Shown here: positions 1 to 33,545 of the stretch, one piece after another
Numbering within the stretch: the first letter of the stretch is position 1
Layout of the letters: each line of letters starts with the position of its first letter
NCBI GenBank assembly: GCA_022819905.1
Contig: JAJEGJ010000070.1
Span: 1 to 33,545 of the forward strand
Direction: 5' to 3'
DNA length: 33,545 nucleotides
Source: Alphaproteobacteria bacterium
Lineage (GTDB): Bacteria > Pseudomonadota > Alphaproteobacteria > TMED109
The notes under the pieces: generated by a model
What the model saw: only the letters and a program-made list of their open reading frames with translations
Databases searched by the model: none
Told to the model about the DNA's origin: nothing
Made by a program: the position numbers and the translations under genes

Positions 1-1
1 C

Positions 2-223
2 CTCGAGGTGGCGGGCCGGGTGGCGCGGATCGGCGATGCGGCGACCAGCCAGTTCTCGCTGCTGCCGCGGCTCAACGATTCGAGCACGTTCACGAAGGTG
101 ACGCAGCGGATCAAGGTGCGCGTCGACATCGAGCCGCCGGACGCGCGGCTGAAGCCGGGGATGATGGTGGAGGTGTACGTCGACGACGGCTCGGCCGGCG
201 GGTTCTGGTCGTGGCTGCGGTAA
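2..223 (+). CDS. Efflux pump periplasmic adaptor, EmrA/HlyD family (C-terminal fragment)
   Basis: The reading frame enters from the left window edge and ends at TAA 221-223, so only the last 73 residues are seen. The visible part matches the C-terminal beta-barrel and membrane-proximal end of EmrA/HlyD-type membrane fusion proteins. It has the stretch 'STFTKVTQRIKVRVDIEP' followed by 'LKPGMMVEVYV', which is the typical end of this family. Such adaptors link an inner-membrane DHA2-family permease to an outer-membrane channel. Directly downstream, and overlapping its last codons, lies a stub of that permease, so the pump looks incomplete at this locus. The family call is firm; the substrate is unknown. 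Confidence 0.85.
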   Translation, partial: LEVAGRVARIGDAATSQFSLLPRLNDSSTFTKVTQRIKVRVDIEPPDARLKPGMMVEVYVDDGSAGGFWSWLR

Positions 224-336
224 CCACCGCCGCGCCGACGACGGGGTACGTGGTGATTTCCGACGTCATGGAGACGTTCGGGATCGGCCAGGACCAGATC
301 CGCTGGATCTACACCGGGTTCATGCCGGCCACATAA
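211..336 (+). pseudogene. Truncated DHA2-family MFS permease (EmrB-like) remnant
   Basis: A frame opening at GTG 211 overlaps the adaptor's end by 13 bases and stops at TAA 334-336 after 41 codons. Its middle reads 'VISDVMETFGIGQDQIRWIY' then 'TGFM'. This resembles the segment just after transmembrane helix 1 of EmrB/DHA2 permeases (typically a loop ending in '..FGIGQDQ..W..TGY'). Full-length members are about 500 residues with 14 helices; here helix 1 itself is largely missing and everything after the first loop is gone. The overlap with the adaptor gene fits the usual emrA-emrB operon order. I read this as a deletion remnant. A short unrelated peptide is possible but less likely. Confidence 0.6.
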
Positions 337-482
337 GCTTGCGCACCGGGAGCGCCGTGGTTGCACCCCAAACCGGATCCGGATCACTTGAGCACGGGCT
401 GCCTATCATCGCGCCTGCTTGAGCGCCGATCGTTTCGCATCCGATGCAAGGTGGACGCGACACGCAGCTGTGAGAACTGAAA

Positions 483-929
483 ATGCTGACGCAAGAAATG
501 GTAAGGCTGATCAGCAGCTTCTCTGCAGGTGCAGTCGCGACCGTGAACGCCGATGGCTCGCCATCGGTTTCTCCCAAGGCGACGTTCGTGATTCTGGACG
601 CTCAGACACTGGCCTTCGGCCATATCCGATCACCAGGAACGATCCGCAATCTGCACCGGAATCCCGCTATCGAAATCTGCTTCACTGATGTCGTGACTCG
701 CAAGGCCGTTCGCATCACGGGTACCGCTGCAGTCATCCCACGCGCTGACGCTACCCCTGAACTCGACGCCGCCTTCGATGCAGCCTGGAGCCTCTACCGC
801 CCTCATATGAAGGCCTACGTGACGGTTGCCGTCACGGCGGCCGAAATGATCTGTTCGCCCGCCTACGACCTCGGCCTGACCGAGGACGAGCTGCGGCGGG
901 CTAACCTCGACAAGCTGAACGCTCTCTGA
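483..929 (+). CDS. Pyridoxamine 5'-phosphate oxidase (PPOX)-family flavin-binding protein
   Basis: This 148-residue protein has the split-barrel PPOX fold signature. An N-terminal beta hairpin 'AVATVNADGSPSVSPKATFV' (about residues 17-36) is followed by 'LAFGHIRSPGTIRNLHRNP' (43-61) and the strand pair around 'RKAVRITGTAAV' (74-85). Members bind FMN or F420-type cofactors and reduce or oxidise small molecules; the substrate cannot be told from sequence. The length is normal for single-domain members. The start at ATG 483 is the first residue of the conserved N-terminal helix; only a weak purine-rich stretch (GAGAACTGAAA) precedes it. It stands alone, convergent with dgoA across a gene-free gap. 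Confidence 0.85.
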   Translation: MLTQEMVRLISSFSAGAVATVNADGSPSVSPKATFVILDAQTLAFGHIRSPGTIRNLHRNPAIEICFTDVVTRKAVRITGTAAVIPRADATPELDAAFDAAWSLYRPHMKAYVTVAVTAAEMICSPAYDLGLTEDELRRANLDKLNAL

Positions 930-1347
930 CCGGGCGTCAGCACGATTGACGCGTGCACGTCTGAAGACAGTTCCGCGCCGAGGAACAACAGGCAGCGGAC
1001 ATCGGGCACGTAGCGAACCAAGCGGGAGCGGTCGCGTCAGGTCACGAACGGACGGTGATGCAGCTCCGGTGGATCACGTCCTGGTGACGCCCAATCGTGC
1101 CCCGGAGGCGTTGCCGGGTCCAGATCCTGCGGGACGGCGGTGACAGTGAGCATCGAAGGCCCAACGGTTCGAAGCGAATCTTCCGCGTCGAAGAGTGCTG
1201 ACCGAGGCGCCCGCGCAATCTTCGCCGCGCCGTCACTCCACGAAGATTGGAATTGACGAGCGGCCTTCCCGAGAGCTCCCGCAAGGCTCTGTCAGGAGCC
1301 AATGCGTGACGCCGAACCGCCAGACGCCCTGTGTTGCGGGGATTCGT
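930..1347. other. Gene-free interval between two convergent genes
   Basis: The 418 bases between the PPOX gene and dgoA contain several short open frames on both strands, but none has recognisable protein character or a good ribosome binding site. No convincing hairpin with a T-run was found. I see no supportable feature here. Confidence 0.5.
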
Positions 1348-2004
1348 TCAGGTCCGTCCGGGTTCCAAATCGCCCTGCCAGTCACGGCATACTCTGACGA
1401 ACTCCCCGGCATGTTTCCTCAACTGCCCCACGGTACAGCCCGGTCGGTAAAGGCTGCTTCCGATCCCGAGGCCGCGGTAACCCGCGTCCAGGTAGTTCCG
1501 GCAATTCGTGAGATCGACTCCCCCGACTGCCAGTACGGAAATCCCTGCAGGCAGCACGGCAGCCAATGCGCCCACATAGCTTGGTGCAAAGGCGTTGACA
1601 GGAAACAGCTTGAGGAATGTCGCGCCGGCGCTGATCGCCCGAAACGCTTCTGACGCGGTTGTGAAGCCAGGCACGGGTAGCACGTCGTGGCGCAAGCACG
1701 CCTCGATCACGCGCTCGTCCGTGTTCGGAGCGACCGCGATTTGGCCGCCCGCATCCACTACTCGTCGCACGTCGCTGGAGGAGACAACCGTGCCTGCGCC
1801 GACCACGGTGGAATCCCCAAGGGTGTCTCGCAGGACCCGGATACTGTCGTAAGGATCCGGGGAGTTGAGCGGGACTTCCAATACGCCGATGCCCGCTGCG
1901 ACGAGCTCGGCACCCACCTCCTCCGCTTCCGACGCGGGCACTCCCCGGAGGATCGCCACTAAGGGCATTCGCGCCAACGCTGCCGCAAGAAGCGAGGAAC
2001 TCAC
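1348..2004 (-). CDS. dgoA: 2-dehydro-3-deoxy-6-phosphogalactonate aldolase
   Basis: This is a 218-residue class I aldolase of the KDPG/KDPGal family. It splits 2-dehydro-3-deoxy-6-phosphogalactonate into pyruvate and glyceraldehyde 3-phosphate in the De Ley-Doudoroff pathway. Visible landmarks are 'PLVAILRGV' near residue 14, the Glu in 'VLEVPLNSPDPYDSI' (about 42-56), 'VGAGTV' (about 68-73) and the Schiff-base lysine in 'FLKLFPVNAFAPSYVGAL' (about 130-147). The last motif favours the galactonate (DgoA) over the gluconate (Eda) branch. The start is GTG at 2004, with GAGGG five bases upstream that lies inside the end of dgoK. The gap to the dgoK stop is two bases, so the two genes are one operon and probably translationally coupled. 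No galactonate dehydratase or regulator is adjacent. Confidence 0.9.
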   Translation of the reverse strand: MSSSLLAAALARMPLVAILRGVPASEAEEVGAELVAAGIGVLEVPLNSPDPYDSIRVLRDTLGDSTVVGAGTVVSSSDVRRVVDAGGQIAVAPNTDERVIEACLRHDVLPVPGFTTASEAFRAISAGATFLKLFPVNAFAPSYVGALAAVLPAGISVLAVGGVDLTNCRNYLDAGYRGLGIGSSLYRPGCTVGQLRKHAGEFVRVCRDWQGDLEPGRT

Positions 2005-2006
2005 GG

Positions 2007-2927
2007 CTACCCTCGGCCGATCATGTCATGAATGAACTTGAACCCTTCGACGCAAACGTCCTCGGACGGGGTCACCACCGCATCGTGCCCCAGGTGTAGC
2101 AGCGCAGCTCGATAGAGTGCGCACAGGCCCGTTTCGCCAATCAGTACCACCGGACCCGCATCGATCAGTTCCGAATACACGTTCATTGCATCTCGAACGT
2201 CGTTCCCGATCAGAATCCCCGACGCGAATGACGCCGCGGCGTCATCGGCCAGCTCCTTGACCACGGAGCGGCTGCGAACACCGAACAGGGTGCGCATGAG
2301 CCCGCCACCTGAATGGCCGGCGTTCACACCGAGGCGAAATTCCTCCCCATCGCGTGCGACACCCTTGAGATGGTTCTTCAGCAAGCTGCTTGCCGATAGC
2401 GCCTCATAGAGTTCGCCGACCAGTGACGTCGAAAACGAGCCAACCACGCCGTTCCTGATTGCGATCCACTTGGTGTGGGTTCCTGGCATACAGAGGAGCC
2501 CGAGGCCGCTCTGAAGCCGCTCGGTCCTCCGGACGACGCCGAGGCACAGCACTTCCTCTCCCCTGATGACATCGGGGAACCCATCGGTCGAGCGGCAGGT
2601 CAGCCCCGGAGACACCTGAACCACGTTGTCGCCAATCGTCATCGAGGTCATTTTTCGAGCGATTTCGTCGGGATGTATTGGACAGGTCAGATAGGGAACT
2701 TCGGCCCAACCCACCGTCGATCCGATCATGCCGCAACAGAACAGGACGTTGGCCTCCGTCGGCCATCGGGACACCACCCCTTCGACCGCGCGCGCCATCC
2801 CATCCCGGTCCAGGTTCGCCACGCCCTCGGCTGTCGCCAGACGATCAAGAAGCTCTCCCGACGCGCCTACCCTGTAGGCACGGAAATTCGAGGAACCCCA
2901 GTCGATCGCCACAAATCCGCCGCTCAT
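2007..2927 (-). CDS. dgoK: 2-dehydro-3-deoxygalactonokinase
   Basis: This 306-residue sugar-acid kinase phosphorylates 2-dehydro-3-deoxygalactonate with ATP, making the substrate of the aldolase encoded directly downstream. The ATP-binding start 'FVAIDWGSSNFRAYRV' lies at residues 4-19. 'CGMIGSTVGWAEVPYLTCP' and 'GLLCMPGTHTKWI' follow at the positions expected for the DgoK family, and the length is normal. I chose ATG 2927 because AGGG lies about nine bases upstream and the protein then begins just before the conserved phosphate-binding loop; ATG codons at 2936 and 2966 would only add a short non-conserved leader. It is the first gene of the dgoKA operon. Confidence 0.9.
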   Translation of the reverse strand: MSGGFVAIDWGSSNFRAYRVGASGELLDRLATAEGVANLDRDGMARAVEGVVSRWPTEANVLFCCGMIGSTVGWAEVPYLTCPIHPDEIARKMTSMTIGDNVVQVSPGLTCRSTDGFPDVIRGEEVLCLGVVRRTERLQSGLGLLCMPGTHTKWIAIRNGVVGSFSTSLVGELYEALSASSLLKNHLKGVARDGEEFRLGVNAGHSGGGLMRTLFGVRSRSVVKELADDAAASFASGILIGNDVRDAMNVYSELIDAGPVVLIGETGLCALYRAALLHLGHDAVVTPSEDVCVEGFKFIHDMIGRG

Positions 2928-3496
2928 GACAACCATCCCTGCAAGAACTCGGAGACACCCTGCCACCTGTTGCCGTCAGCGACACGCACCTCGATGGCGC
3001 GCGGTCGCACGCGGCGCATTGCATGCCGGCGCGCCGGACAGAGTAAGCCTGATGCGGCCGGATTGCGGGCGGTCCATCGTAGATCACCGACTTCCGGTGG
3101 GTCGCAATGGCAGTTCATGGAGAACCTCGGCAAGCGCTGCCGTGGCCTTGAGGCGGCGCGAATTCCGAAGTACGCGTCATCCCCGAACATCGGCGGGAAC
3201 CGGTCCCGGTTGACCGCTGTCCCTGACACAATGCGAACGACATGAGAAATGCTCGCGCCCGCCGCCGACGACATACAGACGCAGGCCCAATGCTCCTGAG
3301 ATCAGGATCGCCCGGAACACCGCAGGTTTCCGTCCGCCGGCGGTCCGCTCACCGAGACAACGCACCGGGGTTGTCCGTCTCACGGGATTGCAGCGGTGTT
3401 CGAGTCCCTGAACGCGCACGCGGCGCGACCGTCACCGGCACCCGCCCGGCAGAAGTCTGGAATGTCGGAAGCGTTCTTGCCCGGCACGCCAAGTTG
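2928..3496. other. Divergent intergenic region between dgoK and the solute-binding protein gene
   Basis: About 570 bases separate the two divergent starts and should hold both promoters. A long open frame continues upstream of the solute-binding protein from 3242, but its translation is arginine-rich and precedes an obvious signal peptide, so I treat it as non-coding. A TTGACC at 3210-3215 has no good -10 partner. The tRNA-like string GTTCGAGTCCC near 3392 has no cloverleaf around it. Confidence 0.4.
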
Positions 3497-5329
3497 ATGC
3501 GCCAAACGCTAACTGCAGGCATCTTCCTTGCGGCGTTTGCCGGCCTGGCCATCCGGGCCGACGCGCAGGGCCACGGCATCGCCATGCATGGTGCACCGAA
3601 GTACGACGCCGGGTTCGACCACCTCGACTACGTCAATCCGGATGCACCCAAGGGCGGCACGATCCGTCTCGCCGTGCAGGGCACGTTCAGCAGCCTCAAC
3701 CCGTTCATCATCAAGGGGGTGCCCGCGCGCGGGAGGCATCTCATGTTCGAGAGCCTCATGAAGCGGACCTGGGACGAACCGTTCTCGCTGTACGGTCTGC
3801 TCGCCGAATCCATCGAGGTGCCCGAAGACCGCAGTTCCGCCCTGTTTGTCCTGAGACCGGAAGCGAAGTTCCACGATGGAAGTCCGGTTACGGTTGACGA
3901 CGTGGTGTTTTCCTGGCGCACCCTTCGGGATCTCGGCAGGCCCAACCTCCAGCTCTACTACCGGCAAGTTGAACGGGTCGAGCAGCCGGGCCCGCGCTCC
4001 GTTCGGTTCGTGTTTGACGCCATGGCGCGGGATCGCGAGCTTCCGCTGATCATCGGTTTGATGCCAATTCTGTCCAAGTCCCATTACCTGACAGTCACGT
4101 TCGACGAGACCACCATGGTGCCGCCGGTTGGAAGCGGGCCCTATCGTGTCGAGACGGTCGACCCTGGCCGCAGCGTCACTTACCGTCGCGATCCCGACTA
4201 CTGGGGGCGCGACTTGCCGGTCAATCGCGGCCAGCACAACTTCGATCGAGTTCGCTACGACTACTACCGCGACGGCAACACGATGATGGAGGCGTTCAGC
4301 GCCGGCGAATACGACGTCCGCTTCGAAACCTCCGAGAAACGCTGGGCGACGGCCTACGAATTTCCGGCCGTCCGTGACGGTCGGGTCAAGCTCGAACACC
4401 AGCCGCACGGACGCCCGTCGGGAATGTTCGCGTTCGTGTTCAACAGTCGGCGCGCGCCGTTCGCAAACCCTGCGGTGCGCCACGCCCTTGCGCATGCCTT
4501 CGACTTCGGTTGGGTCAATGAAACCCTGCTGTATGGCGCCTATGTCCGAACCCGAAGCGTCTTCGCGAATTCCATGCTCGCCTCGCAAGGGCTTCCGCAC
4601 GGTGATGAGCTGGCCTTGCTGGAGCCATTCCGGGACTTCCTTCCGGGCGAAGTCTTCGAGCAGGCCTATCACCCGGCCGGCGGGACCGGCGACCTTCGGG
4701 CGGACCTGAAGCTCGCCCTGAGCATGCTTTCAGAGACCGGTTGGGTGGTCCGTGACGGCATGCTGACGCACACGGACAGCGGGCGGCCGATGGCCTTCGA
4801 GATCCTGCTCGTTGATCCGCGCAACGAGAAGATTGCACTCGCGTTCGCCCGCAACCTGGAACGCCTCGGGGCAGACGTAACGGTCCGGACGGTCGACACG
4901 CCCCAATACCAGTATCGCCTGAACACCTACGACTTCGACGTCATCATGTACCGCTGGGGGGTATCGCTATCGCCGGGCAACGAGCAGGCCTACTACTGGG
5001 GCAGTGCCGCAGCGACGCAGGAAGGGACCCGGAACTATGCAGGCGTGCGGAACGCCGCTGTCGACGCGCTGATCGAGCAGATGACCCGGGAACGCGAACG
5101 TGACGCGTTCGTCCATACGGTTCGCGCCCTCGACAGAGTGCTGCTGTGGGGGCACCACTTTGTCCCGCTGTTCCACCTGAACGAGGACCGGGTCGCCCAC
5201 TGGGACCGGTTCGGCCGGCCTGCAGTCACGCCGCTCTACGGGATCGTGACCGAGACCTGGTGGGACCGGAATCTAACGGCACCTAGCGGTACTGTCCGGC
5301 CGGACGGGGCGGGCTCGGCCACGCAATAG
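3497..5329 (+). CDS. Periplasmic oligopeptide-type ABC substrate-binding protein (family 5, YejA-like)
   Basis: This 610-residue exported protein belongs to extracellular solute-binding protein family 5, YejA/microcin C subfamily. Starting at ATG 3497 it has a signal peptide 'MRQTLTAGIFLAAFAGLAIR' with likely cleavage after ADA at about residue 23. The mature start 'AMHGAPKYDAGFDHLDYVNP' then 'DAPKGGTIRLA' is the YejA hallmark. 'LRPEAKFHDGSPVTVDDVVF' and 'SGPYRVETVDPGRSVTYRRD' are the usual family 5 motifs. The length equals that of YejA. No permease or ATPase genes (yejB, yejE, yejF) are near, so it must work with a transporter encoded elsewhere or be an orphan receptor. The reading frame extends upstream to 3242, but that part lacks protein character. 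Confidence 0.88.
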   Translation: MRQTLTAGIFLAAFAGLAIRADAQGHGIAMHGAPKYDAGFDHLDYVNPDAPKGGTIRLAVQGTFSSLNPFIIKGVPARGRHLMFESLMKRTWDEPFSLYGLLAESIEVPEDRSSALFVLRPEAKFHDGSPVTVDDVVFSWRTLRDLGRPNLQLYYRQVERVEQPGPRSVRFVFDAMARDRELPLIIGLMPILSKSHYLTVTFDETTMVPPVGSGPYRVETVDPGRSVTYRRDPDYWGRDLPVNRGQHNFDRVRYDYYRDGNTMMEAFSAGEYDVRFETSEKRWATAYEFPAVRDGRVKLEHQPHGRPSGMFAFVFNSRRAPFANPAVRHALAHAFDFGWVNETLLYGAYVRTRSVFANSMLASQGLPHGDELALLEPFRDFLPGEVFEQAYHPAGGTGDLRADLKLALSMLSETGWVVRDGMLTHTDSGRPMAFEILLVDPRNEKIALAFARNLERLGADVTVRTVDTPQYQYRLNTYDFDVIMYRWGVSLSPGNEQAYYWGSAAATQEGTRNYAGVRNAAVDALIEQMTRERERDAFVHTVRALDRVLLWGHHFVPLFHLNEDRVAHWDRFGRPAVTPLYGIVTETWWDRNLTAPSGTVRPDGAGSATQ

Positions 5330-5598
5330 CACGTCGACCACGGACGCGACCGACTGATCCGGGCCGGCGGCGCCGGACATCGGCCTGTCGGCGGGCGGAG
5401 TGTCGCAGCTGGGCCCGACGCGACCTATATCGTCTACCAGGCAATTGGTCACCGTCGCCGGGAGTTGCGGTCGGCGCAAAACCCTGTATCTACAGCGCAT
5501 CGTTGATACGAGGCGCGCACCACGGCGAATTCTGGCGGGCTTTGAGAGCGCCCAGATTGTCGGATCCCACTACGAGCAAGCAGAAGGGAAATCCCGAT

Positions 5599-6369
5599 AT
5601 GTCCGGGAACTACGAAACGTTGAACGTTCGGACGGATGGCCCACTGGTCCGCGTGGAGATGACGCGACCCCATCTGCTGAATGCCGTCGCGATGACCGGC
5701 GCACGGGAGTTGCTGGATGCCGCCCGGTGGATTGCCGAAGACGAGGCCATCCGCATGGTCGCCATCACGGGCGCCGGCCGGGCATTTTGCACGGGAATGG
5801 ACCTCAAGGATCTTTCCGCAGGGCGGATCGAGCAAAGCTACTTCGAGATGTGGGATGGCGCCTTGCGGACTTTCGAAACGATGGACAAGTTGGTGGTCTG
5901 TCTCCTTCACGGCTATGCCATCGGCGGAGGCCTCCAGCTGGCGTTGGCCTGCGACATTCGCGTGTGCACGCCGACCGCGCGCCTTGGATTGCCGGCGATC
6001 AAGGAAAGTCTGATCCCTGGTCTCGGGACCTTCCGTCTTGCGCGCTACGTCGGACTGGGGCGGGCCAAGTCCCTGATCATCAGGGGCAACATGATCGATG
6101 GGAAGGAGGCAGAACGGATTGGGCTGGTTGATCACCTAGTCCAGGAAGACACTGCACAGGAAGAATTCGAGCAATGGCTGGCCGAGTACGCCAAGTTCAA
6201 TTCCAGCGCAAGCAGAGTCTCCAAGCAGATGTTGGTGGACTGCTTCGACATCGGCTGGGACGCCTTCTTCCGGAAGTACCTGGTGCTCCAGGAGCAGTTA
6301 ATCGGCGGACCGGATTTTGCCGAAGCCATGAAGGCCTATCGAGCTGGCCGTGACCCTGTCTGGAAATAA
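5599..6369 (+). CDS. Enoyl-CoA hydratase/isomerase (crotonase-fold) family protein
   Basis: This 256-residue protein has the crotonase fold. The first oxyanion-hole motif 'GAGRAFCTGMDLKDL' is at about residues 57-71, and the second, 'HGYAIGGGLQLALACDI', at about 104-120. In classical enoyl-CoA hydratase the two catalytic glutamates (rat Glu144 and Glu164) lie in 'GGGCEL' and 'QPEI'. Here the matching positions read 'GGGLQL' and 'LPAI', so both glutamates are missing. It is therefore unlikely to be a standard hydratase; an isomerase, racemase, hydrolase or other crotonase activity is more likely. The start at ATG 5599 is supported by AAGGGA upstream. It is a single gene; the acyl-CoA synthetase at 10086 may share a pathway, but that is only proximity. 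Confidence 0.85.
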   Translation: MSGNYETLNVRTDGPLVRVEMTRPHLLNAVAMTGARELLDAARWIAEDEAIRMVAITGAGRAFCTGMDLKDLSAGRIEQSYFEMWDGALRTFETMDKLVVCLLHGYAIGGGLQLALACDIRVCTPTARLGLPAIKESLIPGLGTFRLARYVGLGRAKSLIIRGNMIDGKEAERIGLVDHLVQEDTAQEEFEQWLAEYAKFNSSASRVSKQMLVDCFDIGWDAFFRKYLVLQEQLIGGPDFAEAMKAYRAGRDPVWK

Positions 6370-6557
6370 ATCCTGCGGGCACTAGACATCAGTCAGTCCG
6401 ATCGGCGTCCCGCCCTCACCTGCCCAGCCAATTTCCCCTGCTGTCCCAGAGCTGGCCGCAGTCCTTCCAGCGTTGCCGTTCGGTTGTAGAAAGGCAACGA
6501 ACTGGATGAGGACGCGGGCCCTGGGCCGCTTGTGGCAGATCCCTTTCCGGCTACGCG

Positions 6558-7718
6558 TTACAGCCCCAAGTCAAGCAGGTTGTAGTCCTTGACGCCTGCC
6601 TTTGCCGCTTCCGTCCATCGGCAGGATTCCCCGGCATCTGCCAGCGGCTTGTATACGTACGGCGTTTCGCCGGGATAACGCTGGCGCCTGGCATCGATCG
6701 CGTAGCCAATCATCCGCGACCGCGTTCGAATGCGGGCATCATCGTAATGCGCCACCGCATTGTGCAGTCCGCCGGTCGTTACGCCCAGAACCGAGGCACG
6801 CCGGTGAAATCCGAAATTCACGGTCACGCGCCAGTCCGTGCTGGTGTTCGCAAACGACCCGTGCACGACCTGTCGATTGGTGATCGCTACATCACCCGGC
6901 TTGCAAAGGATGGGCACGGCGCCTCGGATGCGGTCGGAACCGCTCTCGTCGACCAGCGCGGCGATGTCGACCTTGCCGAGCTTGTGCGAACCGGGAAGCA
7001 CCCAGACGCCGTTGGCGGCTGTGCAGCCATAGAGCTGCGCCATGAAGTTGAAACCGTGCGAGCCCTCGTCCCAGGTCGGCGAATCCCAGTGCGTGACCCC
7101 GTCCTGATGCCACGCGACGGACGCCCCTCTCCCCGGCTCCTTGAGAAACAGTGCCTCGGTGAACGGTACGAAATCATCGCCGTTGATGGCTGCCGCTACC
7201 GCGAGCAATTCCGGATGGCCGTACACCCGTAGGCAGGCCTCGGAAAACTGCAGAGACCCGAGGATGAGATACACGACATCCTCGGGTGCGTCGGGCGCCG
7301 CTTCGGGCTCGATCATTTTCACAGGGTGCCGGCCGGCAGCCTCTTCGGTCCCGCCAAACGGATCGCCGAGCGGCTTGGCCCAGAACAATGTGGGCGCTTC
7401 GCAGTCCGCCCCCAGCGCCGGCCGTCCGAGGGCATCGACGTCAGCATCCTTGGCCACGGGCAGGCGCGACAGGATCTCCTGCACATCCGCTTCGATGTCG
7501 GCGAGCTCGGCTTGCTGCAGAACGCCCTCGAAGACGTAGAAGCCGTTGCGCCAGTAGGCCTCGGCGATGTCCGGGTGCAGGGCACCGTCGTCGTCCAGCC
7601 GGATTGGGCCACGGTTGCCGAGTGTCAGAGCTCGCGCCTCCCCTTCCCTCATGTAGGCCTGCAGGGCGTCTTCGTGCCGCCCATAGTCCACGCGACTCGC
7701 TGCAAGGGTTTCCTGCAT
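6558..7718 (-). CDS. Phytanoyl-CoA dioxygenase (PhyH)-family Fe(II)/2-oxoglutarate oxygenase
   Basis: This 386-residue protein has the PhyH double-stranded beta-helix. The iron-binding HxD is in 'VAWHQDGVTHWD' (His204, Asp206), the distal His is in 'RQVVHGSFANTS' (His286), and the 2-oxoglutarate-binding Arg is in 'TDWRVTVNFGFHRR' (Arg297). All the residues needed for Fe(II) and 2-oxoglutarate binding are thus present. Such enzymes hydroxylate or otherwise oxidise varied small molecules; this substrate is unknown. I start at ATG 7718 because GAGAGG lies just upstream; a frame continues to 7769 but adds only non-conserved residues. It is divergent from an MFS transporter gene across about 180 bases, which suggests the transporter may handle its substrate or product. 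Confidence 0.88.
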   Translation of the reverse strand: MQETLAASRVDYGRHEDALQAYMREGEARALTLGNRGPIRLDDDGALHPDIAEAYWRNGFYVFEGVLQQAELADIEADVQEILSRLPVAKDADVDALGRPALGADCEAPTLFWAKPLGDPFGGTEEAAGRHPVKMIEPEAAPDAPEDVVYLILGSLQFSEACLRVYGHPELLAVAAAINGDDFVPFTEALFLKEPGRGASVAWHQDGVTHWDSPTWDEGSHGFNFMAQLYGCTAANGVWVLPGSHKLGKVDIAALVDESGSDRIRGAVPILCKPGDVAITNRQVVHGSFANTSTDWRVTVNFGFHRRASVLGVTTGGLHNAVAHYDDARIRTRSRMIGYAIDARRQRYPGETPYVYKPLADAGESCRWTEAAKAGVKDYNLLDLGL

Positions 7719-7828
7719 GGCTTTGCCTCTCGTCCGGTCAGGCGGAGCATAACGGCAACAATCGGCCACCAGAACCTACGGACGTGTCATCGACTTTGGT
7801 TTGGCTTCGCTTATAACCACCTGCGTTA

Positions 7829-7857
7829 GGCCGGACGATGGATCTCGCCATCCGGCC
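7829..7857. repeat. Imperfect hairpin in the divergent PhyH/MFS intergenic region
   Basis: GGCCGG (7829-7834) pairs with CCGGCC (7852-7857) and ATGG (7838-7841) with CCAT (7848-7851), with a three-base bulge and a six-base loop. No T-run follows on either strand, so it is not a normal terminator. It could be an operator or a leader structure for either divergent gene. Confidence 0.35.
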
Positions 7858-7898
7858 ACGCACGTTGTGTTGCAGATGGAAATGGGCGGACCCGAACG

Positions 7899-9110
7899 TT
7901 GACTCGCGACCGCATCAGCTTCCTGTTTCTTAACCTGGGCCACTTCTTTGATCACCTGATCATTCTGGTCTTCGCGACCTCGGCGGCGCTCGTGCTCGTG
8001 CACGAGTGGAACATCCCCTATCCCGAGCTGATCCCTTACGCGACGCCCGGGTTGATCGCATTCGGCGTCGGCGCTCTTCCAGCCGGTTGGCTTGCGGACA
8101 AGTGGAGTCGCGAAGCCATGATGGTCGTGTTCTTCCTCGGCCTTGGTGCGGCCGGCACGGCCACCGCGCTTGCGGACACCCCGCTCCAGATCGGTGTCGG
8201 CCTGTTCCTGATCGGCCTGTTCGCCTCGATCTACCATCCGGTCGGTCTCGCCCTGGTGGTGGAGGGGCGCCGCCGGACCGGCATGCCGCTGGCGATCAAC
8301 GGCGTGTTCGGAAACATGGGGGTGGCCTGCGCCGCCCTGCTCACCGGCTGGCTCATCGACGCGGCGGGCTGGCGGGCTGCGTTTGCGGTGCCGGGCACGC
8401 TCTGCTTTGCGCTGGGCTGCGCCTACGCGATCTTCCTGTACGGCGGACGACGCCGGCCCCCGGACCTTTCGCCGCATCGACCCCACGGCAACGGGGATCC
8501 TGCCCGGACGATCGGAATCGACCGACGCACGCTCGTTCGCGTGTTCGGTGTCGTGTTTTTCACGACGGCGCTCGGGGGCCTGATCTTTCAGAGCACCACC
8601 TTCGCATTGCCGAAGGTGTTCGAGGAACGGCTGAGCGACCTGGCCGGGACAAATACGCTGATCGGTTGGTACGCCTTCCTCGCCTTTGCCGTCGCGGCCG
8701 TGGCCCAATTGGTGGTCGGACATCTGGTCGATAACTACTCGATTCGCACCGTCTTCGCGGGCATCGCCGCCCTGCAGGCCGTGTTGTTCGGCGTGATGCA
8801 GCACCTGACCGGGGCGGCGGCACTGCTGGTCGCCGTTTGCTTCATGCTGGCGGTGTTCGGCCAAATTCCCATCAACGACGTGCTGATCGGACGCGCCACG
8901 TCGAGCGCCTGGCGAAGTCGGGCCTACTCCATCCGCTTCGTCATCACGTTCGCGGTTGCAGCAACGGCGGTGCCGATGATCGCCTTCATCCGGGCCCGCT
9001 GGGACTTTGCCGCACTCTTCCTGGTGCTTGCGTTGGCGGCCTCAGCGATCTTTGTCGCTGCCCTGCTGCTTCCGGGCACCGGGACGCCATCCCGCTCGGC
9101 AGCCCGATAA
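7899..9110 (+). CDS. MFS transporter, resembling the FSR-type group
   Basis: This 403-residue inner-membrane protein has about twelve hydrophobic helices. Helix 1 carries 'LGHFFDHLIILVFATSA'. The loop between helices 2 and 3 has 'GWLADKWSREAMM', the classic MFS 2-3 loop. 'GLFASIYHPVGLALV' and 'GVFGNMGVACAALLTGWLID' resemble the fosmidomycin-resistance (FSR)-like branch, but the substrate is not predictable. A charged loop rich in Arg and Pro around residues 184-210 links the two six-helix halves. No in-frame ATG exists near the start; TTG 7899 is the best start, with GGGCGGA nearby. It is divergent from the PhyH dioxygenase and convergent with higA. Confidence 0.85.
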   Translation: MTRDRISFLFLNLGHFFDHLIILVFATSAALVLVHEWNIPYPELIPYATPGLIAFGVGALPAGWLADKWSREAMMVVFFLGLGAAGTATALADTPLQIGVGLFLIGLFASIYHPVGLALVVEGRRRTGMPLAINGVFGNMGVACAALLTGWLIDAAGWRAAFAVPGTLCFALGCAYAIFLYGGRRRPPDLSPHRPHGNGDPARTIGIDRRTLVRVFGVVFFTTALGGLIFQSTTFALPKVFEERLSDLAGTNTLIGWYAFLAFAVAAVAQLVVGHLVDNYSIRTVFAGIAALQAVLFGVMQHLTGAAALLVAVCFMLAVFGQIPINDVLIGRATSSAWRSRAYSIRFVITFAVAATAVPMIAFIRARWDFAALFLVLALAASAIFVAALLLPGTGTPSRSAAR

Positions 9111-9174
9111 AACCGGCGTACAGAAGACCATAAGCCATTGTTCCCCGAGCGCGATTTTTCCGGCCCAAGCCCGA

Positions 9175-9471
9175 TCATTTGGCGACGACGGCAAGCGGCG
9201 TGATGGCGGACAAGTCAACGTCAGCGCGGGCCTGGGCAAGATCGTACGCGCGCTGCAGGTTGATCCAGAACTCGGCGGTGGTGCCGAAGAACTTCGAGAG
9301 GCGCATCGCGGTATCGACACTGAGCGCGGTCTCGCCCTTCACCAGCCGTTCGACCCGCGTCCGCGGCACGTCCAGACGTCTTGCCAGCGTGATCGCGCTC
9401 ATGCCGAGCGGCTCAAGATAGAGTTCCACGAGCACCTCGCCCGGGTGAGAGGGATTCGTCAGTAGCGTCAT
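9175..9471 (-). CDS. higA: HigA-family antitoxin (HTH, addiction module)
   Basis: This 98-residue XRE-type protein opens with 'NPSHPGEVLVELYLEPLGMS', the classic HigA N-terminus. The helix-turn-helix follows ('ITLARRLDVPRTRVERLVKG', about residues 28-47) and then 'FGTTAEFWINLQRAYDLAQA'. It should bind and neutralise HigB and repress the shared promoter. ATG 9471 is preceded by GGGGAAGAG, a strong ribosome binding site, and lies 11 bases after the higB stop, so toxin-first gene order is kept, as is normal for hig modules. Longer in-frame starts would run back into higB and are not needed. Confidence 0.93.
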   Translation of the reverse strand: MTLLTNPSHPGEVLVELYLEPLGMSAITLARRLDVPRTRVERLVKGETALSVDTAMRLSKFFGTTAEFWINLQRAYDLAQARADVDLSAITPLAVVAK

Positions 9472-9482
9472 CTCTTCCCCTA

Positions 9483-9764
9483 TCAGTGGTAATCCACGAT
9501 CTCGACGTCGGCCGGCCCCAGATCGGTCCACACGAAGCAGATGCGCCACTGGTCGTTGATGCGGACTGAGTGCTGGCCGCTACGATTGCCTCCGAGTGCC
9601 TCAAGGTGGTTTCCCGGCGGGAACCTGAGGTCTTCGATGACAACTGCGGCGTTCAGCGCCGACAACATGGCACGTGTCCGCTTCACCAGATGGGTCGGGA
9701 AGCCCTTGCCGTAGCGGTCGCGGACTGCGGCGGCGGTGAGTCTGCCCCTGGTGCTTACGATCAT
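9483..9764 (-). CDS. higB: HigB-family toxin (RelE superfamily mRNA interferase)
   Basis: This 93-residue RelE/ParE-superfamily toxin has the HigB core: 'LNAAVVIEDLRFPPGNHLEA' then 'RSGQHSVRINDQWRICFVW' and the C-terminal 'DVEIVDYH'. HigB toxins cut mRNA on the ribosome. The N-terminal segment is shorter in conserved residues than in many members ('MIVSTRGRLTAAAVRDRYGK'), but all C-terminal features are present and the protein appears intact. I start at ATG 9764 because it matches the usual HigB N-terminus and because the promoter and operator lie just upstream; the frame is open to 9857 but would run through the promoter. It is the first gene of the higBA operon. Confidence 0.93.
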   Translation of the reverse strand: MIVSTRGRLTAAAVRDRYGKGFPTHLVKRTRAMLSALNAAVVIEDLRFPPGNHLEALGGNRSGQHSVRINDQWRICFVWTDLGPADVEIVDYH

Positions 9765-9769
9765 GATCG

Positions 9770-9798
9770 AATATGTATCATGATCTGATACATGTAAA
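9770..9798 (-). promoter_or_regulatory. higBA promoter with embedded operator palindrome
   Basis: On the minus strand TTTACA (9798-9793) and CATATT (9775-9770) form a sigma-70-like pair with exactly 17 bases between them. A perfect 8-base inverted repeat, ATGTATCA (9773-9780) and TGATACAT (9786-9793) with a 5-base spacer, fills the space between the boxes. This is the expected place for a HigA operator. The -10 box ends only five bases before the higB ATG, so the transcript would be nearly or fully leaderless. Confidence 0.7.
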
Positions 9799-10085
9799 GG
9801 GGAGGGAGGCGGCGACAGATGCCGGGTCGCTGCGATGGGGCCTCCTGACCCAGGCATGCCCCGCTATCGACGACGGTCAAGCCTCGCCATTCCGGGCCCG
9901 CGCCGCAATTGCCGACTGCCGGCTGAAGCGGCCGGCGCGGTCGTTCAGGTCCGTATCGCGGCTGGCGAGCGTATCCGGCGGACGGCGGGCTGCTGTTGCA
10001 GGAGGAAAGCGCACCGATCGACGAGACGGTTCAGTTGCTGACCGGTTTACTGCCGATCGTCGATGGATGATGGGCGGTCCGGATA
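9799..10085. other. Interval with a possible gene fragment
   Basis: This gap upstream of higBA, after the end of the acyl-CoA synthetase gene, has no complete gene. On the plus strand a frame ending at TGA just before 10070 reads 'GLLLQEESAPIDETVQLLTG' followed by 'LLPIVDG'. This looks more protein-like than its surroundings and could be a C-terminal relic, but I cannot assign it to a family. Confidence 0.25.
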
Positions 10086-11753
10086 TCACGAAGTCGCCGC
10101 AGGCGTTTCCTCCGCTGTGTACCTGGCTGCCCGCTCACGAAGCTCTGTCTTCCGTACTTTGCCGGTCGAGGTTTTTGGAATCTCCCCGAACACGAAGTCG
10201 TCCGGCACCTTGTATCCGGCCAGCCGTTCGCGGCAGAACGATCGAAGGTCTTGCTCTCCGGGTGGTTCACTCCCGGGGCTGACCGACACAAACGCGACGG
10301 GGCGCTCGCCCCATTTCGGATGGGCGCGCCCGACGACAGCTGCTTCCATCACGGCCGGGTGGCCATGCAGGACGTCTTCCACCTCGATGCTCGAAATGTT
10401 CTCGCCGCCGGAAATAATGATGTCCTTGGCCCGGTCACGGACTTCGACATAACCATCGCCATGAACCACGGCCAGGTCACCGCTGTGGAACCAGCCTCCA
10501 CGGAACGCCTCGCGCGTCGCCTCTGGATTGTCCAGGTACCCCTTCATGACGGTGTTCCCGCGGACCAGGATCTCGCCGATGGTCTCTCCGTCTGCAGGCA
10601 CCGGTTCAAGCGAATCGGGATCCGCGACCAGCAAGTCCCCGATCGTCGGGTACGGCACCCCCTGACGGGCCATGTGTCGTGCCCGCTCGGGCAGTGAGAG
10701 CCGGGCCCACTCGTCCTGGATGAGGCCCACCGTCGCCGGTCCGAACGTCTCGGTCAGACCGTAGAGATGGGTCACCCTGAAGCCCATCTCCTCCATGCCG
10801 GCGATGACCGCGGCCGGCGGCGGGGCGCCGCCCGTATAGACGTCGCACTGCTGTTCGAATCGCCGCCTGGAGCCTTGCGGCGCATGGATCAGCATGGTCA
10901 GCACGGTTGGAGCGCCGCAGAGCATATTGACCCGCTCATCGGCAATGGCCTGAAACACCTGGTCAGCCGCGACGTTGCGCAGGCATACGTGCCGCCCGCC
11001 TATGATCGCCAGTGCCCAGGTGAAGCACCAGCCATTGCAATGGAACATGGGCAACGTCCACAGGTAGGAGGTGTCTGCATTCATCCCCGTCACGAGCGCC
11101 TGTCCAACAGCGTTGAGGTAGGCACCTCGGTGCTGGAAGACCACACCTTTTGGGTTGCCCACGGTGCCGGACGTGTACAGCACCGAGACTGTGTCCCACT
11201 CGTCGGCCGGCGGGAGCCATTCAAACTCCGGCGACCCGTTCGAAATCAGGTCCTCGTAGCGCGTCGCGGCGTCGAACTTCGGATCGTCTTGAGGCTCGGG
11301 GCCTTCCGTGTCCTCGACCACGATCACCCTGGGAGGCTTGTCGAGGTGCTGGAGCGCGCGGCTGGCAAGCCCCGCAAATTCGGAATCCACGATCAGTGCG
11401 GCAGCTCCGCAGTGATCGAGAATGAATGCGATCTCCCGATCCTGCAGGCGGGTGTTCAACGGGTTCAGCACCGCGCCAGCCATCGGGATTCCGTAGTGGG
11501 CCTCGAGCATCTCGGGAATGTTGGGCAGGAGGGCGGACACCGTGTCCCCACGTTCGATCCCGGAAGCAAGGAGCCCCTCCGCGAGCCCGCGGCACCGGTC
11601 CCGAAAGCCCCGCCACGTGATGCGCTTCGCCCCGTGGACAATGGCAACACGCTCGGGCCAGATGCGAGCAGCGCGTTCCAGGAAACCGATCGGACTAAGT
11701 GGCGAGTGATTGGCGTCGACCCGGCCCAGGCCGGCTGCTGAAGACGTCGTCAT
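10086..11753 (-). CDS. AMP-forming acyl-CoA synthetase (fatty-acyl/DmdB-like)
   Basis: This 555-residue adenylate-forming enzyme activates a carboxylic acid to its acyl-CoA through an acyl-AMP intermediate. All core motifs are present: the P-loop 'YTSGTVGNPKGVV' (about 193-205), 'YGLTETFGP' (331-339), 'HSGDLAV' (423-429), the hinge 'DRAKDIIISGGENISSIEVE' (440-459) and the C-terminal 'KTSTGKVRK' with catalytic Lys532. The N-terminal 'MLEAHYGIPMAGAVLNPLNT' is typical of the group containing medium/long-chain ligases and methylmercaptopropionyl-CoA ligase (DmdB). Substrate choice cannot be read from sequence. ATG 11753 is chosen because it sits before the conserved region; the frame stays open to 11792. 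No strong ribosome binding site is seen. Confidence 0.9.
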   Translation of the reverse strand: MTTSSAAGLGRVDANHSPLSPIGFLERAARIWPERVAIVHGAKRITWRGFRDRCRGLAEGLLASGIERGDTVSALLPNIPEMLEAHYGIPMAGAVLNPLNTRLQDREIAFILDHCGAAALIVDSEFAGLASRALQHLDKPPRVIVVEDTEGPEPQDDPKFDAATRYEDLISNGSPEFEWLPPADEWDTVSVLYTSGTVGNPKGVVFQHRGAYLNAVGQALVTGMNADTSYLWTLPMFHCNGWCFTWALAIIGGRHVCLRNVAADQVFQAIADERVNMLCGAPTVLTMLIHAPQGSRRRFEQQCDVYTGGAPPPAAVIAGMEEMGFRVTHLYGLTETFGPATVGLIQDEWARLSLPERARHMARQGVPYPTIGDLLVADPDSLEPVPADGETIGEILVRGNTVMKGYLDNPEATREAFRGGWFHSGDLAVVHGDGYVEVRDRAKDIIISGGENISSIEVEDVLHGHPAVMEAAVVGRAHPKWGERPVAFVSVSPGSEPPGEQDLRSFCRERLAGYKVPDDFVFGEIPKTSTGKVRKTELRERAARYTAEETPAATS

Positions 11754-11944
11754 GGAGGCTGCTCGACTGCATGGCAATGAGCGGCCAAGCATAGTGGAGG
11801 GCTGCTAGAAAGTTGTTCGCTGCCATCTCTCTGGCACGCTCGCGGGCCTGGCGTACGGTGGCCAGCCCTTCCGCAGCGGGACTCACGGAAACGCACGGCG
11901 GTCCGACGCACTGCCGCTCCAACAGCGGCGAGCGTCGGCCGCTC

Positions 11945-12790
11945 CTATTGCACCGGATTGACCGGAGCCGCCTCCTCACCGACAGGGGCCTTTGCAACGG
12001 ACGCCGGAACGCTCCACGCGCGCGCAAACATTGCCCCGTCGCTGTCGGTCACCCGGACCGACAATTCGCCCGGCCCGTCGGGCACGTAGTGGAAGCGGAC
12101 GGCCGGGTTCTCGCTGAGCGAGAAGTTCGATTCAACCGCCAGTACCGGCTGGTCTCCGTAGCGCACTTCAATGCTGTCGACGAAGTACGCGAGCACATAG
12201 TGGCGCGTAACCTGATCCATCTGCATCCCGGTGTGGTTAGGATGGCTCACCAGAAGTTGCGCGCTGTTCGGTTTCCCCCACAGCACCGGGTCGGACCGGC
12301 GGAGCTTCATCTTGCCGAGGCTTGCCAGCGCGGCCTCCGGATCCTTCCCGGCGGGTGCGGAGCAGCCCCCGGACGCCTTCACGTATCGCGTGGCCATGTG
12401 CAGTTCACCGTCATTGGTCTCGGCCACCGCGCGCACGTGCGTGTAGGCATTGACCCGAATCCGGGTACTGATGGCCGCCCAGCCGCTCGCCTCCGTGAAA
12501 TGGAATTGTCCCGCCATCGGCAACGGGTTCTCGTCCACGATCAGCGTGATCGTCTTGACGTAACGCTCGCTCGTTTGCGGAAAGGCGGCCTCGAAGGTGA
12601 TGGGGACCAACGCCGCGTCGTGGGCCCGGTACGGCGCTGCCAGCGACACCACGCCGCTTTCCTCATGAATCTGGCGGTCGCCGAACAACGACTCGCGAAG
12701 GTCATGCCAGCGACTCTCGTCCTCGGTCGCGCCCCATGCCGGTATGCCAACCGCCATGGCCAGCAGGAAGGTGGCTACGGCAACTCTCAT
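11945..12790 (-). CDS. Quinoprotein dehydrogenase-associated SoxYZ-like carrier
   Basis: This 281-residue exported protein starts with a signal peptide 'MRVAVATFLLAMAVGIPAWG' (cleavage near residue 20). It resembles a SoxY domain fused to a SoxZ domain, as in the family found beside PQQ-dependent dehydrogenases. The SoxY-like part ends in 'YVKASGGCSAPAG' (about 135-147). There Gly-Gly-Cys recalls the swinging-arm cysteine that carries substrates in SoxYZ, although here it is internal. The SoxZ-like part follows, with 'LVSHPNHTGMQMD' and 'SLSENPAVRFHYVPD'. ATG 12790 has AGGGA six bases upstream. It lies 84 bases after the metallohydrolase gene on the same strand, so the two are probably one operon. 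What it carries in quinoprotein metabolism is not established. Confidence 0.85.
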   Translation of the reverse strand: MRVAVATFLLAMAVGIPAWGATEDESRWHDLRESLFGDRQIHEESGVVSLAAPYRAHDAALVPITFEAAFPQTSERYVKTITLIVDENPLPMAGQFHFTEASGWAAISTRIRVNAYTHVRAVAETNDGELHMATRYVKASGGCSAPAGKDPEAALASLGKMKLRRSDPVLWGKPNSAQLLVSHPNHTGMQMDQVTRHYVLAYFVDSIEVRYGDQPVLAVESNFSLSENPAVRFHYVPDGPGELSVRVTDSDGAMFARAWSVPASVAKAPVGEEAAPVNPVQ

Positions 12791-12874
12791 GGCTTCCCTT
12801 TCACCGATGCTTGCTCGCAATTCTAGCACGGAGTCGCGCCGGTACCTGCCACCGCGGTCGGCGAACGCACCGCC

Positions 12875-13864
12875 CTACTCCCATTCGAGTTCCGTGAAGC
12901 TTGCCGTGACGTTCCGGGGGTGATCCTCCGCAAACCGTACCCACTTCGTTCGCTCCTCCGACGCCACCCAGCCGATGGCGTTTTCGATCGTCCCTCCCGC
13001 CGCGATCTCGATCCGCACGTCGCGCAGAACCGCTTGCAGATAACGCTCCTGTGCATGTAGCGCGCTCGGCCAGCGCACCGATGCCGGGCCGTGTCCGGGA
13101 ACCACCCGCACTGCCGGCACGGCCCGGAGTTCATCCATCACGGCCAGCCATCCCTTCAGGCTGCCGTCCACGACCGGCAGACGTTCGACGAACACGAGGT
13201 CGCCGGCAAACAGCGTGCGCGTGCGTCGGTCGTAGACGGTGAGATCGTTATCGGTGTGCGCAGTGGCGTGTGCAGTCACCCTCAGGATTCGTCCCCCGAG
13301 ATTGATATGAATGGAATCCGCCACCTCCCGGGTCGGCCCGATCGCCTTCGTTCCGGCAAATTTCGGACCGACGTTCCGGGCGCCGGCCTCGAGATAGAAC
13401 TCCGCCCGCGCCGCAAGGGCAGCGCCGAGGCGGCGATGCCCGACGAACTCGACTGTCGGACCTGCGAAGGCGCCGTTCCCCAGCAGATGATCGGGATGCA
13501 TGTGGGTGTTGATCACGTGGCTCACAGGAAGGTCCGTAATCTCCTCCAGTGCGGCGCGCAGCTGCAGCCCGAATTCGAGGCTGCCGCCGCTGTCGATGAG
13601 CGCCACGGACTGCTCTCCGACCACGATCGCGATGTTCCCGACGGCACCCAGGTTGCTGCCGCTGGCGTCAGTGTGCGGACCCGTGTAGACGTAGATGCCC
13701 TGCGCCACGGGCTTGAGCTGGATGGCATCCGCGGCAACAGTGGGCGAAGGCCCCAGAACCGCGCCTACGGCCGCCAGCCAGAGCCACGCGGTCAGAGCCT
13801 GCACGCGGAGTGCCATCCGCGAGCCGGGCGAGCCCGTCAATGCCCGTGCCATTCCATGCAACAT
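12875..13864 (-). CDS. SoxH-like metallo-beta-lactamase-fold hydrolase, quinoprotein-associated
   Basis: This exported MBL-fold protein has the zinc motif 'HVINTHMHPDHLLGNGAF' (HxHxDH), the downstream His in 'VTAHATAHTDNDLTVYD', Asp in 'LFAGDLVFVERLPVVDGSLK' and a final His in 'VVPGHGP'. A full dinuclear zinc site is therefore present. The pattern and neighbours fit the quinoprotein-relay zinc metallohydrolase (SoxH-related) family. The signal peptide hydrophobic core is 'LTAWLWLAAVGAVLGP', ending near 'TVAADA'. The start is uncertain: ATG 13864 has GGAG nine bases upstream and gives 329 residues; ATG 13852 and 13816 also keep the signal peptide. The frame stays open much further upstream, over the divergent gene, but that part is a shadow. 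It probably forms an operon with the SoxYZ-like gene. Confidence 0.85.
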   Translation of the reverse strand: MLHGMARALTGSPGSRMALRVQALTAWLWLAAVGAVLGPSPTVAADAIQLKPVAQGIYVYTGPHTDASGSNLGAVGNIAIVVGEQSVALIDSGGSLEFGLQLRAALEEITDLPVSHVINTHMHPDHLLGNGAFAGPTVEFVGHRRLGAALAARAEFYLEAGARNVGPKFAGTKAIGPTREVADSIHINLGGRILRVTAHATAHTDNDLTVYDRRTRTLFAGDLVFVERLPVVDGSLKGWLAVMDELRAVPAVRVVPGHGPASVRWPSALHAQERYLQAVLRDVRIEIAAGGTIENAIGWVASEERTKWVRFAEDHPRNVTASFTELEWE

Positions 13865-14060
13865 GTCCCTGAACTCCGGTTCCACGACCAGATTATGCAA
13901 CGGAGGCGCTTCATGCCCCGATTCCCGGGCCGGGAAAGCAATCGCGGCACCCTCGATGGGCCTGCCGCCGGTTATCGGCACCAGACGTTGTCGAACGGAT
14001 GAGGCATCGTCCGCTTGTCTGCCTCCGGAACCGGGCCTCGCTGCACGGTCGTTTGACCCC

Positions 14061-14699
14061 ATGACGTCTGTCCCGGAGAAATCGAGGATAGCGGCGTGGA
14101 AGCGGCGGTTTCCGTCGGCTGCCGCGGTTCCACTCGGCCTAGCCATTGCCCTGTCGGTGCTGCTGACACCGAATCCGGGTTCGGCGGATGGCCACGCGTG
14201 CCTTCCCGATGAGCCGCGGACGTATCGCACGTCCGACTTCCGCGCGGCGGTGCCATGCTCGCTCGACGGCGCCACGGTGGTCACCACCGAGGCGCTCCAG
14301 GCCCTGCTGGATCATGGCGACCCGCTGCTGATCGACGTGTTTCCGGCGCCTCGGGCGCCAAAGATAGTGCGCGACAGCGAGGACCACCTGTGGTTGCCGC
14401 CGATCCGGGACAGCCTTCCCGGGACCGTGTGGCTGCCGAACGTGGGTCTCGGCGTGCTGCCGGTCGAAGAGGAGAACTACCTTCGCGCAAACCTGGAACG
14501 TCTCACCAGCGGCGACCCGACACGGACGATCGTCTTCTTCTGCCTCAGCGACTGCTGGATGTCCTGGAATGCGGCGCGCCGTGCCCTGGACTGGAGCTAC
14601 TCGTCAATCGTTTGGTATCCCGAAGGCACCGACGGCTGGGAGGCCGCCGGTCTCGCACTGACCGAAGTCTCGCCGGTGGAGCGGACAGAAGGGCAGTAG
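14061..14699 (+). CDS. PQQ-dependent catabolism-associated rhodanese-like protein with Cys-Trp motif
   Basis: This 212-residue protein has a signal or anchor segment ('AVPLGLAIALSVLLT', about residues 20-34) and a rhodanese-like domain. The active-site loop reads 'VFFCLSDCWMSWNAARRALD' (about 155-174), the Cys..Cys-Trp signature of the family linked to PQQ-dependent alcohol catabolism. I see three residues between the cysteines. 'LLDHGDPLLIDVFPAPRAPK' is the rhodanese N-terminal part. The protein should be periplasmic; a sulfur- or redox-handling role next to the SoxYZ-like and SoxH-like proteins is inference. ATG 14061 is the last start before the signal segment. It is divergent from the metallohydrolase, and its stop is 20 bases from that of the convergent DUF3280-like gene. 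Confidence 0.85.
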   Translation: MTSVPEKSRIAAWKRRFPSAAAVPLGLAIALSVLLTPNPGSADGHACLPDEPRTYRTSDFRAAVPCSLDGATVVTTEALQALLDHGDPLLIDVFPAPRAPKIVRDSEDHLWLPPIRDSLPGTVWLPNVGLGVLPVEEENYLRANLERLTSGDPTRTIVFFCLSDCWMSWNAARRALDWSYSSIVWYPEGTDGWEAAGLALTEVSPVERTEGQ

Positions 14700-14719
14700 G
14701 CGGTCGCGCCACCGCCCTG

Positions 14720-15328
14720 TCACCGGCGCGCGGCGAGCCGGTCCACGAGAATGTGATCGAGCATGTAGGTTGTGGCATGCCGCCACGTCCGTTCGGTGTT
14801 GCCCCGCAGGTCGACGAACGCATGCGCAACGGAACTTCCCGTCTCGACGTCGAGCGCCACGATATTGAGGTTGAGAATGAGGTTGCTGACAAACTGAACC
14901 CATCCCACCAGCACCCAGTCCGCCGAAAGGCGGCGCGCGATACCCCGCTCGCAGCCATTGCAGGCGTGCAGGCGCTGCAATGGCTTGGCTTCCCGGATTG
15001 CCTCTCGCGTGGCGGCGGCGGGCACGACGTCGTAACCCTCCGCACGGAGCCGCGTGCGGATCAGCTCGGCCACCAGGTCGAGGCGGTGCCGTTCTTCCTC
15101 TGTGATCGTGTGCGCATCCGGCAGGTAATCGGCCTTCAGGAGCTCGACGTCGAGCACCGCCACGCGGATGGGCGTTCCCCCGGCCTGTGCGCAGGCGGGA
15201 ACCGCCACGGCCGCGGCCACCGCAAGCACGACCAGCCAGCGATGGCCGGCATGTCCAGCCACGGTCGTCAACCGCCCAGCTGCCTTGACCTTGACCTTGT
15301 TCGCCCCTGCGCCGCCATTGATTATCAT
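14720..15328 (-). CDS. DUF3280/DUF2380-like periplasmic protein of quinoprotein clusters
   Basis: This 202-residue protein has a hydrophobic signal 'HRWLVVLAVAAAVAVPACAQ' and then 'IRVAVLDVELLKADYLPD'. 'LVAELIRTRLRAEGYDVVP', 'CNGCERGIARRLSADWVLVG' and 'NLILNLNIVALDVETG' follow. This layout (beta strand, helix, a Cys-x-x-Cys, then the 'ADWVLVGWV' strand) matches the uncharacterised DUF3280/DUF2380 proteins seen beside PQQ alcohol dehydrogenases. No biochemical role is known to me. ATG 15328 is clearly chosen by AGGAG eight bases upstream; the longer frame to 15472 would overlap the divergent neighbour. Its start is only 34 bases from the divergent small cysteine protein gene. Confidence 0.78.
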   Translation of the reverse strand: MIINGGAGANKVKVKAAGRLTTVAGHAGHRWLVVLAVAAAVAVPACAQAGGTPIRVAVLDVELLKADYLPDAHTITEEERHRLDLVAELIRTRLRAEGYDVVPAAATREAIREAKPLQRLHACNGCERGIARRLSADWVLVGWVQFVSNLILNLNIVALDVETGSSVAHAFVDLRGNTERTWRHATTYMLDHILVDRLAARR

Positions 15329-15362
15329 GCTGAATGCTCCTGTCGGCCGGGTGGCTCGATTC

Positions 15363-15719
15363 ATGAAAAAGGTCTTGCTGGCACTTGCAGTGTTTGCCGC
15401 GTTCGGCCCGGGACACGCGTCGGCCAACGACTTTCCCACGCAGGCCCGCGTCGAATTCGTCCTCGCCTGCATGGGGCTGGAGGGCGGTCAGAGTTACGAC
15501 ACCCTCTACCCTTGCGTCTGCATGATCGACCAGATCGCATCGCAGATCTCCTATGAAGACTACACGACTGCCGAGACCCTGAGCTTCCTGTATTCCACGC
15601 CAGGCGAGCGGGGCGGCATCTTCCGCGACGCGGCGCCCGAGGCGAGATCCCGCATTGCGCAATTTGAAACGCTCCGCCAGGAAGCTGAAGCGGCTTGTTT
15701 TATATCGCGGAATAGATAG
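15363..15719 (+). CDS. Small secreted cysteine-containing protein of the xox cluster
   Basis: This 118-residue protein has a clear signal peptide 'MKKVLLALAVFAAFGPGHAS' ending near 'ASA-ND'. The mature part of about 95 residues has four cysteines ('FVLACMGLEG', 'LYPCVCMIDQIAS' and 'EAEAACF') and a conserved-looking stretch 'ISYEDYTTAETLSFLY'. I recall proteins of this look beside xoxF in other methylotrophs, but the family has no name I can give and no known function. The cysteine spacing would allow two disulfides in the periplasm; this is inference. The codon at 15363 is the signal-peptide ATG; earlier in-frame starts (15327, 15168) lie over the divergent gene. Confidence 0.7.
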   Translation: MKKVLLALAVFAAFGPGHASANDFPTQARVEFVLACMGLEGGQSYDTLYPCVCMIDQIASQISYEDYTTAETLSFLYSTPGERGGIFRDAAPEARSRIAQFETLRQEAEAACFISRNR

Positions 15720-16138
15720 AACCCGGACGGAAGTCCTGGCTGAGACAACGCCTGCAAACTGACTGAGCCAAGAGCCCGATTCGGCGCTCCGCTTCGGCTT
15801 GGCGCCGGTCCCGTTGCCGCCCTCGCGGTCTCAGCGCGTACCGCTGCGCAGGAGTGCCGCTCAGACCCCGCCTCGGCTCGCCGGCTCACAAACGCCGGTC
15901 GGATGATGGTCGCGAGGTGCCGGCTGCAAACCCTGTCGCGGAAAACGCAAGTCATACATGCAATGAGTTTGATTTGGTGCTTTAATCTAGGGGCTGGCCA
16001 TCCGCACCCGCTTTTGTGCGCCCCGCGGGTCTCTTGTGGTCGGTGTGACGGGTGCACTCCATCAACATGGGGCGGTCAGGAAACTGGTCGGTTCAGGGGA
16101 GTGCGGCATCACCGAATTCCATGCAACGGATGAGGATC
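15720..16138. other. Upstream region of xoxF
   Basis: About 420 bases without a gene precede xoxF and should contain its promoter and control sites. A less GC-rich stretch around 15945-15990 (with TTTAAT at 15981-15986) is the best promoter candidate, but no matching -35 box is seen at the normal distance. No terminator-like hairpin with a T-run was found after the small secreted protein gene. Confidence 0.35.
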
Positions 16139-17947
16139 ATGACTACCAGAATTCTGTCTCTCGTCGCCGCTGTCGCGATGGGAGTGCTTGTCGCAGTGCC
16201 GGTTTCTGTATCGGCAAACGACGACGTCAAGGCGCTTAGCAGCGACGTCAACAACTGGGCTATGTGGGGCCGTACCTATGACGGTGCCCGGTATAGCCCG
16301 CTCTCGGAAATCAACGCCGGAAACGTCGGCGATCTCCAAGTCGCCTGGACCTTCTCCACAGGGGTCCTCCGCGGGCACGAAGGTGGCCCGATGGTGATAG
16401 GCGACACGATGTACATCCATACGCCTTTCCCGAACAAGGTATTTTCGATCAACCTCGCCGACCAGACGATCAACTGGTCGTACGTCCCCGTACAGGACCC
16501 GTCTGTCATTCCGGTGATGTGCTGCGACACGGTCTACCGTGGCCTGGCCTACGCCGAAGGCAAGATCTTCCTGCAGCAGGCGGACACCACGTTGGTCGCG
16601 CTTGACGCGAATTCCGGCGAGGTGATCTGGAGCGTGGTGAACGGAGACCCGTCTGCCGGTTCCACCAACACGAACGCCCCCATCGTTGTCAACGACAAGG
16701 TGTACACGGGGATCAGTGGCGGTGAGTTCGGTGTCCGCGGCTTCCTCGCTGCCTACAACATCAATGACGGTAGCCTGGCCTGGAAGGCCTACAGCACGGG
16801 TCCGGACGACGAGATGCTCGTTGATCCGGAAAACACCACCCACATGCTGGAACCGGTTGGCGCCAACTCCAGCTTGGACTCTTGGGAGGGAGACCAGTGG
16901 AAGATCGGTGGCGGCACCACATGGGGCTGGTACACCTACGACGCTGACCTGAACCTGATCTACTACGGCACCGGAAACCCGAGCACCTGGAACCCGGTCG
17001 TCCGTCCTGGCGACAACAAGTGGTCCATGACCATCTTCGCCCGTGACGCGGACACCGGTGTGGCCCGCTGGGTCTACCAGATGACGCCGCACGACGAATG
17101 GGACTACGACGGTATCAACGAGAGCATCCTCGCTGACATCGAGATCGACGGTGCCATGCGGCAAGTGCTCGTCCACTTCGACCGCAACGGCTTCGGCTAC
17201 ACGCTCGACCGAGCGACCGGTGAACTGCTGGTTGCCGAGAAGTACGACCCGGCCACCAACTGGGCGACGCATGTCGACATGGCAACGGGCCGTCCGCAGG
17301 TGGTCGCTGAGTACAGCACCGACCTGCAGGGTGAAGATGTCAACACGCAGAACATCTGCCCCGCCGCGCTTGGTTCAAAAGACCAGCAGCCAGCCGCGTT
17401 CTCGCCGCAGACCGGCCTCTTCTACGTGCCGACGAACCACGTCTGCATGGACTACGAGCCGTTCCGGGTCGAGTACGTGTCCGGGCAGCCGTACGTCGGT
17501 GCCACGCTGAGCATGTTCCCTGCTGGCCGGGTAACCGGCGACGGGTCCGACAACCTCGGCAACTTCATCGCGTGGGATGCCGCCAAGGGTGAGATCGTCT
17601 GGTCCGTACCGGAGCAGTTCTCCGTCTGGAGTGGCGCCCTGGCGACTGCCGGTGGCATTGTCTTCTACGGGACTCTCGACGGCCGCCTGAAGGCAGTCGA
17701 CGCTGGATCGGGCGCGGAGCTCTACAGCTTCAAGACCCCGTCGGGCATCATCGGCAACGTGAACACCTGGACCTTTGAAGGCAAGCAGTACATCGGCGTC
17801 CTGTCGGGCGTGGGCGGCTGGGCCGGCATCGGCATGGCAGCGGGCCTTGAGGGCGACACCGACGGTCTTGGTGCTGTCGGAGCGTACAGAGGCCTCAACC
17901 AGCACACCCAGCTTGGTGGCGTGCTGACCGTGTTCGCGCTCCCGTAG
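16139..17947 (+). CDS. xoxF: Lanthanide-dependent PQQ methanol dehydrogenase
   Basis: This 602-residue periplasmic quinoprotein has a signal peptide '[19 protein letters not shown]' with cleavage near 'SANDD'. It oxidises methanol (and other short alcohols) with PQQ and a metal ion. Visible active-site features are the adjacent cysteines in 'PVMCCDTV' (128-129), the metal-ligand Glu in 'SGGEFGVRG' (196), the PQQ-stacking Trp in '[12 protein letters not shown]' (262), Asn in '[11 protein letters not shown]' (280) and the pair Asp322/Asp324 in '[12 protein letters not shown]'. The second Asp replaces the Ala of calcium-type MxaF and marks lanthanide-type XoxF. I start at ATG 16139; ATG 16130 and 16121 are also possible and only lengthen the signal. 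A strong terminator follows, and the partner genes xoxG and xoxJ lie downstream. Confidence 0.95.
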
Positions 17948-18002
17948 GACCGACACGCGACATGATGACGGGCGGCGCGACCGCCGGTCACTAGTCCACT
18001 TG

Positions 18003-18040
18003 ACCGGTTGCGGCTCCCATGCCGCAACCGGTTTTTCTTT
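18003..18040 (+). terminator. Rho-independent terminator after xoxF
   Basis: A perfect 12-bp stem (18003-18014 with 18021-18032) with a six-base loop TCCCAT is followed by TTTTCTTT. It lies 55 bases after the xoxF stop and should end or strongly reduce transcription into xoxG. Confidence 0.92.
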
Positions 18041-18066
18041 GAACGCGGGATTCGGCAGGGTATACG
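18039..18066 (+). promoter_or_regulatory. Possible promoter of xoxGJ
   Basis: TTGAAC (18039-18044) and TATACG (18061-18066) are 16 bases apart, each matching four of six consensus positions. They lie between the xoxF terminator and xoxG, where a separate promoter is expected. The match is modest. Confidence 0.3.
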
Positions 18067-18118
18067 ACGGTCGTAGTCGCGATCCCTGCGCGTCCAAACA
18101 TCACACGGAGCCAGCACA

Positions 18119-18571
18119 TTGCTTCAGTATTTTCGGGTCAACGTGGTCGGCCTGGTGGCCGGAATCGTCATCGGCGGCGTGACCTTGACCTCCACGGGCG
18201 CGGCGGCAGCCGAGGACCCTCCGCCCTATGAAGGCCATATCCAGTGCGAAACGGAGGGTGACCGGAGCACTTGCCAGATTGATCTCTGGCTGACCCGGGG
18301 CTACCGGGCGTTCAGCCAGTGCCAGGTGTGTCACGGCCTGACCGGTGACGGAAGCACCATCGGGCCGAGCCTCGTTCGGAAGCTCCGCGAAATCGACCTT
18401 GATCGTTTCATGGAAGTTGTCGTGAACGGCTACGAAGGGCAGATCGGGGTGATGCCAGGCTGGGGAACCAACCCCAACGTCATGAATTACATCGATCAAC
18501 TCTATGCCTATCTCCTGGCACGGGCCGACGGAGTACTCCCGCCCGGCAGGCTGAAGCGATACGATCGATGA
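18119..18571 (+). CDS. xoxG: c-type cytochrome, electron acceptor of XoxF
   Basis: This 150-residue exported cytochrome c has a single haem-binding motif 'CQVCH' (68-72) and a likely axial Met112 in 'IGVMPGWG'. The signal segment is 'VVGLVAGIVIGGVTLTS', ending near 'GAAAAED'. Two more cysteines (43 and 52) could form a disulfide. Gene position and size fit XoxG, which takes electrons from XoxF and passes them on toward a terminal oxidase. The start is TTG 18119, set by GGAG eight bases upstream; no ATG is nearby. Its stop TGA overlaps the ATG of xoxJ as ATGA, so the two are translationally coupled. Confidence 0.9.
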   Translation: MLQYFRVNVVGLVAGIVIGGVTLTSTGAAAAEDPPPYEGHIQCETEGDRSTCQIDLWLTRGYRAFSQCQVCHGLTGDGSTIGPSLVRKLREIDLDRFMEVVVNGYEGQIGVMPGWGTNPNVMNYIDQLYAYLLARADGVLPPGRLKRYDR

Positions 18572-19455
18572 TGGTTCTCTCCTGGCCGGATGGCTGCCCC
18601 CGCTTCCCCGGGGCGGCCGGATGGTTGACGTTTGCGATTGCGCTCGCAGCAGGATGCGCCTTCCCGGTCGCGGCCGGCGGCGCCGAGCGGACGGCCTTCA
18701 AGGTCTGTGCCGACGCCAACTACCTGCCCTGGTCAAATGACCGTCAGGAGGGTTTCGAAAATCACATCGCATCGCTGTTGGCCGAGCAACTCGGCCTGCC
18801 GGTGGAATACACCTGGTTTCCACAGCGAATGGGATTCATCCGGAACACGCTTCGCGCCAGGGGCGATGACGGTGTCTACCGGTGCGACGTCGTGATGGGC
18901 CTGCCGGACGGGTTTGAACTCGCGATCACGACTGATCCCTACTACCGCTCCACTTACGCGCTCGTTTTCGTGGAGGGGCGCGGGCTTGATTCCGTCCGGT
19001 CGGCCTCGGATCTGCAGAAGCTGGACGCTTCGCAACGAAACTCCCTCAGGTTTGGTCTGGCGGAGCGCAATCCGGGGACGCTGTGGCTGGCCGAGCACGG
19101 CATGCTTAGCAGGCTTACCAAAGCCTACGCATCCCAGCATGGCGACCCCAACGTGCGACCCGGACAGCTTGAGCAGGAGGATCTGCTTGCCGGCGACATC
19201 GACCTCACGTTCATGTGGGGCCCCATCGCCGGACATTTTCTTCGAAGCAACCCCGACGTACCGATCCGGGTCATTCCCGTGGAATCACAAGCGGGCCTGC
19301 AGATGCACTTCGGCATTTCGATAGGGGTACGGTTCGGCGAACAGGACTGGAAGGCGCAGCTTCAGGCGTTGCTGGATGCCAATGCCGATTCCATCGAGGC
19401 CATCCTGCGGGAACACGCCGTTCCCCTCGTGGACGCGGAGGGGCGCCTGCTTTAG
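18568..19455 (+). CDS. xoxJ: Quinoprotein dehydrogenase-associated periplasmic binding protein
   Basis: This 295-residue protein has the fold of an ABC-type substrate-binding protein (family 3-like) and a signal segment 'LTFAIALAAGCAFPVAAGG'. The mature start 'FKVCADANYLPWSNDRQEGF' and 'CDVVMGLPDGFELAITTDPY' then 'YRSTYALVF' are the marks of the XoxJ/MxaJ family found with PQQ alcohol dehydrogenases. These proteins are thought to help activate or mature the dehydrogenase rather than import a nutrient, and no ABC permease is adjacent. The start ATG 18568 overlaps the xoxG stop by four bases; a second ATG at 18571 is in frame. It is the last gene of the island. Confidence 0.9.
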   Translation: MMVLSWPDGCPRFPGAAGWLTFAIALAAGCAFPVAAGGAERTAFKVCADANYLPWSNDRQEGFENHIASLLAEQLGLPVEYTWFPQRMGFIRNTLRARGDDGVYRCDVVMGLPDGFELAITTDPYYRSTYALVFVEGRGLDSVRSASDLQKLDASQRNSLRFGLAERNPGTLWLAEHGMLSRLTKAYASQHGDPNVRPGQLEQEDLLAGDIDLTFMWGPIAGHFLRSNPDVPIRVIPVESQAGLQMHFGISIGVRFGEQDWKAQLQALLDANADSIEAILREHAVPLVDAEGRLL

Positions 19456-19718
19456 CCCGATCTCCGTACTTCCGGTCCGAGTCCACGCCGCGCCGAAGCC
19501 GCGAGGCGCTTCAGGCTCAACACCCAAGTGCCGATCGCGCTGGTGTTCCATGCCGGCGCGTCCAGCCGCACGCTCGTGATCGCCGGCGTCACCGTCAGGA
19601 AGGTCCACACCTCGAACGCCGCCGCCTGGGACCGGCAGGCTGCACCACCAAACCGCAATCCGCGGACCCCCCGATCCAACGCCACAACCATGTCGTCGAA
19701 CCCTACCCAGACCATCAT
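19452..19718 (-). CDS. Possible hypothetical protein, unassigned
   Basis: A minus-strand frame from ATG 19718 to TAA 19454-19452 gives an 88-residue product whose stop overlaps the xoxJ stop. It includes 'AFEVWTFLTVTPAITSVRL' and 'NTSAIGTWVLSLKRLAASA', with high third-position GC and more protein-like composition than the opposite strand. I do not recognise the family and see no strong ribosome binding site. The plus strand is also open here (from 19528). This may be a relic or a chance frame. Confidence 0.25.
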   Translation of the reverse strand: MMVWVGFDDMVVALDRGVRGLRFGGAACRSQAAAFEVWTFLTVTPAITSVRLDAPAWNTSAIGTWVLSLKRLAASARRGLGPEVRRSG

Positions 19719-19855
19719 CGAGTCCGCCTTGCTCGACTCCAGGCAGGTGACGTCCTGCGCTGCAGTGCCGCATAGGTACGCCGTACAACACGCGTACGGC
19801 CCCAGCAGGGGCTCGCGCCTCCTGAAAGAGACCGAATGCCGCACCGGTGAATCTG

Positions 19856-19884
19856 TTGACATATTGGAATATGGATCATATGGT
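19856..19884 (+). promoter_or_regulatory. vapB promoter
   Basis: A perfect TTGACA (19856-19861) and TATGGT (19879-19884) are separated by 17 bases. Transcription would begin about seven bases later, at or next to the vapB ATG (19892), giving a leaderless message. Confidence 0.7.
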
Positions 19885-19894
19885 TTTCCATATG
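19877..19894. promoter_or_regulatory. Palindromic operator overlapping the vapB start
   Basis: CATATGG (19877-19883) and CCATATG (19888-19894) form a perfect 7-base inverted repeat around TTTT. An extra half-site ATATGG lies at 19869-19874. The palindrome covers the -10 box and the start codon, as expected for autorepression by the ribbon-helix-helix antitoxin. Confidence 0.65.
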
Positions 19895-20131
19895 AAGACG
19901 ACACTGAATATTGACGAAACCGTCATGCGGCAACTGCGAGAAGAGGCGGCCCGGCGGGGAACCACCATGTCGTCCCTGGTGGAAGCGGGGCTCAGGCGGA
20001 TTCTCGCGCACTCCGGATCAGACTCGGGAATCCCGGACACCCTGCCACCGTTGCCGACCTGGAGAAGCGGGGGACTCAGGGTTGACATCGCCAACCGCGA
20101 AGAGCTCTACCGGCTTCTCGACGAGGGGTGA
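19892..20131 (+). CDS. vapB: VapB-family ribbon-helix-helix antitoxin
   Basis: This 79-residue protein begins 'MKTTLNIDETVMRQLREEAA' then 'RRGTTMSSLVEAGLRRIL', a textbook ribbon-helix-helix DNA-binding domain. The toxin-binding tail is 'LPPLPTWRSGGLRVDIANRE' followed by 'ELYRLLDEG'. It should repress its own promoter and neutralise a VapC PIN-domain ribonuclease. The start ATG 19892 lies at the predicted transcription start; longer frames back to 19847 would include the promoter. Its stop is immediately followed by the GTG of a vapC that is cut off after six recognisable codons, so the antitoxin appears to be an orphan. Confidence 0.9.
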   Translation: MKTTLNIDETVMRQLREEAARRGTTMSSLVEAGLRRILAHSGSDSGIPDTLPPLPTWRSGGLRVDIANREELYRLLDEG

Positions 20132-20239
20132 GTGCTGGTCTTTGACACAAAAACCACTGGTAATCCTCAAGAACTCCATATCTTACTGTTTTACCGTAGT
20201 TTTTCTCAACACCCCGAAAAACGTAAACCCCTCCCGTAA
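20132..20239 (+). pseudogene. vapC toxin, truncated after its first codons
   Basis: GTG 20132 directly follows the vapB stop and encodes 'MLVFDT', the exact start of VapC toxins up to the first catalytic Asp (normally '..DTNV..'). From about 20150 the sequence changes to AT-rich DNA and the frame continues as unrelated residues to TAA 20237-20239. The rest of the PIN domain (about 125 residues) is missing, so no toxin can be made here. Confidence 0.75.
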
Positions 20240-20262
20240 GCGCCCCGATAGCGGATTGAAAC
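20231..20262 (+). other. Single CRISPR-repeat-like sequence after an AT-rich stretch
   Basis: The 32 bases end in GGATTGAAAC (20253-20262), the usual 3' end of type I and III CRISPR repeats, with a CCGATAGCGG core. The preceding 80 bases are AT-rich, like a leader. No second copy is seen at repeat-plus-spacer distance downstream, so this is not an array; it may be a relic or chance. The rest of the interval to 20496 holds nothing else I can support. Confidence 0.25.
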
Positions 20263-20496
20263 GAAACTGCGCGCCGCCGGGTCCACGCATGCCGCACCCG
20301 GTCAAGGGCCGGCAGCCGGGACCTTCCAACGCGGCGCCCTCGGTGCTTGCGCGTCCCGGCGCCCATGCCGCGCAGGCGACGGAAATCCCCTAACCAATCC
20401 CTTTGCAGACCCGCGCGGCGGACCCTACGTTGCCAACCTTGGCCCGGACTGCCCTGCGCGGCGCCCGGGCAGGGCCGGAACCCGGGAGAGAGCGCG

Positions 20497-20715
20497 ATGG
20501 GCAATGACAACGCCGAATTCCTGGACACGTGCGCGGCGGCGGCCTGGCTCGGTCTCTCGCACCGCACGCTGGAGGGCTACCGGGTGAGCGGGGGCGGCCC
20601 GGACTTCCACCGGTTCGGCAACCGGGTGCGCTATCGACGGTCGGACCTGGATGTGTGGGCGGCGAAGCGCCGGGCGAGCACGACGGCGCAGGCGGACCGG
20701 CTGAGGACGGCATGA
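20497..20715 (+). CDS. Small HTH DNA-binding protein (AlpA/excisionase-like, MerR-type fold)
   Basis: This 72-residue protein is a single winged-helix HTH_17-type domain: 'FLDTCAAAAWLGLSHRTLEG' (about 8-27), then 'YRVSGGGPDFHRFGNRVRY' and 'YRRSDLDVWAAKRR'. Such proteins act as excisionases or regulators on prophages, plasmids and integrative elements. ATG 20497 is preceded by GGGAGAG, a good ribosome binding site, whereas the frame upstream is not protein-like. It lies between a broken vapC and two pseudogenes, which fits a decayed mobile element, but no integrase is seen. Confidence 0.8.
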   Translation: MGNDNAEFLDTCAAAAWLGLSHRTLEGYRVSGGGPDFHRFGNRVRYRRSDLDVWAAKRRASTTAQADRLRTA

Positions 20716-20836
20716 GAACGGGTGCGACAGGCTCGAACGCCGTCCGCCCGGGATGGCCTGTCGGAGGCCCGCCTGGACGTCGCCGCGACGTTGACGGGGC
20801 TGCGTCAGGGGTGGACGAAAGCGTCCGGTTGAGGGT

Positions 20837-21441
20837 TCACGCCTCGCCCGGGCGTGGCATGCGGTAGCCGACGCCGCGCTCGTTGAAGATGTCGGCGGGG
20901 CGCGCGGCTTCGTCGTCGAGCTTCGCGCGGAGCTGCCGGACGAACGCGCGCACGCGGTCGGTGTCGGTGGGCTCGCGCGCGTCCCACGCCTGGCTCAGCA
21001 GCGACTCCGACGTCACCACCTGTCCGGCGCTGACTGAGAGGATGCGCAGAATTTCGTACTCGGTGGCGGTGAGCGCCACTGCGTGCCCGTTCACCGTCAC
21101 CCGGCGGCGCACGTAGTCGATGGCGAGCGCACCGAGTACGAAGGGCGCCGAGCCCGCGCGGGCGCGCAGCGCCGCCCCGACCCGCGCGGGGAGCTCGTTG
21201 GCAGAGAAGGGCTTGACGATGTAGTCGGCGGCGCCGGCCTCGAAGGCGCGCGTGATGGTCTCGTCGCGGCCGTAGCCGGAGATGAAGATGACGGGCAGGT
21301 CGGAGAGTTCCGGGATCTCGGCCATGAGCTCGATGCCGCCGGTCCCGGGCAGCATGAGGTCGAGCAGCACGAGCTTGGGCTTTTCCGCGCGGATGAGGTC
21401 GGCAATCTCGCCCGGTCGGCGGTGACCCGCACGGCGTAGAA
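20837..21441 (-). pseudogene. OmpR-type response regulator, 5'-truncated and frameshifted
   Basis: The C-terminal two thirds are intact: phospho-acceptor Asp in 'LVLLDLMLPGTGGIEL', 'VIFISGYGRDE', Lys in 'DYIVKPFSANEL', then a winged-helix DNA-binding domain from 'YVRRRVTVNGHAVALTATEY' to 'FNERGVGYRMP'. Upstream of 'GEIADLIRAEKPK' the frame is broken near 21411-21416, where restoring one C would join 'YAVRVTAD' to 'PGEIADLI'. Beyond that, a stop codon (21444-21442) and the start of the HU pseudogene replace the missing first 25 or so residues with the acidic Asp pair. An in-frame ATG at 21454 could still yield a shortened protein without the acidic pocket. No sensor kinase is adjacent. Confidence 0.75.
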
Positions 21442-21664
21442 TTAAGAGGGACATCGTGGAGCGCGTCGCTGACGAGGCCGGGATCGCGAGACGGACGGCG
21501 GAGGCGGCCGTCGGCGCCGTGTTCGCCTCCATGGCGGAGGCTTGGCGCGCGGGGAGGATGTCGCCGTCACGGGCCTCGGCAGGTTTGCGAGCAAGGACCG
21601 GCCGGCGCGCGAGGGCAGGAACCCGAGAACCGGCGAGCGCCTCAACGGACATGAACGGGATTGA
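21441..21664 (+). pseudogene. HU-family DNA-binding protein, frameshifted and C-terminally truncated
   Basis: The plus strand encodes 'KRDIVERVADEAGIARRTAE' then 'AAVGAVFASMAEA' in one frame. After a one-base loss near 21537-21545 it continues in another as 'LARGEDVAVTGLGRFASKD' and 'REGRNPRTGERLN', ending at TGA 21662-21664. Together these are the N-terminal helices and beta arm of HU (including the 'GRNPRTGE' motif). The C-terminal 'PSFKAGK'-type strand and helix are missing, and the expected initiator is ATT (21441). The gene cannot make normal HU. Confidence 0.78.
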
Positions 21665-21950
21665 GGCCGCAGGGAGGCCGATCCCGACACGCCGGAAACC
21701 CGGGCGCGAACTGGCGGTGCGCGGGACCGGCGATCCGCGATCGCTTTGCTTGCCAGTGTAAATCGGGTAAAGATCGCAGGGAGTTGGTCATGCGGTCCCC
21801 GGCTGAGCTGCGCATATCGCGCGCCGGGAGTCGCCTTCACCGGGTTTGGAGGGGGTCATGGTGGGAGTTGCGAAGCGGGTCTGGTCTGGCGTTTGCGCCG
21901 CCGTCGCGGGCCGGAGCCTCGACACCGGGAAGCCGTCCTCGTCGCGGGGG

Positions 21951-21985
21951 TTGACAAACGCCGCTGAGGGTTCGGAGAGTATAAT
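21951..21985 (+). promoter_or_regulatory. Consensus -35 and -10 boxes upstream of the giant gene, wide spacing
   Basis: TTGACA (21951-21956) and TATAAT (21980-21985) are both perfect sigma-70 hexamers, but 23 bases apart instead of about 17. The pair is the best promoter candidate for the giant gene, though the spacing may make it weak or dependent on an activator. The rest of the interval 21665-22071 holds no other supported feature besides the tandem repeat. Confidence 0.5.
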
Positions 21986-21986
21986 A

Positions 21987-22050
21987 GTCGCCGGGTCGCC
22001 GGGTCGCCGGGTCGCCGGGTCGCCGGGTCGCCGGGTCGCCGGGTCGCCCA
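21987..22050. repeat. Tandem 8-bp repeat in the leader of the giant gene
   Basis: GTCGCCGG is repeated seven times without error from 21987 to 22042, followed by a partial eighth copy (GTCGCCCA, 22043-22050). It begins one base after the TATAAT box and ends 21 bases before the giant gene's ATG, so it would form the start of the 5' untranslated region. An ATG at 22050 directly after it opens a 24-codon frame that overlaps the giant gene start. Confidence 0.95.
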
Positions 22051-22071
22051 TGCTGCGTCCGCGTGACGGCG

Positions 22072-25000
22072 ATGAGGGTTCCCGCATGGCTGCGCGGTTC
22101 GCGCCGTCCGTCCTCCCCGCCTGAGTCTTCCCGTTCCGCCTCCGCCGGACGGCGCCTTGCCGCTTCCGGCAATTCCCAACCCTCCTTCCGCCACTATGCC
22201 CGCCTCATCGCGGGCGCGCACCACTTCTCCCGCTGGCCGCGTCCCGTTCTCGCCGCCGCGCTGCTCGCCCTGCCGCTGCTCGCCGGGCTGGCGCCCGGGG
22301 CGCAGGCGCAGACCACCCCGTCGCTCACCATCACCCCTGATGAGGTGGAGGCCAGCGCGTTCGCCGGCAGCAACACGGTCACCCTCACCCTGACGCCGGT
22401 CAACCGGACGTTCCTGGGTGCGGGCGCGGGCAACAATGTCGGCGGCAACTTCGGTACCAGCATCACGACTCTCTTTCACGCGGACGATTTTCCGTCAACC
22501 GCCAACACCTTTCCCGGAACGGCTCTCCGGTTCAGTTCAACCGGCTTGGGAAACATCACCCTGACCGGCGCGCCGACGGGGCTGACCATCACCGCCGGCC
22601 GCCTTCTCGCCCGGCAAACCAATCACCGCAATGCCGAGATCACGCTGTCCTACAGCGGCGCGGCGATCACGAGCGACACCGTGGTGACGGTGGCTGTCGA
22701 CGCTTTTCTCATACGAAAATCCGACGGCTCTGGCGACCACGGCCCCGCCCTCTCCGCCACCTTCACGCTGAAGGCCGCCACCGCGTCCACCGAGCCCGAG
22801 ATCACGATTGCGGCGGGGACGTCGCCGGTAACGGAGGGGACGGCTGCGACGTACACGCTGACGGCGAGCCCGGCGCCGACGTCGAACCTTGACGTGGAGG
22901 TGACGGTTGCGGACGCGCCGAACGCGGACTTCGTGACCGCCGCCAACCAGGGCACGAAGACGGTCAGGATCCCGTCCGGCTCGACCACGGCCACGGTCAC
23001 GGTCCCGACCGACAACGGCACCCCCCAGACGCCGGAGACGACCGACGAGCCGAACGGCCCGGTGAAGGTGACGGTGGAGACGGGCACGGGCTACACGGTG
23101 GGGACGGCGGACGAGGCCTCGGTGACGGTCAACGACAACGACGCGACGACGGTGACGCTGACGGGGGTGCGCACGGCGACGGTGGAGAGGCCCGGGAACA
23201 TCGGCAACCAGGCGGGCCGGTTCAGCATCAACCTGAACCGGGCGCTGCGGGCGGGCGAGGTCCTGGTGATTCCGTTCCAGTTCTCGGGCGGGACGCTGGG
23301 CACGGACTTCCGGCTGCAGCGGCTGAACGCCGTGACCGGGGTGGCGTACAACGCGAACACGGGGGTGGTGACCTTCACCGGCTCGGCCGGGGGTTCGAAC
23401 ACCAACCAGCATTTCTGGTTCATCGCCGAGAACGATGCGGACCGGGCGGACGAGAGCATCGGGATCACGGTGCCGGGGTCCTCGGAGAGCGGCACGCCGC
23501 GGATGACGGCGACGGGCCTGGGCGGCGGGGCTTCGGGCAGCGGCTCGGTGACGATCACGGTGAACGACGACGATCCCGCGCCGACGCTGTCGATAGTCCC
23601 GAATAAGGTGACGGTGCTCGAGGGCGGCGCGGCGAGGACATACACCGTCGCGCTGGCCAACGACCCGCGCGCTGACGTGACGGTGACAGCCGCGACCAGA
23701 GGCGGCGGTGCGGCAGCCGTGCAGCTGCGCACCGACGGCGCCTGGGCGTCGTCGGCGACGCTGAGCTTCACCGGCGGCGGCAGCGGCAACTGGGGCACCG
23801 CGCAGACGGTGGAGGTGCGCGGCACGCCGAACGACGGCAACACCGACCCCGAGACGGTGACGGTTTCGAACACGGTGACGGTGCCGACGAACAGCTTCAA
23901 CCGCTATCACGGCGCCAGGGCAGACGTGACGGTCAGCGTGGCGGATGCCCAGGGCACGCAGGCGTTGGTGGGGTTCTCGGAGACAGCCGTATCGATAAAC
24001 GAGGGCGACGGCGACCTGGTGTTAACCGTGACCAAGACCGGCAACCCCGCGGCAGCGGTCGCCTACGCCACCGCAGACGTTACGGCGAGCGGCGGCAGCG
24101 ACTACACCGCGACCTCGGGCACGCTGACCTGGGCGGCGGGCGACTCCGCGAGCCAGACGATCACGGTGCCGATCCTGGACGATTCCTTGCACGAAACCTC
24201 CGAGGCCTTCCGGGTGAGTCTGTCGTCGGTGGCGGGCACGCCCACCGTGATCGTCGATTCAGGTCACACCGCTACCATCCTTGACAACGACGCGGCGCCG
24301 ACGGCGGTGACGCTGTCGCTCAACCCGACGTCGGTGTCGGAGGGCGCCGGCGCGACCACGGTGACGGTGACCGCGACGGTGGGAGGGACGACGCGCTGGC
24401 GGGACGCGCGGACGGTGCGCGTCAGCGTGGCGGGCAGCGGCGGCACCAGCGTCGTCGGGCACACCGCGGTGGCGGATTTCGACCTGGTGATCCCGGGCGG
24501 CGACGCCACGGCGACGGAGACCTTCGAGCTGACGCCGACGGACGACGGCACGGAGACCAACGACGAGACGATCACGGTCTCGGGCACGCTCACGGACGTC
24601 ACGGTGGCGAGCGCGGACCTGACGATCGAGGACGACGACGGGGTCGTGGTGGTGCCTACGGTGGCGCTCACGGTGTCGGGCGGCGGTTCGGTGACGGAGG
24701 GGGGGACCCTGACGATCACGGCGACGCGGAGCGAGGCGAACGCGTCGGGGGCGGCGCTCGTCATCCCGATCCGGGTCAAGACGGGGGACACGACGGCGCA
24801 GGGCGCGGATTATTCGTTCCCGGCGTCGATCTCGATCGCGGACGGTGAGGCGACGGGGACGGCGACGTTCACGGCGTCCCAGGACACCGGCGACGAGCCG
24901 CCGGAGACGGTGACGGTGGAGCTCGGCGCGGTGCCGTCGGGGACGGTGGCGGGCTCGCCCCGCGAGGTGGCGATCACCATCGCCGACGACGACGCGACGG

Positions 25001-28000
25001 AGGTGACCCTGGCCGGGGCGGGCGGCGACGTCACCGAGGGCAGGACGAAGGAGATCACGATCACGCTGGGGCGCGGGCTGGTGAGCGGCGAGACACTGCC
25101 GGTGCCGCTGGTCTTCGGCTCCGCGGCGGGCGACGCGACCCGGGGGACGGACTACACCCTGGCCTGCCCGGACACGCTGCCGACGGGGGTGACGTGTACG
25201 AACCTGAACAGCGGCGCCAATCCCCGGGTGACCTTCACGGGCCCGTCGAACGGCATGACGGCGGCATCGGTGACGCTGACGCTGACGGCGACGCCGGACA
25301 GCACCGTCGAGACCGGGGGCGAGACGGTGGACATCGACCTCGGGACGCTGAACGCGAGCTCGGGCACGGGGCTCGGCGGCGGGGCGTCGGGGACGGACAA
25401 TCTGGCCGACTTCGACATCGTGGACCCGGCGACCGCGGACGGGGTGACGGTGTCGGAGAGCACCCTTGCGCTGACCGAGGGCCATGCGACGGACGGCACG
25501 AAGACCTACACGGTGCGTCTCGCCACGGACCCGGGCGCCGGGGCGACGGTGACGGTGACGGCGATGTCCGGAGACACCACCTCGGCCACGGTGTCGCCGG
25601 GGAGCTACAGCTTCACCGGCGGCGGTTCCGGGACCTGGGGCACGGCGCGGACCTTCACGGTGACGGCGGTCGAGGACGGCGACACGGCGGGCGAGACCTT
25701 CAACGTCACGCACACGGCGACGGCGTCGCCCACGAGCAACGACTACCACCAGATCTCCGTCGACCCGGTGGCGGTGACGGTGACCGACGCGGGCTCGGGC
25801 GTGATCGTCGACCCGCAGACCCTCGACGTGCGCGAGAACGGCGGCACGGCGACCTACTCGATCCGGCTCCTGAGCGCGCCGGGCGGCCCGGTGACGATCA
25901 CGCCGGACTCCAGCGACGACAGCCACGCGACGGTCTCGGGCGCGCTCACCTTCAACAACGGCAACTGGGCGACGGCGCAGGACGTGACGGTGACGGCGGC
26001 GGGCGCGGCGACGGACACGGCGACGATTACCAACCCGATCACGACGGGCACGACGGCCTACCCGACGACGACGAGCGTGGACGACGTCGAGGTCACGCTG
26101 ACGGCGGATGCGCGCCCGGTGGTCTCGATCGCCGCCGGCGATCCGGTGACCGAGGGCACGGACGCGGAGTTCACGGTGACGGTCGACCCCGCGCCGGCGT
26201 CGGGGCAGAGCCTGACGGTGCGCCTGCTGGTGATCGACGGAGGCGGGGACCGCGTGGACGCCGCCGACATAGGCCCCAAGACGGTGACCGTCGACGACAG
26301 CGGCAGCGCGGTCCATTCGGTGCCGACGCAGGGGGACGGGAACGACACGCGGAACGGCGCGGTGGCCGCGGCGGTCGTCCCGCCCGACGATGCACCCTAC
26401 CGCCGGGCAAACGGGGATTACGTTTCCGTCGTCATCCTCGACGACGATCCGACCTCGGTGACGCTGGCGCGGTCGGGCACGGGCGCGATCCTGGAGGAGG
26501 GCGGCACGGCGACGGTCACGGTGACGCTCGGGCGGCGGATGTTCTCGGGCGAGAGCGTCACGGTGCCGCTGACGGTGACCGGCGCCGGCATCGGCGCGGG
26601 CGACTACACGCTGACGCTGGCGCCGGGCTCGAATCTCAATACGGGGGTCGCCCTCGACACGACGGACCCGCACAGCGCGGCCCAGCCCGCGGTGACCTTC
26701 ACCGGCCACGGCGTGAACACGGTGCAGGTGGCGACGCTGACCCTGACGGCGGTCGGGGACGAGGCCGACGAGGGGACCTCGGAGACCCTGACGGTGGGGT
26801 TCGGCGCGGATGCGCGGGCGGTCATGAGCAACCTCGACCGCGCCTCGGGCACGGGCACGGGGGGCACCACGCCCACGGGCACGGCGGTGGTGGAGATCGC
26901 CGACAACGACGATCCGGCGGTGGCCGACGGGGTGACGGTGTCGGAGACCAGCCTTGCGCTGACCGAGGGGCACGCGACGGACGGCACGAAGACCTACACG
27001 GTGCGTCTCGCCACCGACCCGGGGTCCGGGGTGACGGTGACGGTGACGCCGACTTCCGGAGACACCACCTCGGCCACGGTGTCGCCGGCGAGCTACAGCT
27101 TCACCGGCGGCGGCTCCGGGACCTGGGGCACGGCGCAGACCTTCACGGTGACGGCGCTGGAGGACGGCGACACGGCGAACGAGGCCTTCAACATCACGCA
27201 TGCGGCGGTGGCCCCGTCCGGCAATGCCTACAACGCAATCAGCATTCCCGCGGTGGCGGTGACGGTGACCGACGCGGGTTCGGGGGTGATCGTCGACCCG
27301 CAGACCCTCGACGTGCGCGAGAACGGCGGCACGGCGACCTATTCGATCCGGCTTCTGAGCGCGCCGGGCGGCCCGGTGACGATCACGCCGAGGTCGGGCG
27401 ACACGAGCCATGCGACGGTCTCGGGGGCCATCAGCTTCACCGACTCCGACTGGCAGACCCCGAAGGACGTGACGGTGACGGCGGCGGGCGCGGCGACGGA
27501 CGAGGCGACGATTACCAACCCGATCACGACGGGCACGACGGCCTACCCGACGACGACGAGCGTGGACGACGTCGAGGTCACGCTGACGTCGGATGCGCGC
27601 AGTCTCCTGACCTTGAGCCTGTCGTCGACGGGCGGGGCCGAGGGGAGCACGGGCTACACCGACATCGACGTGACGGTGACGCGGCCGACGCCGGTGGGCG
27701 GCCCCGCGGACGTCTTCTACGAGCTCTGCTTCTCCGGCACCGCGACCCGCGACGAGAACGGCACGAAGACCGCGGCCGAGGACTACCAGGTGCTCAACTA
27801 CAGCTCCGGCAACGCGGTGCAGACCGCGTGGGGTACCGGCGCCAGGTCCGGATGCGTCGGAAACAACAACGTGGGACTGCCCACCGACGCTCCCAGCCAG
27901 ACGTGGAAGATCCGCGTGTTCGGCGACGCGGCGACCGAGCCCGACGAGACGGTGGTGGTGACGCTGCGCGCGGGCGCGACCAATCCCCTGCCGGACGGCT

Positions 28001-31000
28001 GGGGGATTTCCGGGGCGGGCAACCCGGCGACCTACACCATCGACGACGCGGGCACAGGTCCCGAGGTCTCGATCGGCCTGCCGTCGGTCGAGGGCGTGTC
28101 GCGGCGCAGCGGCGACAACGCGCTGCCCTACGAGGAGTCGGCGGAGACGGTGACGTTCAACGTGAGCGCGGACCCGGCGCCGGCCTCGGACCTCGAGGTG
28201 TGCCTGGCGGTGACGGAGACCGGCGGCGACCGGATCGCGTCGTCGGCGAAGGGGACGGGGCTGACGGTGACGATCCCGGCCGGCACGCTGAGCGTGGAGT
28301 ACGACATCGCCTGGACCGACACCGCGGCGGACGACCGCGACAGCGTGGTGACGCTGACGGCGCTGGCGCCGTCGCACAGCGCCTGCTCCGAGACCGGCTA
28401 CACGGTGTCGGCGACCGAGGATTCCGACCTGGCGGTGATCGTGGACGACGAGCAGACGGAGGTGACGCTGGCGGCGACGGACGCGGCGATGACCGAGGCG
28501 GACGCGGCGGACACGGCCGAGGTCACGGTGACGCTGGGGCGGCGCCTGTATGCCGGCGAGGTGGTGGTGGCGCAGGTCGACCTCTCGACTTCGACCGGGG
28601 CGCGGCTGCCGGACCATGCGACGCCGGACTTCGCGGTGAGCGCGGCGGGCTCGGGCGTGGCGCTGGCGGGGGCGAGCACGGTCGCCCCGCAGGTGACCTT
28701 CACCGGGCACGACACGAACACGGTGCGGACGGCCACGCTGACCTTCACGCCGGTGGCGGGCCGGGCCGACGCGGACACGACGGACGAGACGGTGACGGCG
28801 GCGCTGGCGACGAACGCCGTGCTGGGCGGCCTCTCCGGCACCAATGTGGGCGGCGGGGTGACGCGGGCGTCGGGCTGGAGCGCGGACCTCACCATCGAGG
28901 ACCGGCCCCAGGTGACGCTCACGGTGTCGGGGGGCGGCAGCGTGACCGAGGGCGGGAGTCTCACGGTCACGGCGACGCGCAGCCAGGCGAACCCGGACAC
29001 CTCGACGCTGTTCATCCCGATCCGGATCAAGACGGCGGACACCACGGCGCAGCCGGGGGACTACGCGTTCCCGCACACCACCATCGGCATCGCGTCGGGC
29101 GCGACGTCGGGCACGCGGACCTTCACGGCGATCGACGACAGCGCCGACGAGCCGGCGGAGACGGTCGTGATCGAGCTCGGCACGCTGCCCGCGGGCACGG
29201 TGGTGGGCGCGGCCGGCGAGGTGGAGATCACGATCGGGGACGGCGACGCGACCACGGTGGTCCTGGCCGGCCCGGACGGCAACGTGACCGAGGGCGACAC
29301 CAAGGAGTTCACGGTGACGCTGGGCCGCGGCCTGGTGGACGGCGAGGCGCTGGCGGTGCCGCTCGCCTTCGCCGGCACGGCGACCAGGGGCACGGACTAC
29401 ACCACGGCGTGTCCGGGCACGCCGCCGACCGGCGTCGTCTGCACCGACCTCAACAATGTCGGCGGCGGCAACAACCCCCGGGTGACCTTCACCGGCCCGG
29501 CGAGCGGCATGGCGGCGACGTCGGTGACGCTGACCCTGACGGCGGCGACGGACAGCATCTCCGAGAACGGCGGCGAGAGCGTGGAGATCGATCTCGGCAC
29601 GCTCGACGCGAACTCCGGCACCGGCTTGGGCGGCGGCGCGTCGGGGACCGACAGCCTGGATGATTTCGACATCGTGGACGCGGTGATCCCGACCGTGGCG
29701 CTGACGGTGTCGGGGGGCGGCAGCGTGACCGAGGGCCAGACCCTGACGCTCACGGCGACGCGGAGCGCGGCCAACGCGTCCGGCGCGGCGCTCGCGATCC
29801 CGATCCGGGTGAAGACGGCGGACACCACGGCGCAGTCCGCGGACTACTCGTTCCCCACGTCGATCAGCATCGCCAACAACGCCACGACCGGCACGGCGAC
29901 GTTCACGGCGAACCAGGACACGGGCGACGAGCCGGCGGAGACGGTGACGGTGGAGCTGCATTCGCTGCCGTCGGGGACGGCGGCGGGCTCGCCCGGCGAG
30001 GCGGCGATTACCATCGCCGACGACGACGCGACCGCGGTGACGCTGGCGGGACCGCCGGGCGACGTCACCGAGGGCGACACGAAGGAGATCACGGTGACGC
30101 TGGGCCGCGGCCTGGTGGACGGGGAGATCCTCCCGGTGCCGCTCGCCTTCGCGGGTGCTGCCACAAGGGGCACGGACTACACGACGGCGTGCCCGGGCAC
30201 GCTGCCGACGGGCGTCGCCTGCGACAACCTGAACAGCGGCGTCAACCCCCGGGTGACCTTCACCGGCCCGGCGAACGGCATGACGGCGACGTCGGTGACG
30301 CTGACGCTGACGGCGGCGACGGACAGCGCGACGGAGGCCGGGGGCGAGAGCGTGGAGATCGGCCTCGGCACGCTGAACGCGAACTCGGGCACGGGCCTCG
30401 GCGGCGGGGCTTCCGCGACGGACAGCCTCGCCGACTTCCGGATCCTCGACCCGGTGCTGACGCTGCTCTCGCTGGACGTGTCTTCGTCGGGCGGGGCCGA
30501 GGGCGATGCCGGCCACACCGACATCGACGTGACGGTGTCGAAGCCGGCGGGCAGCGCGGACGCCTTCTACGAGCTCTGCTTCTCGGGCTCGGCGACCCGC
30601 GACGAGGACGGCGCGAAGACCGCGGCCGAGGACTACCAGGTGCTCAGCCGCAGCGCCGGCAATCCGGTGCAGACCGGCTGGGGCGGCGGCGCCCGGGCCG
30701 GCTGCGCGGGGCTCGGCGGCTCCGTCCCCATGACCTCCGACCGCCACACCTGGAAGCTCCGGGTGTTCGGCGACACGGCGCCCGAGCCCTCCGAGACGGT
30801 GGTGGTGACGCTGCGCCAGAGCGCGGCGAACCCGCTGCCGCAGGGCTGGGGGATCGACGGGGCGGACAACCCGTTCACCTACACGATCGCCGACGACGAG
30901 CAGGCGCCGCCCTGCAGCAACTGCGTGTGGGTCACGGGCGGCCCGGACATCGAGGAAGGCGGGGTGGCCGAGTTCACGGTGCGCGCGAATCCGGTGCCGG

Positions 31001-33545
31001 CGCACGACCTGACGGTGCAGGTGTTCGTCCGGGATGCCGGGAGCAGGTCGGACTTCGTGCTCAGGCAGCATGAGGGCCTCCAGCACGTGCAGATCCGGGG
31101 CGGCGAGGGCGAGACGGTCCTGGGGGTGCCGACCCAGGACGACGCCGTGGACGAGCCGGACCACTCGGTGGGGGTGGACATCCGCGGCACCGACCGGGGC
31201 CGGAACGGCGGGGGCTGGAGCATCCCCGGCGGCCGGTACGAGAACGCGGCGGTGCAGGTGCGCGACAACGACGGGCCGCCGTCGGTGCCGGACTACGTGA
31301 TACCGGGGGTGAAGGTGACGGGCTTCGTCAGCGACTCCAGCCCCCGGCGGACGCAGGATGCGTATCCGGGGGAATGGGCTTATTTCCTGTGGGAGTTCGT
31401 GCTCGAGCAGGACGGCCACGGCAACGACGTCTACCCGGCGGCGCACCGCCAGCGGATGAATGTCAGCGGCGAGGTCGTCTCGTCCGTGCGCGGCCGGCTC
31501 TTCGGCGGCAGCCTCGGGCTCTCCATGGGCGAGCACAACCGGAGCTTCGGGGTGGCGGTCAAGGCGGTGCCGGGCGAGACGCTCACCGCGCGGGTGCTGC
31601 CGGCGGGCTACCGCGCCTGGTACAGCCCCGAACGCCCGAAGGTGCTGGACTACCGGGTGGTCGCGCCGTCGAGCCACGGCATCGACGTGGCGCTCAAGCG
31701 CCCGGGGACGGAGGCGGCGGTCCCGCCGGTGCTGACGCTCGCCCCCGATGCGGGCTCGGTGACGGAGGGCGGCACGGCGTCGTTCACCATCACCGCCGAC
31801 AGGGCGCCGCAGCAGGACGTCACGGTGCACGTGACGGCCGAGCAGAGCATGGGCGCGGGCGCCGACAGGATCGCCGTCGGGCGCGCCGAGCCGGTGCTGC
31901 TGAGGGCGGGCGAGACGTCCGTGACCTGGCGCTTCACGGCGTATTCGGACGACCGGGCGCGCGCCCACGGCACGATCGAGGCGCGCATCGACCCGGGCCC
32001 CTACAAGGTGGGCGTGCCGTCCACGGCGACGGTGACGCTGCTCGACGACGACGGCACGCCCGCGCCGCCGAACCTGGGCGGGACGACCCCGCCGGGGGTG
32101 GACCCGGCGCTGGTGGCGAAGGTGCGGAGCTACGCGGCGGAGACGCATCACGGCGCCGCGCATGTGCACCGCTGGAAGCGTGTGCTGGTGGCGTTCGGGG
32201 TGGAGTCGTATCCGGGCGTCGCCCCGATGACGGTGGCGGAGGCGCAGGCCCTCGCGGGGCTGCCGCGCTGGGTGCCGATCCCCGCGGCGATCCAGGCGGT
32301 CGAGGACGCGAAGGCGCAGGCCCCGGACGGGACGCCGCGGACGGCGCCGGAGGTGGACCCGGCGACGGGGGTGGACCCGGCGCTGGTGGCGAAGGTGCGC
32401 GGCTACGCGGCGGAGACGCATTACGGCGCCGCGCACGTGCACCGCTGGAAGCGTGTGCTGGTGGCGTTCGGGGTGGAGTCCTATCCGGGCGTCGCCCCGA
32501 TGACGGTGGCGGAGGCGCGGGCCCGCGCCAACCTGCCGCGCTGGGCGCCGATCCCCGCGGCGATCCAGGCGGTCGAGGACGCGAAGGCGCAGCAGCCGCA
32601 GCAGCCGGTCGTCGAGCCGGCGGTGACGGTCGCGGCGGGCGCGTCGCCCGTGACCGAGGGCGGCGATGCGGTCTTCACCATCACGGCAACGCCGGCCCCG
32701 TCGGCGCCGCTCGCGGTGACGGTGGCGGTGGCCGCCGACGGCGACTGGGGCGTCTCTGCCGGCGACCGGACGGTGACGATCCCGGCCTCCGGCAGCGCCA
32801 CGCTGACGCTGGCGACGGCGGACGACACGGCGGACGAGCCGGACGGCTCGGTGAGCGCGACGGTGAAGGACGGCAGCGGCTACACGGTGGGCGCGCCCGC
32901 TTCGGGCAGCGTCGTCATCCGGGACGATGACGATCCGCCGCCGGCGGTCGAGCCCGCGGTGACCATCGCGGCGGGCGCGTCGCCGGTGACCGAGGGCGGC
33001 GATGCCGTCTTCACGATCACGGCAACGCCGGCCCCGTCGGCGCCGCTCGCGGTGACCGTGGCGGTGGCCGCCGACGGCGCCTGGGGCGTCGCCGCCGGCG
33101 AGCGCACGGTGACGATCCCGGCATCCGGCAGCGCCACGCTGACGCTGGCGACGGCGGACGATGCCGCGGACGAGCCGGACGGCTCGGTGAGCGCGGCGGT
33201 GAAGGACGGCAACGGCTACGCGCCGGGTTCGCCCGCTTCCGCGACCGTCGCGGTCCGCGACAATGACGAGCCGGCGGTCGCCATTACGGCGGGCGCGTCG
33301 CCGGTGACGGAAGGCGGCGATGCGGTCTTCACGATCACGGCAACGCCGGCCCCGCACGCGCCGCTCGCGGTGACCGTGGCGGTGGCGGCCGACGGCGACT
33401 GGGGCGTGGCCGCCGGCGAGCGCACGGTGACCATTCCGGCGACCGGCAGCGCCGTGCTGACGCTGGCGACGGCGGACGACGCCGCGGTCGAGCCGGACGG
33501 CTCGGTGAGCGCGACGGTGAAGGACGGCAGCGGCTACAGCGTCGG
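22072..33545 (+). CDS. Giant exported Calx-beta repeat protein (3' end beyond window)
   Basis: One frame is open from ATG 22072 to the window end, at least 3,824 residues. A long basic leader (about 58 residues) precedes a signal core 'PVLAAALLALPLLAGLAPG' with likely cleavage after 'AQA' at residue 79. The rest is a chain of beta-sandwich modules with 'VTEGG..' starts and 'DDD/DND' ends. Residues 631-741 are a textbook Calx-beta domain ('GGSDYTATSGTLTW', 'DDSLHETSEAFRVSL', 'ILDND'). Such domains bind calcium and occur in very large adhesins and surface proteins. Several segments are long duplications listed separately; two non-Calx modules lie near 31288-31725 and 32098-32592. The sorting or outer-membrane C-terminus is not visible, so the secretion route is unknown. 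GTG 22063 is an alternative start; no strong ribosome binding site is seen. Confidence 0.9.
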   Translation, partial: MRVPAWLRGSRRPSSPPESSRSASAGRRLAASGNSQPSFRHYARLIAGAHHFSRWPRPVLAAALLALPLLAGLAPGAQAQTTPSLTITPDEVEASAFAGSNTVTLTLTPVNRTFLGAGAGNNVGGNFGTSITTLFHADDFPSTANTFPGTALRFSSTGLGNITLTGAPTGLTITAGRLLARQTNHRNAEITLSYSGAAITSDTVVTVAVDAFLIRKSDGSGDHGPALSATFTLKAATASTEPEITIAAGTSPVTEGTAATYTLTASPAPTSNLDVEVTVADAPNADFVTAANQGTKTVRIPSGSTTATVTVPTDNGTPQTPETTDEPNGPVKVTVETGTGYTVGTADEASVTVNDNDATTVTLTGVRTATVERPGNIGNQAGRFSINLNRALRAGEVLVIPFQFSGGTLGTDFRLQRLNAVTGVAYNANTGVVTFTGSAGGSNTNQHFWFIAENDADRADESIGITVPGSSESGTPRMTATGLGGGASGSGSVTITVNDDDPAPTLSIVPNKVTVLEGGAARTYTVALANDPRADVTVTAATRGGGAAAVQLRTDGAWASSATLSFTGGGSGNWGTAQTVEVRGTPNDGNTDPETVTVSNTVTVPTNSFNRYHGARADVTVSVADAQGTQALVGFSETAVSINEGDGDLVLTVTKTGNPAAAVAYATADVTASGGSDYTATSGTLTWAAGDSASQTITVPILDDSLHETSEAFRVSLSSVAGTPTVIVDSGHTATILDNDAAPTAVTLSLNPTSVSEGAGATTVTVTATVGGTTRWRDARTVRVSVAGSGGTSVVGHTAVADFDLVIPGGDATATETFELTPTDDGTETNDETITVSGTLTDVTVASADLTIEDDDGVVVVPTVALTVSGGGSVTEGGTLTITATRSEANASGAALVIPIRVKTGDTTAQGADYSFPASISIADGEATGTATFTASQDTGDEPPETVTVELGAVPSGTVAGSPREVAITIADDDATEVTLAGAGGDVTEGRTKEITITLGRGLVSGETLPVPLVFGSAAGDATRGTDYTLACPDTLPTGVTCTNLNSGANPRVTFTGPSNGMTAASVTLTLTATPDSTVETGGETVDIDLGTLNASSGTGLGGGASGTDNLADFDIVDPATADGVTVSESTLALTEGHATDGTKTYTVRLATDPGAGATVTVTAMSGDTTSATVSPGSYSFTGGGSGTWGTARTFTVTAVEDGDTAGETFNVTHTATASPTSNDYHQISVDPVAVTVTDAGSGVIVDPQTLDVRENGGTATYSIRLLSAPGGPVTITPDSSDDSHATVSGALTFNNGNWATAQDVTVTAAGAATDTATITNPITTGTTAYPTTTSVDDVEVTLTADARPVVSIAAGDPVTEGTDAEFTVTVDPAPASGQSLTVRLLVIDGGGDRVDAADIGPKTVTVDDSGSAVHSVPTQGDGNDTRNGAVAAAVVPPDDAPYRRANGDYVSVVILDDDPTSVTLARSGTGAILEEGGTATVTVTLGRRMFSGESVTVPLTVTGAGIGAGDYTLTLAPGSNLNTGVALDTTDPHSAAQPAVTFTGHGVNTVQVATLTLTAVGDEADEGTSETLTVGFGADARAVMSNLDRASGTGTGGTTPTGTAVVEIADNDDPAVADGVTVSETSLALTEGHATDGTKTYTVRLATDPGSGVTVTVTPTSGDTTSATVSPASYSFTGGGSGTWGTAQTFTVTALEDGDTANEAFNITHAAVAPSGNAYNAISIPAVAVTVTDAGSGVIVDPQTLDVRENGGTATYSIRLLSAPGGPVTITPRSGDTSHATVSGAISFTDSDWQTPKDVTVTAAGAATDEATITNPITTGTTAYPTTTSVDDVEVTLTSDARSLLTLSLSSTGGAEGSTGYTDIDVTVTRPTPVGGPADVFYELCFSGTATRDENGTKTAAEDYQVLNYSSGNAVQTAWGTGARSGCVGNNNVGLPTDAPSQTWKIRVFGDAATEPDETVVVTLRAGATNPLPDGWGISGAGNPATYTIDDAGTGPEVSIGLPSVEGVSRRSGDNALPYEESAETVTFNVSADPAPASDLEVCLAVTETGGDRIASSAKGTGLTVTIPAGTLSVEYDIAWTDTAADDRDSVVTLTALAPSHSACSETGYTVSATEDSDLAVIVDDEQTEVTLAATDAAMTEADAADTAEVTVTLGRRLYAGEVVVAQVDLSTSTGARLPDHATPDFAVSAAGSGVALAGASTVAPQVTFTGHDTNTVRTATLTFTPVAGRADADTTDETVTAALATNAVLGGLSGTNVGGGVTRASGWSADLTIEDRPQVTLTVSGGGSVTEGGSLTVTATRSQANPDTSTLFIPIRIKTADTTAQPGDYAFPHTTIGIASGATSGTRTFTAIDDSADEPAETVVIELGTLPAGTVVGAAGEVEITIGDGDATTVVLAGPDGNVTEGDTKEFTVTLGRGLVDGEALAVPLAFAGTATRGTDYTTACPGTPPTGVVCTDLNNVGGGNNPRVTFTGPASGMAATSVTLTLTAATDSISENGGESVEIDLGTLDANSGTGLGGGASGTDSLDDFDIVDAVIPTVALTVSGGGSVTEGQTLTLTATRSAANASGAALAIPIRVKTADTTAQSADYSFPTSISIANNATTGTATFTANQDTGDEPAETVTVELHSLPSGTAAGSPGEAAITIADDDATAVTLAGPPGDVTEGDTKEITVTLGRGLVDGEILPVPLAFAGAATRGTDYTTACPGTLPTGVACDNLNSGVNPRVTFTGPANGMTATSVTLTLTAATDSATEAGGESVEIGLGTLNANSGTGLGGGASATDSLADFRILDPVLTLLSLDVSSSGGAEGDAGHTDIDVTVSKPAGSADAFYELCFSGSATRDEDGAKTAAEDYQVLSRSAGNPVQTGWGGGARAGCAGLGGSVPMTSDRHTWKLRVFGDTAPEPSETVVVTLRQSAANPLPQGWGIDGADNPFTYTIADDEQAPPCSNCVWVTGGPDIEEGGVAEFTVRANPVPAHDLTVQVFVRDAGSRSDFVLRQHEGLQHVQIRGGEGETVLGVPTQDDAVDEPDHSVGVDIRGTDRGRNGGGWSIPGGRYENAAVQVRDNDGPPSVPDYVIPGVKVTGFVSDSSPRRTQDAYPGEWAYFLWEFVLEQDGHGNDVYPAAHRQRMNVSGEVVSSVRGRLFGGSLGLSMGEHNRSFGVAVKAVPGETLTARVLPAGYRAWYSPERPKVLDYRVVAPSSHGIDVALKRPGTEAAVPPVLTLAPDAGSVTEGGTASFTITADRAPQQDVTVHVTAEQSMGAGADRIAVGRAEPVLLRAGETSVTWRFTAYSDDRARAHGTIEARIDPGPYKVGVPSTATVTLLDDDGTPAPPNLGGTTPPGVDPALVAKVRSYAAETHHGAAHVHRWKRVLVAFGVESYPGVAPMTVAEAQALAGLPRWVPIPAAIQAVEDAKAQAPDGTPRTAPEVDPATGVDPALVAKVRGYAAETHYGAAHVHRWKRVLVAFGVESYPGVAPMTVAEARARANLPRWAPIPAAIQAVEDAKAQQPQQPVVEPAVTVAAGASPVTEGGDAVFTITATPAPSAPLAVTVAVAADGDWGVSAGDRTVTIPASGSATLTLATADDTADEPDGSVSATVKDGSGYTVGAPASGSVVIRDDDDPPPAVEPAVTIAAGASPVTEGGDAVFTITATPAPSAPLAVTVAVAADGAWGVAAGERTVTIPASGSATLTLATADDAADEPDGSVSAAVKDGNGYAPGSPASATVAVRDNDEPAVAITAGASPVTEGGDAVFTITATPAPHAPLAVTVAVAADGDWGVAAGERTVTIPATGSAVLTLATADDAAVEPDGSVSATVKDGSGYSV
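24661..25425 (+). repeat. Long repeat A, copy 1 (255 codons)
   Basis: This runs from 'VALTVSGGGSVTEGGTLTIT' to 'LADFDIVD' and spans about two Calx-type modules, including the cysteine pair in 'LACPDTLPTGVTCTNLNS'. Near-identical copies are at 28912-29679 and 29695-30450. Confidence 0.85.
25438..26115 (+). repeat. Long repeat B, copy 1 (226 codons)
   Basis: This runs from 'DGVTVSESTLALTEGHATDG' to 'DVEVTLTADAR'. It includes 'SYSFTGGGSGTWGTARTFTV' and 'GVIVDPQTLDVRENGGTATY'. The second copy is at 26926-27600. Confidence 0.85.
26926..27600 (+). repeat. Long repeat B, copy 2 (225 codons)
   Basis: This matches 25438-26115 over its whole length at protein and largely DNA level. The main differences lie in the central part ('HAAVAPSGNAYNAISIPAV' against 'HTATASPTSNDYHQISVDPV'). 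Confidence 0.85.
27604..28047 (+). repeat. Long repeat C, copy 1 (148 codons)
   Basis: This module contains 'FYELCFSGTATRDENGTKTA' and 'WKIRVFGDAATEPDETVVVT' and ends 'TYTIDD'. The cysteine in 'YELCF' and a later one in 'ARSGCVG' are kept in copy 2 at 30457-30897. Confidence 0.8.
28912..29679 (+). repeat. Long repeat A, copy 2 (256 codons)
   Basis: This copy starts 'VTLTVSGGGSVTEGGSLTVT' and ends 'LDDFDIVD'. It lies 15 bases before copy 3, so copies 2 and 3 form a tandem pair. Confidence 0.85.
29695..30450 (+). repeat. Long repeat A, copy 3 (252 codons)
   Basis: This copy starts 'VALTVSGGGSVTEGQTLTLT' and ends 'LADFRILD'. It keeps the cysteine pair 'TACPGTLPTGVACDNLNS'. It is followed at once by repeat C copy 2. 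Confidence 0.85.
30457..30897 (+). repeat. Long repeat C, copy 2 (147 codons)
   Basis: This matches 27604-28047, with 'FYELCFSGSATRDEDGAKTA' and 'WKLRVFGDTAPEPSETVVVT'. Both cysteines are retained. Confidence 0.8.
31288..31725 (+). other. Unassigned non-Calx domain inside the giant protein
   Basis: About 146 residues of different character interrupt the Calx-like chain: richer in aromatic and charged residues, with 'WAYFLWEFVLEQDGHGNDVY', 'GSLGLSMGEHNRSFGVAVK' and 'RAWYSPERPKVLDYRV'. I do not recognise the domain. It occurs once in the window. Confidence 0.6.
32098..32370 (+). repeat. Repeat D, copy 1: His/Trp-containing helical module
   Basis: This is a 273-bp unit with a core of about 74 residues: 'VDPALVAKVRSYAAETHHGA' then 'AHVHRWKRVLVAFGV' and 'PMTVAEAQALAGLPRW'. 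It looks helical and is not a Calx-beta domain. The copy at 32371 is almost identical in DNA; the linker after the core differs. Confidence 0.85.
32371..32592 (+). repeat. Repeat D, copy 2
   Basis: This is the second copy of the helical module ('VDPALVAKVRGYAAETHYGA', 'AHVHRWKRVLVAFGV'). It directly follows the first and differs at only scattered bases over the core. Confidence 0.85.
32614..33545 (+). repeat. Repeat E: three tandem Calx-like units
   Basis: Units begin at 32614, 32950 and 33268 (336 and 318 bp apart), and the third runs off the window. Each reads 'GASPVTEGGDAVFTITATPA', then 'VTVAVAADG.WGV.AG' and 'TVTIPA.GSA.LTLATADD'. The DNA is nearly identical over long stretches, which points to recent expansion or gene conversion. 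More units are likely beyond the edge. Confidence 0.88.

Follow-up and report, generated by a model that had tools for sequence, protein, structure and literature searches.

The locus described here raises the question of what a short tandem repeat does when it lies between a promoter-like TATAAT box and the start of a giant gene. In the window, by which we mean the whole stretch of 33,545 nucleotides that was analyzed, a tandem array (GTCGCCGG) x 7.75 covers positions 21987-22048 of the plus strand, forming 62 bp of a 100% perfect 8-bp repeat. A single A separates the start of the array (21987) from the TATAAT box (21980-21985, plus strand), which lies 23 bases past a TTGACA box (21951-21956, plus strand). 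The array, its position one base past the TATAAT box and the 23-base spacing had all been described in the original prediction and were found as stated, while the gap between the array and the ATG of the giant frame (22072), given there as 21 bases, measures 23 bases. The 62 bp of perfect period-8 sequence compare with at most 19 bp in order-3 Markov simulations of the window. No other perfect arrays (period 4-14, at least four copies) were detected in the window, nor in the remaining contigs of this genome that served as control, approximately 319 kb that exclude one contig reading as N, and the array of GTCGCCGG units occurs only once in the whole genome. Neither RNA families nor tRNAs were detected in the window, and a plasmid search with positions 21440-22500 gave no match. 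An exact 24-mer search retrieved three IMG/VR viral contigs with short GTCGCCGG-type and 7-11 bp arrays (L017-L019).

The gene that follows the array is an ORF of more than 3,800 amino acids on the plus strand (22072-33545), with its first ATG at 22072 and an in-frame GTG at 22063, which is still open at the window end. It contains Calx-beta domains (PF03160, 84.6 bits versus a Pfam gathering cutoff of 27) and a signal-peptide-like core at approximately 22243-22311, ending in LAPGAQAQ, and we presume a surface role for this and the other giant proteins. Near-identical tandem repeats of 273 bp and approximately 336 bp are located at 32093-33538, and since the contig ends within them, the gene must be longer than the window. 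The opposite strand of the giant gene holds an open frame of 3,094 aa (24259-33543, minus strand), probably a by-product of GC-rich repetitive codons. The region upstream of the array (20837-21760) contains a minus-strand response-regulator ORF in which the first third of the receiver domain is missing (the Pfam match begins at profile position 33). This ORF adjoins a plus-strand HU/IHF-like sequence with an apparent frameshift, and we read the pair as decayed genes that a rearrangement brought together.

The array lies within a second, shorter open frame. This frame begins with GGAGGGGG-TC-ATG (21848-21860), in which GGAGGGGG (21848-21855, plus strand) is a Shine-Dalgarno (SD) sequence with an anti-SD duplex energy of -9.8 kcal/mol. 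From the ATG at 21858, the frame continues for 88 amino acids through the TTGACA box (codons Leu-Thr), the TATAAT box (codons Ser-Ile-Ile) and the array to a TGA at 22122-22124 (plus strand), which closes it at the present copy number and is part of a CCTGA common to most loci. The enrichment of SD sequences and open frames described below suggests that this putative leader ORF (21858-22124, plus strand) is coding. The original prediction had proposed that an ATG at the repeat's edge opens a short overlapping frame that could act as a leader peptide. The ATG is indeed present at 22050. It lies inside the longer SD-led frame as one of its codons, and the short frame (22050-22124, plus strand) consists of this internal Met and the tail of the leader ORF. 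As the edge ATG is also not conserved in paralogues, a separate short leader peptide was rejected. Upstream of the leader ATG, the window offered no convincing promoter; at several other loci, plausible promoters further upstream were recognized by eye only.

The leader frame is a recurrent property of these loci. Considering only loci with enough upstream sequence, and counting an ATG as SD-bearing when its SD match was -5 kcal/mol or better, such an ATG was open into the array at 30 of 36 loci, compared with 10.0 +/- 2.6 expected from dinucleotide shuffles, although the loci are related, so that both this statistic and that for phase overstate independence. The mean SD energy of the array-open ATGs was -6.3 kcal/mol, versus -2.6 for the non-open ATGs of these regions (p = 8e-7 by rank test, the loci not being independent) and -2.7 for all ATG triplets in the control contigs. 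The starts that follow the array had a mean of -2.8, that is, no SD beyond background. Besides, the distance between TTGACA and the leader ATG was a multiple of 3 at 23 of 27 loci, across a range of -6 to 108 nt, and the odd 23-bp spacer between TTGACA and TATAAT goes with coding phase. The leader ATG distance differs among subfamilies (27 to 197 nt), and within one subfamily the leader amino acids are alike across genera (MGANSFRGLCRAFALIKI, MGANPFRGLCCALSLIKI, MTGAIWLRVLLRAFSLIKL). Aligned leader ORFs showed no excess of third-position changes (111/118/126 by codon position), so the amino-acid constraint on the leader is weak, while the changed triplets, scored by summed BLOSUM, came out as more conservative when read in the leader frame (+203) than in the other two (-11 and -56). 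SD-led frames are open into the array three times as often as expected, so that the repeat 5' of the surface-protein gene is probably translated as part of the leader frame, despite the absent third-position excess.

The same arrangement was detected elsewhere in the genome of the window, where seven further 5- or 8-bp arrays are located at the starts of other long ORFs. When the upstream region was compared with the rest of the genome by blastn, related 5' regions appeared at further long ORFs, all with arrays of their own: (GCCGGGAC)12.4 on C44, before an ORF with Calx-beta; (TTGCCGGG)14.6 on C98, a contig that begins inside the array; (CCGCCGAG)9.5 on C27; and an array reduced to approximately 1.75 units on C61. 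A protein search added (GCCGA)12.8 on C81, where the contig again begins inside the array and the downstream ORF carries Calx-beta. A pattern search added (GCCGGGAC)4.25 on C66, (GCCGCCGA)8.75 on C93, before an ORF with a LapA-type domain, and (GCCGA)13.6 on C2, before an ORF with fn3 and cadherin domains. The domains named here are those of the downstream ORFs that were tested. Most repeat units share a GCCG or GCC core, and the unit length is 5 or 8 bp at all analyzed loci, both 2 modulo 3 and thus not a multiple of three. The array has been lost at C61 and at G002:C54.

Approximately 30 more arrays were found in relatives and in MAGs from Ircinia sponges. Genomes of the same genus (G001, G002 and G006) have such arrays before related ORFs, as do MAGs named Alphaproteobacteria, Pseudomonadales, Defluviicoccus, Bryobacterales and Nitrospirales, these names being bin labels, so that part of the cross-phylum sharing could be mis-binning. 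One giant gene occurs in bins labeled Alphaproteobacteria and Nitrospirales with flanks 95-96% identical (L095 and L096), which points to either horizontal transfer or mis-binning. Many of the array-bearing MAGs carry the 'jk18' prefix used in a study of the Ircinia sponge microbiome, in which Calx-beta is a eukaryotic-like domain enriched across bacterial phyla (PMC9531527), and the genus relation of the window organism to G002 (record JAJDWH) suggests that it is a sponge symbiont as well. In a class-wide survey of 385 genomes, the octamer pattern occurred in 5 and the pentamer pattern in 4. Among the matches inspected, those of G221 (C161, C68, C3), G399 and G322 share the anatomy in whole or in part, and G221:C166 has its upstream half, including TTGACA-N23-TATAAT-array; the anatomy was absent at the inspected matches G221:C87, G314, G372 and G373. 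Two variants were also observed. At L123 (G001:C19, positions 1-162), a GAGAGCC-type 7-bp array grades into a 5-bp GAGCC array right before a long ORF, apparently a change of unit length in progress. In one subfamily (L128-L141 of G062 and G065, e.g., L137 and L141), a 20-bp interval that holds an inverted repeat like GGGGATTTCCCC separates TTGACA from a CAYAAT-like box, which recalls the arrangement of MerR-type regulated promoters.

Copy number differs between closely related loci. For this comparison, we relied on pairs with at least 88% flank identity over long stretches and on the contrast between 70% and 98-99% identity in one set of three loci, and ignored many pairwise flank identities of approximately 80% as alignment artefacts of permissive end gaps. 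A comparison of repeat number between related loci, which the original prediction had named as a check, showed 9.2 copies of AAGCC at G002:C5 versus 15.2 at L096, with flanks 95-96% identical; the difference of 6 units in this sole close pair of orthologues keeps the frame, and both loci are off in the sense defined below. Two loci of the same bin with flanks 88-89% identical carry 14.4 (G64C5) and 8.4 copies (G64C6) of GCCGGATC. The set of three, all in one genome (G65C46, C49 and C59, or L131, L132 and L133), has 17, 15.8 and 24.8 copies and downstream regions 98-99% identical, while the leaders are only approximately 70% alike, and leaders may possibly have been swapped at these arrays.

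We propose that the array is a simple-sequence contingency locus within a translated leader, acting by translational phase variation of the opa type, and consider this reading probable, if not strongly so. Transcription would begin upstream of the leader ATG, and ribosomes would load at the strong SD and ATG (21858 in the window) and translate across the array, so that the repeat number modulo 3 would set which of three frames reaches the giant gene. In one state, the leader would be in frame with the giant ORF and yield a fusion of leader, array and giant protein. In another, the leader would stop at an [AGT]TGA that overlaps the giant start, and coupled reinitiation, of an efficiency that we presume sufficient, might follow. 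In the last state, here called off, the leader stop would lie beyond the giant start and leave the giant gene with little or no expression. Gain or loss of such 5- or 8-bp units by replication slippage would be expected to flip the state.

The sequences downstream of the arrays are consistent with three such states. In the window, the GTG of a GTGA at 22063-22066 (plus strand) belongs to the giant frame and its TGA to the third frame, and an [AGT]TGA overlap in the giant frame within 60 nt of the array was found at 24 loci. Of the two wrong frames, one usually ends at the stop-start overlap and the other approximately 15-30 codons past the array, often at the CCTGA. At every listed locus whose first in-frame ATG lies within 60 nt past the array, the base at +4 is A, compared with 52 of 163 control ORFs, and several different second codons follow this ATG. 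The present 7.75 copies in the window correspond to a leader ending at 22122 (off), while 8.75 copies would be in frame and 9.75 would end at the GTGA at 22063. By our own reading of the frames, about 9 loci would be fused, 5 coupled and 20 off. A wider reading, to which we give slightly less than even odds, is that a three-state switch of this kind, powered by slippage of 5- or 8-bp repeats within an SD-led leader that embeds a promoter-like element, controls large groups of genes for giant eukaryotic-like surface proteins across several nominal phyla of bacteria in sponge microbiomes, and that it has passed from one phylum to another together with the genes. The idea that slippage varies surface genes is plausible, as arrays stand at the 5' ends of many giant genes and copies differ between orthologues, but the form in which it was originally put, with slippage changing leader length and structure and sparing the coding frame, is not supported, given the SD-led frames that cross the array and units of 5 and 8 bp that shift the frame.

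A promoter or 5'UTR rheostat, which comes near the original prediction, would account for part of these observations in another way: the transcript would start at the array edge, the repeats would tune leader length or structure, and translation would start from 22063 or 22072. At most loci, a TTGACA-like box precedes the array by 33-41 nt and an ATAAT-like box adjoins it, and these conserved boxes use codons unusual for a genome of 67% GC, which suggests a promoter embedded in the leader. If this element were the main promoter, the transcript would start near the array start and omit the leader ATG. Start codons with normal-looking signal peptides abut the array at G65C46, C49 and C59, and hmw provides a precedent (PMC2651432). 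However, the promoter-like boxes adjoin the arrays with non-standard spacing, since spacers of 16-23 are poor for sigma-70, and the promoter scan of the window gave no hit; the starts after the array have an SD no better than background; the upstream SD and ATG, and the frame that they lead across the array, would be left unexplained; and RNA structure of the arrays ranges from strong to almost none, depending on the unit. Because folding energy per base differs approximately 20-fold between units, a common RNA structure was rejected as the shared mechanism. We regard the rheostat as doubtful, and the conserved TTGACA/TATAAT-like element nevertheless keeps it a live rival. The two mechanisms are also compatible, as two promoters could give frame-dependent and frame-independent transcripts.

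The contrast between nearly identical downstream regions and dissimilar leaders at G65C46, C49 and C59 could also mean that the arrays are mainly recombination joints for swapping leaders and giant coding regions, with secondary effects on frame, as could C66 and C93, which have related coding starts and different arrays and upstream regions. Units that vary by locus leave little homology between arrays, duplication followed by divergence fits as well, and the SD and frame pattern would go unexplained, which makes this role quite improbable. We give even less credence to neutral microsatellites expanding in a fast-evolving 5' region without a regulatory role. The loss of the array at C61 and G002:C54 speaks for this view, but neutral repeats would hardly be missing from the approximately 319 kb control while starting eight long ORFs of the same genome, nor would they, with different units, sit at one place in one architecture in several nominal classes and phyla.

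Eukaryotic-like proteins, Calx-beta among them, are believed to mediate the association of symbionts with sponges (PMC9531527). If a large number of the giant ones were phase-variable, every symbiont population would combine different surface states, much as mucosal pathogens do, and simple-repeat contingency loci would extend to uncultured symbionts with a recurrent architecture across nominal phyla. In practical terms, automatic annotation may misplace the starts of array-led giant genes, and assemblies tend to break at the arrays. Within the limits of the collection searched, the literature held no account of sponge symbionts with phase variation, and the text of the Ircinia Calx-beta paper makes no mention of phase variation or tandem repeats (PMC9531527), while its proteins share the domain, and its MAGs the 'jk18' naming, with several loci here. 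Overall, we interpret the arrangement as a variation on known contingency loci that recurs in sponge-associated MAGs, the leader-length reading being corrected towards frame switching.

In the opa genes of Neisseria, coding CTCTT repeats lie in the signal-sequence region, and fewer gonococcal opa genes are in frame than the null of 1/3 predicts (PMC13183285). The loci described here resemble opa in having a short repeat (5 bp in opa, 5 or 8 bp here) of a length that is not a multiple of three, at the 5' end of a surface-protein gene family and in a region that is probably translated, and in that one genome holds several such loci that differ in frame state. Unlike opa, the array lies in a leader before a second possible start, and the stop-start overlap predicts a third state; the units differ from gene to gene, the proteins are of a giant Calx-beta/fn3 repeat type, promoter-like boxes are embedded in the leader, and switching is predicted from sequence. 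In H. influenzae, the hmw1A and hmw2A genes for very large adhesins are preceded by tandem repeats with units of 7, 8 or 9 bp (PMC2651432). Our loci resemble them in unit size, in the placement of the repeat next to a promoter or promoter-like element of a gene for a very large surface protein, and in a unit that differs by locus or strain. As described for hmw, however, the repeats occupy the promoter region and modulate transcription, whereas here an SD-led frame crosses the array. Since translation of the giant ORF may start independently and the case for switching is one of sequence, we do not claim proven membership of either system; by working principle, the arrays appear closest to opa, and by position they resemble hmw.
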